Shown here: piece by piece, positions 1 through 64,000 of the stretch
How the letters are laid out: each line of letters starts with the position of its first letter
Numbering within the stretch: position 1 is the first letter of the stretch
Source: Micromonospora nigra
Lineage (GTDB): Bacteria; Actinomycetota; Actinomycetes; Mycobacteriales; Micromonosporaceae
Assembly (NCBI RefSeq): GCF_900091585.1
Contig: NZ_FMHT01000003.1
Location: 372,001 to 436,000 of the forward strand
Reading direction: 5' to 3'
DNA length: 64,000 nt
Translations under genes and position numbers: made by a program
Notes under the pieces: model-generated
Databases searched by the model: none
Told to the model about the DNA's origin: nothing
Seen by the model: the letters and a program-made list of their open reading frames with translations, nothing else

Positions 1-818
1 ACGGTGAACACGACAAGAACCTCTCCACGGTGGAGCAGTTGTGCCGGGAGTTCGCCGACTTCGGCCTGACCCGGTCCGACGCGGTGGTCTCCTGCGGCGG
101 TGGCACCACCACCGACGTGGTCGGGCTGGCCGCCGGCCTCTACCACCGGGGGGTCGCGGTGATCCACCTGCCGACGTCGCTGCTCGCCCAGGTGGACGCC
201 AGCGTCGGCGGGAAGACGGCGGTGAACCTGCCGGAGGGCAAGAACCTCGTCGGGGTGTACTGGCAGCCCCGAGCGGTGCTCTGCGACACCGAGCACCTGG
301 ACACGCTGCCCGGTCGGGAGTGGCGCAACGGGTACGGCGAGATCGCTCGGGCCCACTTCATCGGCGCGGGCGACCTGCGCGGCAGGCCGGTGGCCACGCA
401 GATCGCGGCCTGTGTGGCGCTCAAGGCCCGGGTGGTCGCCGCCGACGAGCGCGACTCGGGGCTGCGGCACATCCTCAACTACGGCCACACGCTCGGGCAC
501 GCGTTGGAACGGGCGACGGACTTCCGGCTGCGGCACGGCGAGGCGGTCGGGATCGGCACGGTCTTCGCGGGTCGGCTGGCCGGTGTGCTGGGTCGCGTCG
601 ACGCCGACCGGGTGGCCGAGCACCACGAGGTGGTGGCCGGCTACGGTCTCGACACCGCCCTGCCGGCGGGATCGGACCACGACCGGCTGGTGACGCTCAT
701 GCGGCGGGACAAGAAGGCCACCGCCGGGCTGTCGTTCGTCCTCGACGGTCCGGGCGGGGCCGATCTTGTCACCGACGTGCCGGAGTCGGCCGTCCGCGCC
801 GCTCTCGCCCGGATGTGA
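1..818 (+). CDS. Amino-dehydroquinate synthase (RifG/AroB family), 5'-truncated by window edge
   Basis: The reading frame is already open at the first bases (GEHDKNLSTVEQL, typical of the dehydroquinate synthase family), so the gene starts upstream; the in-frame GTG at 30 is internal. Family marks are the nucleotide-binding GGGTTTDVVG stretch, KNLVGVYWQP and a zinc-binding GHTLGHALE (two His) near the C-terminus. Plain AroB would make 3-dehydroquinate from DAHP. Because AHBA synthase, amino-DHQ dehydratase and kanosamine kinase homologues lie within 16 kb, I infer the RifG-type role: cyclising amino-DAHP to 5-amino-5-deoxy-3-dehydroquinate. It converges on the ATP-grasp gene 81 nt downstream. 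A primary-metabolism AroB remains possible from sequence alone. Confidence 0.85.
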   Translation, partial: GEHDKNLSTVEQLCREFADFGLTRSDAVVSCGGGTTTDVVGLAAGLYHRGVAVIHLPTSLLAQVDASVGGKTAVNLPEGKNLVGVYWQPRAVLCDTEHLDTLPGREWRNGYGEIARAHFIGAGDLRGRPVATQIAACVALKARVVAADERDSGLRHILNYGHTLGHALERATDFRLRHGEAVGIGTVFAGRLAGVLGRVDADRVAEHHEVVAGYGLDTALPAGSDHDRLVTLMRRDKKATAGLSFVLDGPGGADLVTDVPESAVRAALARM

Positions 819-899
819 GGGTCGGCCCGGACCCCGCCCATGTCGGCCCGGACCCCGCCGCGTGCGGATCGGCCCCGGACCGCCACCCGGGGCCGCCAG

Positions 900-2087
900 T
901 CAGCTCAGCGCCCGCTGGATCTGCGCGATCAGCACACCGCACCTGTGCCGGTCCCGGGCACCCACCATGCCGATGATGGTCGCCGGGACGTCGCCGTTGT
1001 CCGTCATCGCCGGGTCGTAGTGCATCAACACGACGAGTTCCCCCCGGTCGATGAACGGGAGGAGCAGCGGCTCGGCGTCCACCCCCGAGGGGAGGGAGAA
1101 GAAGGTGGTCATGGCGCACGGGTGCTGACCCAGCAGGGAGCTGCGGTGCAGCAACGAGGTGGTGGCGCCGCTGACCCGGAAGTTCGGGTCGATGACCCGG
1201 TGCTCGCCGGTGCGGCTCGTCCCGGCGTCGAACGAGCAGTACCCCCGGTAACCGAGGGCGCTGGCCCTGCGTACCCCCGCGGTCAACGCCTCGACGAGTT
1301 CCGCCGGCGGTTGGTCGTCGTCCATCACGCACCCGGTCCACGTCGCGGTGGGTTGGGGCAGGTGCGCCGACGCACCGAGATACTCGACCGAACCGCTGGC
1401 CGTGACGGCGAACTGGACACCCCAGACCGACCGGAAGGGGATCTCCTCCTCCACGATCCACCGGTCGCTGATCTGTTCCAGTTGTTGGAACAGCGCCCGG
1501 TTGAGCCGGTCCTGCAACCGCCTGCTGAAGATCGCGATGCCGCTGTACACCTCGACGCCGGCCGGTTTGATCACCACCGGCCGGCGGTCCCGCTGCACGA
1601 TCCGACGTACCTCGGCGGGGGTGGCGACCTGCCGCCGGGGCAGGTAGTCCGACCCGATCAGCGTCTCCAGAACGGTCTTGTTGTTGAGTTCTGCCAGCAG
1701 CTCCGGCGTGTTGCGGGCCGGTGCGGTCCGCAGGTGCGGGTCGTACTCGGGGAACTGGAGTTCGAGCAGTTCCCCCCGGTCGGCGGCGGCGCGGGCGAGC
1801 TGCACGGCCTGCGCGCCGGACCGGAACTCGCGTAGATCACTGGGAACCTTGAGGCCACAGCGGCTGAGCAGGCGTAGCGACTTGTCCGTGCTGGCTCCGC
1901 TGCTGCAGATGACCGCCGCCTGGTACGGCAGGGTCAGATGCATGCCGGTCACCAGGTCGAGGCCGTTCTGCAGGCCGGCGCCCGCACCGGTCAGGTAGCG
2001 GCTGTCCGCGGTCGCCACCGGGCTCGGCGGCCGGGCGAGGACCACGCCGTCAGGGGCGAACACCTGTACTTGGATGGGTCCATCCAT
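900..2087 (-). CDS. ATP-grasp ligase of the AHBA/NRPS cluster
   Basis: 395 aa from ATG at 2087, chosen because AGGAG lies 5-6 nt upstream. Longer in-frame starts (2102, 2156) lack a ribosome site. ATP-grasp features are visible: a central VVIKPAG lysine segment (about residue 180), WIVEEEIPF as the adenine-binding acid stretch, and a C-terminal IDPNFRVSGAT metal-binding Asp/Asn segment. This fold joins a carboxylate to an amine or thiol through an acyl phosphate. It is transcribed divergently from the NRPS genes and shares their control region, so it probably makes an amide or activates a building block for the same product. The substrate is unknown. Confidence 0.8.
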   Translation of the reverse strand: MDGPIQVQVFAPDGVVLARPPSPVATADSRYLTGAGAGLQNGLDLVTGMHLTLPYQAAVICSSGASTDKSLRLLSRCGLKVPSDLREFRSGAQAVQLARAAADRGELLELQFPEYDPHLRTAPARNTPELLAELNNKTVLETLIGSDYLPRRQVATPAEVRRIVQRDRRPVVIKPAGVEVYSGIAIFSRRLQDRLNRALFQQLEQISDRWIVEEEIPFRSVWGVQFAVTASGSVEYLGASAHLPQPTATWTGCVMDDDQPPAELVEALTAGVRRASALGYRGYCSFDAGTSRTGEHRVIDPNFRVSGATTSLLHRSSLLGQHPCAMTTFFSLPSGVDAEPLLLPFIDRGELVVLMHYDPAMTDNGDVPATIIGMVGARDRHRCGVLIAQIQRALS

Positions 2088-2318
2088 GGGATCTCCTGTC
2101 ATGCCGGCCCGCAAGGGGCCTCGGGGTGGCATAGGGTCCGGACGCACGGCGGCCACGATCCGCGGGATCGTGAATGGAGGCGTCGCGTTCCGGTCCGGAT
2201 GGGGCCGCCGGCCGCGAGGTCGGGTGGCCCGTGTGCGTCGGTCGGCGGGAAGTGGGCTGAGCCGGCCAGGTAGCGGACTGGCTTGTGGTCAGAGCTGCCG
2301 CGGCGCGGTGCACACCAG

Positions 2319-2348
2319 CAGCCGGTGGTGGCTGCCGACCACCGGCTG
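2319..2348. repeat. Perfect 11-bp inverted repeat with 8-nt loop
   Basis: CAGCCGGTGGT at 2319-2329 pairs exactly with ACCACCGGCTG at 2338-2348. It lies between two divergent starts, so a role as operator or attenuating hairpin is more likely than a terminator. No T-tract follows. Confidence 0.6.
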
Positions 2349-2440
2349 GTTCATGATCGCCAAAGCATAGTCAGCTCCCGGCCGGGATAGGGATGGGCCG
2401 GACAGCCGAGTCCACACAGCCCTTTTCGCCACCGATCGGG

Positions 2441-2500
2441 TAGGGGTGGCCACTGAATCCGTCTAGGGGTGTACGTCTCCGTTTCGGAATCCGTAGGGTC
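2441..2500 (+). promoter_or_regulatory. Repeated TAGGGGTG motifs upstream of NRPS1
   Basis: TAGGGGTG occurs at 2441-2448 and again at 2464-2471, 23 bp apart, followed by TAGGGTC at 2494. The same hexamer (as CCCCTA) is clustered in the other divergent control region of the pathway at 13482-13580. This looks like a binding site for a pathway-specific activator, but the regulator is not in the window. Confidence 0.5.
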
Positions 2501-2608
2501 GGGTGCCGCCGGGTCGTCACTCCCCTGCACCGCGACGGATCGGGGGGCGCCTGTGGGTACGCCGGTCGACCGGCCGCACCGGCCACGCGTCTACCGGTCG
2601 TCCCTTCC

Positions 2609-3836
2609 GATCGGAGGTACGGCTGATGTCTGTCGGGTTCGTTGGCGCTCAGGGTGTGGTTGGTGGGCGGTTCGACGGGGACGGGGCGGGCGGGGGTGTG
2701 GATCTGGTGGGGGATCTGCGTCGGCCGGTGGTGTGGCCGGCGCGGGCGGCCACCGAGGTGCGGGTCCTGGAGGACGTACCGGCGTCCGCAACGATGCTGC
2801 TGGCAGGTCTGGTGGGAGTCCTCGCCCGACACACCGGCCAGGACGAGATCACCATCGGCGGGCCCGAGAACGGTGTGCTGCGCGTCGACGTGACAGGAGA
2901 TCCCGGCTTCGGGGAACTCGTCGACCGGGTCACCTGGGCCACGGCCGGTGACAACAACAGCTCGACAGCCGACAGCAGTGCCGGGAAGGTACGCGTCGGC
3001 CTGGTCGACGGGCCGGTGACCGAAACCAGACCCGACACCGTCGACGTCGACCTGATCGTCACCATCGCCACCGACACCACCACCATCCGCATCGACTACG
3101 CCGCCGACGGATACAGCCCACAGTGGATCCGATCCCTACTCGACCAGATCACCGCCCTCACCACGGCAGGACACCAGGCACCACAGACCACCCTGTCCCG
3201 ACTACCGCTGCTCGGCGACGCCGAACGAGAACAACTCCTCGCCTGGGGACACGGCCCGCAGCAAGCCATCCCCACCGAACCGATCCACGACCTCGTCCTG
3301 CGCTGGGCACGGCAGACCCCCGACGCCATCGCCGCCATCGCCGACGACACCACCCTCACCTACCGCGAACTCGACCACCGCTCCGCAGCCCTCGCCGCAT
3401 ACCTCCACACCACCGGCATCAAACCCGGCGACGTCGTATCACTGGCCCTGGACCGCAGCCTCTGGACCATCATCGCCACCCTCGGCATCCTCCGCGCCGG
3501 CGCCGCCTACACCCCCATGGACACCACCTGGCCCCCCGAACGAATGCGCCTCCTCCTCACCGACAACGGAGCCCGCATCGTCCTGACCACCCACCACACC
3601 GCACCCCACATCCCCACCCCCGACGGCGTCACCGTCATCGCCCTCGACCACCACTGGCCCACCATCGCCACCCACACCCTCACCAACCCACCACACACCA
3701 CCCCCGACACCCCCGCCTTCGTCATCTACACCTCCGGCTCCACCGGCACCCCCAAAGGCGTCACCCTCAGCCACGACAAACTCACCAACTTCCTCACCTG
3801 GATGACCAACGAATGCCACATCAACCCCGACAGCCG
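2609..3836 (+). repeat. NRPS mosaic block A, copy 1 (second copy 6398-7625)
   Basis: This block starts inside the 5' leader (ribosome site included) and runs to the end of the A-domain ATP-binding half. By eye it is identical to 6398-7625; the antisense and +1 frame translations of the two copies also match. It breaks at 3837 (C versus A), just before the specificity-determining core. Confidence 0.85.
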
Positions 3837-6312
3837 CATGCTGCATTCGGCGGCGCCGGTGTTCGACGCGGCCTTCGGGGAGGTCTTCGCCACGCTCATC
3901 GGAGGGGGCCGTGTCGTCGTCTGCTCCCGCGACGACCTGCTCGAACCGCGTAGGCTCACCGACCTCGTCAACCGGCACGGTGTCACGCACACGTTCGGGC
4001 CGGCCACGAACATCGCCCCGCTCGACCCGGCGGCCTGTCCCGGGCTGCGCTGCATCATCTTCGGCGGCGAAGCCGTTCCGCCGCCGCTGGCCCAGCGGTG
4101 GCTGGCGGCGGGCGTCCGGGTGCTCAACGCCTACGGTCCGGCGGAGATCGCCGTGGCGTGTTCGTGGTTTGATGCGTCAGCAGGGTGGGACGGGGCGTAC
4201 GTGCCGATCGGCTGGCCCATGCCCAACCGGCAGATCCGCGTCGTCGACACCAACCTCGACCTCGTCCCCCTCGGCATGCCCGGCGAAATCCTCATCACCG
4301 GCCACGGCATCGCCGACGGATACCTCCACCGCCCCGAACTCACCGCCGAACGATTCGTGACCGACCCCCACAGCGGCCAACCCGCCTACCGCACCGGCGA
4401 CCTCGCACGCTGGAACGCCACCGGCGCACTCGAAATCCTCGGCCGCATCGACCACCAGGTCAAAATCAACGGCATCCGCATCGAACTCGGCGAAATCGAA
4501 AGCATCCTCACCCAACACCCCCACGTCAACACCGCCGTCGTCATCCGCCACGAAAGCCACGGCACCACCCGCCTCATCGGCTACGTCACCCCCCGCGACA
4601 ACCACACCCCCACCAACAACACCCTCCGCGAACACGCCACCAAACACCTCCCCCCATACATGGTCCCCGCCACCATCATCACCCTCGACACATTCCCCAC
4701 CGGCAACACCGGAAAGATCAACCGCAACGCACTCCCCGAACCCGGAACACACCGCCCCGACCTCGACACCGAGTACGCCGAACCCGCCACCGGCGAGGAA
4801 CGCCTCGTGGCCCGGGTGTTCGCCGAGGTACTCGGCATCGACCGGGTCGGCGCACAGGACAGCTTCTTCGATCTCGGCGGCACCTCGCTACAGTCCGCCG
4901 CCGTCGCCACCCGCATCGACGAAGCCACCGACACCGTCGTACCGGTGTCCCAGATCCACCGCACCCCCACCCCACACGAACTCGCCCACTGGCTCACCAC
5001 CGCGCCCCGCCGTGCGCCCGCCGGTGTGCCGGCCCGCTCGCGCTCGGGGCTGGTGCCGCTCGCGCAGCAGGTGGCGAAGTGCCTGATGTCGCCGCTGGAG
5101 GTGGTCGTCCCGGTCACCTGGTGGATCGAGGGTGACCTGGACCTGCGGGCGCTGATGGCCGCACTCGGCGACGTACACCAACGACACGAAGCCCTACACG
5201 CCCGCTACCGCCGAGTCGACCCACCCGTCGCACTCATCCCCCCGAACCCCGGAAGACCACAGGTACAACTACTCGCCGACGCCACCAGCGAACACGAAGC
5301 AATGAACCAACTCGTGGCAACAGTGCAAAAGCCACTCGACTACACCCAGGGCCGCAACTGGCGCGCCGCCCTCATCCGCGAACGCACCACCAACCGCACC
5401 CTCCTCGGCATCGGCATCCACCACATCGCCTTCGACGGCTGGTCCCACTCACTCCTCGTCCGCGACCTCACCCACGCCTACACCGCCCGACACCACGGCC
5501 AACCCCCCACCTGGAACCACCCCGCCCCCACCCTGCGCCAAACCCACGACGAACACACCCGCCTCCGCAACGCCGCCGACCTCCCCACCCAACGCACCTA
5601 CTGGCGCAACCAACTACGTGACCTGCCCCGACAGGGCCGCGGCGGACCGACGGTGGGTCTGGAGCAGGTGTTGGCGTGGGGGCCGAAGGCCGGGCACACG
5701 GTCACCGTCGGCCGGGAGGTGCTGCGGCGGTGGGACGAGGCGGCGCGGGAACACCGGTTCAGCCGCTCCAGCTACTTCGTCGCGGCATTCGCCTCCGCCC
5801 TACGCGCCGTCCACCAACAGGACGACATCGGCCTGCTGATGGTCGTGGCGAAGCGGGGCAGCCGCGTGCTCGACTCGGCGTTCACCACCCGGCTGAACCT
5901 GAACTGCGTACGGGTGCGGTTCGACGGGCCGCAGGACGACAAGCTCGTCCTGCGGGTCCACGAGACGATCGCCGACCTCATGCGCGCCCAGGATGTCCCC
6001 TTCGCGGAGACCGCCGACGATCCCGCCGCGGGTCTGCCCAGCGAGGTGGTCGCCAGCCTGCCGACCTTCGTGTACCAGGACAACGTGATGCTGCCGCTGG
6101 AACTGCCCGGCTGCCGCACCGAGGAGGTCGTCGACCCGTACGCCCGGGAGGTGTCCAACGGCCTGACGGTCGAGGTGCTGCCCCGGGTCGACCATGCCCT
6201 CCTGCGCGTCACGATCCGCACCGACTACCTGCCGTACCGGCTAGCCGAGGAGCTGAACGAGCACATGTCGCGCTTCCTCGAAGCCGGGCCGACCATGGTG
6301 TCCCACCACTGA
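2626..6312 (+). CDS. NRPS module 1: truncated C - A - PCP - C
   Basis: 1228 aa. ATG at 2626 is preceded by GGAGG. Residues 1-215 resemble only the C-terminal half of a condensation domain and contain no HHxxxDG. The adenylation domain follows (about 235-720; YTSGSTGTPKG, NAYGPAE, catalytic GNTGK Lys697), then a carrier domain (GGTS, Ser754), then a complete condensation domain (about 800-1220) with intact HHIAFDG (932-938). There is no thioesterase. A hand alignment to GrsA gives specificity residues D-A-G-F-I-G-A-V-A-K, which I do not recognise. A terminal C domain suggests that the loaded amino acid is passed to an acceptor held by another protein or to a free amine such as an AHBA derivative. 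It is paired with a mosaic duplicate at 6415. Confidence 0.93.
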   Translation: MSVGFVGAQGVVGGRFDGDGAGGGVDLVGDLRRPVVWPARAATEVRVLEDVPASATMLLAGLVGVLARHTGQDEITIGGPENGVLRVDVTGDPGFGELVDRVTWATAGDNNSSTADSSAGKVRVGLVDGPVTETRPDTVDVDLIVTIATDTTTIRIDYAADGYSPQWIRSLLDQITALTTAGHQAPQTTLSRLPLLGDAEREQLLAWGHGPQQAIPTEPIHDLVLRWARQTPDAIAAIADDTTLTYRELDHRSAALAAYLHTTGIKPGDVVSLALDRSLWTIIATLGILRAGAAYTPMDTTWPPERMRLLLTDNGARIVLTTHHTAPHIPTPDGVTVIALDHHWPTIATHTLTNPPHTTPDTPAFVIYTSGSTGTPKGVTLSHDKLTNFLTWMTNECHINPDSRMLHSAAPVFDAAFGEVFATLIGGGRVVVCSRDDLLEPRRLTDLVNRHGVTHTFGPATNIAPLDPAACPGLRCIIFGGEAVPPPLAQRWLAAGVRVLNAYGPAEIAVACSWFDASAGWDGAYVPIGWPMPNRQIRVVDTNLDLVPLGMPGEILITGHGIADGYLHRPELTAERFVTDPHSGQPAYRTGDLARWNATGALEILGRIDHQVKINGIRIELGEIESILTQHPHVNTAVVIRHESHGTTRLIGYVTPRDNHTPTNNTLREHATKHLPPYMVPATIITLDTFPTGNTGKINRNALPEPGTHRPDLDTEYAEPATGEERLVARVFAEVLGIDRVGAQDSFFDLGGTSLQSAAVATRIDEATDTVVPVSQIHRTPTPHELAHWLTTAPRRAPAGVPARSRSGLVPLAQQVAKCLMSPLEVVVPVTWWIEGDLDLRALMAALGDVHQRHEALHARYRRVDPPVALIPPNPGRPQVQLLADATSEHEAMNQLVATVQKPLDYTQGRNWRAALIRERTTNRTLLGIGIHHIAFDGWSHSLLVRDLTHAYTARHHGQPPTWNHPAPTLRQTHDEHTRLRNAADLPTQRTYWRNQLRDLPRQGRGGPTVGLEQVLAWGPKAGHTVTVGREVLRRWDEAAREHRFSRSSYFVAAFASALRAVHQQDDIGLLMVVAKRGSRVLDSAFTTRLNLNCVRVRFDGPQDDKLVLRVHETIADLMRAQDVPFAETADDPAAGLPSEVVASLPTFVYQDNVMLPLELPGCRTEEVVDPYAREVSNGLTVEVLPRVDHALLRVTIRTDYLPYRLAEELNEHMSRFLEAGPTMVSHH
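4149..4762 (+). repeat. NRPS mosaic block B, copy 1 (second copy 7938-8551)
   Basis: Identity resumes just after the NAYGPAE motif and continues through the A-domain C-terminal subdomain, including the catalytic Lys. It ends at the A/PCP junction. The divergent segment before it (3837-4148) has the same length in both genes. Confidence 0.85.
4873..5013 (+). repeat. NRPS mosaic block C, copy 1 (second copy 8662-8802)
   Basis: It covers the carrier-domain phosphopantetheine site to the start of the C-domain linker. One difference was seen, at 4976 (A versus G). The linker that follows is unrelated and 15 nt longer in the second gene. Confidence 0.8.
5116..5629 (+). repeat. NRPS mosaic block D, copy 1 (second copy 8920-9433)
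   Basis: It covers the N-terminal lobe of the condensation domain with HHIAFDG. Identity stops at 5630. A shorter, nearly identical stretch follows at about 5726-5840; the rest of the C-terminal lobe is only homologous, with small shared islands near 6090-6150. Confidence 0.8.
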
Positions 6313-6414
6313 CCCGTCTCACCCACCCATTCCGGGCGACGACCGCCCTCGCAGTTCCCTGACCCGACCGCGTCCAGACGGGCGAAGCCGGGTTCCTGAT
6401 CGGAGGTACGGCTG

Positions 6415-9400
6415 ATGTCTGTCGGGTTCGTTGGCGCTCAGGGTGTGGTTGGTGGGCGGTTCGACGGGGACGGGGCGGGCGGGGGTGTGGATCTGGTGGG
6501 GGATCTGCGTCGGCCGGTGGTGTGGCCGGCGCGGGCGGCCACCGAGGTGCGGGTCCTGGAGGACGTACCGGCGTCCGCAACGATGCTGCTGGCAGGTCTG
6601 GTGGGAGTCCTCGCCCGACACACCGGCCAGGACGAGATCACCATCGGCGGGCCCGAGAACGGTGTGCTGCGCGTCGACGTGACAGGAGATCCCGGCTTCG
6701 GGGAACTCGTCGACCGGGTCACCTGGGCCACGGCCGGTGACAACAACAGCTCGACAGCCGACAGCAGTGCCGGGAAGGTACGCGTCGGCCTGGTCGACGG
6801 GCCGGTGACCGAAACCAGACCCGACACCGTCGACGTCGACCTGATCGTCACCATCGCCACCGACACCACCACCATCCGCATCGACTACGCCGCCGACGGA
6901 TACAGCCCACAGTGGATCCGATCCCTACTCGACCAGATCACCGCCCTCACCACGGCAGGACACCAGGCACCACAGACCACCCTGTCCCGACTACCGCTGC
7001 TCGGCGACGCCGAACGAGAACAACTCCTCGCCTGGGGACACGGCCCGCAGCAAGCCATCCCCACCGAACCGATCCACGACCTCGTCCTGCGCTGGGCACG
7101 GCAGACCCCCGACGCCATCGCCGCCATCGCCGACGACACCACCCTCACCTACCGCGAACTCGACCACCGCTCCGCAGCCCTCGCCGCATACCTCCACACC
7201 ACCGGCATCAAACCCGGCGACGTCGTATCACTGGCCCTGGACCGCAGCCTCTGGACCATCATCGCCACCCTCGGCATCCTCCGCGCCGGCGCCGCCTACA
7301 CCCCCATGGACACCACCTGGCCCCCCGAACGAATGCGCCTCCTCCTCACCGACAACGGAGCCCGCATCGTCCTGACCACCCACCACACCGCACCCCACAT
7401 CCCCACCCCCGACGGCGTCACCGTCATCGCCCTCGACCACCACTGGCCCACCATCGCCACCCACACCCTCACCAACCCACCACACACCACCCCCGACACC
7501 CCCGCCTTCGTCATCTACACCTCCGGCTCCACCGGCACCCCCAAAGGCGTCACCCTCAGCCACGACAAACTCACCAACTTCCTCACCTGGATGACCAACG
7601 AATGCCACATCAACCCCGACAGCCGAATGCTGCACTGCTGTTCACCGGTCTTCGATGTGGCACTGGGTGAGATCTTCACCGCCCTGACCTCCGGCGCGCG
7701 GGTCGTCGTCTGCTCCCGCGACGACCTGCTCGACAGCCGTCGGCTCACCGAGCTGATCGCCAAGGAGCAGGTGACCCACGCGTTCTGCCCGCCCACCAAC
7801 CTGGCGTCGGTCGACCCGGCCGACTGCCCGAGCATGGCCTGCCTGACGCTCGCCGGGGAGGCGGTGCCGCCCTCGATGGCGCACCGCTGGATGTCCACCG
7901 GCGTACGCCTGGTGAACGCCTACGGTCCGGCGGAGGCCGCCGTGGCGTGTTCGTGGTTTGATGCGTCAGCAGGGTGGGACGGGGCGTACGTGCCGATCGG
8001 CTGGCCCATGCCCAACCGGCAGATCCGCGTCGTCGACACCAACCTCGACCTCGTCCCCCTCGGCATGCCCGGCGAAATCCTCATCACCGGCCACGGCATC
8101 GCCGACGGATACCTCCACCGCCCCGAACTCACCGCCGAACGATTCGTGACCGACCCCCACAGCGGCCAACCCGCCTACCGCACCGGCGACCTCGCACGCT
8201 GGAACGCCACCGGCGCACTCGAAATCCTCGGCCGCATCGACCACCAGGTCAAAATCAACGGCATCCGCATCGAACTCGGCGAAATCGAAAGCATCCTCAC
8301 CCAACACCCCCACGTCAACACCGCCGTCGTCATCCGCCACGAAAGCCACGGCACCACCCGCCTCATCGGCTACGTCACCCCCCGCGACAACCACACCCCC
8401 ACCAACAACACCCTCCGCGAACACGCCACCAAACACCTCCCCCCATACATGGTCCCCGCCACCATCATCACCCTCGACACATTCCCCACCGGCAACACCG
8501 GAAAGATCAACCGCAACGCACTCCCCGAACCCGGAACACACCGCCCCGACCCCGGTGTCGACTACGTCGAGCCCGCCACCGATCGCGAGGGACTCGTCGC
8601 CGACCTCTTCGCCGCCGTCCTCGGCATCGACCGGGTCGGCGCGAACGACAACTTCTTCCGCCTCGGCGGCACCTCGCTACAGTCCGCCGCCGTCGCCACC
8701 CGCATCGACGAAGCCACCGACACCGTCGTACCGGTGTCCCAGATCCACCGCACCCCCACCCCACGCGAACTCGCCCACTGGCTCACCACCGCGCCCCGCC
8801 GTCCCCGGCCCGAGCCCGAGCCGTCCGCCGCCGCGCGTTCCGGCCCGGTCAAGCCGGTTCCGTTGACGCCGTCGGTCGCCAAGTGCGTCTGGCTTCCCTT
8901 CGAACTGGTGTGTCCGAGCACCTGGTGGATCGAGGGTGACCTGGACCTGCGGGCGCTGATGGCCGCACTCGGCGACGTACACCAACGACACGAAGCCCTA
9001 CACGCCCGCTACCGCCGAGTCGACCCACCCGTCGCACTCATCCCCCCGAACCCCGGAAGACCACAGGTACAACTACTCGCCGACGCCACCAGCGAACACG
9101 AAGCAATGAACCAACTCGTGGCAACAGTGCAAAAGCCACTCGACTACACCCAGGGCCGCAACTGGCGCGCCGCCCTCATCCGCGAACGCACCACCAACCG
9201 CACCCTCCTCGGCATCGGCATCCACCACATCGCCTTCGACGGCTGGTCCCACTCACTCCTCGTCCGCGACCTCACCCACGCCTACACCGCCCGACACCAC
9301 GGCCAACCCCCCACCTGGAACCACCCCGCCCCCACCCTGCGCCAAACCCACGACGAACACACCCGCCTCCGCAACGCCGCCGACCTCCCCACCCAACGCA

Positions 9401-10113
9401 CCTACTGGCGCAACCAACTACGTGACCTGCCCCAGCAGGGCCGCGGCGGGTCGAAGGCCCCGCTCGAACAGGCGCTCGCCTGGGGGCCCAAGGACGGACG
9501 GCTGCTCACGGTCACACCCGAGGTCGTCCGGCGGTGGGACGAGGCGGCGCGGGAACACCGGTTCAGCCGCTCCAGCTACTTCGTCGCGGCGTACGCCTCC
9601 GCCCTACGCGCCGTCCACCAACAGGACGACATCGGCCTGCTGATGATCGTCGCCAGGCGGGGCAGCCGGATCCTCGACGCGGCGTTCACCACCCGGATCA
9701 ACTCCAACTGCGTACGGGTGCGGTTCCAGCCCGGTCAGGATCTGCTCCAGCACGTCCAGCAGACGATCGACGAGCTGATGGCCGCCCAGGACATCCCGTT
9801 CTCCGAAAGCGCCGCCGACCCGGCCGTCGGCCTGCCCAGCGAGGTGGTCGCCAGCCTGCCCGGCTTCGCTTACCAGGACAACGTGGTGCTGCCGCTGGAA
9901 CTGCCCGGCTGCCGCACCGAGGAGGTCGTCGACCCGTACGCCCGGGAGGTGATGAGCGGGCTGACCGTGGAGGCGATCCCCCGCGACGACGGGGCCCTGC
10001 TGCGCATCACCTTCCGCACCGACCTGCTCCCGGTCAGCTTCGTCGACCAGATCGGTGCTCACATGCTGCGGTTCCTCGAAGCCGGTCCCCCGGCAGCCGC
10101 CCAGGCCGGCTGA
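6415..10113 (+). CDS. NRPS module 2: truncated C - A - PCP - C, mosaic duplicate of module 1
   Basis: 1232 aa; ATG 6415 with the same GGAGG leader as module 1, 102 nt after its stop. Domain order matches: N-terminal C-domain remnant, A domain, carrier Ser754 and a C domain with HHIAFDG at 937-943. There is no thioesterase, reductase or epimerase. The specificity core (residues about 404-508) is clearly different from module 1. A hand-read code is D-V-G-F-T-A-A-V-A-K, sharing D-x-G-F and A-V-A-K with module 1, so the substrates may be related but not identical. The carrier-domain entry, linker and C-domain acceptor side also differ, as expected if the two proteins dock to different partners. 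It converges on the phosphatase gene at 10282. Confidence 0.93.
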   Translation: MSVGFVGAQGVVGGRFDGDGAGGGVDLVGDLRRPVVWPARAATEVRVLEDVPASATMLLAGLVGVLARHTGQDEITIGGPENGVLRVDVTGDPGFGELVDRVTWATAGDNNSSTADSSAGKVRVGLVDGPVTETRPDTVDVDLIVTIATDTTTIRIDYAADGYSPQWIRSLLDQITALTTAGHQAPQTTLSRLPLLGDAEREQLLAWGHGPQQAIPTEPIHDLVLRWARQTPDAIAAIADDTTLTYRELDHRSAALAAYLHTTGIKPGDVVSLALDRSLWTIIATLGILRAGAAYTPMDTTWPPERMRLLLTDNGARIVLTTHHTAPHIPTPDGVTVIALDHHWPTIATHTLTNPPHTTPDTPAFVIYTSGSTGTPKGVTLSHDKLTNFLTWMTNECHINPDSRMLHCCSPVFDVALGEIFTALTSGARVVVCSRDDLLDSRRLTELIAKEQVTHAFCPPTNLASVDPADCPSMACLTLAGEAVPPSMAHRWMSTGVRLVNAYGPAEAAVACSWFDASAGWDGAYVPIGWPMPNRQIRVVDTNLDLVPLGMPGEILITGHGIADGYLHRPELTAERFVTDPHSGQPAYRTGDLARWNATGALEILGRIDHQVKINGIRIELGEIESILTQHPHVNTAVVIRHESHGTTRLIGYVTPRDNHTPTNNTLREHATKHLPPYMVPATIITLDTFPTGNTGKINRNALPEPGTHRPDPGVDYVEPATDREGLVADLFAAVLGIDRVGANDNFFRLGGTSLQSAAVATRIDEATDTVVPVSQIHRTPTPRELAHWLTTAPRRPRPEPEPSAAARSGPVKPVPLTPSVAKCVWLPFELVCPSTWWIEGDLDLRALMAALGDVHQRHEALHARYRRVDPPVALIPPNPGRPQVQLLADATSEHEAMNQLVATVQKPLDYTQGRNWRAALIRERTTNRTLLGIGIHHIAFDGWSHSLLVRDLTHAYTARHHGQPPTWNHPAPTLRQTHDEHTRLRNAADLPTQRTYWRNQLRDLPQQGRGGSKAPLEQALAWGPKDGRLLTVTPEVVRRWDEAAREHRFSRSSYFVAAYASALRAVHQQDDIGLLMIVARRGSRILDAAFTTRINSNCVRVRFQPGQDLLQHVQQTIDELMAAQDIPFSESAADPAVGLPSEVVASLPGFAYQDNVVLPLELPGCRTEEVVDPYAREVMSGLTVEAIPRDDGALLRITFRTDLLPVSFVDQIGAHMLRFLEAGPPAAAQAG

Positions 10114-10130
10114 CCGGGACCCGGACGCGT

Positions 10131-10233
10131 CGGCAGGGAACCCCGACGGGCCGGGGGCGCCCTGCCGAGACCGGCTTGCCCTGCCGACATCGCGGGTGCC
10201 CTGCCGGCCCAGGGGCGCCCTGCCGAGACCGGC
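10131..10233 (+). repeat. Short tandem repeats (CCCTGCCG, 19-20 bp period) between convergent genes
   Basis: CCCTGCCG starts at 10160, 10179, 10199 and 10218, a 19-20 bp period. The first and last lie in a 22-bp direct repeat (10154-10175 and 10212-10233). An inverted copy, CGGCAGGG, is at 10131-10138 and can pair with any of the four. The position between NRPS2 and the convergent phosphatase gene suits a bidirectional terminator. Confidence 0.6.
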
Positions 10234-10281
10234 GCGTCACGTACACGCGGATGGGCCCGTCGCGGTGCCGCCCGGTGGAAC

Positions 10282-10977
10282 TCAGCGGACGAGGACCGCC
10301 GGGCAGTGGGCGAGCAGGTCGTTCGGAGCGTGCGCGACCAGGTCGGGACCGGCGGCGAGCAGGGCGGTGACGTCGCCGCCGTGCCACGTGGTCGCGACCG
10401 TGGTGGCTCCGGCGTCCCGACCACTGAGCAGGTCGATCACCGCGTCACCGACCATCATGGCCTGGCCCGGCGCGACGCCGAGGTGGCCGAGGGCCTGGAG
10501 CACGATGTCGGGGGCCGGCTTGGGCCGGGGCACCTCGTCGGAGCCGATCACCCGGTCGAACAGGCCCAGCACGCCGAGCGTGTCGAGCAGTGAGCGGGCC
10601 CGGGGGCCGCTCTTGCCGGTGGCGATGGCCATCCGCACGCCCCGGGACCGCAGCGTCTCCAGGGTCTCCCGCACACCGGGGAAGAGCGGCACGAGGTGCG
10701 CCATCCGGTAGCTCTCCCGGACGAACGGCTCCTCCATCTCCAGCGGTAGTCCCATCAGCCGCATGATGTCCGGGAAGTATCGGCCCATGTGCCGGTTGTA
10801 CTCCTCGAACGGGGCGGGCCCGTCGCCCACGACCTCGGCGTACGCGATGCTGAACGCCTCGCGCATGACGGCCGAGCTGTCGACCACGACACCGTCGAGG
10901 TCGAACACGACCGCGCGGACCGGACCCCGGCCTGCGGCCGGTGGGGACACGTCGACGCTGGACGGTGATTGGCTCAT
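10282..10977 (-). CDS. HAD-family sugar phosphatase, RifM-like
   Basis: 231 aa from ATG 10977 (GGGAGC just upstream). HAD motifs are clear: VVFDLDGVVVDS (nucleophile and acid Asp pair) near residue 25, IATGKSGPRAR, and MVGDAVIDLLSGRDAG. It is the third gene of a minus-strand set AHBA synthase - oxidoreductase - phosphatase, the same order as rifK-rifL-rifM, and 37 nt separate it from the oxidoreductase. In rifamycin-type clusters this phosphatase is assigned to the UDP-kanosamine/kanosamine step of the aminoshikimate pathway; the role here is inferred from that context. Confidence 0.88.
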   Translation of the reverse strand: MSQSPSSVDVSPPAAGRGPVRAVVFDLDGVVVDSSAVMREAFSIAYAEVVGDGPAPFEEYNRHMGRYFPDIMRLMGLPLEMEEPFVRESYRMAHLVPLFPGVRETLETLRSRGVRMAIATGKSGPRARSLLDTLGVLGLFDRVIGSDEVPRPKPAPDIVLQALGHLGVAPGQAMMVGDAVIDLLSGRDAGATTVATTWHGGDVTALLAAGPDLVAHAPNDLLAHCPAVLVR

Positions 10978-11014
10978 GGCTGCTCCCCGGAGCGAGTGAG
11001 GTCGCCGGTGGTTC

Positions 11015-12142
11015 TCACCGGTCGCGATGGCCCGCCAGTGCATGCTGCCGCCGCGGCTCGGTGGGCCGGGCGGAGTCGTAGACGCGTTCGATGACGCCGA
11101 TGGTCCGGCGTGCCTCCGCGGCGGCTGCTCCCCGACTGTCCGGGTCGGCGAGCAGTGCCGGCAGGGCGTCGAGTTGGCGGTCGTACTCGGCGCCGACCGG
11201 CTCGTCGGGCAACGGCAGCCGGACGGTTTCGCCGTCGCGGGTGCGGGTGAGCACCGGCGTCGGTTCCCGGTTCGGGCTGAAGCCGAACGTGCAGCGCAGG
11301 GTCGCCGACCCGGCCACACCCTGGACGGTGATCGTGGTGCGGTCCCGCGCCTCGTGCGACGCCCAGCAGGCGTGTACGGCGACGGACGCGCCATCGGCGG
11401 TGAGCAGGAATCCCCGCGCGGTGTCCTCGACGTCGCCGCGGGTCCGGCCGTCGGTCGTGGCGTCACTGCGCCAGGCCGCCTGGGCGGCGCTGTCGTTGAC
11501 GAAGTCGTCGGAGACACTGCCCACGGCGTGCACGATCCGGGTCGGGCCGAGCAGCGGCAGCGCCGTGTCGAGCAGGTGCCAGCCGAGGTCGACGAGGGCA
11601 CCACCGCCGGCCAGGTCGCGGCGGGTGAACCAGCCGCCCGCGTCGGGCACCCCCCGGGCGCGGACCCAGGCGACGTCGACGTGACGGATCGGACCCAGCT
11701 CGGCGGCCACGTCGACGAGCGCGCGGACGTCGGCCCGCCAGCGGGCGGCGCTACCGGCCAGCAGCACCGCGCCGCCGGCGCGTTCCGCGGTGGCGAGCAG
11801 GTCCGCCTCGGCGGTGGTCAGGCAGACCGGCTTCTCCAGGAACACCGGCACGCCCCGGCGCAGCAGCCGGGCCGCCACGGCGGTGTGCAGGTGGTTGGGC
11901 ACGGCCACGACCACGAGGTCGGCCGCGTCGGCGGGCAGGTCGTCGATGTCGGCGTACGCGGCGGGCACGGCGTGGATCGCGCGGGCCCGGTCGCGGACCG
12001 CCGCCTGCGGATCGACCAGCGCCGTCACCTGGAAGGCCGGGTGCGCGGCGAGCCGCGGCAGCCAGATCTCCCGGCCGGCCCAGCCGAGACCGACCACGGC
12101 GGTCCGGACCGGGGATGCGCCGGCCGCAGGGGCAGTGGTCAT
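11015..12142 (-). CDS. Gfo/Idh/MocA oxidoreductase, RifL-like
   Basis: 375 aa. An N-terminal Rossmann fold (TAVVGLGWAGREIW, about 12-25) is followed by the family signature FLEKPVCLT with the catalytic Lys and a C-terminal alpha/beta domain with GGGALVDLGWHLLD. The ATG at 12142 overlaps the AHBA synthase stop by 4 nt, so the two are translationally coupled. RifL-type enzymes oxidise UDP-glucose at C3 so that AHBA synthase can transaminate the 3-keto sugar to UDP-kanosamine. That role is inferred from family and gene order. Confidence 0.9.
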   Translation of the reverse strand: MTTAPAAGASPVRTAVVGLGWAGREIWLPRLAAHPAFQVTALVDPQAAVRDRARAIHAVPAAYADIDDLPADAADLVVVAVPNHLHTAVAARLLRRGVPVFLEKPVCLTTAEADLLATAERAGGAVLLAGSAARWRADVRALVDVAAELGPIRHVDVAWVRARGVPDAGGWFTRRDLAGGGALVDLGWHLLDTALPLLGPTRIVHAVGSVSDDFVNDSAAQAAWRSDATTDGRTRGDVEDTARGFLLTADGASVAVHACWASHEARDRTTITVQGVAGSATLRCTFGFSPNREPTPVLTRTRDGETVRLPLPDEPVGAEYDRQLDALPALLADPDSRGAAAAEARRTIGVIERVYDSARPTEPRRQHALAGHRDR

Positions 12143-13302
12143 CCGGCGAGGACGTCGGTGAGCACGGCGGCGATGTCGTGCATCTGCTGTTCGGTGCCGA
12201 GCAGGGTGCGGTGGTGCAACCAGACGCAGTCGGAGTGGATCTGCTCCACGTTGGGGCAGCGGGCCGCGATCTGGTCGACGGTCTCGTCAGGTGCCCCGGC
12301 CTCCCAGAAGCCGTCGCAGCGGTAGATGGCCCGGAAGGCCACGAAGGCCGGCACCCCACGGGCGATGAGGGCGTCCACCACGGCGCGGCGACGCTGCACG
12401 GTGATGCCGGGGATACGGAACATGGCCATGTAGTGGGGGTTACGGTCGCCGCGCTCGTCGCGGCCCTGCGGCACCACGCCCGGGATCTCGGCGAGCAGGC
12501 TGGCCAGCAGCGGCCACCGTTGTTCGCGGACCGCGATCTGGGCGTCGAGCCGGGTCAGTTGGGCGCGCAGCACGGCGGCGCTGAACTCGTTCATCCGGTA
12601 GTTCGACCCGCTGGTGCGGTGCAGGTAGTCCCGGTCGGTGCGGGGCCGGCCGCAGCTGTGCACCAGGAAGGCGCGTTCGAGCAGTTCCGCGTCGGGGAAG
12701 AGCACCGCGCCGCCCTCACCGGCGGTCATCAGCTTGCCGTTCTGGAAGCTGAACGCGGCTACGGAGCCCAGTTCGCCGACCCGCCGACCCTGCCACTGCG
12801 CGCCGTGGGCGTGCGCAGCGTCCTGGAGCAGCGCCACCCCGGCGTCGGCGGCGACCTTGTCCAGCGCGTCCATGTCGGCGAACTGGCCGGCCATGTGCAC
12901 CGGCATGATCACCTTGGTGCGGTCGGTGATGGCGGCGGCGACCGCGGCCGGATCGACACAGTACGTGTCGAGGTCGACGTCGACGGGCACGGCAACGGCA
13001 CCGAGGCGCTGGGCGGCCAGCGACGACGAGATGAAGGTGAACGCCGGGACGATCACCTCGGTGCCCGGTCCGACGCCGAGCACCTCCAGGGCGACCTCCA
13101 GGGCGTGCGTGCCGTTGGTGACGGCGAGGGCGTGCGGACTGCCGTGGTAGGCCCCGAACTCGGCCTCGAAGGTGTCCACCTCGTTGCCGCCGACCCGCCA
13201 CCACTGGCCCTGGTCGAGAGCGCGGATCAGACCGGCCCGCTCCTCGTCGCCGAACTGCGGCCACTCGGGGAACTCCGGCACCGTCGACGGCTCACCACTC
13301 AT
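12139..13302 (-). CDS. AHBA synthase (RifK-like PLP enzyme)
   Basis: 387 aa from ATG 13302; the longer frame to 13479 has no ribosome site. It is very close to RifK throughout: a start PEFPEWPQF, VTNGTHALE, VIVPAFTFISSS, and SFQNGKLMTAGEGG carrying the PLP lysine. The C-terminal CPNVEQIHSDCVWLHH region is also characteristic. AHBA synthase aromatises 5-deoxy-5-amino-3-dehydroshikimate to 3-amino-5-hydroxybenzoate and is thought to act also as the UDP-3-keto-glucose aminotransferase together with the neighbouring oxidoreductase. It is the marker gene that identifies this cluster. Confidence 0.95.
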   Translation of the reverse strand: MSGEPSTVPEFPEWPQFGDEERAGLIRALDQGQWWRVGGNEVDTFEAEFGAYHGSPHALAVTNGTHALEVALEVLGVGPGTEVIVPAFTFISSSLAAQRLGAVAVPVDVDLDTYCVDPAAVAAAITDRTKVIMPVHMAGQFADMDALDKVAADAGVALLQDAAHAHGAQWQGRRVGELGSVAAFSFQNGKLMTAGEGGAVLFPDAELLERAFLVHSCGRPRTDRDYLHRTSGSNYRMNEFSAAVLRAQLTRLDAQIAVREQRWPLLASLLAEIPGVVPQGRDERGDRNPHYMAMFRIPGITVQRRRAVVDALIARGVPAFVAFRAIYRCDGFWEAGAPDETVDQIAARCPNVEQIHSDCVWLHHRTLLGTEQQMHDIAAVLTDVLAG

Positions 13303-13481
13303 GACTTCCACATCCCAATCCAGGAGGACCAGCGGTCTGGCTGTCCCGCGGCTGCGCGCCGTCCCGCGGGCGCCGGGTGGGACCCGGGCCGCTCGGTCGG
13401 GTTCGAGGCGGACGCCGTCGCCGATCACGGCGAGTGCACTGCTCGCGATGGACGCTAACGGACCCGGCAGGCCGCTCACCT

Positions 13482-13580
13482 CCCCTAACAGCCCCTACCC
13501 AACCCTTAGCCGGGTGCCGGCCGACCCGGGTGGGCGGGCGGCCCGGTGCCGCGCCCCTAGCGGCCCCTAACCACCCCTTA
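13482..13580. promoter_or_regulatory. Two triplets of phased CCCCTA/CCCTTA repeats between AHBA synthase and amino-DHQ dehydratase
   Basis: In the 378-bp divergent gap 13303-13680, CCCCTA occurs at 13482 and 13492, then CCCTTA at 13503; a second set has CCCCTA at 13554 and 13564 and CCCCTTA at 13574. Spacing inside each set is 10-11 bp (one helix turn) and the two sets are 72 bp apart. Both are followed by GCCGG. This is the layout of multi-subunit activator sites such as SARP direct repeats; the motif matches TAGGGG at 2441-2500. No other gene is seen in the gap. Confidence 0.6.
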
Positions 13581-13680
13581 GCCGGGCCGGCGACCCGAAC
13601 GACGGCCTGCGCGCCTGGGCGATACTGTCGACACTGTCGTCGGTTCCGTCGCGGACGGGGCCGCTCCCGTGAGGTGAACC

Positions 13681-14112
13681 GTGTCCGACGTGCTCCTGTT
13701 GAACGGCCCGAACCTGGGCATCCTCGGTCGGCGGCAGCCGGAGATCTACGGCACCGACACCCTTGAGGACGTCGAGCGGGCGGTCGCCGAGGAGGTCTCG
13801 GCGCGCGGCTGGCGGGTCGTCGCGGAGCAGCACGACTGTGAGTGCGGGCTGATCCGCGCCGTGCAGGACAACTACGACAGTGTGGGCGCGATCGTCAATC
13901 CCGGTGCGCTGATGATCGCCGGGTGGGGGCTGCGGGACGCGCTGGCGAACTACCCCCGGCCGTGGCTCGAGGTCCACCTGTCCAACGTCTGGGCCCGGGA
14001 GAGCTTCCGGCACGAGTCGGTCCTCGCCCCGCTCGCCAGCGGCTTGATCGCCGGACTTGGTGCGCTGGGCTACCGGCTGGCCGCCCGCGCCCTGGTGAAC
14101 ACCGTCGAATGA
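13681..14112 (+). CDS. Type II dehydroquinase-like amino-DHQ dehydratase (RifJ-like)
   Basis: 143 aa, GTG start with AGGTG upstream; normal length for type II dehydroquinases. LLNGPNLGILGRRQPEIYG holds the active-site Asn and Arg and the flexible-loop Tyr. At the position where ordinary enzymes have N-x-GAxTHTS with a substrate-binding Thr/His, this protein has NPGALMIAGWGLRDAL. I recall similar replacement in AHBA-cluster enzymes, which act on the 5-amino substrate; this needs an alignment. It is the first gene of the plus-strand AHBA operon. Confidence 0.9.
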   Translation: MSDVLLLNGPNLGILGRRQPEIYGTDTLEDVERAVAEEVSARGWRVVAEQHDCECGLIRAVQDNYDSVGAIVNPGALMIAGWGLRDALANYPRPWLEVHLSNVWARESFRHESVLAPLASGLIAGLGALGYRLAARALVNTVE

Positions 14113-14185
14113 GCGGCCCACCGAGAGGGATCGACAGCCTTCGGTACGGTCGTCGGCACCTCAGCCACTACACGAAGGACACTCC

Positions 14186-14539
14186 GTGCGCATCGCCATC
14201 ATCACGCTGACCGTCATCCTCGCCTCGGTGTTCCTGGCCGTGGCCGTTCCGAAGCTCACCGGCCAGGCGCAGATGCGTGACCGGATGTCCCATCTCGGCG
14301 TCTCCGCCGGCCTCACCCGGCTGCTCGGTGTGCTGGAGATCGCCGCCGTGGTCGGCCTGCTGCTCGGCCTGCTCTGGTGGCCGGTCGGAGTCGCCGCCGC
14401 GATCGGCGTGACCCTGCAGATGATCGGTGCGGTCGTCTACCACGCCCGCGCCAGGGACCCGTTGCCGGTGACCCTGGTGCCGCTGGCCTTCGCCCTTGCC
14501 GCGGCCGCGCTCGCCGTCCTGCACGTGGCGAACGGCTGA
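14186..14539 (+). CDS. DoxX-like integral membrane protein
   Basis: 117 aa, GTG start 7-8 nt after GAAGGA. Four hydrophobic segments (about 3-20, 44-62, 66-86, 95-114) with the DoxX-type LTGQAQMRDRMSHLGVS loop after the first helix. DoxX proteins are poorly understood small membrane proteins often found with redox enzymes. It lies inside the AHBA operon between the dehydratase and the kinase, so a link to quinone redox, membrane insertion or product export is possible. It is not part of the classical rif AHBA set. Confidence 0.8.
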   Translation: MRIAIITLTVILASVFLAVAVPKLTGQAQMRDRMSHLGVSAGLTRLLGVLEIAAVVGLLLGLLWWPVGVAAAIGVTLQMIGAVVYHARARDPLPVTLVPLAFALAAAALAVLHVANG

Positions 14540-14543
14540 CCGG

Positions 14544-15497
14544 GTGCCGGCCACGCGGGGTGCCGCCGTGGGCGTGCTCGGTGTCGACGTCGGCGGCACC
14601 AAGGTCGCGCTGCGGGCGGAGGCGGCCGGCCGGCCGGCGTACGAACGGACGTTCCGCTGGCCGGCGGGCGGCACTCTGGATGCCGACCTGGCGGCCCTGC
14701 ACGCCGAGCTGACGGCGCTGCGCGCGGCGTGGGGTCCGGTGCACGCGGTCGGCGTCGCCATGCCTGCGTCGACCGACGTCGCCGGCACCGTGACGACCTG
14801 GCCGGGCCGGCCGAGCTGGACCGGCCTGGACCTTGCCGGGACGCTGCGGCGGCTGGTCCCCGACTGCCCGGCGGCGTACGCCGACGACGGTGACCTCGCC
14901 GCGCTCGCCGAGGCCCGGCACGCCTGCCGGGACAACCTGGTCTACCTGGGTGTGGGCACCGGGGTCGGCGGCGGTGTGGTGCTGGATGGTCGGCTCGTGC
15001 CGGGCCGCGCGTCCGCGGAGGTCGGTCATGTCGTCGTCGACCTCGACGGCACGGTGTGCGACTGCGGCCGTACCGGCTGCCTCCAGTCGATCGCCTCGGG
15101 TCCGGCCACCCTGCGTCGCGCCGCTCACGCCCGAGGGCGGGAGGTGACCTTCGACGACCTGCGGACCGGGCTGCGCGACGGCCGGCCGTGGGCGGTCGAC
15201 GCGGTCCATGACAGCGGCGTCGCGCTGGCGACGGCCGTGGTGAGCCTCGGCGAGCTGCTGGCCCCGACGACGGCGGTCCTGGGCGGTGGCTTCGCCAGCG
15301 GGCTGCCCGGCTTCGTCGACCTGGTCGGGCAGGCGGCACGCCGGGCCGGCCGCCCCGGGCGGCCCGCGCCGGTGGTGCAGGCCGCCGCCCTCGGCGGGCT
15401 GTCGTCGCTGCACGGCGCCCTCTGGCTGGCCCGTGACCTCGCCACCGGAACCGCCGGTGACCGATCCGACCCCACAGCGGAGGAGACTCCACGATGA
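14544..15497 (+). CDS. ROK-family kinase, kanosamine 6-kinase (RifN-like)
   Basis: 317 aa from GTG 14544; GTGs at 14568 and 14574 are also possible, and no clear ribosome site decides. The phosphate loop LGVDVGGTKVAL opens the protein. GVGTGVGGGVVLDG and the ROK zinc segment EVGHVVVD...CDCGRTGCLQS follow. The usual Glu after the last Cys of the zinc motif is replaced (LQS). Rifamycin-type RifN phosphorylates kanosamine at O6, feeding the amino-DAHP pathway. The stop overlaps the next start by 4 nt. Confidence 0.88.
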   Translation: MPATRGAAVGVLGVDVGGTKVALRAEAAGRPAYERTFRWPAGGTLDADLAALHAELTALRAAWGPVHAVGVAMPASTDVAGTVTTWPGRPSWTGLDLAGTLRRLVPDCPAAYADDGDLAALAEARHACRDNLVYLGVGTGVGGGVVLDGRLVPGRASAEVGHVVVDLDGTVCDCGRTGCLQSIASGPATLRRAAHARGREVTFDDLRTGLRDGRPWAVDAVHDSGVALATAVVSLGELLAPTTAVLGGGFASGLPGFVDLVGQAARRAGRPGRPAPVVQAAALGGLSSLHGALWLARDLATGTAGDRSDPTAEETPR

Positions 15498-16054
15498 TCA
15501 GAATCGGCGTCATCGCCGGCAGCACCCGCCCCGGCCGCAAGTCCGACGCCGTGGCCCGGTGGGTGCGCGACATCGCCGCCAAACGGGACGACGCCACGGC
15601 GGAACTGGTCGACCTGCGCGATCACCGCCTGCCGCACCTCGACTCGCCGCTGCCACCGTCGATCGGTCCGTCCACGAACCCCACGGTCCGCCGGTGGGCG
15701 GGCACCATCGCCGCCCTCGACGCGTTCGTCTTCGTGACCCCGGAGTACAACCACTCGATCCCCGGCGTGCTCAAGGACGCCGTCGACTACCTCTACCAGG
15801 AGTGGCACAACAAGTCCGCCGGCCTGGTCAGTTACGGCATGCACGGCGGCACCCGCGCCGCCGAGCACCTGCGGCTGGTGCTCGCCCAGGTGGAGGTGGC
15901 CGACGTCCGCTCGCAGGTGGCGCTGTCCCTGCACACCGATTTCGTGGCGTTCCGCGACTTCCGGCCCGCCGCCCACCAGGAGGCGGCGGTGTCGGCCATG
16001 CTCGACCAGGTCGTGGCGTGGGGTCGGGCGCTGCGCGGGCTACGCCGGCCGTGA
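15494..16054 (+). CDS. NADPH-dependent FMN/quinone reductase
   Basis: 186 aa, ATG start with GGAGGAGA upstream. Flavodoxin-like fold: IGVIAGSTRPGRKSDAV (FMN phosphate loop) and TPEYNHSIPGVLKDAVDYL, the hallmark of the chromate/azo/quinone reductase family. It overlaps both neighbours by 4 nt and so belongs to the AHBA operon. In rifamycin-like clusters no such gene is required for AHBA itself, so I infer a tailoring job, for instance reduction of an aminoquinone made from AHBA or supply of reduced flavin. Confidence 0.88.
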   Translation: MIRIGVIAGSTRPGRKSDAVARWVRDIAAKRDDATAELVDLRDHRLPHLDSPLPPSIGPSTNPTVRRWAGTIAALDAFVFVTPEYNHSIPGVLKDAVDYLYQEWHNKSAGLVSYGMHGGTRAAEHLRLVLAQVEVADVRSQVALSLHTDFVAFRDFRPAAHQEAAVSAMLDQVVAWGRALRGLRRP

Positions 16055-16857
16055 CCGCCGCGCCCACGCCCGTGATCGGCGGCGCGACCCGGGTGTACGT
16101 GCTGCTCGGTGATCCGATCGCCCAGGTACGCGCACCCGGTCTGCTCAATCCGGTGCTGGCGCGGCGCGGCACCGACGCCGTGCTGGTCCCGATGCACGTG
16201 GCACCGGGCGACGTCGCGCCGGTGGTCGACGGGCTGCGGCGGGTGGTCAACGTGCACGGCATCCTGGTCACCGTGCCGCACAAGGCGACGGCCCTGACGC
16301 TCGCCGACCGGGTCACCGCCCGGGCCCGCCTGGCCGGCAGTGTCAACGCCCTGCGTCGGGAACCCGACGGCAGCTGGTCGGCGGACACCTTCGACGGTGT
16401 GGGTTTCGTGCGCGGCCTCGTGGCGGGCGGACACCGTCCCCACGGGCTGCGAACCTGCGTGGTGGGGGCGGGCGGGGCGGGCAGCGCGATCGCCGTCGCT
16501 CTGCTCGACGCCGGCGTGGCCGGGCTGTGCCTGGTCGACACGGATGCCGGCCGCCTCGACACGTTGCGACGGCGGCTGTCCGACGCGTACCCCGGGCGGG
16601 TGGACGCCGCGACCCGGCCACGGTTGGCCGACGTCGACCTCGTCGTCAACGCGACCCCGCTGGGCCTGCGGCCGGACGACCCGCTGCCGTTCCCCGTCGC
16701 CGACCTGCCGGCACACGCCGTGGTCGCCGAGATCATCATGTCTCCGGCCGAGACACCGCTGCTGAGGGCGGCGCGGCAGCGGCAGCTGGCCGGGCACCCC
16801 GGTGAGCCGATGCTCGCCCAGCAGATCGACTCCTACCTGGAGTTCTTCGGGCTGTGA
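16051..16857 (+). CDS. Shikimate dehydrogenase-like amino-quinate/shikimate dehydrogenase (RifI-like)
   Basis: 268 aa, GTG start overlapping the preceding stop (GTGA). VYVLLGDPIAQVRAPGLLN replaces the usual GxPIxHSxSP substrate-binding Ser pair. VTVPHKATALTLADRV keeps the catalytic Lys and Asp, and VVGAGGAGSAIAVAL is the NADP loop. Loss of the SxS pair fits a changed substrate, as in RifI, and argues against housekeeping AroE. RifI-type enzymes interconvert amino-quinate or amino-shikimate and are not strictly on the AHBA route. Last gene of the operon. Confidence 0.9.
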   Translation: MTAAPTPVIGGATRVYVLLGDPIAQVRAPGLLNPVLARRGTDAVLVPMHVAPGDVAPVVDGLRRVVNVHGILVTVPHKATALTLADRVTARARLAGSVNALRREPDGSWSADTFDGVGFVRGLVAGGHRPHGLRTCVVGAGGAGSAIAVALLDAGVAGLCLVDTDAGRLDTLRRRLSDAYPGRVDAATRPRLADVDLVVNATPLGLRPDDPLPFPVADLPAHAVVAEIIMSPAETPLLRAARQRQLAGHPGEPMLAQQIDSYLEFFGL

Positions 16858-17004
16858 CCGCCCCCGATCCGCTTCGGGGCACCGGTCAGCCTGTGCACGG
16901 GTCAGGGCGGTCCGGTCGGACGCGGACCGGATCTCGGGTCAGCGGTGCGCGCCGACCAGGCCGCCACCTCCGCCGGCCCGGCGGAGTTCGCGTACCGGGA
17001 CGGC

Positions 17005-17010
17005 TAGTCT
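17005..17010 (+). promoter_or_regulatory. -10 box TAGTCT, leaderless start
   Basis: TAGTCT ends 6 nt before the ATG at 17017 and no ribosome site is present. This spacing puts the transcript start at or next to the ATG. Confidence 0.6.
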
Positions 17011-17016
17011 CTGTCC

Positions 17017-17637
17017 ATGGCGAGGTACTACGACGTGCACCCGGACAATCCGCAGCCCCGGGCCGTCCGCCAGATCGCCGACCTGATCCGTGACGGCGGA
17101 CTGGTGGCATACCCGACGGACTCGTGCTTCGCGTTCGGGTGCCGGATCGGCAACCGGGAGGGACTGGCCCGGATCCGGGAGATCCGCCGGCTCGACGAGC
17201 GGCACCACTTCACGCTCGTGTGCCGGGACTTCGCCCAACTCGGCCGGTTCGTACACGTCAGCAACGCCGTCTTCCGCATGGTCAAGGCGTCCACACCGGG
17301 CAGTTACACGTTCATCCTGCCGGCCACCCCCGAGGTTCCCCGCCGGATGCTGCACCCACGTAAGCGCACCGTCGGTGTCCGCGTACCCCGGCACCCGGTC
17401 GTGCAGGCGCTGCTGGCCGAGTTGGGGGAGCCACTGGTGTCGAGCACCCTCATCCTGCCCGGCGACGAGGAGCCGATGACGCAGGGCTGGGAGATCAAGG
17501 AGCGGCTGGACCACCTCCTCGACGCCGTGGTCGACGCCGGGGACTGCGGCAGCGAACCCACGACGGTGGTGGACCTGTCGGGCTCGGAGCCTGAGGTGCT
17601 GCGCCGGGGCGCCGGCGACCCCTCCCCCTTCGAGTAA
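17017..17637 (+). CDS. YciO/Sua5/YrdC-family protein
   Basis: 206 aa, ATG. The YrdC dsRNA/ATP-binding fold is seen in GGLVAYPTDSCFAFGCRIGN, RRLDERHHFTLVCRD and GSYTFILPATPEVPRRML, with GVRVPRHPVVQALL and SSTLILPGDEEPM later. It lacks the long C-terminal Sua5 domain, so it is YciO/TsaC-like. TsaC makes threonylcarbamoyl-AMP for tRNA t6A; YciO relatives are weaker or uncharacterised. Transcribed alone from a leaderless promoter, and probably not part of the AHBA cluster. Confidence 0.85.
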   Translation: MARYYDVHPDNPQPRAVRQIADLIRDGGLVAYPTDSCFAFGCRIGNREGLARIREIRRLDERHHFTLVCRDFAQLGRFVHVSNAVFRMVKASTPGSYTFILPATPEVPRRMLHPRKRTVGVRVPRHPVVQALLAELGEPLVSSTLILPGDEEPMTQGWEIKERLDHLLDAVVDAGDCGSEPTTVVDLSGSEPEVLRRGAGDPSPFE

Positions 17638-17876
17638 CACCGCGCCGCCCGTCGGGCCACCGTCGCCGCCTTCCCCACCGGCACCTACCGCCAGCGCGTA
17701 GGTCACCCGCACAGGGTGGGCGTTCATCGACAACCTCATGGCGCTCCCGGTCAACCTGGGCCAGCCACGATGTTCTCATCGCGGTCGATGCTCGATCGAG
17801 CCGCCGAACCCCGTAGGGCGTGGTGCCAACGAAGGCTCGGCCAGCGCGTCCCTACGCCGCACGGAGGAGAAGCAGA

Positions 17877-18263
17877 GTGACCAGGACGACTATCCGACGG
17901 CCCCTGACGGTCGCCGCAGCCACGATCGCACTGATCGCCACCGGCGCGGTCATCGCCCCCGCACCGGCGTCTGCTCACTGGAGCTGCGGCAGAGCCGCAC
18001 CGACGGACATCGACACCACCGGCGGCCACCACACCACCGGGTCCGCCAACATGCGCGTCGGGTCCAGCACCCGCTGCGCGATCGCCGGCATCTCGTACTC
18101 CAGCCAGTCGCTCGACTACCACTGCTACGCGCTGGACATCAACGGTATCGACACGTGGACCTACGTCGTCAACGTGCAGACGAAGGTCGGCGGCTGGATC
18201 CGAGACGACCTGCTGAACGACGGGGGCTCTCTGGAGTGGTGCCCCGGCCAGACCCAGGTCTGA
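17877..18263 (+). CDS. Small secreted cysteine-containing protein
   Basis: 128 aa from GTG 17877, chosen because GGAGGAG lies 7 nt upstream; the frame is open to 17820 without a ribosome site. A Sec signal peptide (basic VTRTTIRR, hydrophobic core, APASA cleavage site) is followed by about 95 residues with four Cys and a Tyr/Trp-rich beta-type sequence (HWSCGR, STRCAIAG, DYHCYALD, LEWCPG). It resembles small extracellular SH3-like actinobacterial proteins, but I do not recognise the family. A very strong hairpin follows at 18322. Confidence 0.75.
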   Translation: MTRTTIRRPLTVAAATIALIATGAVIAPAPASAHWSCGRAAPTDIDTTGGHHTTGSANMRVGSSTRCAIAGISYSSQSLDYHCYALDINGIDTWTYVVNVQTKVGGWIRDDLLNDGGSLEWCPGQTQV

Positions 18264-18321
18264 GGCTGACCGCTACTCGGCTGCGGCCGACGTCGGGCCA
18301 GCAGCAGCGACACGGCTGACG

Positions 18322-18363
18322 GGACCACCGGGCTCCGGGTGATCACCCGGAGCCCGGTGGTCC
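18322..18363 (+). terminator. 42-bp perfect palindrome, terminator hairpin
   Basis: The 21 bases 18322-18342 are the exact reverse complement of 18343-18363 (outer arms GGACCACCGGGC / GCCCGGTGGTCC, centre TGATCA). It lies 58 nt after the stop of the secreted-protein gene. No U-tract, as is common for actinobacterial terminators. Confidence 0.75.
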
Positions 18364-18678
18364 ATCCCGTGCAGCCACCGACCGGAGCCGGATCGGCAAC
18401 GATCCGGCCCGGTCCGTCCGCGCCGGGGTGCGTGTCAGCAGGCACATCGACCGCGACCTCCACCGTCGAGGCGAGGGCGGTTGGATTCCGGCCAGTGGTC
18501 GGGGTTGGCCGGGCGTACGCAGGGCTCGGTGTGGCTGCGGCGCGGCGGGCGCTTCCGGGCGGCACCCGAACAACCGCCGGTACGCCCGACAGAGCGACGG
18601 TTCTGACGGGTTACGGCGGGGTTTCCGGCGCGGGTCGTTCTGGGGCGCCGAGGTCTTGCGGGCAGGTCCGATGCTGAG

Positions 18679-18694
18679 TATGTTAACGATAACA
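18679..18694. promoter_or_regulatory. LacI-family operator upstream of GH127
   Basis: ATGTTAACGATAACAT is a near-perfect palindrome around a central CG and matches the classic TGTTAnCGnTnACA LacI/GalR operator. It lies 141 nt before the GH127 start. Sugar-dependent derepression of the glycosidase genes is inferred; no LacI gene is in the window. Confidence 0.75.
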
Positions 18695-18834
18695 TCGAGG
18701 TGTTCGGATGGCTCTACGAGGGCCGTCATCCCTGATCGACGACCGTCCGGCCGGTGTGCGGGTGACACCCGGCGACGCCGTGGCGGTCCACCGACTTGAC
18801 GAATGGCGACTGACCCGAGGCTACGGAGGCCGCG

Positions 18835-21585
18835 ATGCCCTCTCCTTCCCTGAACCGTCGATCTGTCCTACGGGCCGCCGGTGCGACCGCCATCGCCTCC
18901 GCGGTCGGGTCAGCCGTCGGGCCCCTCGCCGGTGGGGACGCCGCCCGGGCGGCGCTGCCCCCGGTCCGGTCCGACATCGGCGTCTCGGCGTACGCGTTCG
19001 AGCCCGGCCAGGTCCGGCTGACCGGCAGCCGCTGGCACGACAACCAGAGCCGCACGCTGAACTACCTGCGGTTCGTCGACGTCAACCGGCTGCTCTACAA
19101 CTTCCGCGCCAACCACCGGCTGTCCACCGCCGGTGCCGCGCCGAACGGCGGCTGGGACGCCCCGACGTTCCCGTTCCGCACCCACGTCCAGGGGCACTTC
19201 CTGACCGCGTGGGCGCAGGCGTGGGCGGTGCTCGGCGACACCACCTGCCGGGACAAGGCCAACCACCTGGTCGCCGAACTGGCGAAGTGCCAGGCGAACA
19301 ACCCGGCCGCCGGCTTCCACACCGGCTACCTGTCGGGGTTCCCCGAAGCCGACTTCAGCGCCCTCGAGGCCCGCACGCTGACCAACGGCAACGTGCCGTA
19401 CTACTGCATCCACAAGACGTTGGCCGGCCTGCTCGACGTGTGGCGCCTCATCGGCAACACGCAGGCCCGTGACGTGCTGCTGGCGCTCGCCGGCTGGGTC
19501 GACTGGCGCACCGGACGACTCACCGCCAACCAGATGCAGGCCATGCTGGGCACCGAGTTCGGCGGCATGAACGCGGTGCTGACCGATCTGTACCAGCAGA
19601 CCGGTGACGCGCGGTGGCTGACCGCCGCCCGACGGTTCGACCACGCCGCCGTGTTCAACCCGCTCGCGGCGAACCAGGACCAGCTCAACGGGCTGCACGC
19701 CAACACGCAGGTGCCCAAGTGGATCGGCGCGGCACGGGAGTACAAGGCCACCGGTACCACCCGGTACCGGGACATCGCCACCAACGCGTGGAACCTCACG
19801 GTGAACGCCCACAGCTACGTGATCGGCGGCAACAGTCAGGCCGAACACTTCCGGGCCCCCAACGCCATCGCCGGCTACCTGCGCAACGACACCTGCGAGG
19901 CGTGCAACACGTACAACATGCTCAGGCTGACGCGGGAGCTGTGGCAACTGGACCCCGACCGGGCCGCGTACTTCGACTTCTACGAGCGGGCCCTGCTCAA
20001 CCATCTGATCGGGGCGCAGAATCCCACCGACAACCACGGCCACATCACCTACTTCACGCCACTGCAACCGGGCGGCCGGCGCGGTGTGGGCCCGGCGTGG
20101 GGCGGCGGCACGTGGAGCACCGACTACGACTCCTTCTGGTGCTGCCAGGGCACCGGGCTGGAGAGCAACACCACGCTGATGGACGCCGTCTACTTCCACA
20201 ACGGCACCACCCTGACGGTCAACCTGTTCATGCCGTCGGTGCTGACCTGGACCCAGCGCGGGATCACGGTCACCCAGTCCACCTCGTACCCGGTCAGCGA
20301 CACCACCACCCTGACCGTCACCGGCTCGGTCGGCGGATCGTGGACGATGCGGATCCGGATCCCGGCGTGGACGAGCGGGGCGACCGTCAGTGTCAACGGC
20401 ACACCGCAGACCATCGCCACCACGCCGGGCAGCTACGCCAGCCTGACCCGCTCCTGGGCCTCCGGGGACGTGGTCACGGTGCGACTGCCGATGCGGGTCC
20501 TCATGGTCGCCGCCAACGACGACCCCGCGGTACAGGCGATCACGTACGGCCCGGTGGTGCTCTCCGGCAACTACGGCACCACGAGCCTGAGCGGGCTGCC
20601 CGCGCTGAACACCGGGTCCATCACCAGGACCGGCGGCAACGCGCTGGCGTTCACCGCCGTCGCCAACGGCACCACCGTCAGTCTCGGGCCGTTCCACGAC
20701 GCCCACGGGCACAACTACACGGTCTACTGGAACACCGGCGGAGGCGGCGGCAACGACGCCAGCTTCCGTCTGGTCAACGCGGCCAGCGGCCTCGTACTCG
20801 GCATCCGGGACATGTCCACGGCCGACGGGGGCCTCGCCCTGCAGTGGGGGGACACCGGCACCGCCGACCACAACTGGCAGATCCTGGTCGACGGCTCCGC
20901 CGTCAAGCTGCGCAACGCGCACAGCGGGAAGGTGCTCGGAGTGGAGAACATGTCCACCGCCGACAACGCCCGCGTCCTCCAGTGGGCAGACAACGGCACC
21001 GCCGACCACCTCTGGACGATCGTCGACGTGGGCGACGGCACCCACAAGCTGCGCAACGTGCACACCGGCAAGCTGCTCGCCATCTCCGGCGGCTCCACCA
21101 GCCAGGGTGCCCAGGCCGTGCAGGACCCCGACAACGGCAGCCTGGACAACCAGTGGCGGTTCGTGCCGAACGGGGCCCGTCGGATCCAGAACCTCGCCAG
21201 TGGGCTCGTGCTCGGCGTACAGGACATGTCCACCGCCGACGGTGGCTCGGTCATCCAGTGGGGCGACACCGGCACCGCCGACCACCTCTGGACCGCGATC
21301 GTGGACACCGGGGGTTACCTGCGGCTGCGGAACTCACACAGCGGCAAGGTGCTCGGCGTCGAGGGCGGCGCCTCCGCCGCCGGTGCCCGGATCGTCCAGT
21401 GGGCCGACAACGGTGCCACCGACCACCGGTGGCGGCTGCGCCACGGCGGCGGCGACCACTTCCGCATCCAGTGCGCCCACGGTGGTCGCGTCCTCGGCGT
21501 CAGCGGCGGCTCCACCAGCCAGGGGGCGCGGATCGTCCTCGGCGACGACCGTGCGGCCGCCGACCAGCGCTGGCGCTTCATCTGA
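18835..21585 (+). CDS. Secreted GH127 beta-L-arabinofuranosidase with ricin-type lectin repeats
   Basis: 916 aa, ATG with ACGGAGG upstream. A twin-arginine signal (LNRRSVLRAAG) opens it. The (alpha/alpha)6-type GH127 domain spans about 40-640. The zinc/nucleophile set known from HypBA1 is present: E355-x-C357 in TCEACN and the adjacent Cys pair C436-C437 in FWCCQGTG. Residues about 645-916 are six or so QxW-like ricin/CBM13 repeats (LGIRDMSTADG, LQWGDTGTADHNW and variants). Such enzymes release arabinose from hydroxyproline-rich glycoproteins or arabinan. GH27 follows 154 nt later. Confidence 0.9.
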   Translation: MPSPSLNRRSVLRAAGATAIASAVGSAVGPLAGGDAARAALPPVRSDIGVSAYAFEPGQVRLTGSRWHDNQSRTLNYLRFVDVNRLLYNFRANHRLSTAGAAPNGGWDAPTFPFRTHVQGHFLTAWAQAWAVLGDTTCRDKANHLVAELAKCQANNPAAGFHTGYLSGFPEADFSALEARTLTNGNVPYYCIHKTLAGLLDVWRLIGNTQARDVLLALAGWVDWRTGRLTANQMQAMLGTEFGGMNAVLTDLYQQTGDARWLTAARRFDHAAVFNPLAANQDQLNGLHANTQVPKWIGAAREYKATGTTRYRDIATNAWNLTVNAHSYVIGGNSQAEHFRAPNAIAGYLRNDTCEACNTYNMLRLTRELWQLDPDRAAYFDFYERALLNHLIGAQNPTDNHGHITYFTPLQPGGRRGVGPAWGGGTWSTDYDSFWCCQGTGLESNTTLMDAVYFHNGTTLTVNLFMPSVLTWTQRGITVTQSTSYPVSDTTTLTVTGSVGGSWTMRIRIPAWTSGATVSVNGTPQTIATTPGSYASLTRSWASGDVVTVRLPMRVLMVAANDDPAVQAITYGPVVLSGNYGTTSLSGLPALNTGSITRTGGNALAFTAVANGTTVSLGPFHDAHGHNYTVYWNTGGGGGNDASFRLVNAASGLVLGIRDMSTADGGLALQWGDTGTADHNWQILVDGSAVKLRNAHSGKVLGVENMSTADNARVLQWADNGTADHLWTIVDVGDGTHKLRNVHTGKLLAISGGSTSQGAQAVQDPDNGSLDNQWRFVPNGARRIQNLASGLVLGVQDMSTADGGSVIQWGDTGTADHLWTAIVDTGGYLRLRNSHSGKVLGVEGGASAAGARIVQWADNGATDHRWRLRHGGGDHFRIQCAHGGRVLGVSGGSTSQGARIVLGDDRAAADQRWRFI

Positions 21586-21638
21586 GCCACGGGTACGGGT
21601 CTGAGCCACGGGTACGGGCCGACGGCCCGCACCCGTGG
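21581..21638 (+). terminator. 19-bp tandem duplication and hairpin after GH127
   Basis: A 19-bp unit (TCTGAGCCACGGGTACGGG) occurs twice head to tail at 21581-21599 and 21600-21618; the first copy includes the stop codon. The second copy pairs with CCCGCACCCGTGG at 21626-21638 (one mismatch, 7-nt loop), making a terminator-like hairpin. Confidence 0.65.
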
Positions 21639-21739
21639 TGACCACAGCTGACCGGCCGGGTCAGCGACGACCCGGCGCGGCGGTCCTCGAACACAGCGCG
21701 GTAGCGGCCTGTCGGATCCGATCACAAGGAGCAACTCAC

Positions 21740-23392
21740 ATGCGTGGACGCAGGACATCGGCGCCGGCGGTCCTGGGTGTGCTGACGGCCATCCTCGTGA
21801 CAGCCGTCGCCGGACCGGCCGCGGCACCCCGCCCGGCGCAGGCACTGGACAACGGTGTCGCCCGCACCCCACCGATGGGCTGGAACACCTGGAACACGTT
21901 CGGCTGCGACATCAACGAGACCCTCATCCGGCAGACGGCCGACGCGATCGTCGACAACGGCCTGCGGGAGCAGGGGTACAGGTACGTCGTCGTCGACGAC
22001 TGCTGGTTCGATCCGAACCGGGACGCGCAGGGCAACCTCCAGGCCCATCCCCAGCGGTTCCCGAGCGGGATGAAGGCCCTCGGCGACTACCTGCACTCCC
22101 GGGGTCTGCTGTTCGGCATCTACCAGTCGCCGCTGGACCAGACCTGCGCCCAGTACTTCGACACCTTTCCCGGCTCCACCGGCAGCCTCGGCCACGAACA
22201 CCAGGACGCGCGGCAGTTCGCCGCCTGGGGCGTCGACTACCTGAAGTACGACTGGTGCTCCCCCACCGGGACCATCGACGACCAGGTGGCGAGGTTCGCC
22301 ATCATGCGCGACGCGCTGGCGGCCACCGGCCGGCCGATCGTCTACAGCATCAACCCGAACAGCATCCACTCCAAGACCGGGCCGCAGCGCGACTGGAGCG
22401 ATGTGGCGAACCTCTGGCGGACCACCGAGGACATCACCAACGCGTGGAACACCGGCCAGACCAACGGCTACCCGATGGGCATCCAGAACATCGTCGACGT
22501 CAACGTGCCCCTGGCCGGTCACGCCGCGCCGGGCGGCTTCAACGACCCGGACATGCTGGAGGTCGGCAACGGCGGTATGACCGACACCGAGATGCGCAGC
22601 CACTTCGCGCTGTGGGCGATGATGGCGGCGCCACTGATGATGGGCAACGACCTGCGCTCGGCGAACACCGCGACGTTGAACATCCTGCGCAACCAGCACC
22701 TGATCGCGATCAACCAGGATGCGCTCGGACGCCAGGCGGTGCAGGTCTCCCATGACGGCACCCGGCGGGTGCTGGCCAAACGGCTGGGCAACGGTGACGT
22801 CGCCGTCGCCCTGTTCAACCAGGGCAGCTCCACCACGACGATCTCCACCACGGCGGCGGCGATCGGCAAGACCGGCACCTCGTTCACCCTGCGGGACGCG
22901 TGGACCAACGGCACCGCCACCACCACCGGAGCCATCTCCGCGAGCGTCCCGGCCCACGGCACGGTGGTCTACCGGATCAGCGGCGGCGGCACCACCGACC
23001 CTCCGCCGCCGACCACGTTCCGGCTGCGCAGTAATTCGGCCGGCCGGTGCCTCGACGTCGACAACTCCCAGACCGCCAACGGCACCGGGGCGCTGGTCTG
23101 GGACTGCCACGGCAACGCCAACCAGCGGATCAGCCAGAACGGTCAGACGCTGCGGATGCTCGGTAAGTGCCTGGACGTGCCGCTCGACGCGGCCAACGGC
23201 ACCCGGGTGCAGATCTGGGACTGCCACGGGGGCGCCAACCAGCAGTGGACGTTCACCGGTGACGGCACTGTCAGCAACGGCCGCTTCCCGGCGCTGTGCC
23301 TGGACGTGAACAACGCCGGCACGGCGAACGGAACCACGGTGATCCTCTGGACCTGTCACGGCGGCACCAACCAGCGGTGGAGCCGCGTGTGA
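21740..23392 (+). CDS. Secreted GH27 alpha-galactosidase/beta-L-arabinopyranosidase with ricin-type domain
   Basis: 550 aa from ATG 21740 (AAGGAG upstream). A signal peptide ending near PAQALDNG is followed by the GH27 (beta/alpha)8 domain: TPPMGWNTWNTF, nucleophile Asp171 in YLKYDWCS, acid/base Asp271 in NDPDMLEVGN. A C-terminal beta domain follows, and after a GGGTTDPPPP linker a ricin/CBM13 trefoil (about 425-550) with CLDVDNSQTANGT and three Q-x-W-type repeats. GH27 includes alpha-galactosidases and beta-L-arabinopyranosidases; the GH127 neighbour makes an arabinose role attractive, but this is unproven. Confidence 0.9.
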   Translation: MRGRRTSAPAVLGVLTAILVTAVAGPAAAPRPAQALDNGVARTPPMGWNTWNTFGCDINETLIRQTADAIVDNGLREQGYRYVVVDDCWFDPNRDAQGNLQAHPQRFPSGMKALGDYLHSRGLLFGIYQSPLDQTCAQYFDTFPGSTGSLGHEHQDARQFAAWGVDYLKYDWCSPTGTIDDQVARFAIMRDALAATGRPIVYSINPNSIHSKTGPQRDWSDVANLWRTTEDITNAWNTGQTNGYPMGIQNIVDVNVPLAGHAAPGGFNDPDMLEVGNGGMTDTEMRSHFALWAMMAAPLMMGNDLRSANTATLNILRNQHLIAINQDALGRQAVQVSHDGTRRVLAKRLGNGDVAVALFNQGSSTTTISTTAAAIGKTGTSFTLRDAWTNGTATTTGAISASVPAHGTVVYRISGGGTTDPPPPTTFRLRSNSAGRCLDVDNSQTANGTGALVWDCHGNANQRISQNGQTLRMLGKCLDVPLDAANGTRVQIWDCHGGANQQWTFTGDGTVSNGRFPALCLDVNNAGTANGTTVILWTCHGGTNQRWSRV

Positions 23393-23470
23393 CGGCCGCG
23401 CCCGTGCCGGACGCGACCGGCCCGGCCCGCGTCGGTGGTCATCAGGTCCGCCCTGTGATTCACGGCTCGG

Positions 23471-23962
23471 CCAGCTGTGGAGGACGGCGAGCACCCCGGT
23501 GACCCGGGCCGGGAGGTCCTCGCGTAGCGGTACGCCGTAGGGGATCCTCGCCACTCTGATCTTCGCCTTGGCGCGGGTGATCCGCCGGCCCATGGTGGGC
23601 TCCTGGACCAGGAAGGCGTGGGCGATCTCGGGCACGGTGAGCCCGCCGACCATCCGCAGGGTCAGCGCGACCCGCGCCTCCACGGCGAGAGCGGGGTGGC
23701 AGCAGGTGAAGATGAGTCGGAGCCGATCGTCGTCGACGACACCGAGCGGCTCGGAGGTGTCCGACAGCAGCAGTGCCTCCTTCTGTTTCTCTTCGCGCCT
23801 GACCTCGCGCCACATCCGGTCGACGCCCCTGCGGTGGGCGGTGACGGTGAGCCACCCGCCGGGGTTGCGCGGAACGCCGTCGACCGGCCAGCGCTCGACG
23901 GCGATCGCGAACGCCTCGGCGGTCATCTCCTCGGCGACGTCGAGGTTCCCGAAGCGTCGGGT
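23471..23962 (-). pseudogene. Remnant of an ECF sigma factor (SigJ/YlaC-like, long C-terminal type)
   Basis: In one minus-strand frame I read RRFGNLDVAEE, AEAFAIAVERWP, VTAHRRGVDR, LIFTCCHPAL, ARVALTLRMVGGLTVPEIA, FLVQEPTMGRRI and ARIPYGVP, the sigma region 2-4 motifs of the roughly 400-aa actinobacterial ECF family. The N-terminal part before RRFGN is missing. After VLAVLHSW the family similarity ends abruptly, where about 230 residues should follow, although the frame stays open as antisense of GH27. Truncation at both ends suggests a dead gene. Confidence 0.7.
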
Positions 23963-24138
23963 GGCCGTGCCGGGTGCCGCGAGGTCGCCGGCGAAGATCC
24001 GGTGGCCCTCGGCGGCTGATCCGGGCGTGGCGACCGGTCGGTCTCCTCCCAGGGGAGGAGATCGTCTCCGACCGTCGGCCGCGACCGGGGCCTGCGGTCG
24101 GACGCGGCGCGCAGGCGCGGTGACGAGTCTCTACAGGT

Positions 24139-25065
24139 ATGACTACCGCGTTGCGCCGGGCGGCCCACTGGCACCGCCCGCTCATGCTCCTCACCTCGGC
24201 GATGGCGGTGCTCACCGTCGTCGCCGCCGTCGGCGTGTTCACCGATCCGCGCATTCTCACCGGCGTGCCGATCTGGCTCAAGCCGTTGAAGTTCGCCGTC
24301 TCCTTCGGGTTGTACGGCGTCACCCTCGCCTGGATGCTGTCGCAGTTGCGGCGCCGTAGCCGGGTCGCGGAATGGTCGGCGACCGTCATCGTCGCCATGT
24401 CGCTGGCCGAGCTGGTGGTGATCGTCGTGCAGGTGCTGCGCGGCACGACGAGCCACTACAACGGCACGACCCCGTTCGACACCGTCATGTGGCAGGTGAT
24501 GGGCGCGTCGATCATGGTGTTGTTCGGGGCGCACGTCGTCATCGGTGTCGCGTTGCTGTTCCGCCCGGTCAGGGACCGGGCCACCAGGGTGGCGGTAGGG
24601 CTCGGGATCGGCCTGTCCAGCCTGGGGATGCTGGTCGCGATACCGATGGTGCGGGCAAGCCAGGCCCCGGCAGTCGAGGGGATCACCGGGGCGCACAGCG
24701 TCGGTGTGCCCGACGGCGGACCCGGGCTGCCGCTGGTCGGATGGAGCACCACCGGCGGTGACCTGCGTATCGGGCATTTCGTGGGGCTGCACGCGTTGCA
24801 GGTGCTGCCGATCCTGGCGATCCTGCTGCAGCGGCTCGGGACACGACTGGACGAGCGGACCCGCGTACGGCTGCTGGTGGTCGCGGGCGCGGCGTACGGC
24901 GTACTCACGATGCTGTTGACCTGGCAGGCCCTGCGCGGGCAGCCGCTGCTGCGCCCGGACCCGGCCACCCTCGGCGCGGTGGCAGCCCTGGTGGCCGCGA
25001 CCGCGACCGCCGCCGGGGTGGTCGTGGCCCACCGTCGTCGCCCGGAACTGGTGCTGGCGGCGTGA
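24139..25065 (+). CDS. Conserved multi-pass membrane protein, unknown function
   Basis: 308 aa, ATG. Eight or so hydrophobic segments (first at about 15-37, last at 282-300) with a conserved-looking WLKPLKFAVSFGLYGVTLAW early loop and GHFVGLHALQVLPILA. These resemble uncharacterised actinobacterial membrane proteins; I cannot name a function. Its stop overlaps the GTG of the ABA4-like gene (GTGA), so the two are translated together. Confidence 0.75.
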   Translation: MTTALRRAAHWHRPLMLLTSAMAVLTVVAAVGVFTDPRILTGVPIWLKPLKFAVSFGLYGVTLAWMLSQLRRRSRVAEWSATVIVAMSLAELVVIVVQVLRGTTSHYNGTTPFDTVMWQVMGASIMVLFGAHVVIGVALLFRPVRDRATRVAVGLGIGLSSLGMLVAIPMVRASQAPAVEGITGAHSVGVPDGGPGLPLVGWSTTGGDLRIGHFVGLHALQVLPILAILLQRLGTRLDERTRVRLLVVAGAAYGVLTMLLTWQALRGQPLLRPDPATLGAVAALVAATATAAGVVVAHRRRPELVLAA

Positions 25066-25514
25066 CCGGCGTGCTGTTCGAGCTGAGTTTCGCGGTGGCC
25101 GCGCCGTTCTGGGCGCTGATGATCCTGCTTCCGCGCTGGTCCTGGACCGAACGGATCGTCAGGTCGCCGCTGATCGTGCTGCCGGTCGTGGTGATCTACG
25201 GGCTGCTGGTGATCCCGGCGATGGGCGACGTGCTGCCGGCCGTCACGTCGCCGACCCTGGACGGGGTACGCGACCTGCTCGGCACCGACACCGGGGCGGC
25301 TGCGGGCTGGGCGCACATGATCGGATTCGACCTGTTCGTCGGGCGGTGGGCGTGGCTGGACAGTCGGGAACGGCGCGTGCCGGCGCTGGTCATGGCCCCG
25401 GTCCTGGTGCTGACGATCCTGCTGGGGCCGCTCGGGTTGGCCGTCTACCTCGGGGTGCGCCTCAGGTGGGCCCGGCCGCAGGATGCCGGCTCCGAGCGCC
25501 AGCCCCTAGGCTGA
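25062..25514 (+). CDS. ABA4-like (DUF4281) membrane protein
   Basis: 150 aa, GTG overlapping the previous stop. Four membrane helices with the ABA4-type signature: FDLFVGRWAWLDSRERRVP near residue 90 and an LLGPLGLAVYLGVR C-terminal helix. Plant ABA4 takes part in neoxanthin formation; bacterial homologues are uncharacterised. It is coupled to the preceding membrane protein. Confidence 0.8.
   Translation: MTGVLFELSFAVAAPFWALMILLPRWSWTERIVRSPLIVLPVVVIYGLLVIPAMGDVLPAVTSPTLDGVRDLLGTDTGAAAGWAHMIGFDLFVGRWAWLDSRERRVPALVMAPVLVLTILLGPLGLAVYLGVRLRWARPQDAGSERQPLG
25507..25512 (+). promoter_or_regulatory. -10 box TAGGCT, leaderless start of histidine kinase
   Basis: TAGGCT ends 6 nt before the kinase GTG at 25519 and overlaps the last codons of the ABA4-like gene. 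No ribosome site is seen. Confidence 0.55.
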
Positions 25515-25518
25515 CGTC

Positions 25519-26745
25519 GTGGGGTGGGCGGGGCGGCTGTTCGACGTGCGGGACACGCTCGTGCGGATCCTGCTGCTCGACCTCACCGGCGTGGGTTATC
25601 TGCTCTTCGGTACGCCGGCCGGTCACCCGCCGACGGTCCCGCAGTGGATTCTCGCGGTGGTCGCGTTCGCGGTCGCGTTGGCGTTGCACCGCCGGCCTCT
25701 GGCCAACCTGGCGGGACAGACCGCGCTGCTGGCGGTCGCGATCGTCGTCGTCGACGACACCACGATCCACCAGGTGGGTGCCGGCTGGGCGTTGGTGGAA
25801 CTGACGGTGTGGGCCCGTCGGCCTCGGGTCATCTGGCTGGCGGCCGGGGCGCTGGCCACGGTCGCCCTGTCCGACTCGATCGGCGTGACGGTGCGGCAGT
25901 TCGCCGTCGGTGTGCTCGGGCTGGCGGTGCAGGTCGGTCTTCCGTTGCTGCTCGGCATGGTCATCCGCACGACCCGGGAGCTGAGCCGACAGGCTGAGCA
26001 GCGGGCCAGGGAGGAGCAGCGGCGACGTGAGTCCGACCACCGGGCCGCCCGTGCCGACGAACGCAGCGCCATCGCCCGTGAGCTGCACGACGTGGTCGCG
26101 CATCACGTGGCGTCGATGGTGCTGCGGGTCGGGGTGACCCGGCACGTGATCACGGACGTGGACCCACGCGTGGGCCAGGTGTTCGACGACGTGCACAGCA
26201 CGGGAACGGCGGCGTTGGCGGATCTGCGCCGGCTGGTGGCGGTGCTGCGCGACCCCGACGCGGTGCGCGGTGAGGCGACGCTGACCGCGATAGAGCCGTC
26301 GGCGGTGCCGGCGGCACTGGGTGCGGCGGTCGACCGGGCCCGCCAGGCCGGTGTCACCGTGGAGGCCGACGTCGACGCGGGGGTCGGTTCACTGGACGCC
26401 GTACGGGGCCTGGCGGTGCTGCGGCTGACCCAGGAGGCGCTGACCAACGTGGTGAAGCACGCCGGCCCGGCCGCGTTGGCGCGGTTGTCGGTGTCGGTGG
26501 TCGACGGGGCGGTGCACTGGGAGGTCACGGACAACGGGCGGGGTTCGGTGCCGGCACCGGTGCCGCCCGGCGGCGGTCACGGCATCACCGGCATGCGTGA
26601 GCGCGTCGATCTGCTCGGGGGCCGGTTGGAGGTGGGGCCGGCCGGTGCCGGTTGGCGGGTCGCCACGGTCCTACCGGCCGGGTCCGCCGGTCCGTCGCGT
26701 TATCGCGGAACGGCGACCGGGCCCCCCGCGTCGGAGGTGGCATGA
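25519..26745 (+). CDS. NarL-type sensor histidine kinase
   Basis: 408 aa. An N-terminal membrane part (about four to five helices, residues 15-150) is followed by a coiled linker and a HisKA_3 dimerisation helix with phospho-acceptor His190 in IARELHDVVAHHV. The HATPase domain has TQEALTNVVKHA (N box), VTDNGRG and GHGITGMRERV. The signal sensed is unknown. Its stop overlaps the ATG of the response regulator (ATGA). A TAGGCT -10 box suggests a leaderless transcript. Confidence 0.9.
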   Translation: MGWAGRLFDVRDTLVRILLLDLTGVGYLLFGTPAGHPPTVPQWILAVVAFAVALALHRRPLANLAGQTALLAVAIVVVDDTTIHQVGAGWALVELTVWARRPRVIWLAAGALATVALSDSIGVTVRQFAVGVLGLAVQVGLPLLLGMVIRTTRELSRQAEQRAREEQRRRESDHRAARADERSAIARELHDVVAHHVASMVLRVGVTRHVITDVDPRVGQVFDDVHSTGTAALADLRRLVAVLRDPDAVRGEATLTAIEPSAVPAALGAAVDRARQAGVTVEADVDAGVGSLDAVRGLAVLRLTQEALTNVVKHAGPAALARLSVSVVDGAVHWEVTDNGRGSVPAPVPPGGGHGITGMRERVDLLGGRLEVGPAGAGWRVATVLPAGSAGPSRYRGTATGPPASEVA

Positions 26746-27368
26746 TCCGCGTCCTGCTGGTCGACGACCAGCATCTCATCCGCGCGGGCCTGCGGATGCT
26801 CTGCGACGCTCAGCCGGACATCGAGGTCGTCGGCGAGGCCGACAACGGCCGCGAGGCCGTCTTGCTGGCAGCGCGACTCGTCCCCGACGTCGTCGTGATG
26901 GACCTGCGGATGCCCGGCGTCGACGGGATCACCGCGACCAGCCGGATCCTCGCCGATCGTCCCGCCACCCGGATCCTCGTGCTGACCACCTTCGGCGACG
27001 ACGACCACCTCTATCCGGCGTTGACCGCCGGGGCCTGCGGGTTCCTGCTCAAGGACGCCCCGCCCGCCGACCTGGTCGACGGGGTCCGCCGGGCCGCCGC
27101 CGGGGACAGTCCGTTCAGCCAGCAGGTGCTGCAACGGCTGGTCCACCGCGCCGTGCACGCCCGGCCCGAAACGCCACGGCCCGCCCCGGGTCTGACGGCC
27201 CGTGAGCAGGACGTGCTGCACCTGGTGGCCGAGGGATTGTCCAACACGGAGATCGCCGATCGGCTCCACATCGGGGTCACCACCGTCAAGACCCACATCA
27301 CCAGCCTGATGACCAAGACCAACAGCCCCAACCGGGTACGCCTGGCCCTGTTCGCCCGCGAAGCCTGA
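26742..27368 (+). CDS. LuxR/NarL-family response regulator
   Basis: 208 aa from ATG 26742, the 4-nt overlap start; longer frames run into the kinase gene. The receiver domain has IRVLLVDDQHLIRAGL, phospho-acceptor Asp54 in VVVMDLRMPG, and Lys in FLLKDAPP. The C-terminal LuxR helix-turn-helix (about 142-205) has LTAREQDVLHLVAEGLSN and GVTTVKTHITSLM. It is the partner of the kinase before it; targets are unknown. Confidence 0.92.
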   Translation: MIRVLLVDDQHLIRAGLRMLCDAQPDIEVVGEADNGREAVLLAARLVPDVVVMDLRMPGVDGITATSRILADRPATRILVLTTFGDDDHLYPALTAGACGFLLKDAPPADLVDGVRRAAAGDSPFSQQVLQRLVHRAVHARPETPRPAPGLTAREQDVLHLVAEGLSNTEIADRLHIGVTTVKTHITSLMTKTNSPNRVRLALFAREA

Positions 27369-27552
27369 GGCTGACGGCAGCGGTGGCCAGCAGCACGCCG
27401 CCGGCCCGTGTCCGCCGCCGGCGGCACCTACCGTAAGCGGCGGGGCACCCGCCGAACCCCGTGGGACGTCCCCGGGGTACGGCTGCGGATCATCGTGTCG
27501 GAGTGGGCTGTTACGGTCTCGCCGCCCTTGCCGCAGTCGTACGGAGGTTGGT

Positions 27553-28485
27553 GTGATCCATTCGCACGCGTCGTCGTTCGCCGGGTTACCGGTGTTGCCC
27601 TTCACACCGGGCATGACACTGCCGGAGGATCCGTCCGCCGTGGCGTGGCGGCTGGAGGTCGAGAACTCCGAGGCGGGGCCGAAGGAGTTCACCGGCCTGG
27701 TCCGGGCGATGCTCGACGAGGTGCCGCACGAGTCGGTGCGAGCCGTGGTGGTGGGTGAATGGGGCGAGGCCTACGACCGCACGCTGCCGGTCGACCTGCT
27801 GGTCGACGCGGCACGACGGTGGCCGCACCTCCGGGCGGTCTTCCTCGCCGACCTGCTCAGCGAGCAGTGCGAGATCTCGTGGTTGAGCCACGACGACGTG
27901 ACTCCGCTGCTGGCGGCGTGCCCGGCGTTGGAGGTGTTGTGGATCCGCGGCGCCGACGGCCTGGAGTTGACTCCGGTGCGCCACACCGGGCTGCGGGAAC
28001 TGCGTATCGAGTCCGGTGGCCTGCCGGGCGAGGTGGTGCGCGCGGTCGGGGCGTGTGATCTGCCGCAGCTGCGGCGGCTCGACCTGTGGCTGGGCTGTGA
28101 GGACTACTACGGTGACAGCACGGTGCAGGATCTCGCCACCATCCTGGCCGGCAGCAACCTGCCGGCGCTGCGGCACCTGGCGCTGTGCAACGCGGAGAAC
28201 GCCGACGCGGTCACCGCGGCGGTGGCCAGCGCCCCGGTCGTCGGCCGGCTGGAGGTCCTCGACCTGTCGATGGGGGTGCTCACCGACGAGGGCGGCGCGG
28301 CGCTGCTGGCCGGTCAGCCGCTGACTCACCTGCGCCGCCTGGACCTGCACCATCACTACCTGTCCGAGGAGACGGCCGCGGCGGTGGTCGCCGCGCTGCC
28401 GGGCGTGCAGGTCGACGTGTCCGACCCGCAGGAACCCGAGGACTACGACGGCACGATCTACCGCTACACCGCGGTCGGGGAGTGA
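27553..28485 (+). CDS. STM4015-family leucine-rich-repeat-like protein
   Basis: 310 aa, GTG 27553 with GGAGG 5 nt upstream. The second half is a run of imperfect LRR-like units (LRELRIESGGLPGE, LRRLDLWLGCEDYY, LRHLALCN, LEVLDLSMGVLTDEGG, LRRLDLHHHYLS), preceded by a conserved-looking FAGLPVLPF start. I recognise it as the STM4015 type by its place next to STM4014, STM4013, STM4012 and STM4011 homologues in matching order. Function unknown; a scaffold or substrate-recognition role is a guess. Confidence 0.85.
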   Translation: MIHSHASSFAGLPVLPFTPGMTLPEDPSAVAWRLEVENSEAGPKEFTGLVRAMLDEVPHESVRAVVVGEWGEAYDRTLPVDLLVDAARRWPHLRAVFLADLLSEQCEISWLSHDDVTPLLAACPALEVLWIRGADGLELTPVRHTGLRELRIESGGLPGEVVRAVGACDLPQLRRLDLWLGCEDYYGDSTVQDLATILAGSNLPALRHLALCNAENADAVTAAVASAPVVGRLEVLDLSMGVLTDEGGAALLAGQPLTHLRRLDLHHHYLSEETAAAVVAALPGVQVDVSDPQEPEDYDGTIYRYTAVGE

Positions 28486-28491
28486 ACAGGG

Positions 28492-28578
28492 ATGGCGTTG
28501 CCCTTCCGGGTCCGGGTGTCCGACGGCCGGCCGGCCGTCGGGGTTGCGGGGCCGGTCCACCCGGCGGTGTCGGCGTGA
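28492..28578 (+). CDS. Possible 28-aa peptide ORF between STM4015 and STM4014 genes
   Basis: ATG 28492 to TGA 28576-28578, ending 1 nt before the STM4014 ATG. Sequence begins MALPFRVRVSDGRP and ends VHPAVSA. Only a weak purine stretch (AACAGGG) precedes it. The position, filling the only real gap in an otherwise overlapping operon with two radical SAM enzymes and an ATP-grasp protein, makes a small substrate or coupling peptide conceivable. It could equally be chance. Confidence 0.3.
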   Translation: MALPFRVRVSDGRPAVGVAGPVHPAVSA

Positions 28579-28579
28579 C

Positions 28580-29719
28580 ATGCGACTGACGGTGGTCGGT
28601 AACGCCGGTCGTCGCCGGGTGGAGATGTTCACCCGGGCGGCGCTGGCCGCAGGTCTGCCCCGGCCCGAGGTGCTGCCCTGGGTCGACGTGCTGACCGGGG
28701 CCGCGCCGCCACCGGCCGGGGCGTTGGTGCGGGTGGACTCCCCCGGTCAGGATCCGCAGGTCGACCAGTTGCTGCGCCGGTCGGCCACCGCCACCCGGCC
28801 GGGCGAGTTGGTCGGCCTGGCCGACGCGTACGCCGGTCTGGTCGACGGCATGGCGCGGGTGGCGGCAGGTGGCGCGGAACTGCTCAACCAGCCCGACGAC
28901 GTCGCGGTGCTGTGTGACAAGCGGCGCTGTCACGCCGTGTTGTCGGCGGCCGGGCTGCCGGTGCCGGCCGCGTTGCCACCGGTCCGTGGGTACGCCGAAC
29001 TCCGGGCGGAGATGGCGGCGGCCGGCTGGACGAGGGTGTTCGTGAAGCCGGCGCACGGGTCGTCCGCGGCCGGGGTGATCGCACTTGCGGTCGGGTCCCC
29101 ACGTGCGGCGGGCCGACCCGGGCGGCACCGCTGCGGCCGGGTGCACGCGGTCACCACGATCGAGCACACCCCGCAGGCGCTGTTCAACTCCCTCCGGTTG
29201 CGTCGTTACACCGACGAGTCGCAGGTCGCCGCGATCGTCGACCGGCTCGCCCCGGACGGTCTGCACGTCGAACGATGGCTGCCCAAAGCCGGGCTGGGTG
29301 ACCGGGTGGTGGACGTGCGGGTGCTGGTGGTCGCGGGGCGGCCCACGCACGCGGTGGTCCGCGCCGCCCGGGGGCCACTGACCAACCTGCATCTGGGAAA
29401 CGCGCGTGGTGATCTCGCCGAGTTGCGGGCGGCGGCCGGGGTACGCGCCTGGTCGGCGGCGATGGAGGCGTGTGAGCGGGTCGGGGCGTGCTTTCCCGGG
29501 TCGCTGCACGTCGGGGTCGACCTGATGTTCCTGGTCGGTTGGCGTCGGCACGCCGTGGCCGAGGTCAACGCGTTCGGTGACCTGCTGCCCGGGGTGCTCC
29601 ATGACGGGCGGGACAGCTACGCCGAGCAGGTGCACGCACTGACCAGTGGTCGGTGGCAGCGGTGGCGGGCGTCCGTCGGGGCGGCCTCGGGCGGGGAGCA
29701 GGTCGCGTGCGCAGCCTGA
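28580..29719 (+). CDS. STM4014-family ATP-grasp-like protein
   Basis: 379 aa from ATG 28580 (MRLTVVGNAGRR); a TTG-started longer frame is less likely. ATP-grasp elements: CDKRRCHAVLSAAGLPVPA, VFVKPAHGSSAAGV (nucleotide lysine), RVLVVAGRPTHAVVR and a metal-site DLMFLVG...AVAEVNAFGDLLPG near the C-terminus. Such enzymes ligate carboxylates to amines. Its 3' end overlaps the hydrolase start by 13 nt. Substrate unknown. Confidence 0.85.
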   Translation: MRLTVVGNAGRRRVEMFTRAALAAGLPRPEVLPWVDVLTGAAPPPAGALVRVDSPGQDPQVDQLLRRSATATRPGELVGLADAYAGLVDGMARVAAGGAELLNQPDDVAVLCDKRRCHAVLSAAGLPVPAALPPVRGYAELRAEMAAAGWTRVFVKPAHGSSAAGVIALAVGSPRAAGRPGRHRCGRVHAVTTIEHTPQALFNSLRLRRYTDESQVAAIVDRLAPDGLHVERWLPKAGLGDRVVDVRVLVVAGRPTHAVVRAARGPLTNLHLGNARGDLAELRAAAGVRAWSAAMEACERVGACFPGSLHVGVDLMFLVGWRRHAVAEVNAFGDLLPGVLHDGRDSYAEQVHALTSGRWQRWRASVGAASGGEQVACAA

Positions 29720-30510
29720 TCGGTAGCCACGACCTGCTGCTGGTCACCCTCGACACGTTGCGATACGACGTGGCCGCGGAGGTGGCGGCGGCGGGGGGCA
29801 CCCCGCAGTTGGCGCGGGCGCTGCCGGGTGGACGGTGGGAACGACGCCACTCCCCCGCCAGCTTCACCTACGCCGCGCACCACGCCTTCTTCGCCGGTTT
29901 CCTGCCCACGCCGGTGCGGCCGGGCCACCACGAGCGGCTGTTCTCGGCGGCGTTCCCGGGCAGTGCGACCTCCGGGGCCGACACGTGGGTGTTCGACGCC
30001 CCGGACCTGCCGACCGCCCTCGCCGAGGTCGGCTACCACACGCTCTGCCTGGGTGGAGTGGGGTTCTTCAACCGGTGCAGCCCGCTGGGGGCGGTGCTGC
30101 CGGGCATGTTCGCCGAGGCGCACTGGGAGCCGGAGTTCGGCGTCACCTCCCCCACCTGCCTGGACGCGCAGCTCGACCGGCTGGCCGAGGTGCTGCCCCG
30201 GGTGCCGGCGGCGCAGCCGCTGTTCACCTTCCTCAACGTCGCCGCGCTGCACCAACCCAACCGGCACCACCTGCCCGGCGCGCAGACCGACAGCCGGGCC
30301 AGTCACGCCGCCGCGCTGCGGTACGTCGACGGGCGCATCGGTCGGCTGTTCGCCCTGGTCACCGGCCGGGGGCGGCCGGTGTTCACCATCATCTGCTCCG
30401 ACCACGGCACCGCCTACGGCGAGGATGGCCACACCGGCCACCGCATCGGCCACGACGTGGTGTGGACCGTCCCGTACGCCCACTTCGTCCTGTCTCCGGG
30501 GGAATGGTGA
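29707..30510 (+). CDS. STM4013/SEN3800-family alkaline-phosphatase-fold hydrolase
   Basis: 267 aa from GTG 29707. It looks like a compact sulfatase/phosphodiesterase of the alkaline phosphatase superfamily: LLLVTLDTLRYDV carries the first metal Asp and nucleophile Thr, and ICSDHGTAYGEDGHTGHRIG near the C-terminus carries metal Asp/His residues. There is no signal peptide, so it acts in the cytoplasm. The substrate is unknown; hydrolysis of a phospho- or sulfo-ester intermediate made by its operon partners is an inference. Confidence 0.85.
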   Translation: MRSLIGSHDLLLVTLDTLRYDVAAEVAAAGGTPQLARALPGGRWERRHSPASFTYAAHHAFFAGFLPTPVRPGHHERLFSAAFPGSATSGADTWVFDAPDLPTALAEVGYHTLCLGGVGFFNRCSPLGAVLPGMFAEAHWEPEFGVTSPTCLDAQLDRLAEVLPRVPAAQPLFTFLNVAALHQPNRHHLPGAQTDSRASHAAALRYVDGRIGRLFALVTGRGRPVFTIICSDHGTAYGEDGHTGHRIGHDVVWTVPYAHFVLSPGEW

Positions 30511-31832
30511 CCAGCACCGAGGCGAGCCTCGACGGCTCCCCGTACCAGCAGTACCTGTACGCGTACCCGCACAAGACGTCCTACCGGCCGCTGCGGCCCC
30601 GCCCGTCGCTGGCCGAGGTGTGGCGGGCCGAACCACGCGAGGCGTTGTTCCTCTACCTGCACGTGCCGTTCTGCGAGATGCGGTGCGGCTTCTGCAACCT
30701 GTTCACCCGCGCCCACGCCCCACAGGAGCAGGTGACCGCGTACCTGCGGCAGCTGCGCCGGCAGGCCGAACAGGTCGCCGACGCCCTCGGCGGCGACGCG
30801 GGATACGCCCGTGCCGCGTTCGGTGGCGGCACCCCGACGTACCTGACCGCCGGGGAGCTGACCGAGCTGTTCGACATCGCCACCGGCACGGTCGGCGCGC
30901 GGCTGCCGGGCGTACCCCTGTCGGTGGAGACCTCACCGGCCACCGCCACGCCGGACCGGCTCGCGGTGCTCGCCGCGCACGGTACGACGCGGGTGAGCAT
31001 CGGCGTGCAGAGCTTCCTGGACGTCGAGGCCCGTGCCGCCGGCCGGCCACAGCGTTGCACGGAGGTGGAGACGGCGCTGGCTGCGATCCGGCAGGCCCGC
31101 ATCCCGGTGCTCAACATCGACCTGATCTACGGCATCGACGGGCAGAACGCCGGCACCTGGCAGGAGAGCCTGGACGCGGCACTGGCCTGGCAGCCCGAGG
31201 AGCTGTACCTGTACCCGCTGTACGTGCGGCCGCTGACGGGGCTCGGCCGGCGCGCCCACGACCGGGCCGACTGGGACGCCCAACGGTTGGCCCTCTACCG
31301 GCAGGCCGTGGAGACCCTCGGCGCGGCCGGGTACCGGCAGGAGTCGATGCGCCAGTTCCGCCGCCGCGACGTGCCGGTGCCCGACGGCCCGGACTACTGC
31401 TGCCAGGACGACGGCATGGTCGGCCTCGGGTGCGGTGCGCGTTCCTACACCACCGGCCTGCACTACTCGTTCGACTACGCGGTCAGCGTCTCCCAGGTGC
31501 GGGCGGTCCTCGACGACTACCTGGCCCGACCCGCCGACGACTTCCGGTACGCCGAGGTCGGGTTCCACCTCGACGATGCCGAGCAGCGCCGCCGCTGGCT
31601 GCTCACGTCGCTGCTGCGGGTCGACGGGGTGGACGCCGACGCCTACCGGGCACGGTTCGGGTGCCCGCCGACCGACGACTTCCCGCAGCTCGGTCGGCTC
31701 GTCGAGCGCGGCTGGGCCACCAACGGTGGGCTGCGGCTGACGGCTGCGGGGCTGGCCCGGTCAGACGCCATCGGCCCGTGGTTGACCTCCGCGCAGATCC
31801 GCGCCGCGATGACCGGGTTCGTGCTGCGGTGA
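30504..31832 (+). CDS. STM4012-family radical SAM protein (HemN-like)
   Basis: 442 aa from ATG 30504, overlapping the hydrolase by 7 nt. The [4Fe-4S] motif is C57-x3-C61-x2-C64 in HVPFCEMRCGFCNLF, followed by FGGGTPTYLT, VSIGVQSF and IDLIYGIDGQ as in the HemN/coproporphyrinogen dehydrogenase-like group. A C-terminal winged-helix-like part (about 360-442) follows. Despite the HemN resemblance, the genomic setting argues against haem synthesis. Expected chemistry: radical modification of an unknown substrate. Confidence 0.9.
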   Translation: MVTSTEASLDGSPYQQYLYAYPHKTSYRPLRPRPSLAEVWRAEPREALFLYLHVPFCEMRCGFCNLFTRAHAPQEQVTAYLRQLRRQAEQVADALGGDAGYARAAFGGGTPTYLTAGELTELFDIATGTVGARLPGVPLSVETSPATATPDRLAVLAAHGTTRVSIGVQSFLDVEARAAGRPQRCTEVETALAAIRQARIPVLNIDLIYGIDGQNAGTWQESLDAALAWQPEELYLYPLYVRPLTGLGRRAHDRADWDAQRLALYRQAVETLGAAGYRQESMRQFRRRDVPVPDGPDYCCQDDGMVGLGCGARSYTTGLHYSFDYAVSVSQVRAVLDDYLARPADDFRYAEVGFHLDDAEQRRRWLLTSLLRVDGVDADAYRARFGCPPTDDFPQLGRLVERGWATNGGLRLTAAGLARSDAIGPWLTSAQIRAAMTGFVLR

Positions 31833-32686
31833 ACCTGACCGTCCTCTACCGCGGGCCGCTCGCCAGCTGCAACTACGACTGCCCGTACTGTCCCTTCGCG
31901 AAGCGGCACGACCCGCCGGAGCTGCTGCGCGCGGACCGGGCCGCGTTGACCCGGTTCACCGGCTGGGTGGCGGCGACCACCGACGTGCGGCTGTCGGTGC
32001 TGTTCACCCCGTGGGGCGAGGGGCTGACCCGCAGTTGGTACCGGGAGGCGATGGTGACGCTGTCCCACCTGCCGCACGTGGAACGGGTGGTCATCCAGAC
32101 CAATCTCGCCGCCCGCGTCGACTGGCTGGCCGACGCCGACCCCCGGTCCGCTGCCCTGTGGACGACCTTCCATCCGGGGCAGATCGACCGGCAACAGTTC
32201 CTGCGCCGCTGCGCCCGTCTGGGCGAGTTGGGCGTCCGCTACTCCGTCGGGGTGGTCGGCCTGCCGGAACACCTCGACGAGGCGCGGGCGCTGCGCGCCG
32301 CGCTCCCGGAGGACGTCTACCTGTGGGTGAACGCCGCCGACGGCCGCCGCTACGACGCCGCCGAGGAGGCCACCTGGACCGGGTTGGACCCGCACTTCGG
32401 TTACAGCGTCCGTCCACACCTGTCGCTCGATCGTCCCTGCCATGCCGGGGAGAGCGCCATCTCCGTGCTCGGCGACGGCACCGTTCGGCGCTGCCACTTC
32501 ATCCCCACCCCCATCGGCAACCTGTACGACGGATCGTGGCGGGCCGCGTTGCGGCCCCGGCTGTGCAGCAACGCGATCTGCGACTGCCACATCGGTTACG
32601 TCCACCTCAAACCACTCGGCCTTCGGGACGTCTTCGCCGGTGGGGTCCTGGAACGCGTTCCTGCCGCCTGGCCGCTGCCGCGCTGA
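31829..32686 (+). CDS. STM4011-family radical SAM protein
   Basis: 285 aa, GTG 31829 overlapping the STM4012 stop. The radical SAM cluster is C14-x3-C18-x2-C21 in SCNYDCPYCPFAKR, very near the N-terminus. The C-terminal 60 residues hold at least five more Cys (RPCHAGE, RRCHFIP, LCSNAICDCHIGYVH), suggesting an auxiliary iron-sulfur cluster of SPASM/twitch kind. It ends the operon. Target unknown. Confidence 0.9.
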   Translation: MNLTVLYRGPLASCNYDCPYCPFAKRHDPPELLRADRAALTRFTGWVAATTDVRLSVLFTPWGEGLTRSWYREAMVTLSHLPHVERVVIQTNLAARVDWLADADPRSAALWTTFHPGQIDRQQFLRRCARLGELGVRYSVGVVGLPEHLDEARALRAALPEDVYLWVNAADGRRYDAAEEATWTGLDPHFGYSVRPHLSLDRPCHAGESAISVLGDGTVRRCHFIPTPIGNLYDGSWRAALRPRLCSNAICDCHIGYVHLKPLGLRDVFAGGVLERVPAAWPLPR

Positions 32687-32895
32687 CGAACGGCCTGCTC
32701 CTCACGGCTGACCGGGATTCTCGCCTGCCGCTGTGGCAGCGCGTGCGTGGGTACGCCGTGCCACCTTCGGGGCAGACCGTACGACGAGGACGCCACGGAG
32801 TACCAGCCGCAGCCGCCACCGGCCCGGACGAGAGTCGTCACCATCGACTCGGGCTTCCGCCAGCCTGCTGCACCCTGTCCACAGCGGTCCCGCGA

Positions 32896-32901
32896 TAGGG
32901 T
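32896..32901 (+). promoter_or_regulatory. -10 box TAGGGT, leaderless start of acetyltransferase
   Basis: TAGGGT ends 7 nt before ATG 32909 with no ribosome site between them. Confidence 0.55.
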
Positions 32902-32908
32902 CGACCGC

Positions 32909-33478
32909 ATGGACGGTCATCACTCGATCCGGGTCCGCCTCGCCAGCCTCGCCGACCTGGCCGAGATCGTCGCGGTGCACGTGGCCGCCCGTACCGCCTA
33001 CTACCGGGCAGGCGGGCTCACCGGCACCGAGATCGACAACCCCGCCGACCAGCTGCGGCGCCACGAAGGCTGGCAGGAGGCGATCCGTGCCCCGGAGAAG
33101 AGGGTGATCTGCGCGGAGCTGGACGGCCGGATTGTCGGAGTGGCGGCGATGGGGCCGCCGCTGGACGACGCGGGTTTCCTGGACGACGCAGGGCCGACCG
33201 GTGTCGGCCAGCTCTACCAGATCCACGTGCACCCGGAATGCTGGGGACGTGGCGTCGGCGGCCACCTGCACGCGGATTTCGTCGACTATCTGCGGTCGGA
33301 GGCGATGATGACGGGCCGACTGGAGGCGTGGGAACGGAACACGCGCGGGCACTCCTTCTACCTGCGACACGGCTGGCAGCCGGACGGGCACCGCCGTCCC
33401 GGCCCGGACGGCACCGACTACCTGCGGATGCGCCTGGACCTGAGCCCGGCGGACGGCAGCGTCGCCCGGGCGGGCTGA
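32909..33478 (+). CDS. GNAT-family N-acetyltransferase
   Basis: 189 aa from ATG 32909 (leaderless -10 at 32896). GNAT fold: IRVRLASLADLAEIVAVHVA start, LYQIHVHPECWGRGVGGHL holds the acetyl-CoA pyrophosphate loop, and AWERNTRGHSFYLRHGWQP is the motif B region. Acceptor unknown. It ends 47 nt before a strong bidirectional terminator. Confidence 0.85.
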   Translation: MDGHHSIRVRLASLADLAEIVAVHVAARTAYYRAGGLTGTEIDNPADQLRRHEGWQEAIRAPEKRVICAELDGRIVGVAAMGPPLDDAGFLDDAGPTGVGQLYQIHVHPECWGRGVGGHLHADFVDYLRSEAMMTGRLEAWERNTRGHSFYLRHGWQPDGHRRPGPDGTDYLRMRLDLSPADGSVARAG

Positions 33479-33524
33479 TCTCCCGACGTACCCGTGCACG
33501 TGACCGGCACCGGGCCGCCGCGCC

Positions 33525-33557
33525 CGGCCGGGTCGACCGGAATGGTCGACCCGGCCG
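33525..33557. terminator. Bidirectional terminator hairpin
   Basis: A 14-bp perfect stem (CGGCCGGGTCGACC / GGTCGACCCGGCCG) with a GGAAT loop sits between the converging acetyltransferase and DUF6493 genes. Confidence 0.75.
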
Positions 33558-33579
33558 TCAGTGCGGGCTACTCGGCAGG

Positions 33580-36132
33580 TCAGGCGGCCAGCGCGGCGGC
33601 GAGTCGGCGGGCCTCGGTGACCAGCCGGCTCGCGCCGCCTCGCGCCACCAGGTCGGCCAGTCCCGGCACCTCGATGCGTACCCCGGTCGCGCCGGCCGTC
33701 TCGGCGGCCAGGGTGAGCAGGTCGGGTGTGCCGCGGGGCGGGGTCGGGGCGGTCAGCAGCGGCGGCAGGGCGGCGGCGAGCAGCCGCCAGACACTCAGCG
33801 GAGCACCGGCCGTGACCGCGTCGCGCAGCGGCACCGCCACCCGGCTCAGGGTCACCTGGCCGTCGGCGGCGAGTGCGCCCAGGTGCCCGCCGATGCCCGG
33901 GGCGTCGAGGTCGCCGGCGGCCGCCAGTGCCAGCAGCGCGTCGAGGGCGGCGGCGCGGTCCACCTCGTGCCGGGCACCCAGCCCGTACGCCAGAGCCAGG
34001 TCGAGCGCCGGACCGCCGTCGCCGGTGCACTCGGCGAACGTCGTCAGGACGGTGGCGGTCCCCCGCGCGTCCTCCTGCGCGGCCCTGGCGATCTCGGGCA
34101 GGAGGTGGGCGGCGGCCAGGCCACGGTGCCCCGGCAGCAGCGCTGGCCACAGGTGCTGCCAGCGGCTGCGTACCTCTCCGCTGCGGTGTGCCGGCACGGT
34201 GAGCAGCCCGAGGGGATCCGCCACGCCGTCGGGCGGAGTGCTGGCGACGATGGTGCGCCGCACCGGCAGACGGTCGTAGCCGAAGTCGTAGCTGCCCCTC
34301 CGTTCCCGTCGGTCGACCGTGATTATGCGGTAGACCGGGGTCGGCAGGGTGTCCCCGCGCAGCCAGTCGGCCAGTTCCCGCCCGGCCGGGGTGCCGAGCG
34401 CCGCGGCGCGGGCCGCGAGTGGCCCGTCGACGCCGGCCGGCAGTCGCAGCAGCGCCTGGGTGAGGTCCCATCGCCAGACCGGCCGGTCACCGAGGGCCGC
34501 GAGCCGTTCGTAGAGCGCGGTCGGGTCGATGGCCCCGGTGGTGGAGGTGGGCACCGCCAGGAGCCCCGGGTCCTGCCGTCCGGCCAACCGCTGGCCGATC
34601 TCGGCGAGGCGGGCGCAGTACAGCAGCGTGAGGGCGGACTGCTGGGGTGGGTTGGCGGCCGGCCGGTTCCGGAACGGGCGCAGCGCCCAGGCGGACGATG
34701 CGTTGAGGATCTCGGACCACTGGGCGCGTCGGGTGGCGGCCTCGGCCGGTGCGGCGGCGGCCAGCAGGACGCCGTGCAGCTGGATCGGCACGTTGAACAC
34801 CGCCCACAGGCGGTCGCTGGCGCCGACCCGTTCGCGTCGCAGTACCGGCAGCAGTGCGGCCGCCAGCCGGTCCCGGTCGGTGGTGGTCAGCCGGACCAGC
34901 CCGTCGAGGACCCGTTCCACGGCCTGCGCGGGCCACAGGTGGCCGAGCAGCCCGGCGACCTCCTCGACGAGTTCGTCCACCTCCGTGATCGGTGGTGGCG
35001 CGGGCGCGGGCGACACCGGTGGTGGGAGTTCGTCACCAGCCACCGTCACGGTGACCGGGGCGGCCGGACGGTGACCGTGCCGCTGCGCCAGCGTCGTCGC
35101 CCGGTCCCGCAGATCGGCGGCCGGGTGCTCGGCACCGACCGCGAGCACCTCGGCGATCTTCCCCGCGTGCACGGGGTGCTGCCCGGCGAGCCGGTCCAGC
35201 CACGACAGTTGCGCCCGCACGAGGGCCTTCTCCGGCCGGCCGAGCACGACCTGCGCGGCGTCGAGCAGCGATTCGAGTTCCGCGCCACCGTCGGAGTCCC
35301 GCAGCGTCCGCTGGGCCAGGGCGGCCACCGGCCCCGGCGCGTCGGCGAGCAGCCGCAGGTACGCGTCGACCCGGGCCGCCACCTCGCCGGGGGTGGGTTC
35401 GAGGTGGTCGTGCAGGGCGAGGAACGGACGCAGCGCGGCCGGTCGGTCGCCGCGCAGCAGCCGACCGACGACCCCGTCGAGCAACGCCGCCCGGTCGAGG
35501 CGCCCCTCCGCGGCCAGCGTGGCCAACGCCCGGGGCACCGACGTGTCGTCGCCGTCGAACGGCAGCTCGGTGCCGACGCCGTCGACCTCGAACAGGCGGG
35601 GCAGCAGCGCGTCCAGGAACGGGTCGGCGCGGAGGCGGTCGACCAGGGGCGGCGGAGGCTGCCGCCGGTTGTGGGGTGGTTGCCACGACATCGCGTACGC
35701 CCAGCCGACGACGAACGCGTCCCCGGTCGGCGGTGCCGCCTTCTCCGCCATCAACATCCCGGCCGTGAAGTGCCAGTTCGCCCACGGTTCGTTGCGGCGC
35801 AGCCGCTCGGCCAGCCGGTAGCCCAGGTCGGCCAGCCAGGTCACGCCGCGTTGACGGGCGACGGCGATCACCGAATCGACGTCGACGTTCCGTAGCATGA
35901 CGGTTCGCCGGCCGAGCAGCGTCGCGACCTTCGTCGCGGTGCTCAGCGTGCCCACGGCGGCCACCGCCAGGGCCGTCGCCTCCGGTGTCCGCCACCAGAT
36001 GACCTGCTGATGCCTCACATGGTCGACCAGTTCGTCGCCGAGCCTGCGTCGGGCCGGTTCGTCGAGCGTGGCCAGCAGCGCCTCGACGGCGGCGACGTCG
36101 CCGCGAACCAGGGACTCTCGGAAAGCGGTCAC
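33580..36132 (-). CDS. DUF6493-family protein
   Basis: 850 aa from GTG 36132, which overlaps the upstream stop (GTGTGA). Almost wholly alpha-helical, with HEAT/ARM-like helix pairs, Ala/Leu/Arg-rich; no catalytic motif recognised. The N-terminal FRESLVRGDVAAVEALLATLDEPARRR opening and the coupling to a SWIM zinc-finger gene match an actinobacterial DUF6493/SWIM pair that I know only as conserved neighbours. A scaffold acting with the SWIM protein is inferred. Confidence 0.75.
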   Translation of the reverse strand: MTAFRESLVRGDVAAVEALLATLDEPARRRLGDELVDHVRHQQVIWWRTPEATALAVAAVGTLSTATKVATLLGRRTVMLRNVDVDSVIAVARQRGVTWLADLGYRLAERLRRNEPWANWHFTAGMLMAEKAAPPTGDAFVVGWAYAMSWQPPHNRRQPPPPLVDRLRADPFLDALLPRLFEVDGVGTELPFDGDDTSVPRALATLAAEGRLDRAALLDGVVGRLLRGDRPAALRPFLALHDHLEPTPGEVAARVDAYLRLLADAPGPVAALAQRTLRDSDGGAELESLLDAAQVVLGRPEKALVRAQLSWLDRLAGQHPVHAGKIAEVLAVGAEHPAADLRDRATTLAQRHGHRPAAPVTVTVAGDELPPPVSPAPAPPPITEVDELVEEVAGLLGHLWPAQAVERVLDGLVRLTTTDRDRLAAALLPVLRRERVGASDRLWAVFNVPIQLHGVLLAAAAPAEAATRRAQWSEILNASSAWALRPFRNRPAANPPQQSALTLLYCARLAEIGQRLAGRQDPGLLAVPTSTTGAIDPTALYERLAALGDRPVWRWDLTQALLRLPAGVDGPLAARAAALGTPAGRELADWLRGDTLPTPVYRIITVDRRERRGSYDFGYDRLPVRRTIVASTPPDGVADPLGLLTVPAHRSGEVRSRWQHLWPALLPGHRGLAAAHLLPEIARAAQEDARGTATVLTTFAECTGDGGPALDLALAYGLGARHEVDRAAALDALLALAAAGDLDAPGIGGHLGALAADGQVTLSRVAVPLRDAVTAGAPLSVWRLLAAALPPLLTAPTPPRGTPDLLTLAAETAGATGVRIEVPGLADLVARGGASRLVTEARRLAAALAA

Positions 36133-37454
36133 ACCCCCACCTCCGCCGCCGCCATGGATGCCGCGAGGGCGTGCCTGCAGGGTCCGCGTTGCCCCTGGTG
36201 TCGTGCCCACCACCGGCAGGTGCAGGTGCGGCTCCCGTCGGGCAGCCGGCGTACGCGATAGTCCCCGTCGCCGCCGCGTACCGTGGCATGCTCGCCGTCC
36301 CGGCGGACCGCGCCCTGCTCCACCAGCGCCCGTGCGCCGACCAGGCGGGGATTGTCCCGCTCGGCCCGCCCCGCGTCGTAGGGCATCACCCGGTGGAAGT
36401 ACGCGCCCTCGGCGACGTCGTAGCCGACCCTCCCGGCGGTGCCGAGCTGCGCGAGGGCGGCGCGAACGCGGTCGTCGGGCAGGCCCGCCGCGTCGGCCAG
36501 CGCGGCGACGTCGATCGTCGGCTCCCAGGACAGCAGTGCACCGACCAGCTGCGCGTCGTCGATCACCTCGTCACCGGCGAGCGCGAGCAGAGCGGCCCCC
36601 TCGCCGGAGAACCCCCGGTACGGCTCCGGTGAGAGCGTCAGCGACAGTCGCAGTGCCCCGGTGTCCAGCTCCCACGTGCTCGCCACGGCCGGTGCGCCGG
36701 CGCGCACCGCCGGACCGTACACGCGCAGGGTGTGTGCGTGGCGGAGCAGCCCGCGCAGTGCGGTGAGGCGCCCCGCGCCGGCCAGGCAGACCGCGCCCGG
36801 CGTCGGCCTCGAGGTCAGCCGGAGGGTACGCCCGGCGGGCACCGCCCACAGCACGGAGCGGTCATTGGAGGGCAGCCGCCGCAGGAACGCGGTCGCCTCG
36901 GCGGCGGGGATCTCGGCGCGCGGTTCGAACCCGGCGGTGAGGACGTGCACCTCGGCGAAACCACGCAGCCAACGCCCGGGGAGCGGCACCTTCCGCTCCA
37001 CCACCGTGTCGTCCATGGTGGAGACGGTGAGGTCGTCCGGGCCGACGGCCAGGTGCAGCGGGTCGATCCCACCCACCCGGGCGAGTGCTTCGCGCAGCGG
37101 CGGGTTGACGTCGACGTTGGTGGTGCCGTGGCCGACGATCTCGCCGTCGAAGCCGGCCGGGACCACGTCCATCCGGGCGTACACCCCGCAGCAGCCGGAG
37201 AACGACTCGAAGCGCAGCCGGTCCTGGCTGCCGGTGACCACCGGGTCGAGGCTGGCGGGGCTGACCGGCTGGTGGTAGCGGGTGCGGGCCACCTCGGCCA
37301 CCGCGAGCAGGCCGGCGGCCGCCGCGGCGGGGGTGGTGAGGAACCCGGAGCAGAACCGCGGGTTTGCCGCCGGCCCGCCGCAGGTCTGCAGATCGAGACC
37401 GGTGTCGCGCAGGGCGGACGGCTGGAGGTATCGGTAGGTCTGGACGACGTTCAC
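36129..37454 (-). CDS. SWIM zinc-finger protein
   Basis: 441 aa from GTG 37454 (start VNVVQTYRYLQPSAL); an upstream ATG-like start at 37484 is possible. The SWIM motif CxCx(n)CxH is at the extreme C-terminus: CTCRWWARHQGQRGPCRH. The preceding 380 residues hold no named domain but include a likely winged-helix stretch (VAALADAAGLPDDRVRAAL). SWIM fingers bind DNA or protein. Coupled to DUF6493, so the pair probably forms a complex. Confidence 0.85.
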   Translation of the reverse strand: MNVVQTYRYLQPSALRDTGLDLQTCGGPAANPRFCSGFLTTPAAAAAGLLAVAEVARTRYHQPVSPASLDPVVTGSQDRLRFESFSGCCGVYARMDVVPAGFDGEIVGHGTTNVDVNPPLREALARVGGIDPLHLAVGPDDLTVSTMDDTVVERKVPLPGRWLRGFAEVHVLTAGFEPRAEIPAAEATAFLRRLPSNDRSVLWAVPAGRTLRLTSRPTPGAVCLAGAGRLTALRGLLRHAHTLRVYGPAVRAGAPAVASTWELDTGALRLSLTLSPEPYRGFSGEGAALLALAGDEVIDDAQLVGALLSWEPTIDVAALADAAGLPDDRVRAALAQLGTAGRVGYDVAEGAYFHRVMPYDAGRAERDNPRLVGARALVEQGAVRRDGEHATVRGGDGDYRVRRLPDGSRTCTCRWWARHQGQRGPCRHALAASMAAAEVGV

Positions 37455-37479
37455 GGCGCACACCGTAGAACGACCGACC

Positions 37480-37789
37480 GACATCCTCCCGATCAGCAGC
37501 GACGCAGGCTGGCAGCAGCTGTTCGCGGCGGCATCGGCAGGCGGCGCCTACAGCTCCGGCGAACTCGGAGCGTACGGGAGGCTCCTGGCCTGGCGTACGG
37601 TCAGCGGGCTCACCGGTGCCGCGCACGTGCGTCCGCCGCTGACGTCGAGGCGCTGGCCCAGCGGTGTTCGTGGTACTCCTTCGCGGGCGCGAGCGACTGG
37701 TTCGACCGCGTCGCGTGGGACATCGGCCTGGCGGTGGTATCACCGGACGGCGGCACCTCGCCGTGCTGGCCGCCACCGACACCGACTGA
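37480..37789 (+). pseudogene. Frameshifted C-terminal remnant of a DUF6183-like protein
   Basis: Three plus-strand frames in succession give one coherent protein tail: DAGWQQLFAAASAGGAYSSG and LGAYGRLLAWRTVSGLTGAA, then ADVEALAQRCSWYSFAGA and DWFDRVAWDIGLAVVSPDG, then RHLAVLAATDTD and TGA at 37787. From memory this resembles the DUF6183 C-terminus; the assignment is tentative. At least two frameshifts and the missing N-terminus mean that it is dead. The rest of 37455-38000 shows nothing else. Confidence 0.55.
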
Positions 37790-38000
37790 CGGTCAGTGAT
37801 GATCAGGCGTCTAGAGTTCCGGGATGGACTCACCCTCCTCGAACGGAAGCTTCGCCCGGCCAGGCCGGGGCCGGAGGGCGCTCGACGCCCCTGCTGCTGC
37901 GGATCGAAGCGGCGATCCGGGGCGCGGGCACCGTGGGAAGTTCCGGGGATGCCCGTAGTGGCGACAGCAATGCGGGCAGGAGCGCGATCGGCGTCGAATC

Positions 38001-38702
38001 TCACGAAGGGTCCGCGTCACGCAGCGAGCGGCGGTAGACGGACAGACCTTCGCCATCGGGGGTGCTCTCCTGCGGCCCGGCCTCCCAGCCCAACCGTTCG
38101 TAGAAGGTGGGCGCCCCGGTGGGCCCGGTCGGGGTGACCAGCTCGGCCGTCGTCGCCCCGGCGAGACGGGCGTGCTCGACGAAGTGCGTCACCAGTGTCG
38201 AACCGATGCCGGTTCCCCGCCATTCCGGGCGTACCGCCAATGCGGTCATCACGGCCACCTGCGGCGCGGCGGTGGGCCGGTCCGGCCCGTCACCTCGCGG
38301 TTTCCGGGAGCGGAACCGGCGGGTCCACGGCCCCACCCGCGAGCGCAGCAGGCGGGTGGCAACCTTGGGCCGACGCACCAACGCGCTGGCGGCGGCCACC
38401 GCGAGGGACGCCACCGCGCGCCGGTCCGTCAGCAGCGCGGCTATGTGCGCGGTCTGGTCGGTGGTGCCCAACAGGAAGCCGACGAACTCCTCTCCCGGGG
38501 CGCTCGGATCGACGGCCACGTAGCCGACGCCGTGTCGGGAGTCGAGGAAGGTGCGATGCCACCGGCGGACGAACCGGGGGCCCAGCGACGGAAACAACCC
38601 GACCGGCAGGAGGTCGACGTGGGCGCGGGCCGTGGCATGAAGGTCGCGGCGTGTCGCAGGCCGCACGACAAGCCGGCCCGGCTCCGCGGCGCTGTCGCTC
38701 AC
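38001..38702 (-). CDS. GNAT-family N-acetyltransferase with long insert
   Basis: 233 aa from GTG 38702. The alternative GTG at 38708 would sit only 1 nt from a TAGTGT -10 box, whereas 38702 gives the 7-nt spacing of a leaderless start. GNAT features: VVRPATRRDLHATARAHV, VMTALAVRPEWRGTGIGSTLV (acetyl-CoA loop), APTFYERLGWE. About 50 residues in the middle (DRRAVASLAV to PRGDG) are extra relative to simple GNATs. Substrate unknown. Confidence 0.85.
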   Translation of the reverse strand: MSDSAAEPGRLVVRPATRRDLHATARAHVDLLPVGLFPSLGPRFVRRWHRTFLDSRHGVGYVAVDPSAPGEEFVGFLLGTTDQTAHIAALLTDRRAVASLAVAAASALVRRPKVATRLLRSRVGPWTRRFRSRKPRGDGPDRPTAAPQVAVMTALAVRPEWRGTGIGSTLVTHFVEHARLAGATTAELVTPTGPTGAPTFYERLGWEAGPQESTPDGEGLSVYRRSLRDADPS

Positions 38703-38709
38703 ACCCACG

Positions 38710-38715
38710 ACACTA
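38710..38715 (-). promoter_or_regulatory. -10 box TAGTGT, leaderless start of acetyltransferase
   Basis: TAGTGT (minus strand) is separated by 7 nt from the GTG at 38702. Confidence 0.5.
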
Positions 38716-38930
38716 GCGAGCGTCCTGCGTACGGAGCGGGTCTTCGCCGATAACGGCGTCGGGGCCCGGCTGCGTGACTCCGGCGCGGTCGGGTGACCGG
38801 GGCCCGACTCTCGGCTATCTACCCTCGGCGCGGACGTGACCGACGTACCGTCGGGGCAGGCCAGTATCGCGGCGCTGGCGGGTGGGCGAAGGTCGGATCG
38901 ATCTGCCCGCCGGTGGGAAGGTGATGTCCG

Positions 38931-40619
38931 GTGTCAGGTCAGGCGGCGTCCGCTCCGGGGGTACGCCCGTACGCGGTGGCCGGGGCGCCGTTGCTCTGCG
39001 ACGCGCGGGGGCACGGTCTGACCGGTGACGGCACGACCAACGATCAACCTGCCCTCGCGGCGCTCGTCGATCGGCTGGGAGACGCGTTCGCCGCGGACGG
39101 GCGTGCGCGGGTGATCTACTGCCCGCCCGGCGTGTACGCCATTCGCGACGCCGGCACGGTCTGGCGGAGCGGGGTGTCCCTGATGGGCGCGGGCCCCGGT
39201 GCCACCCGGTTCGTGCTGAGCAACGAGGGCAACCGGACCCGACCGGTACCGTTGGCGTTCCACACGACCGAGTTGCACGGGGCGAGCCCGGATCGCAGTC
39301 TCGCCTACTGCACGTTCGCCGACTTCGAGATCGACGGCTCGGGGGTGGCGTCGGCGCAGTACAATCCGCTGGCCAAGGGCCTGGGGTTGCAGTACGTGAC
39401 CGGTGGCCTGTTCCGGAACCTGTTCATCCATCACACGGCCGCCACCGGCTTCGGCTGCGACTTCCTACAGGACACCCTGGTCGAGGCTGTCCGGGTGCTG
39501 GAGTGCGGCCGGATGGACAACGGTGCGGAGATGGGCGGAGCCGGCATCGGCGTCGGCATCGGCGGGTGGGGGCCGACGGAGCGGCTGACCATCGCCAACT
39601 GTGTGGCTGTCGGCAACGCCACCAACGGCATCTTCCTGGAGATGCAGTTCTCCGACCGGCCGCAGCCGCGGGGCATCCGGATCGTCGGCTGCCACGCCGA
39701 GAGCAACCGGTTCGGCATCTCCGACTGGGGTGCCGACGGACTCATCGTCACCGGCTGCACGATGATGGGCAACCTGGAGGCCGGGTTCCAGGTGTCGGCG
39801 AAGGGCACCACCGGCATCTCCGGCAAAGGCGGTCTGCTCACCGACTGCCTGATCGACGGGAACCTGCGCGACGGGATCAACATCGGCAACACCGCCGGCC
39901 CGTACACCGTCCGGGGCAACCGGATCTCCGGCAACGGCCGCTACGGCTACCACCACCAGGACCTCGGTCAGGGTGACCGCTCCGCCGCCGAGGAGATCGT
40001 CATCGAGAGCAACGACATCTGGGGCAACAGCCTCGACGGAATCCGCTTCGACCGGCCGCTGCGCGACGCCGTCATCATCAACAACCGGATCCGCAACAAC
40101 GGTCGCCAGTGCGCCGACGCCACCTCCGGCGGCGGCGAGTCCGTCCGCTACACCCACCACACCCTCGTCGACCAACACGCCAACTGGCCGGCCGACGGCC
40201 ATCGCGGCAAGGTCCTGCGCGTCGGCCACCGGTACGCCGTCGTCGCCGCCAACAACGCCAACACCCTGAGCCTCGCGCCCATCCGCCCCGGCAGTGACAG
40301 CGCGTGGAGCGCCGACACGCCGCTGCCCGGAACGCCGTACGAGCTGCCACCGGCCCCGCCCAGTCGTGCCGGGATCACCATCGACGCCACCTCCGACTCG
40401 GTGACCATCCGCGGCAACCTCATCCGCGACAGCGGCTCACACACCCAGACCCACGGAATCTGGATCACCGACCGGGGCAACTGCTTCGACTGCCAGGTCG
40501 TCGACAACGGCCTGGACGGGAACCACACCGCGAGTCGGACCGACACCCCGGCACCGGGTGGTCACTGGGAAGGCAACCATCGTCATCCCAGGAATCCCAG
40601 CAACCACAGCAACCGGTGA
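38931..40619 (+). CDS. Right-handed parallel beta-helix protein (pectate-lyase-like fold)
   Basis: 562 aa, GTG 38931, with GGGAAGG about 10 nt upstream. The N-terminus has the pectate-lyase-superfamily opening (GHGLTGDGTTNDQPALAALV, VIYCPPGVYAI), then many beta-helix coils such as LTIANCVAVGNATNGIFLE, IVTGCTMMGNLEAGF and IVIESNDIWGNSLDGI. There is no signal peptide, so it may be cytoplasmic, non-classically exported or a phage-tail-spike-like relative. Active-site residues cannot be assigned by eye. Confidence 0.85.
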   Translation: MSGQAASAPGVRPYAVAGAPLLCDARGHGLTGDGTTNDQPALAALVDRLGDAFAADGRARVIYCPPGVYAIRDAGTVWRSGVSLMGAGPGATRFVLSNEGNRTRPVPLAFHTTELHGASPDRSLAYCTFADFEIDGSGVASAQYNPLAKGLGLQYVTGGLFRNLFIHHTAATGFGCDFLQDTLVEAVRVLECGRMDNGAEMGGAGIGVGIGGWGPTERLTIANCVAVGNATNGIFLEMQFSDRPQPRGIRIVGCHAESNRFGISDWGADGLIVTGCTMMGNLEAGFQVSAKGTTGISGKGGLLTDCLIDGNLRDGINIGNTAGPYTVRGNRISGNGRYGYHHQDLGQGDRSAAEEIVIESNDIWGNSLDGIRFDRPLRDAVIINNRIRNNGRQCADATSGGGESVRYTHHTLVDQHANWPADGHRGKVLRVGHRYAVVAANNANTLSLAPIRPGSDSAWSADTPLPGTPYELPPAPPSRAGITIDATSDSVTIRGNLIRDSGSHTQTHGIWITDRGNCFDCQVVDNGLDGNHTASRTDTPAPGGHWEGNHRHPRNPSNHSNR

Positions 40620-40685
40620 CGGCAAGGTCCCGGTCGTGGCGCACCGTGGCGTGGGCACCATCAACTGCGACGGGCAGGCTCCGGT

Positions 40686-41477
40686 GTGAGGGAAGATCGG
40701 TGGACCGGTTCCGAGCCGGAGGTGCGGCAGGCGTTCGACCGGGTGGTCGAGGAGGGCGCCATCCGGCTGGCCCGCCCCTGGGCCCCGTTGATCGTCACCG
40801 GGATCGTCGGCGGCGTCGACGTCGGCACCGGCGTGCTGGCCTACCTTCTGGTGAAGGAGGCCACCGGGCAGACGCTGCTGGCCGGGCTCGCCTTCAGCAT
40901 CGGCTTCGTGGCGCTGCTGCTGGCCCGCAGCGAGCTGTTCACCGAGAACTTCCTGGTGCCGGTGACCGCGCTGGTCGCCGGCCGCAACACCCTCCGGGCA
41001 CTGCTGCGGTTGTGGACCGTGACCCTGGCCGGCAACCTGCTCGGCGGCTGGCTGGTGGCCTGGCTGATCACCCAGGGCTTCCCCGAACTCGGCTCCACCG
41101 CCATCGAGACCGGCACCCACTTCGCCACCCTCGGGGTCAACCTGCGCTCCTTCACGCTGGCCGTGCTCGCCGGAATGGTGATCACCCTGATGACCCGGAT
41201 GCAGCACGCCACCGAGAGTCTCGGCGTACGCCTGGTGCCGGCGCTGATCTTCGGCGCGCTGCTCGCCAGCGGGCAGCTGTTCCACAGCGTCCTCGACTCG
41301 ATCATGATGTTCACCGCCCTCACCACCGACCGTGCCCCCTTCGGCTACCTGGCCTGGCTCGGTGCCCTCGGCTGGTCGACGCTGGGCAACATCGTCGGAG
41401 GCGTCGGCCTCGTCACCGGCCTCCGGTTGATCCGGGTGTCCGTCGAGATCGACGAAGAGCGGTCCCGTCAGCGGTGA
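40686..41477 (+). CDS. Formate/nitrite transporter (FNT) family channel, copy 1
   Basis: 263 aa, GTG 40686. Six to seven membrane helices with the FNT signature LFTENFLVPVTALVAGRN on the second helix and GNLLGGWLVAWL. FNT pentamers conduct small monovalent anions (formate, nitrite, hydrosulfide, lactate). A second, divergent FNT gene is at 44439. First of a run of membrane-stress genes. Confidence 0.88.
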   Translation: MREDRWTGSEPEVRQAFDRVVEEGAIRLARPWAPLIVTGIVGGVDVGTGVLAYLLVKEATGQTLLAGLAFSIGFVALLLARSELFTENFLVPVTALVAGRNTLRALLRLWTVTLAGNLLGGWLVAWLITQGFPELGSTAIETGTHFATLGVNLRSFTLAVLAGMVITLMTRMQHATESLGVRLVPALIFGALLASGQLFHSVLDSIMMFTALTTDRAPFGYLAWLGALGWSTLGNIVGGVGLVTGLRLIRVSVEIDEERSRQR

Positions 41478-41762
41478 CCGTGCCCCGGCCGTGGCTGCCG
41501 CCGATGGGCATGTCGGCGACCCGCTCACCGCGCCTGGCGGCCCGGGCCGAACCCGCTGATCGGGGCCGCTGCGCAGGGTCGGAACAGGTCGTCACACAAC
41601 TGTCACGGCTTTGCGGTCGTGCCGCCACCTGACGGGGAAGTCCTCCTGAAGGCGGCACGGCGCGGCGGAGGAACCGCGGACGACAGGGCGGCAGGGCCGC
41701 CCGGCCGGGGAGGACGCGTCGAGGGATCCGTACCGGCCACCGACCACTCACGGAGGAGCAGC

Positions 41763-42035
41763 ATGACAGTCAGTGTCCTGGTCAGTGCCATCGTCGTCGG
41801 TCTGTTCACCGGCGCGCTGGGCCGGCTCGCCGTGCCGGCCTGCGATGCCATCCCGCGATGGTTGGCGATGGTCCTGGGAGTGACCGCAGCCATGCTCGTC
41901 ACCATCCTCGCCGTGCTCAGCGGCATCGACGCCCGCAGCCTCGGCCTTCCCGGCGTTCTCGCCCAGGCGGGCTGCGCCACCCTGACCGTCATCCTGGTCG
42001 CGACCGCCGCCGACCGTCGTCAATCGTCCCGCTGA
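41763..42035 (+). CDS. GlsB/YeaQ/YmgE-like small membrane protein
   Basis: 90 aa from ATG 41763 with GGAGGAG just upstream. Three hydrophobic helices; the start SAIVVGLFTGALGRLAVP resembles the transglycosylase-associated (GlsB/YeaQ) family of stress proteins. Function unknown. Upstream 41478-41762 holds only its leader. Confidence 0.65.
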   Translation: MTVSVLVSAIVVGLFTGALGRLAVPACDAIPRWLAMVLGVTAAMLVTILAVLSGIDARSLGLPGVLAQAGCATLTVILVATAADRRQSSR

Positions 42036-42143
42036 GGCTGCCCGCACGAGGCGCTTTCCGGGATCCGACCGCTGCCGGCTGCCTATGGTGGAGATGACGC
42101 GACGCATCGGCCGGGTCGCCGCCGAGGACGATGGGCAGGCAGC

Positions 42144-43070
42144 ATGGAGCGGTTCCTGGAGGCTGTCTGGGACACGAGCAGCGTGAGCGGTCGCCTGGTG
42201 ACCAGCATCGTCCTGGTCGTGCTGGCCATCGTGCTCGCCCCCCTGGTCGGCCGCCTGGCCGTCCGTCGGGTGGAGGACACCACCAACCGGTACTACCTGC
42301 GCAAGGCCGTGCACTACCTGATCGTCGTGGCGGTGCTGTTCGCGCTGGTGCTGCTGTGGCGGCCGTTCGCCGGTCGGGTGGGCGTGGTCGTCGGTCTGCT
42401 CGCCGCCGGTCTGGCACTGGCGATGCAGGAGGTCATCGGCGCGTTCGCCGGGTGGGTCAGCATCCTCACCGGACGGCAGTACCGGGTCGGTGACCGGATA
42501 CAGATGTGCGGGGTACGCGGTGACGTCCTGGACATCACCCCACTGCGTACCCGCATTCTGGAGAGCGGTTCCTCCTCCGACCCGGAATCCTGGATCCGCG
42601 GCCGCCAGTACACCGGGCGGGTGGTCTCCCTGTCGAACCGCTTCGTGTTCACGGCGCCGGTGTACAACAGCAGTACGGTCCTGGATCACCTGTGGGAGGA
42701 GCTCACGCTGCCCGTTCCCTACGAGGCCGACTGGCACCTGGCGGAGTCCATCCTCTGCGAGGAGGCACAGCGGATCTCCTCGACGGCAGACGCGCGGCGC
42801 GCCATCGAACAGATGCGCCACAGCTACCCGGTCGCCGAGGCGGAGGTCGATGCTCGCGTCTTCGTCCGCGCCACCCCGAACTGGGTGGAGCTGTCAGCCC
42901 GCTTCGTGGTGCCGGTGCGCTCCGCCCGCCAGGTCAAGGACCAGGTCACCCGGCGGGTGTTGGACCGCTTCGCGGAGCGCGGCATACGGGTGGCCTCCGT
43001 GACCCAGGACATCACCATCCATCCACCCCAGGCCTCGGGGGCCGTCACCGGCCCGGCTGACCGCCGGTAG
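42144..43070 (+). CDS. MscS-family mechanosensitive channel
   Basis: 308 aa, ATG 42144. Three N-terminal helices; the pore helix is followed by the MscS-typical ALAMQEVIGAFAGWVSIL, then GRQYRVGDRIQMCGVRGDVLDI of the beta domain and a vestibule domain. It opens under membrane tension to release solutes on osmotic downshock. The C-terminal half (LPVPYEADWHLAESIL onward) is longer than in small MscS. Confidence 0.9.
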   Translation: MERFLEAVWDTSSVSGRLVTSIVLVVLAIVLAPLVGRLAVRRVEDTTNRYYLRKAVHYLIVVAVLFALVLLWRPFAGRVGVVVGLLAAGLALAMQEVIGAFAGWVSILTGRQYRVGDRIQMCGVRGDVLDITPLRTRILESGSSSDPESWIRGRQYTGRVVSLSNRFVFTAPVYNSSTVLDHLWEELTLPVPYEADWHLAESILCEEAQRISSTADARRAIEQMRHSYPVAEAEVDARVFVRATPNWVELSARFVVPVRSARQVKDQVTRRVLDRFAERGIRVASVTQDITIHPPQASGAVTGPADRR

Positions 43071-43188
43071 CCGCCGGGGCGAGCCGCTACCTCCCTGACC
43101 GGATTCCGCGGGCCCGCCTCGATGGTTGGGGAGCGCCACCTCCCCGCGTACGCCACGATGGACGGGTGACCTCGAGGAACCGGGCATC

Positions 43189-44382
43189 GTGAAACGGCCC
43201 CGCACCGTGTCCGCACGGCTCTCCGAGATATGGGAGAGCTTCTGGCTCGTGCCGGCCGTCTTCGCGGTGGGCGCGGTGTTGGCGGCGGTCGGCCTGGCGG
43301 CCCTGGAGCTGCAACTGGACCTCACCTTCGGCGGGATCCTGCCCAGCGGCCCCGCCGGTGCCCGCTCACTGCTGTCCTCGATCATCACGGCGATGATCTC
43401 CTTCACCGCGTTGGTCTTCTCCATCACGGTCGTGGCCCTGCAACTGGCCAGCAGCCAGTACTCCCCCCGGGTCCTGCGAACCTTCCTCCAGGACCGGACC
43501 ATCCAGGCGACACTCGGGATCTTCGTCGCCACCTTCCTGTTCGCCATGGTGGTGCTCGCCGCCCTACCAGCCGAGGACGGCGAGCGGTTCCCGGAGCTGT
43601 CGCTCGCGGTGTCGATGTTGCTCGTCCTCGCCAGCAGCGGCACCTTCATCTACTACCTGCACCACATCACCACCGTGATGCGGGTGTCGCACATCATCGC
43701 CGCCATCGGCGCCCAGACACGACGGTCGATCCAACACCTGCCCCCGGCGGACGAGCCGCAGGCGACCGTCACCGGCGTGATCACGCAGACCGTGCCGGCT
43801 CCGGCGCCCGGAATGGTCAGCCACGTCGATCTCCGACTGCTCGCCCGGCTGGCCCGTGAGCACGACTGCGCCCTCACCGTCGCCCCCGCACCGGGTGACT
43901 TCGTCGTCACGGGGGCCCCGTTGGTTCGGGTGCACCGGGTAGCCGGCAGCGAGCCCCACCCGGTTCCGGACGACCGGGCCGGCGAGGGCGTGACCATCGG
44001 TGTGGAGCGGACCCCGGGCCAGGACGTCGCCTTCGGCTTCCGGCAACTCGCCGACATCGCCGAACGCGCGCTGTCCCCGTCGCTCAACGACGTGACCACG
44101 GCCATCCGGGCCGTGCAGGAGTTGCACGAACTCCTCCGCCGACTCGCGACCCGACCCGACCCGGTCCATCTTGTTCGTGACGACGACGGTCTGGTGCGCG
44201 TTGAGGTCCGCGGCGTGCCGTACGACACTCTGCTGGCGATGGTCGTCGACGACATCCGGCTCCTCGCCGACCAGCAGCCGCGCATCGTGCGACTGCTGGA
44301 CGCCATCGTCGACGACCTGGCAACCGTCGCGATTCCCGCCCACCGGGCGGCGATCAGCCGTCGGCTCGCCTCGTCGTCGTAG
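43189..44382 (+). CDS. DUF2254 membrane protein
   Basis: 397 aa from GTG 43189 (MKRPRTVSARLSEIWESF); the frame to 43126 has no better start. Four helices in the first 160 residues with the family segment LLSSIITAMISFTALVFSITVVALQLASSQYSPR (split here between helices 2 and 3), then a cytoplasmic domain with DVAFGFRQLADIAERALSPS. DUF2254 proteins are common but uncharacterised. Located between MscS and the second FNT gene. Confidence 0.88.
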   Translation: MKRPRTVSARLSEIWESFWLVPAVFAVGAVLAAVGLAALELQLDLTFGGILPSGPAGARSLLSSIITAMISFTALVFSITVVALQLASSQYSPRVLRTFLQDRTIQATLGIFVATFLFAMVVLAALPAEDGERFPELSLAVSMLLVLASSGTFIYYLHHITTVMRVSHIIAAIGAQTRRSIQHLPPADEPQATVTGVITQTVPAPAPGMVSHVDLRLLARLAREHDCALTVAPAPGDFVVTGAPLVRVHRVAGSEPHPVPDDRAGEGVTIGVERTPGQDVAFGFRQLADIAERALSPSLNDVTTAIRAVQELHELLRRLATRPDPVHLVRDDDGLVRVEVRGVPYDTLLAMVVDDIRLLADQQPRIVRLLDAIVDDLATVAIPAHRAAISRRLASSS

Positions 44383-44438
44383 CACGCTTCCCGTTTCCCG
44401 GGGCGGTTCGGTCGCGTCGGACGGGGTATCCGGCACAG

Positions 44439-45218
44439 ATGGCTCAAGCCCCGAGACCGGAGGACGTCTACGCCAGTGCCCGCACCGAGGGCGAGCGCCG
44501 GCTGTCGATGAGCGCCCTGGAACAGGCCTCCACCGGCTTCATCGCCGGGGTCACGATCGTGTTCGGGATCGTCGCGCTGGGCATGGTCCGTGAACTGGTG
44601 GCACCCGACTTCGCCGACGGTGTGGGCCAACTGGTCGGTGCGCTGGCGTTCGGCATCGGTCTGGTCTTCGTGGTCGTCGGGCGCACCGAGCTGTTCACCG
44701 AGAACTTCTTCGACCCGGTCGCCGCGGCACTGCACCGCCGACGGCCCGCCGCCATCTGGCAGCTCGTGCGGCTGTGGACCCTGGTGCTGGTCCTCAACTT
44801 CGTCGGCGGCGCGGTGATGGCCGCCGTCTTCACCGTCGAGGGGACGCTGCCCGCCGGCGCCCACCACACCCTCGCCCTGATGGCGGAGGAGATCGCCGCC
44901 AAGGAGGGCCTCGCCACCGTCACCCGCGGGGTGGCCGCCGGCACCCTGTTGACGCTGCTGTCCTACCTGCTGCACGCGGTGGGGTCGGCCGGTAGCCGCA
45001 TCGCCCTGGCGTACGTGGTCGGGTTCTTCCTCGCCCTCGGCCCGTTCGACCACGTCGTGGTCTCCGGGTTGCACCTGCTGTCGGGCATCTGGCTGGGCGC
45101 CGACGTCTCCTACGCCGACCTGGGCCTCAACGTCGTCCTCTCCGGCACCGGCAACCTGCTGGGCGGCCTGCTGCTGATGACGCTGACCCACGCCGTCCAG
45201 GTCAGGGGCACCCGGTGA
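44439..45218 (+). CDS. Formate/nitrite transporter (FNT) family channel, copy 2
   Basis: 259 aa, ATG 44439. FNT signature RTELFTENFFDPVAAALHRR and a C-terminal GTGNLLGGLLLMTLTHAVQ helix; the central PFDHVVVSGLHLLSGIW loop carries His residues. It is clearly paralogous to, but divergent from, the gene at 40686. Probably an anion channel in the same stress island. Confidence 0.88.
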   Translation: MAQAPRPEDVYASARTEGERRLSMSALEQASTGFIAGVTIVFGIVALGMVRELVAPDFADGVGQLVGALAFGIGLVFVVVGRTELFTENFFDPVAAALHRRRPAAIWQLVRLWTLVLVLNFVGGAVMAAVFTVEGTLPAGAHHTLALMAEEIAAKEGLATVTRGVAAGTLLTLLSYLLHAVGSAGSRIALAYVVGFFLALGPFDHVVVSGLHLLSGIWLGADVSYADLGLNVVLSGTGNLLGGLLLMTLTHAVQVRGTR

Positions 45219-45275
45219 AACCGGCGCCCCGACCGACACCGGCACCCCACGGCGTTCGGCCGGAGCCAACCCCGG

Positions 45276-45647
45276 TCAGCCGTCGACCCACCGGCTGGTG
45301 GGCTGGAGGACGGCCTCCCGCAGGGCAGCCGTACGCCACCGGGTGACCTCCTGGTATTCCGGGTCGGCGACCATCCGGCTGAAGGCCGACCGGCTCGGGT
45401 ACCGCACCAGCACCACGGCGTCCCACGCCTGCCCCTCCTCGGCGACCAGGGCCGGCCCGCCGTCACCGGCGTAGAGCACCTTTGCGCCGTAACGCGGCAG
45501 GAACGTCTCCTGTAGTGCGGCGGCGTAGCGCTGGTAGGACTCCCTGCCACCCTCGGCGAAGCGCAGGAGGTTGAGCATCACCACCGGCTCCTCGGGGTCG
45601 GCGGCGAGGAACTCCTTCAGGTCACTGCCGGTCGGGTCGACTGCCAT
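45276..45647 (-). CDS. DUF1330 family protein
   Basis: 123 aa, ATG 45647 with GGAGG about 7 nt upstream. Ferredoxin-like (dimeric alpha/beta barrel) sequence: VVMLNLLRFAEGGRESYQRYA, YAGDGGPALVAEEG, VVLVRYPSRSAFSRMVADPEY, matching DUF1330. Biochemical function unknown. Divergent from the qcrC-like gene. Confidence 0.85.
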   Translation of the reverse strand: MAVDPTGSDLKEFLAADPEEPVVMLNLLRFAEGGRESYQRYAAALQETFLPRYGAKVLYAGDGGPALVAEEGQAWDAVVLVRYPSRSAFSRMVADPEYQEVTRWRTAALREAVLQPTSRWVDG

Positions 45648-45849
45648 CGGTGTGCCTCCACTCCGTTCGTCAGTGGCGACATCAGATCACAGGCCGCCGG
45701 AGGCCGGAAGTAGCCGGCACGGAGGTCGGTGACAGCCACGTCGGGCCGGGCAGACGAAGCATTCGCCCAGCATGGGTGACGAAAACCTTGTACGGTGGCA
45801 AATCGGCGCGCTCGTCACCGCCACCCGCATCCGCGACGTGAGGAGAGCC

Positions 45850-46677
45850 ATGGCAGATCGACTGTCTCACGCTTGTGCCCGATTCCGGAGACGTCGTCGC
45901 TCCGGTCCGACCGGAAGACGTGTCGGTGCGGTGGTGCGGATGGTCGCGGCCCTGGTTCTGGCGGGCGGGCTCTACGCGGTCTTCGCACCCCAGGCGCAGG
46001 CGCAGGAGGAGCCCGGGAACCGCGCGGCGGCGGCGGAGGGTGAGGCGCTGTTCGAGGTGGGCTGCATCACCTGCCACGGGCGTAGCGCCGGTGGTGTGGA
46101 GGGGCGGGGGCCAAGTCTGATCAACGTGGGCGGGGCGTCCGTCGAGTTCCAGGTTGGCAGCGGCCGGATGCCGCTGGCCCGGCAGGAGGCGCAGGCACTG
46201 CGGAAACCGCCGTTGTACACCGACGAGGAGGTGCGGCAGCTCGCCGCCTACATCGAGTCGCTCGGGGTCGGCCCGGTGGTGCCGGACGACGTCGACGCCC
46301 TCGTCGAGGACGCGAATCTCGCCCGGGGCGGGGAGCTGTTCCGGATCAACTGTTCCCAGTGTCACGCCTTCGGTGGTGGCGGCGGCGCGCTGTCCTCCGG
46401 CAAGTTCGCGCCGAGCCTCTATCCGGCCAGCGACCGGATCATCTACGCGGCCATGCTCAGCGGGCCACAGAACATGCCGGTGTTCGGTGACACCACCCTG
46501 ACCCCCGAGGAGAAGGCGGACGTCATCGCCTACATCCAGCAGGTGATCCAGTCCGACACCGACCCGGGCGGATTCAACCTCGGCCGGTACGGTCCCTCGA
46601 CCGAGGGTGTGGCGATCTTCCTGGTCGGCATCGTCGCGCTGGTCTTCGCCAGCCTGTGGATCGCGGGTAAGTCATGA
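45850..46677 (+). CDS. qcrC: Cytochrome bc1 complex dihaem cytochrome c subunit, QcrC-like
   Basis: 275 aa from ATG 45850 (GAGGAGA upstream). A signal/anchor helix (about 30-50), two c-type haem sites C72-x2-C75-H76 (CITCH) and C168-x2-C171-H172 (CSQCH), and a C-terminal membrane helix (about 252-270). This is the actinobacterial QcrC layout, in which the dihaem c subunit of the bc1-aa3 supercomplex replaces a soluble cytochrome c. Its stop overlaps qcrA by 4 nt. Neither ctaE upstream nor qcrB downstream is present here, so it is likely a second, partial copy. Confidence 0.9.
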   Translation: MADRLSHACARFRRRRRSGPTGRRVGAVVRMVAALVLAGGLYAVFAPQAQAQEEPGNRAAAAEGEALFEVGCITCHGRSAGGVEGRGPSLINVGGASVEFQVGSGRMPLARQEAQALRKPPLYTDEEVRQLAAYIESLGVGPVVPDDVDALVEDANLARGGELFRINCSQCHAFGGGGGALSSGKFAPSLYPASDRIIYAAMLSGPQNMPVFGDTTLTPEEKADVIAYIQQVIQSDTDPGGFNLGRYGPSTEGVAIFLVGIVALVFASLWIAGKS

Positions 46678-47762
46678 GCGAACACCAGAGTCAGCAGAGC
46701 CGGGAACAGGTGGACGTCGGCGATGGCCGGCTGTCGCGGTTCGAGATCGTCCGTGAAGGCGCACGCCGCGACGACATCGAGATCGTCCACTACGACCCGC
46801 AGGTCACGCCGGGCTCGAAGGCGGAGCGCCGGTTGGTGCGTATCGTCGCCGCGCTGTTCCTGGTCGCCGCGGTGGCCGCGACCGCCTTTCTGGTCGTCTA
46901 CATCTGGTGGCCGTGGCGGTACGAACTGGCCGCCGACATGGAGGAGTACTACACCCCGCTGCTCGGCACGACGATGGGTGTCGCGCTGCTGGGTGTCGGG
47001 TTCGGCATCCTCGTCTGGGGCAAGAAGCTGCTGCCCAAGGAGGTGTCCATCCAGGACCGGCACGAGGGTGCGGTCTCGGCCGACGACCGACGCGTCGCCG
47101 GGCAGACCATGCTCTTCATGGCCGACGAGCTCGGCGTGAAGCGACGCCCCCTGCTCGGGGTGTCCCTGCTCGCCGCGCTCGTCCCGGTCGGCGCCGTTGC
47201 CGCCGCGCCCCTGGTCGGGGGCCTGATCAGCGACCCGCACGACGACAGTGAACTCTTCCGGACCGGGTTCGCGCCCGCCGACGAGCAGGGCCCCGTCACC
47301 CGGATCCGCCTGGTGCGGGAGGACGGACGCCCGGTTCGTCCGGCCGACCTGCTGCCCGGAGCCCAGGTGACCGTCTTCCCCGGCATCCCCAACGGGGTCA
47401 GCAACGAGTACGCCGACTCGGTCACCCTGCTCATCCACCTGCGCGCCGAGGACGCCCTCACGGCGCGTCAGAACAACCGGGACGCCGGCAAAATCGACTG
47501 GATGTGGGGCAACTACATCGCCTACTCGAAGATCTGCACGCACGCCGGTTGCCCGGCGAGCCTCTACGAACAGCAGACCAACCGACTGCTGTGCCCCTGC
47601 CACCAGTCGCAGTTCCTGATCACCAACAACGCCGAGCCCATCTTCGGCCCCGCCAGCCGGCGTCTCCCCCAACTGCCCATCGAGGTCGACGACGAGGGCT
47701 TCTTCGTCGCGTCCGCCGACTACAACGAACCCATCGGCCCCGACTTCTGGGAACGCCCCTGA
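46674..47762 (+). CDS. qcrA: Rieske iron-sulfur subunit, QcrA-like
   Basis: 362 aa, ATG overlapping the qcrC stop. Three membrane helices (about 58-78, 100-120, 162-182) as in actinobacterial QcrA, then the Rieske domain with cluster ligands C288-x-H290...C293 and C307-x-C309-H310 (CTHAGC, CPCHQSQF). It passes electrons from quinol to the c haems. No cytochrome b gene follows; a 47-codon single-helix ORF does. Confidence 0.92.
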   Translation: MSEHQSQQSREQVDVGDGRLSRFEIVREGARRDDIEIVHYDPQVTPGSKAERRLVRIVAALFLVAAVAATAFLVVYIWWPWRYELAADMEEYYTPLLGTTMGVALLGVGFGILVWGKKLLPKEVSIQDRHEGAVSADDRRVAGQTMLFMADELGVKRRPLLGVSLLAALVPVGAVAAAPLVGGLISDPHDDSELFRTGFAPADEQGPVTRIRLVREDGRPVRPADLLPGAQVTVFPGIPNGVSNEYADSVTLLIHLRAEDALTARQNNRDAGKIDWMWGNYIAYSKICTHAGCPASLYEQQTNRLLCPCHQSQFLITNNAEPIFGPASRRLPQLPIEVDDEGFFVASADYNEPIGPDFWERP

Positions 47763-47814
47763 TCCCGTCGTCGTCCGGTCGCCGCCGACCGGAACTTCGA
47801 GGAGGATGAGACGC

Positions 47815-47958
47815 GTGCGGATTCCCCTGTTGAACGTCGAGGTCCCCAGCAACGTCGTGTTCGTGGTGCTGATGGTTCTGCTGCTCGCTGTCGCAGCCGG
47901 GCTGTTCCTCGTCGGTCGGACCCGAGCCGGTCGGGACGACACAGGGTCGGACCGGTGA
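47815..47958 (+). CDS. 47-aa single-helix membrane peptide after qcrA
   Basis: GTG 47815 is 9-10 nt after a perfect AGGAGG, which makes it preferable to the ATG at 47806 (too close). The peptide begins VRIPLLNVEVPSN, has one strong helix (about 15-36, VVFVVLMVLLLAVAAGLFLV) and a basic/acidic C-terminus. The position 52 nt after qcrA suggests a small accessory subunit. I recognise no family. Confidence 0.6.
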   Translation: MRIPLLNVEVPSNVVFVVLMVLLLAVAAGLFLVGRTRAGRDDTGSDR

Positions 47959-48069
47959 AACCGCCCGGGACTGCTCCACCAGCGGCGGTACCCCGACTCC
48001 GGCGGCGGGCCGCGACAGGCTGAGCGGTGGTCCTTCCCGGTGCCGCCGTCGACGGACGCCGGGGCCCGC

Positions 48070-48342
48070 TCATCCCTGGTGGTGACGCAGCCGGTTGTTG
48101 ACGTCGTGCACGCCCGGACTGCCCCAGGCGAGGGCGTGGGCCCGGGCGATCACGTCGGCGTCGCTGGCGGACCCTTCCAGGATGACGACCCGGTTCTGCA
48201 CCTCGATGCAGATGCGCTCGTGGCGGAGCAGGGGATCACGCTGCATGCGCTCGAGCAGCCGGCAGGCCAGTTGGGCGTCCTCACAGGTGGGTCCGGTCTG
48301 GAAGGCCGACGAAAGGTCGTAGGGGAACCAGGGGTAGCTCAC
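48070..48342 (-). CDS. BON-domain protein
   Basis: 90 aa from GTG 48342, 6 nt after GAGGAG (an alternative TTG at 48348 abuts the ribosome site). BON signature: DAQLACRLLERMQRDPLLRHE, IEVQNRVVILEGSASDADVI and VHDVNNRLR. BON domains bind phospholipid or pore proteins and are often osmotically induced. It has no signal peptide. Confidence 0.85.
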   Translation of the reverse strand: MSYPWFPYDLSSAFQTGPTCEDAQLACRLLERMQRDPLLRHERICIEVQNRVVILEGSASDADVIARAHALAWGSPGVHDVNNRLRHHQG

Positions 48343-48426
48343 CGTCAACTCCTCACGGGGTGGCGGGATGCCGGCGACCGCCGAAGCGGCCGGCCGGACC
48401 CCGCCTGGGCTGGGATCGGTTCCGGG

Positions 48427-48852
48427 TCAGCGCCGGATCGGGGGAAGCGGTTGCACGGGCGTGATCCCGGGACCGAAGAACGGCGGGTAGCCGTAGTACC
48501 CGTAGAGCTCCGCGTAGTAGCCGGTGTCGTCGACGACCTCCGGGTCGTACGTCGGTGCCTGCTCGATCTTCTGGCGGGTCAGGTCGACCCGTACCGTGTC
48601 GTCGTCGATGTCGCTGACGGCCTCCACGGGAATGAAGGTGGCGGTGGCACCGATGCCCAGGATTCCCCCGTGTTCGACCCGGAGGAACCGCACCTTGTGC
48701 TCCTCGCTGTCGATGAGGAGGTCGTCGACCTTGCCCAGTTCCTCGCCGCCGGCGTCGACGACGTGCCGGCCCCGCACATCCTTACCGGGCGCCGCGATCG
48801 TCTGCCCGGAGTCGCCGAGCTTCATCAGCGTCGCCGTGCTCTCGTCTGCCAT
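48427..48852 (-). CDS. PRC-barrel domain protein
   Basis: 141 aa from ATG 48852 with AGGAG upstream. PRC-barrel: KDVRGRHVVDAGGEELGKVD, LLIDSEEHKVRFLRVEHGG, ATFIPVEAVSDID. An unusual Tyr/Pro-rich tail (YYAELYGYYGYPPFFGPG) follows. PRC barrels are adaptor domains; with the adjacent BON and protease genes this suggests an envelope-stress set. Confidence 0.88.
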   Translation of the reverse strand: MADESTATLMKLGDSGQTIAAPGKDVRGRHVVDAGGEELGKVDDLLIDSEEHKVRFLRVEHGGILGIGATATFIPVEAVSDIDDDTVRVDLTRQKIEQAPTYDPEVVDDTGYYAELYGYYGYPPFFGPGITPVQPLPPIRR

Positions 48853-49061
48853 GAGCTGCTCCTTCCGTAACTTCCGATGCCACTGCGCTACCCCGGTCAG
48901 GCGCTGACAACACGACGGAACGGTGACGATTGCCGGCCACTCGTGTGACAACCCGCGGCGCCGAGGGGCTGCGGCGTTTGCCACCGAAGGAGTCGGGTAG
49001 CGGCTCATCAGGGCGCCAGCACAGGTGCGCCGTCGGACGATCCCCCGGGGAGGACAGGGAA

Positions 49062-50093
49062 GTGACACGTCGATCGCGTTGGGTGGCCCTACTGGGAAGC
49101 GGGGCGATGCTGGTCGCCACCGTCGGCTGCACCACTGACGGTGGCGGCGAGGCGACGGCGACCCCGACGGGAGCACCGACCAGCACGACGGCCCCGGCCG
49201 TCGCCGACCTGCCGCAGATCGTCGCGCAACTGCAGCCCTCCGTCGTCACCGTCCGCGTGGGCCAGGGCATCGGCTCCGGGGTGGTCTTCCGCGACGGCGG
49301 GCTGATTCTGACCAACGAGCACGTCGTGGGTGACCAGGAGAACGTGGAGGTCGCCCTCGCCGACGGCACCCGGATCCCGGCCCGGGTGGTCGCCGCTGAC
49401 GCCGTCACCGACCTCGCCGTGCTGCGCGCCGAGCGCACCGACCTGCCGCCCGCGCCGTTCCGCACCGAACTGCCCTCGCCCGGCGAGCCGGTCCTCGCCC
49501 TCGGCAGCCCGCTGGGCTTCCTCAACAGCGTCACCGCCGGCATCGTCTCCGGCGTCGGCAGGGAGATTCCCGGGTCGGCCAGCCAGGGCAACGCCCTGGT
49601 CGACCTGATCCAGACCGACGCCGCGATCTCGCCGGGCAACTCGGGCGGTGCGCTCGTCGACTTCTCCGGACGGGTGATCGGCATCAACGACGCGTACCTG
49701 CCGCCGCAGACCGGCGCGGTGTCCATCGGGTTCGCCATCCCCGCCGCCACGGCACTCGACATCGCCGACGACCTGCTCGACGACGGTCGGGTCACCCAGC
49801 CGTACCTTGGCGTGGCGGTGGCTCGGCTGACCTCGCAGATCGCCCAGTCCCTCGGTGCCGGCACGGACCGGGGTGTGCTCGTCCGCGACGTCGACGAGGA
49901 CGGCCCGGCAGCCGAGGCCGGCATCCGCCCAGGGGACATCATCACCGAGGTGACCGGCGACCGCACCGAGACCCTGGAGGCGTTCCTCGGCGCACTGCGC
50001 TCGGTCGAGCCCGGCCAGCGGATCTCCGTGACGTACCTGCGCGACGGTGAGACCCGGCGAGCGACCGTGACGCCGACCACGGCGACCCGCTGA
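49062..50093 (+). CDS. HtrA/DegP-like serine protease, lipoprotein, with PDZ domain
   Basis: 343 aa from GTG 49062. A lipobox (LVATVGC) predicts a lipid-anchored extracellular protein after a short signal. Catalytic triad of the S1C family: His87 (TNEHVVG), Asp117 (TDLAVL), Ser194 (SPGNSGGAL). A PDZ domain covers about 245-335 (YLGVAVARL, GPAAEAGIRPGDIITEVTG). It would degrade or hold misfolded envelope proteins. Divergent from the PRC-barrel gene. Confidence 0.92.
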   Translation: MTRRSRWVALLGSGAMLVATVGCTTDGGGEATATPTGAPTSTTAPAVADLPQIVAQLQPSVVTVRVGQGIGSGVVFRDGGLILTNEHVVGDQENVEVALADGTRIPARVVAADAVTDLAVLRAERTDLPPAPFRTELPSPGEPVLALGSPLGFLNSVTAGIVSGVGREIPGSASQGNALVDLIQTDAAISPGNSGGALVDFSGRVIGINDAYLPPQTGAVSIGFAIPAATALDIADDLLDDGRVTQPYLGVAVARLTSQIAQSLGAGTDRGVLVRDVDEDGPAAEAGIRPGDIITEVTGDRTETLEAFLGALRSVEPGQRISVTYLRDGETRRATVTPTTATR

Positions 50094-50110
50094 CTCTGAC
50101 CGGTGCTGTC

Positions 50111-50404
50111 GTGACCACGGTGCTGCACCATGCGGCACTCGTCTGCCTGGTCGGCGGTGTCGTCGCTGCGACAGTGGCACTGCTCGTCGTCAGGAACGTC
50201 CCCCTGGCCTTCCGCGTCCTGGTCGACCTGTGGCTGGCCGCCGGGCTGATCCGCCTGGCGCAGCCACCGTCCTGGCAGGGACTCCTGACAGTCGTCATGA
50301 TCATCTTGGTGCGGCGAATCATCGGTCTCGACGTTGTCCTGCACCGCCACCGCCCCGGGCCTGCGCCGCGCCCGCGTAGCGGCGACGGGCCGGCGTCGCG
50401 GTGA
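50111..50404 (+). CDS. Small two/three-helix membrane protein, unknown
   Basis: 97 aa, GTG 50111, 18 nt after the protease stop. Hydrophobic segments about 7-27, 33-48 and 55-70, then a basic His/Arg/Pro tail that overlaps the 3' end of the convergent antiporter gene by 86 nt. It vaguely resembles DUF1622-type proteins; I would not assign a function. Confidence 0.6.
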   Translation: MTTVLHHAALVCLVGGVVAATVALLVVRNVPLAFRVLVDLWLAAGLIRLAQPPSWQGLLTVVMIILVRRIIGLDVVLHRHRPGPAPRPRSGDGPASR

Positions 50405-51557
50405 TCCCGTGCACGACCGTGCTCGCCACGACGACCAGGCTGCCCGCCGCCCACAGGCGCGGGTCCCGCACCCCCTCGTGTTCGCTGAACGTCACGTAGA
50501 ACAGCGCGGACACCCCGATCGGCCCGAACCAGCCGAGGAAGACCACATCCCGTGCCGACATGGCCAGCGCCGGCCGCAACGCCAGCACCACCGGCAGCCG
50601 GCGCAGCAGCAGTACGCCCAGCACGAACGCGAACAACGGCCAGCCGAGGTCCAGCCAGGCCCGCCACGGCAGTTCGAGGCCGAGCAGGACGAACAACGGC
50701 AACAACAGGTACCGGCTGAGGGAGTCGTCCAGCTTCTGCTCCGACACCCGGGCGAAGTCCTTGATCACGGCGTTGTAGGCGAGCCCGGTGACGAACACGG
50801 CGAGCACGTCGTCGGTACGCAGCAGCGCACCGATTCCCAGCGCGGCGACCGCCAGCACCAACGCGAAGATCAGTAGTGAACCCTCGTCCACGTCCTCCCT
50901 GCGCAGCGCGGCCCGTACCGCCCATCCGGCCAGTGCCCCCACCACCACCCCGACCAGGATCGCTCCGCCCACCCCCCACAGCGCCTCGACGGTGCGCTCG
51001 CCCCACGTTCCGGCCCCGGTTGCTGCCAGTACGACCACCACGAGCGGGAACGCCAGCCCGTCGTTGCCACCCGACTCGGCGCTGATGATCTGCCGCAGTC
51101 TCGCCGGCAACTCCCGTTCGGCGGGACCACCGGAGACGATGCTGGCCGCGAGCACCGGGTCGGTGGGGGCGACACAGGCGCCGAGCAGCACCGCCAGGGA
51201 CAGCGGCAGACCGAGCACCAGCCAGGCCAGCCCGGAGCTGACCAGCGTCATGCCCAGCAGCGCGGCCGTCAACAGCACCGCGACGGGTCGACCGACCGCG
51301 CGGTAGGCGGCCAGCGGGAACCGCAGCGCCACCGCCATCAGGGAGATGGCCAGCAGCAGCCGGCTCGCCTCGAAGGTGAACATGGACACGTCGGCGTCGG
51401 CGATGTCGAGGACGCCGAGCACGGGGCCGGCGAGCACGCCGAGTCCGAGGGCGAGCAGGGGTTCGCTGATGATCGCGTTGCGGATCGCGCTGGACCAGAA
51501 GACCAGCAGCACCGCGAGCGATCCGATCAGCGCGTAACCCATATCGAGCGAATGCAC
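50319..51557 (-). CDS. Cation/proton antiporter (CPA1/NhaP-type)
   Basis: 412 aa, GTG 51557 (ATG 51542 also possible); a TATGAT -10 box lies at 51585-51590 on the same strand. About twelve helices with the CPA ion-site region LGACVAPTDPVLAASIVSGGP and AESGGNDGLAFPLVVVVLA. It exchanges Na+ or K+ for H+. The C-terminal tail is short, with no regulatory domain, and is antisense to the end of the small membrane gene. Confidence 0.9.
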   Translation of the reverse strand: MHSLDMGYALIGSLAVLLVFWSSAIRNAIISEPLLALGLGVLAGPVLGVLDIADADVSMFTFEASRLLLAISLMAVALRFPLAAYRAVGRPVAVLLTAALLGMTLVSSGLAWLVLGLPLSLAVLLGACVAPTDPVLAASIVSGGPAERELPARLRQIISAESGGNDGLAFPLVVVVLAATGAGTWGERTVEALWGVGGAILVGVVVGALAGWAVRAALRREDVDEGSLLIFALVLAVAALGIGALLRTDDVLAVFVTGLAYNAVIKDFARVSEQKLDDSLSRYLLLPLFVLLGLELPWRAWLDLGWPLFAFVLGVLLLRRLPVVLALRPALAMSARDVVFLGWFGPIGVSALFYVTFSEHEGVRDPRLWAAGSLVVVASTVVHGITATPARRRYAGAAQARGGGGAGQRRDR

Positions 51558-51653
51558 GCGTTCGGGTACCCCGTTCGTGGCGCGATCATACGGACGTGGC
51601 CCCGGCCCGAGGCCGTCCCGCGGTGGGTGCCCGCCCCACCGGGTCCCCGGCCC

Positions 51654-52520
51654 TCAGTCGGACGGGAGCCGGGACCGGAGCCTCGGGTGTCGCCACCACC
51701 AGAGCCCGCCGGTCACGGCGAGCAGTGCGACCAGCACGGCCGTGAGCGTGCCCGCGCCGGTGCGGGACAGCACCTCGGCCAGCCAGCGCTGCACCACGGC
51801 CGCGCCGTCCACGACGACGTCACCCGACGCGCTCCCCCGCAGGACCCGGATCTCGTACCACCCGTACCACGCCACATAGCCGCCGGCGACCACCAGCAGG
51901 ACACCACCGACCCGCGACAGCAGCGCAGCGACCCGCCGGACCCGGCGGATCAGGCCGTCGCGCGCCAGCGCCACGGCCACCGCCGCGACCGCCACGGTCA
52001 CCCCCATGCCGGCCGCGTACGCCACGAACAAGCCGGCACCCGAAGCCACGGAACCGGCCCGGAAACTGGTCACCACGATGGCCAGGAACGGCCCCACCGT
52101 GCACGACAGCGACGCCACCGCGTACGCCACACCGAACGCGACCATCGACGGCAGCGACCGGGTCACCGCCGGTCCCCGACCGGCCGCCAGGCCCAGGCCG
52201 GGCAGCGTCCGGCCGGCCAACAGCCAACCGCCCAGCCCGAGCAGCAGGACGCCCATCACGACCGTCACCCACGGCAGGTGACGCTGCACGGCACCACCGG
52301 CCGGCGCCACCAGCAACCCGAACACGCCGAACACGGCGACGAACCCCACGGTCATCGCCGCCGTGGCGACCAGCGCCCGCAGCACCGCAGCCCCACGACC
52401 GGCGCTGCCGTCACCGACGATCAGGAACGACAGGTACGCCGGCAGCAGGGCGAATCCGCACGGGTTGACCACCGCGAGCGTCCCGGCGGCCACCGCCAAC
52501 GCCAACGGCGCCTCGTTCAA
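51654..52520 (-). CDS. CcdA/DsbD-type transmembrane thiol reductant transporter
   Basis: 288 aa, TTG 52520, only 3 nt after the thioredoxin stop, so coupled. CcdA family: VNPCGFALLPAYLSFLI (first redox Cys after Pro-Cys-Gly), LSCTVGPFLAIV (second Cys), six to seven helices. It carries electrons from cytoplasmic thioredoxin across the membrane to the TlpA-like partner encoded before it. Confidence 0.9.
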   Translation of the reverse strand: MNEAPLALAVAAGTLAVVNPCGFALLPAYLSFLIVGDGSAGRGAAVLRALVATAAMTVGFVAVFGVFGLLVAPAGGAVQRHLPWVTVVMGVLLLGLGGWLLAGRTLPGLGLAAGRGPAVTRSLPSMVAFGVAYAVASLSCTVGPFLAIVVTSFRAGSVASGAGLFVAYAAGMGVTVAVAAVAVALARDGLIRRVRRVAALLSRVGGVLLVVAGGYVAWYGWYEIRVLRGSASGDVVVDGAAVVQRWLAEVLSRTGAGTLTAVLVALLAVTGGLWWWRHPRLRSRLPSD

Positions 52521-52523
52521 CGC

Positions 52524-53039
52524 TCAGCCCACCAGTCCGTCGACCCGCCGCTTCAGCTCGTCCGGCTCCAGGTGACCGCGAGCGGCCACGGCCCCTTCGG
52601 AGTCGAGCACGACGAAAGTGGCCTGCGCCGTCACCTCCCACCGCTTCCACAGCAGGCCCTCGGTGTCGGCGAGCTGCGGGAACCCGTCGATGCCGGTCAT
52701 GGTCACGAACTCCCGCATCGCCTGCGGTTCGCCGAGCCCCGCCACACCCACCACCGCCACCCGGTCGGCGTACTCGCCCGCCAGGTTCTTCACCGTCGGC
52801 GCCTCGGAGACACACGTCGAGCACCACGGAGCCCAGAACCACAGCACCGCCGGCTTCCCCCGAAGCCGGTCACCGGAGAACGTGCCACCGTCGACAGTGG
52901 CGACAGTGAAGGTCAGATCCGCCGCCGCTGCCGGTGTCGGCCCCACGCCGTCGTCCCCCGGCGCCGCATCCTTCCCGCACCCGACCAGGACCAACGCGGC
53001 GACGAGCACCAGCGTCACGGACGTCCGCCGAATCACCAT
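52524..53039 (-). CDS. TlpA/ResA-like thioredoxin lipoprotein
   Basis: 171 aa from ATG 53039 (GGGAG upstream). Lipobox ALVLVGC, then a thioredoxin fold with WAPWCSTC (CxxC) and GIDGFPQLAD (cis-Pro region). It is an extracytoplasmic thiol oxidoreductase, probably reduced by the coupled CcdA; typical clients are apocytochrome c or other secreted thiols, which fits the nearby dihaem cytochrome c. Confidence 0.92.
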   Translation of the reverse strand: MVIRRTSVTLVLVAALVLVGCGKDAAPGDDGVGPTPAAAADLTFTVATVDGGTFSGDRLRGKPAVLWFWAPWCSTCVSEAPTVKNLAGEYADRVAVVGVAGLGEPQAMREFVTMTGIDGFPQLADTEGLLWKRWEVTAQATFVVLDSEGAVAARGHLEPDELKRRVDGLVG

Positions 53040-53115
53040 TGCTGCTCCCGAATCCGTTGTGATCGTGTGTGGGCCGAAAGCCCGGCCCACGGGTGGCGTC
53101 ACCGCCCGGTCGTGG

Positions 53116-53517
53116 TCAGCAACTGTAGTAACCGTTCTGCTGCGCCGCCTGTTCGTTGAAGGCGGCGAACTGCCTGACCCACTCCGTCACCTGGTCCTCG
53201 CCCGGGTGATCGTCGAGGAACACCAGCAGTTCCGCCACGACCTGCGCGTCGAGGGCGGCGCGCAGCCGACGGGCGACGAACGCCGCTTCGGCCGCCGTCG
53301 TGTGCCCCTCGTTGTAGAGGAACCGGCGCGTCGGCAGCGTCTCCTCGGTGACCTCCAGCCCCCGGGTGTCCAGCACCTGCGCGACGCCGTCCCCCGCCAC
53401 CACCCCGGCCTCTATCATGATCATCCGTACGTAGTTCATCTGCTCACCGCTGAACGCACACGGGGTGCTGAGGTAACCCTCCTCGGTCGGCGGATCGAGA
53501 CTGAATGCGTATCCCAT
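53116..53517 (-). CDS. Hypothetical protein
   Basis: 133 aa from ATG 53517; a TATCCT -10 box 8 nt upstream suggests a nearly leaderless transcript. Soluble, acidic, mostly helical (LRAALDAQVVAELLVFLDD, WVRQFAAFNEQAAQQNGY), one Cys near each end. I do not recognise a family. Confidence 0.65.
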   Translation of the reverse strand: MGYAFSLDPPTEEGYLSTPCAFSGEQMNYVRMIMIEAGVVAGDGVAQVLDTRGLEVTEETLPTRRFLYNEGHTTAAEAAFVARRLRAALDAQVVAELLVFLDDHPGEDQVTEWVRQFAAFNEQAAQQNGYYSC

Positions 53518-53543
53518 GACCGCGCAGGATAGCGCCGCCACGC

Positions 53544-54527
53544 TCACCCACGGCCGCCCGCTGTCGGCCCGGCGGAAGGACAGAGCGCGGCGGGTACGAC
53601 CGCCTGCCGGTGCTCCTGCGGGCTGACCCCACGGACCCGCTTGAAGGCGGTACTCAACGCGAACGCACTGCCGTAGCCGACCTGCCGGGCCACCGCCGCG
53701 ACCGTCGCGTCGCTTCTCCGCAGCAGGTCGGCAGCGAGGTCCAGACGCCACCAGGTCAGGTAGGTCATCGGGCCCTCGCCCACCTGCGCGGTGAACCGGC
53801 GGGCCAGGGCCGCGCGGGAGACGCCGACCTTCACCGCCAGGTCCGCCACCGTCCACGGGTACGCCGGCTCCGCGTGCAGCAGCCGCAGCGCCGGACCCAC
53901 CACAGGATCGTGCTGCGCGTGGTACCACCCCGCGTCAGGCGTCTCTGCGCTGGACAGCCAGGAACGCAGCACGCTGACCAGCAGCAGGTCGAGCAGCCGG
54001 TCGAGGATCAGCTCCTGACCCGGTTCGTCACGCACTACTTCCCGGCCGAGCAGCTCGATCAGCGGCGCGTCGGCCGCCTCGGTCCTGCGGATCAACACCG
54101 GCGGCAGCAGACGCAGCAGACGCTGGCTCACCTCACTGTCGATCTGGTACGTGCCGCTGAGCATGACGGCGGCACCGTCGCCGTCCGCACCCCAGGTGCG
54201 GACACCCAGCTGCATCGTCTCGGCGACGTCCCGCCCCTGGGGGGTGGTGCACCGCTGCCCGGGGTGGACGACGATCTGCACCGGGCGGCCCGGCTCGTCG
54301 GCAAAGGTGTAGCTGTCCGGACCACGCAGCAGGACGGCGTCGCCCGGCTCGATCCGCACCGCCTCGCCACCGTCGGGCAGGATCCAGGCGTGCCCGCGGA
54401 TCATCGTCACCAGTGACAGGGGCGCCCGGTCCTCGACGCGGAGGGACCACGGCGGGGTGAGGATCGACCGGAGCAGGAAGGCCCCCCGTGCCCGAGGCTG
54501 GTCGAGCAGTTCGGCGAGTGCGTCCAC
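53544..54527 (-). CDS. AraC-family regulator with N-terminal cupin
   Basis: 327 aa from GTG 54527, 6 nt after a TAGCCT -10 box (leaderless); GTG 54533 would abut the box. The N-terminal cupin_6 part (about 1-190) has MIRGHAWILPDGG and IEPGDAVLLRGPDSY. Two helix-turn-helix units at the C-terminus contain WTVADLAVKVGVSRAALARRF and VAAVARQVGYGSAFALSTAFKRVRGVSP (conserved AraC tail). Regulators of this type often control neighbouring NAD(P)H-binding and DUF1772 genes, both present here. Confidence 0.9.
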   Translation of the reverse strand: MDALAELLDQPRARGAFLLRSILTPPWSLRVEDRAPLSLVTMIRGHAWILPDGGEAVRIEPGDAVLLRGPDSYTFADEPGRPVQIVVHPGQRCTTPQGRDVAETMQLGVRTWGADGDGAAVMLSGTYQIDSEVSQRLLRLLPPVLIRRTEAADAPLIELLGREVVRDEPGQELILDRLLDLLLVSVLRSWLSSAETPDAGWYHAQHDPVVGPALRLLHAEPAYPWTVADLAVKVGVSRAALARRFTAQVGEGPMTYLTWWRLDLAADLLRRSDATVAAVARQVGYGSAFALSTAFKRVRGVSPQEHRQAVVPAALCPSAGPTAGGRG

Positions 54528-54650
54528 CGCCACAGGCTAGACGCTCACGCATGGGGTCGAGTCGCGCAGCCATGGTTCACGCGGTGATGTGCGACCTAAC
54601 GTTCTGCAGGACAGGAGGCTCCGGCGGTCGGTGCCGTCGAAGGAGGAGAC

Positions 54651-55121
54651 ATGTCGGTGGCGGCGCTGGTCATCGCGACGGTGACGACGGGTCTGGTGGC
54701 CGGGCTCTTCTTCGGGTTCTCGGTCGCGGTGATGCCCGCACTCGCGCGGGTCGACGACACCACGTTCGTCCGGGTCATGCAACAGGTCAACAGCGCCATC
54801 CAGAACGTCCTGTTCGGCCTGGTCTTCCTGGGCGCGCTTGTCGCCGGCGGTGCGGCGGCCTGGTGGCACCTCGATCACCCCGACGTCCGGGGCTGGGTCG
54901 TCGCCGGCGTCGCCGGCTACCTCGTCACGCTGGTGATCACCTTCGCGGTGAACATTCCGCTCAACAACCGCCTGGACCGCGCCGGCCCGCCCGACCGGCT
55001 GGCCGACCCCCGGGCGGCGCGGCGGGACTTCGAACAGCCGTGGGTCCGCTGGCACCACCTGCGCACCCTCATCTGCGTGGCCGCCTTCGGCTGCCTCTGC
55101 GCAGCCCTGGCCCTGGCGTGA
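54651..55121 (+). CDS. DUF1772 membrane protein
   Basis: 156 aa, ATG 54651 with GGAGGAG upstream. Four helices; GLFFGFSVAVMPALARVDD and NIPLNNRLDR are the DUF1772 marks. Function unknown; common next to AraC/cupin regulators and NmrA-type reductases. Confidence 0.85.
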   Translation: MSVAALVIATVTTGLVAGLFFGFSVAVMPALARVDDTTFVRVMQQVNSAIQNVLFGLVFLGALVAGGAAAWWHLDHPDVRGWVVAGVAGYLVTLVITFAVNIPLNNRLDRAGPPDRLADPRAARRDFEQPWVRWHHLRTLICVAAFGCLCAALALA

Positions 55122-55286
55122 CCTGCCGCACCACCGGTGGCCCGCTGGTCGGGCAGATCCTGCCGCCTCGGCTGCGCTGCGTGGAGGTGTGCCCACGACG
55201 ATCCGGACGCCACGCCGTTCCCCGAGGAACGCCTTCGGTGTACGCGCAGTCATCGGCACCCCTCCCGCCCCGTCGTCGACGACCGG

Positions 55287-56117
55287 TCAGCCCCATACCC
55301 CGGTGGCGGCGGTGTCACGGGCGAACTCGCGGAAGTCGCGGGGTTCCCGGCCCAACGCCCGCTGGACCCCGTCGGTCAGGTGTGCGTTGCGCCCGTCGAG
55401 GATGACGGTGAACAGCTCGACGTACTCCGCCGGCAGATCGTTCTCACGCAGCACGGCGGCGTACTGCTCGGCGGTCACCGGCAGGTACCGGACCTCGCGA
55501 CCGGTGGCCCGGGAGATCTCGGCGGCGACGTCGTCGAAGGTGAGCAGGCGCGGGCCGGTCAGCTCGTAGACCTCACCAGCGTGCCGGTCCTCGGTGAGCG
55601 CGGCGACGGCGACGTCGGCGATGTCGTCGGCGTCGACGAACGGCTCGGCCGAGCCGCCGGCCGGCAGGGCGATCTCCCCGGCCAGCACCGGTTCCAGCAG
55701 GATATCTTCACTGAAGTTCTGGTTGAACCAGCTCGCACGGACGACGGTCACCGCCGCGCCGGTCTCCTGCACCGCCTCCTCGCTGATGCGGGCTTGCTGC
55801 TCACCACGGCCGGAGAGCAGCACCAGCCGCTGGACGCCCTTGCTCACGGCCAACTTGGCGAAGCCGCCGACGGCATCGGCAGCGCCGGGGAAGCCGAGGT
55901 CGGGAAAGTAGGAGATGTAGGCGGCCCCGACGCCGTCGAGGGCCGGACCCCACGTGCTCTGGTCCTCCCAGTCGAAGGGCACCGGTGCGGTACGGGAGCC
56001 GGCCCGCACCGGCAGTCCCCTGGCGGTCAGCCGCTCGGCCACCCGGCGCCCGGTCTTGCCCGTGGCTCCGAGGACGAGGATGGGCTTGGTCTTGGTGAGC
56101 TGTGCGTTCTCAGTCAT
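55287..56117 (-). CDS. NmrA-like NAD(P)H-binding reductase/regulator
   Basis: 276 aa from ATG 56117. An atypical SDR: ILVLGATGKTGRRVAERL nucleotide loop, LVLLSGRG, VVRASWFNQNFSEDIL, and FVDADDIADVAVAAL. It lacks the YxxxK pair of classical SDRs, as in NmrA/azoreductase-like quinone oxidoreductase 2 proteins. Convergent with DUF1772. Confidence 0.88.
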   Translation of the reverse strand: MTENAQLTKTKPILVLGATGKTGRRVAERLTARGLPVRAGSRTAPVPFDWEDQSTWGPALDGVGAAYISYFPDLGFPGAADAVGGFAKLAVSKGVQRLVLLSGRGEQQARISEEAVQETGAAVTVVRASWFNQNFSEDILLEPVLAGEIALPAGGSAEPFVDADDIADVAVAALTEDRHAGEVYELTGPRLLTFDDVAAEISRATGREVRYLPVTAEQYAAVLRENDLPAEYVELFTVILDGRNAHLTDGVQRALGREPRDFREFARDTAATGVWG

Positions 56118-56239
56118 GTCACCAGTACAGCCACCGGGTCGGGCGGCAACCATAGTTGCGCGGCTCAACCGCATGTCCGGTCGTCTAGCGACCCCGCTCT
56201 GCGGTTTCGGCGACCGTACGCCGACTGCTCTCGACCGAC

Positions 56240-56279
56240 TTGACTCCACAGGATCGCTCAGTAATCATTGAGTCAATGA
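56240..56279 (+). promoter_or_regulatory. Promoter and ArsR-type operator overlapping the arsR start
   Basis: TTGACT (56240-56245), 16 bp, then a weak -10 TAATCA (56262-56267). TCATTGA-G-TCAATGA at 56265-56279 is a perfect 7-bp inverted repeat around one base and covers the ATG at 56276. There is no ribosome site, so a leaderless, autorepressed transcript is likely. Confidence 0.65.
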
Positions 56280-56962
56280 GCACTGACCTTTCCTCGTTGG
56301 CGGGGCGGGCCCGGATCCACGCCGCGCTCGGCGATCCGGCCCGCCTCGCGATCGTCGACGCGCTCAGCCTGGGCGACGCCTCCCCCGGGGAGATCGCCCA
56401 CGCCCTCGACATGCCGACGAACCTGGTCGCCCACCACGTCAAGGTCCTCACCGACGCCGGTCTGGTCGCCAGGGGCCGCTCCGAGGGCGACCGGCGGCGC
56501 ATCTACCTGCGGCTACGCCCCGAAACCCTCGCCACCCTCGCCACCCCGCGCCTGGCCGGCGTCGGTCGGGTGGTGTTCGTGTGCACCCACAACTCGGCCC
56601 GCTCGCAGCTGGCCGCCGCCCTGTGGAAACACCGCACCAGCGGCCCCGCCGCCTCCGCCGGCACCATGCCGGCCGCCCGGGTCCATCCCCGCGCCCTCGC
56701 CGTGGCCCACCGCCACGCCCTCGACCTCGACCCGACCGGCACCGCACACGTCGACGACGTCGTCCGCGACGACGACCTGGTCATCGCCGTCTGCGACAAC
56801 GCCCACGAGGAGCTGACCGGCCCGGTTCGCCCCCGCCTGCACTGGTCCGTGCCGGATCCGGTGCGCATCGACACCGACGAGGCTTTCGAGGCGGCCTACG
56901 CCGACCTCGCCGACCGCGTCGGCCGCCTCGCCCCCACCTCCACCTCGAGAGGCACCCCATGA
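56276..56962 (+). CDS. ArsR repressor fused to LMW-phosphatase-type arsenate reductase domain
   Basis: 228 aa from ATG 56276. Residues 1-85 are a winged helix (RARIHAALGDPARLAIVDAL, NLVAHHVKVLTDAGLV). From about 95 an LMW phosphatase/ArsC domain has the P-loop VFVCTHNSARSQ (C-x5-R). No clear metalloid Cys pair is seen in the helix-turn-helix part, so sensing may use a different site or the P-loop Cys. Heads the arsenic operon. Confidence 0.88.
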   Translation: MSTDLSSLAGRARIHAALGDPARLAIVDALSLGDASPGEIAHALDMPTNLVAHHVKVLTDAGLVARGRSEGDRRRIYLRLRPETLATLATPRLAGVGRVVFVCTHNSARSQLAAALWKHRTSGPAASAGTMPAARVHPRALAVAHRHALDLDPTGTAHVDDVVRDDDLVIAVCDNAHEELTGPVRPRLHWSVPDPVRIDTDEAFEAAYADLADRVGRLAPTSTSRGTP

Positions 56963-57621
56963 CCCGCGCCAGCGCCGACGTCCACCCGCCACTCACCATC
57001 GACCAGCAGGTCGCCCTGCACACCGCCGCGACCCGCCTGGCGGTGGAGTTCGACGGCAGCTACGGCACCGAGACCATCGAGAAGTTCCTGCACCACAGCT
57101 ACGACCAGTTCGCCACCGTCGCCACCATCTCCCACCACCTGCCGCTGCTGGCCGAACGCTTCGCCCGACAGCGGCTGCACGCCCTGGCCCGGGTCGAAGG
57201 TCACCACCGCGACGGCCGGCCCGTCGTGCTGTTCCTGTGCACCCACAACGCCGGCCGCTCCCAGATGGCCCTGGGCTTCCTCACCCACCTCGCCGGCGAC
57301 CGAGCGATCGCCTGGTCCGGCGGCAGTGAACCCGGCACGGAGATCAACCCGCGCGCGATCGCCGCGATGAGCGAACGCGGCATCGACATCTCACAGGAGT
57401 TCCCCAAACCCTGGACCGACGAGGTGGTGCGTGCCGCCGACGTCGTGGTCACCATGGGCTGCGGCGACGCCTGCCCCGTCTTCCCCGGCACCCGCTACGA
57501 GAACTGGACCGTCGACGACCCCGCCGGGCTCGACCTGGTCGACGTCCGGCCGATCCGCGACGAGATCGAACGCCGCGTCCGCCGGCTGCTCGACGACCTG
57601 ACCGTCACCACCACCCGATAG
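56959..57621 (+). CDS. Arsenate reductase (LMW-phosphatase type) with N-terminal helical domain
   Basis: 220 aa, ATG overlapping the previous stop. Residues 1-75 form a three-helix domain (ATRLAVEFDGSYGTETIEKFL, FARQRLHALARVEG) seen in actinobacterial ArsC2-type reductases. The catalytic part has FLCTHNAGRSQMALGFL, then the redox Cys in VVTMGCGDACPVFPG. Reduces arsenate to arsenite, probably with mycothiol/mycoredoxin or thioredoxin. Confidence 0.88.
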   Translation: MTRASADVHPPLTIDQQVALHTAATRLAVEFDGSYGTETIEKFLHHSYDQFATVATISHHLPLLAERFARQRLHALARVEGHHRDGRPVVLFLCTHNAGRSQMALGFLTHLAGDRAIAWSGGSEPGTEINPRAIAAMSERGIDISQEFPKPWTDEVVRAADVVVTMGCGDACPVFPGTRYENWTVDDPAGLDLVDVRPIRDEIERRVRRLLDDLTVTTTR

Positions 57622-57675
57622 CCGTCACCGTCCCGGCACCTGCCGGGACCGCCCCACCAGGAGCGAGAAGAACTG

Positions 57676-58419
57676 ATGACCATCGCACTTCGGCGGCGCC
57701 TGCTGGCCGAGTTCACCGGCACCGCCCTGTTGGTCACCGCCGTGGTCGGCTCCGGCATCATGGCCACCAACCTCTCCCCCGGCGACGTCGGCCTGCAACT
57801 GCTACAGAACTCCGTCGCCACGGCCTTCGCTCTCGGGGCGCTGATCCTGACCTTCGGCCCGGTCTCGGGGGCACACTTCAATCCGGTCGTGTCCGCCGCC
57901 GACTGGCTTCTCGGCCGCCGCGCCGGCACCGGCCTCACCGGCCGCGACCTCGGCGGCTACGTGGTGGCCCAGGTGTTGGGCGGAATCGCCGGTGCGGTGC
58001 TGGCGAACCTGATGTTCGACCTGGCCGCCGTCGACTTCTCGAGCAAGGACCGCGCGGCCGGCAACCTGTGGCTCGGCGAGGTCGTCGCCACCACAGGGCT
58101 GATCCTGCTGATCTTCGCCCTCGCCCGCTCCGGTCGCGCCCCGGTCGCTCCCGCCGCCGTCGGCGCCTACATCGGTGCCGCGTACTGGTTCACCTCGTCC
58201 ACCTCCTTCGCCAATCCGGCGGTCACCGTCGGACGCGCGTTCACCGACACCTTCGCCGGCATCGCCCCCGGGTCGGTGCCCGGGTTCGTCCTCGCGCAAC
58301 TCGTCGGCCTCGCCGTCGGTGTCGGTCTGCTCGCCGCCCTCTACCCCGACGCCGGTGCCGCCGCCGACCAGGTCGTCGTCCCCACCGACGAGGACGCCAC
58401 CACCGGTCCCCGGCCGTGA
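57676..58419 (+). CDS. Aquaporin-family channel (AqpS-like, arsenic operon)
   Basis: 247 aa, ATG 57676. MIP fold with six helices; the first Asn-Pro box is NPV (HFNPVVSAADWLL) instead of NPA, the second is NPA (SFANPAVTVGRAF). Aquaglyceroporins of ars operons let arsenite or organoarsenicals leave the cell, replacing ArsB. The altered first box suggests a widened or changed pore. Confidence 0.88.
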   Translation: MTIALRRRLLAEFTGTALLVTAVVGSGIMATNLSPGDVGLQLLQNSVATAFALGALILTFGPVSGAHFNPVVSAADWLLGRRAGTGLTGRDLGGYVVAQVLGGIAGAVLANLMFDLAAVDFSSKDRAAGNLWLGEVVATTGLILLIFALARSGRAPVAPAAVGAYIGAAYWFTSSTSFANPAVTVGRAFTDTFAGIAPGSVPGFVLAQLVGLAVGVGLLAALYPDAGAAADQVVVPTDEDATTGPRP

Positions 58420-58601
58420 CAGCCCGGCACGACCACCGGGCGTCCCGCTCGTGCCTGTTGAACCGCCGGTACGGTCCCGGCCGCTACCGCCTGGTCGACC
58501 GCAACGGCACCGCCGACCACATCCCGCCTGACCAGGTCGACGACGCCCCGGTCAACCGGATCCGCGACCCGTACCGCACCGAGAGAGGCACTCATGAGTG
58601 A
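58416..58601 (+). CDS. Possible 61-aa basic protein inside the arsenic operon
   Basis: GTG 58416 overlaps the aquaporin stop (GTGA) and the TGA at 58599 overlaps the next arsC by 8 nt. The peptide begins VTARHDHRASRSCLLNRRYG and is rich in Arg/Asp. The double overlap speaks for a real coupled gene, but there is no recognised family and it may be chance. Confidence 0.4.
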   Translation: MTARHDHRASRSCLLNRRYGPGRYRLVDRNGTADHIPPDQVDDAPVNRIRDPYRTERGTHE

Positions 58602-59001
58602 CAAGCCCAGCGTCCTGTTCGTCTGCGTCCACAACGCCGGCCGCTCCCAGATGGCCGCCGGCTGGCTGCGCCACCTCGCCGGCGACACCGTCGAGGTCCG
58701 CTCCGCCGGCAGCGCACCCGCCGACCAGATCAACCCCGCCGCCGTCGAGGCCATGCGTGAGGTCGGCATCGACATCACCGACCAGACGCCGAAGCTTCTG
58801 GAGTACGCCACCGCCGAGTCGTCCGACGTCATCGTCACCATGGGCTGTGGCGACGCGTGTCCGGTCTTTCCCGGCAAGCGCTACGAGGACTGGAAGCTCG
58901 ACGACCCCGCCGGCCAGGGCGTCGAGGCCGTGCGCCCGATCCGCGACGAGATCCGCGACCGGGTTCGGGCGCTGCTCGCCGAACTGCACCTGGCCCCCTG
59001 A
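58594..59001 (+). CDS. arsC: Arsenate reductase (LMW-phosphatase type)
   Basis: 135 aa, ATG 58594 with a GAGAGG ribosome site. P-loop VLFVCVHNAGRSQMAAGWL, then DVIVTMGCGDACPVFPGKRY with the two resolving Cys, and DDPAGQGVEAVRPIRDEI. It is the standard stand-alone form; third LMW-phosphatase domain of the operon. Confidence 0.9.
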   Translation: MSDKPSVLFVCVHNAGRSQMAAGWLRHLAGDTVEVRSAGSAPADQINPAAVEAMREVGIDITDQTPKLLEYATAESSDVIVTMGCGDACPVFPGKRYEDWKLDDPAGQGVEAVRPIRDEIRDRVRALLAELHLAP

Positions 59002-59040
59002 CAGCCCGACCGACGTCGCCCCGGCCGGGTCACCGAGCGC

Positions 59041-59080
59041 GCGGCCAGGTGGCGGCGTCAGCGGCCAGGTGGCGGTGTCA
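59041..59080 (+). repeat. 20-bp tandem duplication
   Basis: GCGGCCAGGTGGCGGCGTCA (59041-59060) is repeated at 59061-59080 with one change (C to T at the 16th base). Non-coding, just after arsC. Confidence 0.7.
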
Positions 59081-59109
59081 GCTGCGCGGGCGTACCGGGT
59101 GGGGCCACA

Positions 59110-59440
59110 TCCGAAGGTGCGCGGTCGCGACGCAGGCTTGCGGCGCTCTGGCACTACTCCGGCGTGCCGGCGGACGAGCGCAACGTGGCAGTGCTGACAT
59201 TCCACCCCGTCATCCGGGCGCGCCCCGTCAACTGGTCCGATCACGCCCGGCGGGTGGTTGCGGAAGTCCGGGCTGGCAGTGCCGGACTCACCGACGACCC
59301 TCGGTACACGTTGATTCTGGAACGGCTACGCGCCAACCCCGAGGTCGACCGGTGGTGGTCGGCGGGTGGGGCGTCCACCCCCGCCGGGACAGCCGTTCTG
59401 TGCCTGCAGCAGCAGGGCATCCGGGGTCGACCGGGTGGGA
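59110..59440 (+). pseudogene. Remnant of an XRE/MmyB-type regulator, ligand-binding domain
   Basis: One frame reads LAALWHYSGVPADERNVAVL, HARRVVAEVRAGSAGLTDD, RYTLILERLRANPEVDRWW, which resembles the C-terminal MmyB-like domain of actinobacterial XRE regulators. The N-terminal helix-turn-helix is absent, and after about RWWSAGG the similarity is lost. No start codon context. The rest of 59002-59500 is featureless apart from the 20-bp repeat. Confidence 0.5.
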
Positions 59441-59500
59441 TAGCGTGTCGCTGGTCAAATCTGGGGCCACCCCAGAATCCCGGGGGAAGGAAGCTGTCAC

Positions 59501-60328
59501 GTGTCACTTCGGAAGAAGACCACCGTTGTGTTGGTCTCCGCTCTCACCGCCTTCGCGATGGCCGCCTGCGGCTCGAAGCCGGGCTCCGACGCGCCCGAAC
59601 AGACCAGCGTGCTGGAGTTGCTCGCCACTGATCTCAGGGGCTCGTTGCAGAAGACGATGGAGGCCACCGACAAGAGCGACTCGGTGACCGCGGCGATGCA
59701 GGGCACGATGGGTGCCGAGAAGATCTCCATGCAGGGCGTCTTCGACCTGGGCGACCCGGTCAAGGCCGAGATGACGACGTCGGGCCCGGACGACGGTGCC
59801 CCGACCATCGTCCGATTGATCGGCACCGTGATCTTCGTCGAGGTTCCGGCGGAGGAGCGTGCGGGCATGGACGGGAAGCGCTGGATGAAGCTGGACCTTT
59901 CCGCAGCCGGCGAGCAGCTGGGCATGGACTTCACCAAGCAGTTCGAGAACATCGACCCGATCAAGCAGGTGAAGACGCTGCTCGCCCTTGAGGGCGTCAC
60001 CGTCGTCGGCGAGGAGACCGTCAACGGGGCACGCACGGTCCACTACACCGTCACCGCCCCGGTGGCGACCTACCTCGGGCACCTCGACGCCGAACTGCGG
60101 TCGGGCGTCGAGAAGCAGTACGCCAAGCAGGGCGTCAAGGAGGTCACGATGGACCTCTGGGTCGACGAGGAGTACCGGCCGCGTCGGGCAGGCATGAACA
60201 TGGGCAAGATGGGCGACATGACGGTCGACTACACCGACTACGGCAAGCCGGTGAACATCGAGACGCCGCCGGCCGCCGAGACCTTCGATTTCGCCGAGAT
60301 GCTGAAGGGCCTGTCCGCCGGCAACTGA
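59501..60328 (+). CDS. Secreted lipoprotein, LppX/LprAFG-like
   Basis: 275 aa, GTG 59501 with GGAAGG upstream. Signal peptide with lipobox FAMAACG. The mature part alternates short amphipathic strands (VTAAMQGTMGAEKISMQGVF, VHYTVTAPVATYL, MDLWVDEEYRPRRAGM), typical of the lipid-binding LppX/LprG fold or its actinobacterial relatives. Ligand unknown. Ends 15 nt before a strong hairpin. Confidence 0.8.
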   Translation: MSLRKKTTVVLVSALTAFAMAACGSKPGSDAPEQTSVLELLATDLRGSLQKTMEATDKSDSVTAAMQGTMGAEKISMQGVFDLGDPVKAEMTTSGPDDGAPTIVRLIGTVIFVEVPAEERAGMDGKRWMKLDLSAAGEQLGMDFTKQFENIDPIKQVKTLLALEGVTVVGEETVNGARTVHYTVTAPVATYLGHLDAELRSGVEKQYAKQGVKEVTMDLWVDEEYRPRRAGMNMGKMGDMTVDYTDYGKPVNIETPPAAETFDFAEMLKGLSAGN

Positions 60329-60342
60329 CACCGATCCGCGCC

Positions 60343-60380
60343 GCTGCCCGCCTGGTGAGTGTCCTCACCGGGCGGGCAGC
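60343..60380 (+). terminator. Strong terminator hairpin after the lipoprotein gene
   Basis: A 17-bp stem (GCTGCCCGCC.. / ..GGCGGGCAGC, one T-G wobble) with a TGTC loop. The remaining 60381-60654 shows no gene; it ends in the ribosome site GGGGAGGAG for the next ORF. Confidence 0.8.
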
Positions 60381-60654
60381 GCTGTCAGGCACCCGTCGGA
60401 GACTCACGAGTGTTCCGACAGCGACACCAGAATGGTCATCGGCACCCCCGTTGTCGTCGCAGTTATCGGGAGTGGACATTCCACACGGCCGACGCGGAGG
60501 TTGCGTCCCATACCGTTTCTTGCGGACACCTTCGCTGCCGTCGGCAATCGCCGGTCCCCTGAGCCGTAAAGCCGACAGGGCGGTTCCTCGGCCACCGAGC
60601 CAACCTGCTTTCGACGAAATTAGGCAGACGACAGATCCAAAGGGGAGGAGTCAG

Positions 60655-61075
60655 ATGTTCATCGTGGCGACGCAGGATCCGAACACCCGCGGTCAGTCTG
60701 AGAGACCCGAATCGGGTGCGGAGGCATGGGGCGCGCTCCTGCCCATCGACGCCGGCCTCACGCAGGCCGAGGCGGATCGGCAACTGGCCACCTACCTGGC
60801 GGGGGTGCAGGCGGGCGAGCCGCTGTGCATCCGCGCGCACGGCAACGACCTGGAGATCGGGGACGCCGAGGCCGGCGCCAGGGACTGGGGCTGGACCTAC
60901 AATTCTTCCGACTCAGATGGCGGTCCGCCTGGAATCGAACTGGCCCGGCGCCAACCACCTCGACGGGGTCGTCATCTACGGCTACAACCTGTCCGTCAAT
61001 GTCAGCACGCCCGTTCCCTCGCCCCAGCAGTTGACCAGGAACGTTCAGGTGCAGCCTGTCATCGTGTCTCTGTGA
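60655..61075 (+). pseudogene. Small gene of unknown function with a frameshift
   Basis: ATG 60655 follows a perfect GGGGAGGAG. Frame 1 gives a sensible protein through LTQAEADRQLATYLAGVQAG, IRAHGNDLEIGDAEAGARDW and TYNSSDS. Near 60910 it turns into Arg/Gln/Pro-rich nonsense, while the next frame continues sensibly (MAVRLESNWPGANHLDGVV, IYGYNLSVNVSTPVPSPQQL, VQVQPVIVSL) to TGA at 61073. The intact product would be about 140 aa. Either a real frameshift mutation, programmed slippage or a sequence error; no slippery run is seen. Confidence 0.6.
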
Positions 61076-61215
61076 CCGCGAGCGAAAGCAGCGGGGCAGG
61101 GCGCTGACCGGGCGGTGTCCGGGTCACGTGGCACGGAACGACCCTGCCGCGAGCGGCATCGCCGCACCGGTGGTCCGGCCAGCCCGAGGAACAGGCCGAC
61201 CGGACCACCGTGTCG

Positions 61216-63276
61216 TCAGCCGGTCGTGCAGACGGTGCCGTTGAGGGTGAACACGGTGGGCAGCACGTTCGGCCCGCTGTACGCGCCGACGAAGCCGCCG
61301 CTCACGCTGCCGCCGGCGGCGATCTGCCGGTTGTCGTCGGTGGGGGTGACCCGCACGCCGGTGCCGACCTGCTCCCAGGTGGCGTTCCAGCCGCTGCTCA
61401 CCTGCTGCCAGCCGGTCGGCCACGTCCAGGTCAGCGTCCAGCCGTTGATCGGCTGGGTTCCGTTGTTGGTGATCTCGACGCCGCCGATGTAGCCGTTGCC
61501 CCAGTCGTTGTCGGTGGTGAAGCGCACGCTGCACGAGCTGGTGGCCGGGGCGCCGGTGGCGAAGGTCAGCGGCGGTGAGGACCAGGACACCCGTCCGGCC
61601 GTGTCCCGGGCCAGCACGTTCACGGTGTACCTGCTGCCGGGCACCAGGTTGTCGACCGTGAACGAGGTGCTCGCGGTCTCGCCGAGCTGCTCGCTGACGG
61701 CGCCGTTCTGCCGGTACACCTCGTACTTGGCGATGGGGCTGCCGCCCGGCGTGGCCGCCGGCCAGGAGATCGTCGCGGACCGCTCGGTGACGCCGCCGAC
61801 GGCCGGCTGACCCGGTGCCGCGGGCCGCCCGGCGGTCACGCCGGCCGGCCGCAGCACCAGGGTCGTCAACGAGTACGGCGGCAGGGTCCGGCCGGTGGCG
61901 GAGCCGGACTGGCCGGTGGTGATGCCGGCGGCACCGTTGGTGAACGTGGACACCGTCGGGGCGGCGGCCGACGGGGTGAACCCGGCGTAGTCGATGGTGA
62001 CCGGGTGTGCGTTGTCCGGGTCCTTGTTCACCAGCAGTACCGCGAGGTCGCCGTCGCGGCGGCGGACGGCGTGCGCGGTGACCAGGGGCTCGTCGGTGCC
62101 GGCTCGGACGAACTGCTCACCGGCCGTGGTGAACAGCTTCATCATCGTCAGCCCGTGGTAGGGCGCGAACGGCGTGTTCAGCGGCGGCTGGCAGACCGAG
62201 CCGTCCTCGGTGCAGCCACCGCTGGAGAGGATGCCGTAGTCGTCGTAGTCGGTCTCGCCGGCAACCTGCGACACGGTGCCGATGCCGTTACGCACGTTCC
62301 ACCACTGGACGGTGAAGACGCCGTTGGCCAGCAGTTCGCTGTAGGCGTCGGCCAGGAACAGCGCCCCGGGTTGGGTGTTGCGGCCCTCGTCGACGTTCAG
62401 TTCGGTCAGGCTGATGCCGATGCGGTCGGCGTTCGGGCCGGCGTACCGGGTGAGTTGCTGCCGCAGCAGGTACGTCGCCTCGGCGACGTGGTTGGTGCGG
62501 GCCAGTGACTGGGCGGCGCTGCCACCGGGGTACCAGTGCACGTCCACGAAGTCGATCTTGGAGCCGGCGATGGAGAGCACGGTCTGGTTCCAGGGGCCCG
62601 GATCGTCGCCGGCGGTGATCCCATCCGGCCAGTTGCCCGGCATCGTCAGCACCGCGCCGACCTCGATGCTCGGGTCCACCGCCTTCATGGCGTCGGCGTA
62701 CTCGACGACCAACCGCGCGTAGTACGACGCGCTCTTGTCCGGGTGCTCGTCGGCCTCCCACGCCGACCCGTAGTGGCCGTTGCCGTAGTTCTCGTTGCCG
62801 ACCGTCCAGTACTTCGCGCCGTAGCCCTTGGTCACGTTGGCGTAGTGCACCCACTCGGCGGCCTCGGCGGGCGTACCGGTGCCGTAGTTCGCAATGATCA
62901 TCGGTTGGGCGCCGGCCCGCCGGACCCCCGCCATGAAGGTGTCGAAGTCGGTGTTCGGTGCGACGTACCCGCCGGGGGCGGTGTGGTCCTTCCAGTGGTA
63001 GATGTCGGCGTACGAGCCACCGGGATAGCGCATCATCTGCACGCCGGCGTCGCGCAGCAGGTCCGACGTCTCGACGCTGCCGAGGTGCTGGTCCCAGATG
63101 GCGTGGTTGATGCCCAGCGCGGTGTCGGGCACGGGCGCGAGGCCCGCGCGGGCGTTCACGGTGACGGTGACCGGGTCGGGTGCCGCACTGGCGGTCGAGG
63201 GGTTGATGCCGGGCAGCGCGGCTGCGACGAGCAACAGGCTCGTCAGGAGTGCCACGCGACTCTTCGGAACGGGCAT
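61216..63276 (-). CDS. Secreted GH51-like alpha-L-arabinofuranosidase with FN3 and CBM2
   Basis: 686 aa from ATG 63276 (GAAGGAAG upstream). Signal peptide ending near ASAAPDP; a (beta/alpha)8 clan-A domain with acid/base Glu162 in VGNENYG and nucleophile Glu292 in LTELNVDEG, then a beta-sandwich; a fibronectin type III domain (about 485-575); and a C-terminal family 2 cellulose-binding module (about 585-686) bounded by Cys (SSCSVRF ... NGTVC) with exposed Trp residues. It would bind cellulose and trim arabinose from xylan or a similar polymer. The family is GH51-like rather than certain. Confidence 0.85.
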   Translation of the reverse strand: MPVPKSRVALLTSLLLVAAALPGINPSTASAAPDPVTVTVNARAGLAPVPDTALGINHAIWDQHLGSVETSDLLRDAGVQMMRYPGGSYADIYHWKDHTAPGGYVAPNTDFDTFMAGVRRAGAQPMIIANYGTGTPAEAAEWVHYANVTKGYGAKYWTVGNENYGNGHYGSAWEADEHPDKSASYYARLVVEYADAMKAVDPSIEVGAVLTMPGNWPDGITAGDDPGPWNQTVLSIAGSKIDFVDVHWYPGGSAAQSLARTNHVAEATYLLRQQLTRYAGPNADRIGISLTELNVDEGRNTQPGALFLADAYSELLANGVFTVQWWNVRNGIGTVSQVAGETDYDDYGILSSGGCTEDGSVCQPPLNTPFAPYHGLTMMKLFTTAGEQFVRAGTDEPLVTAHAVRRRDGDLAVLLVNKDPDNAHPVTIDYAGFTPSAAAPTVSTFTNGAAGITTGQSGSATGRTLPPYSLTTLVLRPAGVTAGRPAAPGQPAVGGVTERSATISWPAATPGGSPIAKYEVYRQNGAVSEQLGETASTSFTVDNLVPGSRYTVNVLARDTAGRVSWSSPPLTFATGAPATSSCSVRFTTDNDWGNGYIGGVEITNNGTQPINGWTLTWTWPTGWQQVSSGWNATWEQVGTGVRVTPTDDNRQIAAGGSVSGGFVGAYSGPNVLPTVFTLNGTVCTTG

Positions 63277-63460
63277 GGGGCTGGCTTCCTTCACGATGAA
63301 CGAATGGTGAGTAGCCCGTCCGTCCGGGGTCCTGATCGGATCCCGGCTGCCCTTCGGACGGCGGTCAGCCCCGCGCGACACGGAACGCTATCGACGGCCA
63401 AGAATGTCACGGCCGGTCCGGCAATCTCAAGCGACTGGAACCCCCGAACGCTCGACGAGC

Positions 63461-63700
63461 TCAGCTGATCGTTGCCCGCACCGCGATTGCGCTGGCGAAC
63501 CAGACGACAGACGCCCCGACTGCGACACCGACCATGATCGCCGCCTTGACGGTGGAAGGATTCCGGGCACGGGCGACGGCCAGGTTCGCCAGTACACCGA
63601 AGGCTCCGACGAGTCCGCCGAGGACACCACCGACAAAGACCAGCAGGATCGGCAGCAGGGCCAGGACTCGCAGGTGAATCGGGATCGCGGTCCCGGTCCG
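63461..63700 (-). CDS. Small two-helix membrane protein, start uncertain
   Basis: Minus-strand frame with two strong helices (LALLPILLVFVGGVLGGLVG and AAIMVGVAVGASVVWFASAI) joined by a basic loop ARARNPSTVK, ending at 63461. No ATG/GTG with a ribosome site was found; translation may begin at a rare codon near 63680 or be coupled to the gene at 63706, which ends just before. Confidence 0.45.
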   Translation of the reverse strand, partial: RTGTAIPIHLRVLALLPILLVFVGGVLGGLVGAFGVLANLAVARARNPSTVKAAIMVGVAVGASVVWFASAIAVRATIS

Positions 63701-63705
63701 ATGCG

Positions 63706-63933
63706 CTACGCCTTCAAAGCGCTGCGCACGACGACATCGACCGAACCGCCGCCAACTGCCGACATGGCGAACCGGCGCGTGCCCGCTCGTGGGGCCGGCA
63801 CGCCGTCGACGCTGTTGAGCGCCTTCAGTGCGAGCCCGGGATTGTCCGGGGCGTGCCGGAACTTGTGCATGAACTCGTGGACCGCACCGATGTCGGCGCG
63901 GTACAGCATCCGCGGGGTTGCCCCGGTGTGCAT
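63706..63933 (-). CDS. Hypothetical 75-aa protein
   Basis: ATG 63933 follows GGGGGAGGA by about 6 nt, a near-ideal ribosome site. Soluble, basic/His-containing: RADIGAVHEFMHKFRHAPDN and LALKALNSVDGVPAPRAGTR. No family recognised. The gene before it is cut by the window end. Confidence 0.55.
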   Translation of the reverse strand: MHTGATPRMLYRADIGAVHEFMHKFRHAPDNPGLALKALNSVDGVPAPRAGTRRFAMSAVGGGSVDVVVRSALKA

Positions 63934-64000
63934 CGACGTCCTCCCCCGCTCGTCGCCTTGATCTGTGCCACCAACTCGTCCACCGACCGTTCCCGTGCGG

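Follow-up and report, generated by a model that had tools for sequence, protein, structure and literature searches.

The STM4015-STM4011 operon of Micromonospora nigra as a candidate pathway for modification of the C-terminal glutamate of a leucine-rich repeat protein

What is the function of the STM4011-STM4015 gene set, which is spread over Salmonella, cyanobacteria, planctomycetes, and actinomycetes? In a 64,000-nucleotide stretch of contig NZ_FMHT01000003.1 of Micromonospora nigra (referred to below as the window; host genome, 6.4 Mb), five tightly packed open reading frames lie on the forward strand at positions 27553 to 32686. All five proteins scored above the cut-offs of the curated NCBIfam families of these names, which confirms the five-gene set named in a preliminary description of the window made from the sequence alone. 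The family descriptions give no function. In the literature searched (subscription journals were mostly outside its reach), no function was found for these families or for DUF6745, a family met at related loci, and in the accessible parts of the texts the locus names occur in gene tables. The features are as follows, with gene starts picked by us among the open reading frames.

27553-28485, forward strand: STM4015, leucine-rich repeat (LRR) protein of 310 amino acids, proposed substrate or carrier (NF038076, 362 bits, cut-off 275; LRR Pfam match barely above cut-off)
28417-28461, forward strand: acidic linker, STM4015 residues 289 to 303, net negative charge in relatives
28462-28482, forward strand: STM4015 C-terminal tail R-Y-T-A-V-G-E, residues 304 to 310, with Glu310 as the proposed modification site
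28580-29719, forward strand: STM4014, predicted ATP-grasp ligase, LysX/ArgX/RimK-like, 379 amino acids (NF038074, 414 bits, cut-off 175)
29707-30510, forward strand: STM4013, alkaline-phosphatase superfamily, Thr at the nucleophile position, 267 amino acids (NF038075, 404 bits, cut-off 250; Sulfatase Pfam match)
30504-31832, forward strand: STM4012, HemN-like radical SAM protein, 442 amino acids (NF006067/PRK08208, 615 bits, cut-off 380)
30672-30695, forward strand: CX3CX2C of STM4012 (C57, C61, C64)
31829-32686, forward strand: STM4011, radical SAM protein with a C-terminal Cys cluster, 285 amino acids (NF038073, 394 bits, cut-off 200)
31868-31891, forward strand: CX3CX2C of STM4011 (C14, C18, C21)
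within 32438-32587, forward strand: five further invariant Cys of STM4011 (C204, C222, C246, C251, C253)

The genes had been described as overlapping or nearly overlapping in a fixed order. Three pairs do overlap (STM4014/STM4013, STM4013/STM4012, and STM4012/STM4011), but in the window 94 bp separate STM4015 from STM4014; the spacing is 1 bp in six of seven further copies from the genus and 42 bp in the seventh (L010). A scan of species genomes with an STM4013 alignment gave at least 576 confirmed relatives, and we took the best 80 together with seven plasmid loci and the window as a set of 88 loci, in which divergent sets are under-sampled because only the top 80 of these relatives entered it. 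The order STM4015-STM4014-STM4013-STM4012-STM4011 on one strand is found in 39 of these 88 loci, and in 55 of the 88 when extra STM4015 copies are permitted. The fixed order does not hold for the rest, some of which are cut by contig ends, carry STM4015 and STM4014 as a separate unit, or are without certain genes; where the order is broken, these two genes often form one block and STM4013, STM4012, and STM4011 another.

Co-occurrence, also claimed earlier, was borne out: STM4013, STM4015, STM4014, and STM4011, the four genes covered by this count, are above cut-off in the identical 10 of 41 whole genomes (that of the window and 40 relatives). Together with the gene order, the association is therefore far beyond chance. 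We checked 11 genomes whose locus lacks STM4014 or STM4015, leaving out plasmid locus L043 and cut locus L095, which also lack one of them. Eight have both genes in the genome, with the STM4015 match above the curated cut-off in two and below it, at an E value of 1e-53 or better, in six; the three with neither are bins (two Chloroflexi-type and one KSB3) that carry STM4013 alone. Across a phylum-wide sample, STM4013 is above cut-off in 6 of 296 genomes, and no near DNA match was found in E. coli.

Which of the five proteins is acted upon? In the locus set built on the best 80 of at least 576 relatives, STM4015 at E < 1e-40 is present in one copy in 50 loci, two in 14, three in 6, four in 3, five in 1, and six in 1, so that 25 of the 75 STM4015-bearing loci are multi-copy. 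By contrast, the four enzymes STM4014 to STM4011 are nearly always single-copy. This copy-number pattern is that of a substrate. In the same set, the final residue is Glu in 116 of the 119 STM4015 copies. With one to six copies and a near-invariant terminal Glu, STM4015 is therefore the probable modified molecule, and it looks like a substrate rather than an enzyme. This role is newly proposed here; the preliminary description was right about family membership but treated STM4015 merely as one member of the set.

The 119 copies exclude 4 of 123 matches with E > 1e-40, one of which is truncated at the edge of its contig and has a terminal Glu, while the three others are out-of-frame or partial and have none. 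All 20 of the first STM4015 proteins compared end in Glu. The three non-Glu exceptions are all in multi-copy loci, and single-copy loci have Glu in 50 of 50 cases. A terminal Glu is rare in the four enzymes (0/78, 1/87, 0/79, and 2/78) and in flanking genes (32/534). The consensus tail is mostly R-[YF]-x-[AS]-[VIL]-[SGAT]-E and is preceded by an acidic stretch, residues -21 to -7 being net negative in 108 of the 116 Glu-ending copies. Thirteen loci outside the profile-building set gave 20 Glu-ending copies out of 20, including a truncated copy of 205 amino acids; of these tails, 11 were already among the first 20 compared and 9 were new. In genomes with dispersed relatives, nine STM4015 copies at E < 1e-40 lie on contigs that lack STM4014, and all nine retain the tail; five of them (L188 to L191 and L194) have 6 kb or more of contig on either side, and the others are nearer an end. 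Two weaker relatives end in RYDGVME and FRFVATME. A comparison set of eight weak LRR matches has the spaced motif in none; two end in Glu, one as RYVRE. Conservation of the tail overall does not exceed that of the LRR body; four columns are invariant, three of them Leu and the fourth the terminal Glu. No earlier report of the C-terminal Glu was found in the literature searched, which mostly left out subscription journals.

A Shine-Dalgarno origin of the terminal Glu is ruled out by its codon use (GAG in 66 and GAA in 50 of the 116 copies) and by loci with gaps between STM4015 and STM4014. The tail is not carried by the DUF6745 proteins (0/32 end in Glu) or by the WD40/HEAT-type proteins of cyanobacterial loci (0/9). 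A search of the 41 genomes with the tail pattern gave 13 matches, 10 at STM4015 genes and 3 elsewhere, against 9 for the reversed control pattern. A looser pattern gave 50 matches in 20 genomes against 30 for the control. Among the 30 of those 50 that were examined, 19 lie in STM4015-like frames, and the remainder are not at stops, lie in frames of 60 amino acids or fewer, or belong to two long frames (L205 and L218) with the GC content by codon position of a wrong frame.

The ligase of the set is related to enzymes that act on such a residue. LysX is the top match of STM4014 in a sequence-profile search, and the structures nearest its model (pLDDT 94.4) are LysX, ArgX with LysW, and RimK. By sequence and predicted fold, STM4014 is closest to these ATP-grasp ligases, of which LysX and ArgX act on a carrier, coupling an amine to its C-terminal Glu. 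The ATP-grasp metal ligands are kept: D314, E328, and N330, to which we assign these roles, are invariant in 62 of 62 sequences; once six plasmid rows are added, conservation of E328 drops to 90% or more. By analogy, STM4014 likely ligates onto the STM4015 tail. LysW with LysX and ArgW with ArgX resemble STM4015 with STM4014 in the C-terminal Glu, the acidic tail region, and a ligase of the same group by profile and fold. LysW, however, is a small zinc protein with a Cys domain and the ending EDWGE, whereas the carrier here would be a 310-amino-acid LRR protein in one to six copies, some of them encoded outside the operon, and its R-Y-T-A-V-G-E ending does not match the LysW motif. Because of this tail and the LRR body, STM4015 may work like LysW but is no LysW. 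The downstream enzymes also differ, with radical SAM and alkaline-phosphatase-fold proteins here and a kinase, a reductase, an aminotransferase, and a peptidase in LysW systems. Compared with RimK and ribosomal protein S6, the proposed target of STM4014 is instead an LRR family, with further enzymes linked.

A terminal Glu facing a carboxylate-activating ligase would also be expected if STM4015 were a modifier like Pup or ubiquitin, joined through that Glu to a Lys of a target by STM4014, as in pupylation, with the other enzymes in a separate branch; several, sometimes dispersed, LRR bodies would suit different targets. We regard this as very unlikely. STM4014 is nearest to ligases that use free amino acids, and the fixed linkage with two radical SAM enzymes would be left unexplained. 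Moreover, many LRR positions outside the repeat framework are kept in STM4015 (for example, D100, W110, R132, W179, and Y185), and the body therefore looks conserved, not diversified.

A conserved body suggests a fixed partner, and this could mean that the Glu is a docking or degradation signal, bound unmodified by the enzymes or by a protease, while STM4015 is a scaffold for an enzyme complex whose substrate is a free small molecule. The best structural match of STM4011, BlsE of blasticidin S biosynthesis, would fit such a role. We nevertheless hold this for improbable, since it leaves unexplained why STM4015 is paired with a ligase of the type that modifies a C-terminal Glu, or why there are one to six copies per ligase and tail-bearing copies outside the operon.

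The preliminary description recognised an ATP-grasp protein and two radical SAM proteins, and family matches and conserved residues agree. STM4012 is a HemN-like radical SAM protein by sequence and by its CX3CX2C, of which C57, C61, and C64 are invariant in 46 of 46. The nearest solved structures are HemN (1olt) and the methyltransferase NocN (9p2u); the NocN match indicates kinship, and a methyl transfer of the class C methylase type is putative. The PADLOC anti-phage models gave two weak matches, both to STM4012 alone. In STM4011, C14, C18, C21, C204, C222, C246, C251, and C253 are invariant in 57 of 57, a SPASM/twitch-type pattern of CX3CX2C plus five further Cys predicted to hold auxiliary clusters, as had been suggested from the C-terminal Cys cluster. 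Its structure model (pLDDT 94.2) is nearest to BlsE and then SkfB, with SuiB and PqqE also among the neighbors; the sequence match to SkfB is confined to the C-terminal Cys region (E = 0.004).

These neighbors, and PsnB, a graspetide ligase that is the third Foldseek match to STM4014, raise the alternative that the tail is the core peptide of a RiPP-like system, in which STM4014 or STM4011 would form an intramolecular bond within R-Y-x-A-V-x-E (a graspetide-like ester or amide, or a radical C-C link as in PQQ), with no outside amine. PsnB is absent among the 50 matches listed in another structure comparison of STM4014, which excludes nothing. Tyr or Phe at position -5 in 106 of the 116 Glu-ending tails would suit such a bond. 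Against it, these 116 tails have no invariant Ser, Thr, or Lys as a partner (position -1 is S in 49, G in 32, A in 18, and T in 9), and an LRR protein some 300 residues long has no known counterpart among RiPP leaders. Cutting a core from its leader would need a peptidase, and family profile matches recognised none in the set. No combination of LRR protein, ATP-grasp ligase, and precursor peptide was found in the literature searched. We consider this reading unlikely.

The preliminary description assigned STM4013 to the alkaline-phosphatase fold, and this assignment was upheld and sharpened. D16, T54, D232, and H233, which we take to be metal and nucleophile residues, are invariant in 56 of 56, and these Asp/Thr/Asp-His residues place STM4013 in the alkaline-phosphatase superfamily. 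In an alignment with choline sulfatase, Thr54 falls on the Cys, and the Arg position of CxPxR is His58. Because the invariant Thr54 occupies the place of the formylglycine-forming Cys, STM4013 is not a sulfatase, and we predict a phosphoesterase fold with a Thr nucleophile. In the locus set based on the best 80 of at least 576 relatives, a HAD-type protein is encoded directly upstream of STM4013 in 10 loci. Another 5 loci of this set carry an APS kinase, either as a separate protein or fused to ATP sulfurylase. These neighbors give a hint of chemistry with phosphate or sulfate nucleotides around STM4013.

We therefore favor, as moderately probable, a modification pathway whose intermediates are tethered to a scaffold. 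STM4015 would be an LRR scaffold ending in an acidic arm and R-[YF]-x-A-V-x-Glu-COOH. STM4014 would phosphorylate a carboxyl of the terminal Glu and couple an amine, probably an amino acid, and the LRR body and acidic arm would present the adduct to STM4012, STM4011, and STM4013. The HemN-like STM4012 and the twitch/SPASM-like STM4011 may then rework it by radical chemistry, and STM4013 may add, move, or remove a phosphate-type group. The modified group would be either released, as in LysW pathways, or retained on the LRR protein. The earlier observation is confirmed, and its interpretation is partly supported.

A parallel in building on the C terminus of a carrier with a radical SAM enzyme is that of the pearlin (PEARL) pathways, for example to 3-thiahomoleucine (PMC9303977). 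PEARLs differ in using aminoacyl-tRNA, a peptide carrier, and a cluster-encoded protease (PMC9303977).

If STM4015 is the substrate, carrier-protein biosynthesis would reach beyond small zinc proteins to include LRR scaffolds and would be joined to radical SAM chemistry, and the question narrows to one mass-spectrometry experiment on one residue; the tail would be a simple handle for seeking further substrates. More tentatively, and rather doubtfully, a widespread class of LRR proteins may bear a permanent prosthetic group built on the C-terminal Glu by the ligase and the radical SAM enzymes, with one enzyme set equipping several LRR proteins, including some encoded outside the operon. An LRR binding module would then carry a preformed reactive or redox group.

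A sixth conserved gene or peptide had been proposed as worth a survey. A DUF6745 LRR protein and a protein of about 105 amino acids occur in the identical 32 of the 88 loci (best 80 of at least 576, plasmids, and window), but DUF6745 was not found in the genome of the window, and among the 41 genomes it is present in seven without the operon and one with it, which discards the pair as an essential part. A 28-amino-acid open reading frame at 28492-28578, between STM4015 and STM4014, was likewise discarded as a peptide substrate; it is not conserved in the genus, because the 1-bp gap leaves no space for it in six of the seven further copies, and the seventh offers 42 bp.

The six flanking genes of the window (a two-component pair, a GNAT gene, a SWIM gene, and others) are absent at E < 1e-30 from 13 stretches of 8 to 15 kb in other genomes and were not retained as parts. 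Their absence agrees with the earlier view of a portable function, but the STM4012 tree tracks phylum closely (12 changes against a minimum of 8); the four rows nearest the window are Micromonosporaceae. Weighing against the rejection of the flanking genes, relatives of the response regulator lie several kilobases away in seven other loci, mostly of Actinomadura, and relatives of the kinase in five.

An APS kinase gene adjoins or lies close to the operon in five of the 88 loci, fused to an ATP sulfurylase in two of these five. The genes are as follows.

L086:10974-11501, APS kinase
L083:2975-3601, APS kinase
L067:1371-3038, APS kinase
L098:602-2284, APS kinase
L076:5373-5888, APS kinase

None of the 88 loci has both an APS kinase and the HAD-type protein that lies directly upstream of STM4013 in 10 loci. 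The presence of APS kinase near the operon is a possible hint to the chemistry of STM4013, an alkaline-phosphatase-superfamily enzyme. On a Streptomyces albidoflavus plasmid (L043:5968-7889), STM4013 stands alone, adjoining two genes, one for a NUDIX protein and the other for a lasso peptide B2 protein.

STM4015 relatives with the C-terminal tail are also found on contigs lacking STM4014, the proposed ligase (L185 to L192 and L194), mostly from Myxococcales bins, and they are candidate substrates in trans. In the STM4012 tree, L101, titled Comamonas sp. KCTC 72670, is placed within Myxococcus with a branch of 0.036, which reflects either transfer or a wrongly labelled record.

Two features flank the operon in the window.

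25519-27368, histidine kinase and response regulator pair, directly upstream of STM4015
33580-37484, minus strand, 877-amino-acid protein and adjoining SWIM zinc-finger protein

The kinase/regulator pair was not found in the 13 related stretches searched, though relatives lie several kilobases off in some Actinomadura loci. The 877-amino-acid protein had no Pfam or NCBIfam match. Near the operon in 32 loci (L041, L042, L044, L045, and 28 more), a DUF6745 LRR protein is paired with a protein of about 105 amino acids carrying GHxH and HEEH-type motifs. Four cyanobacterial loci (L069, L085, L096, and L116) encode nine WD40 or HEAT-like proteins, most of which share D-A-V-L-G-G and V-L-G-G in an N-terminal stretch.
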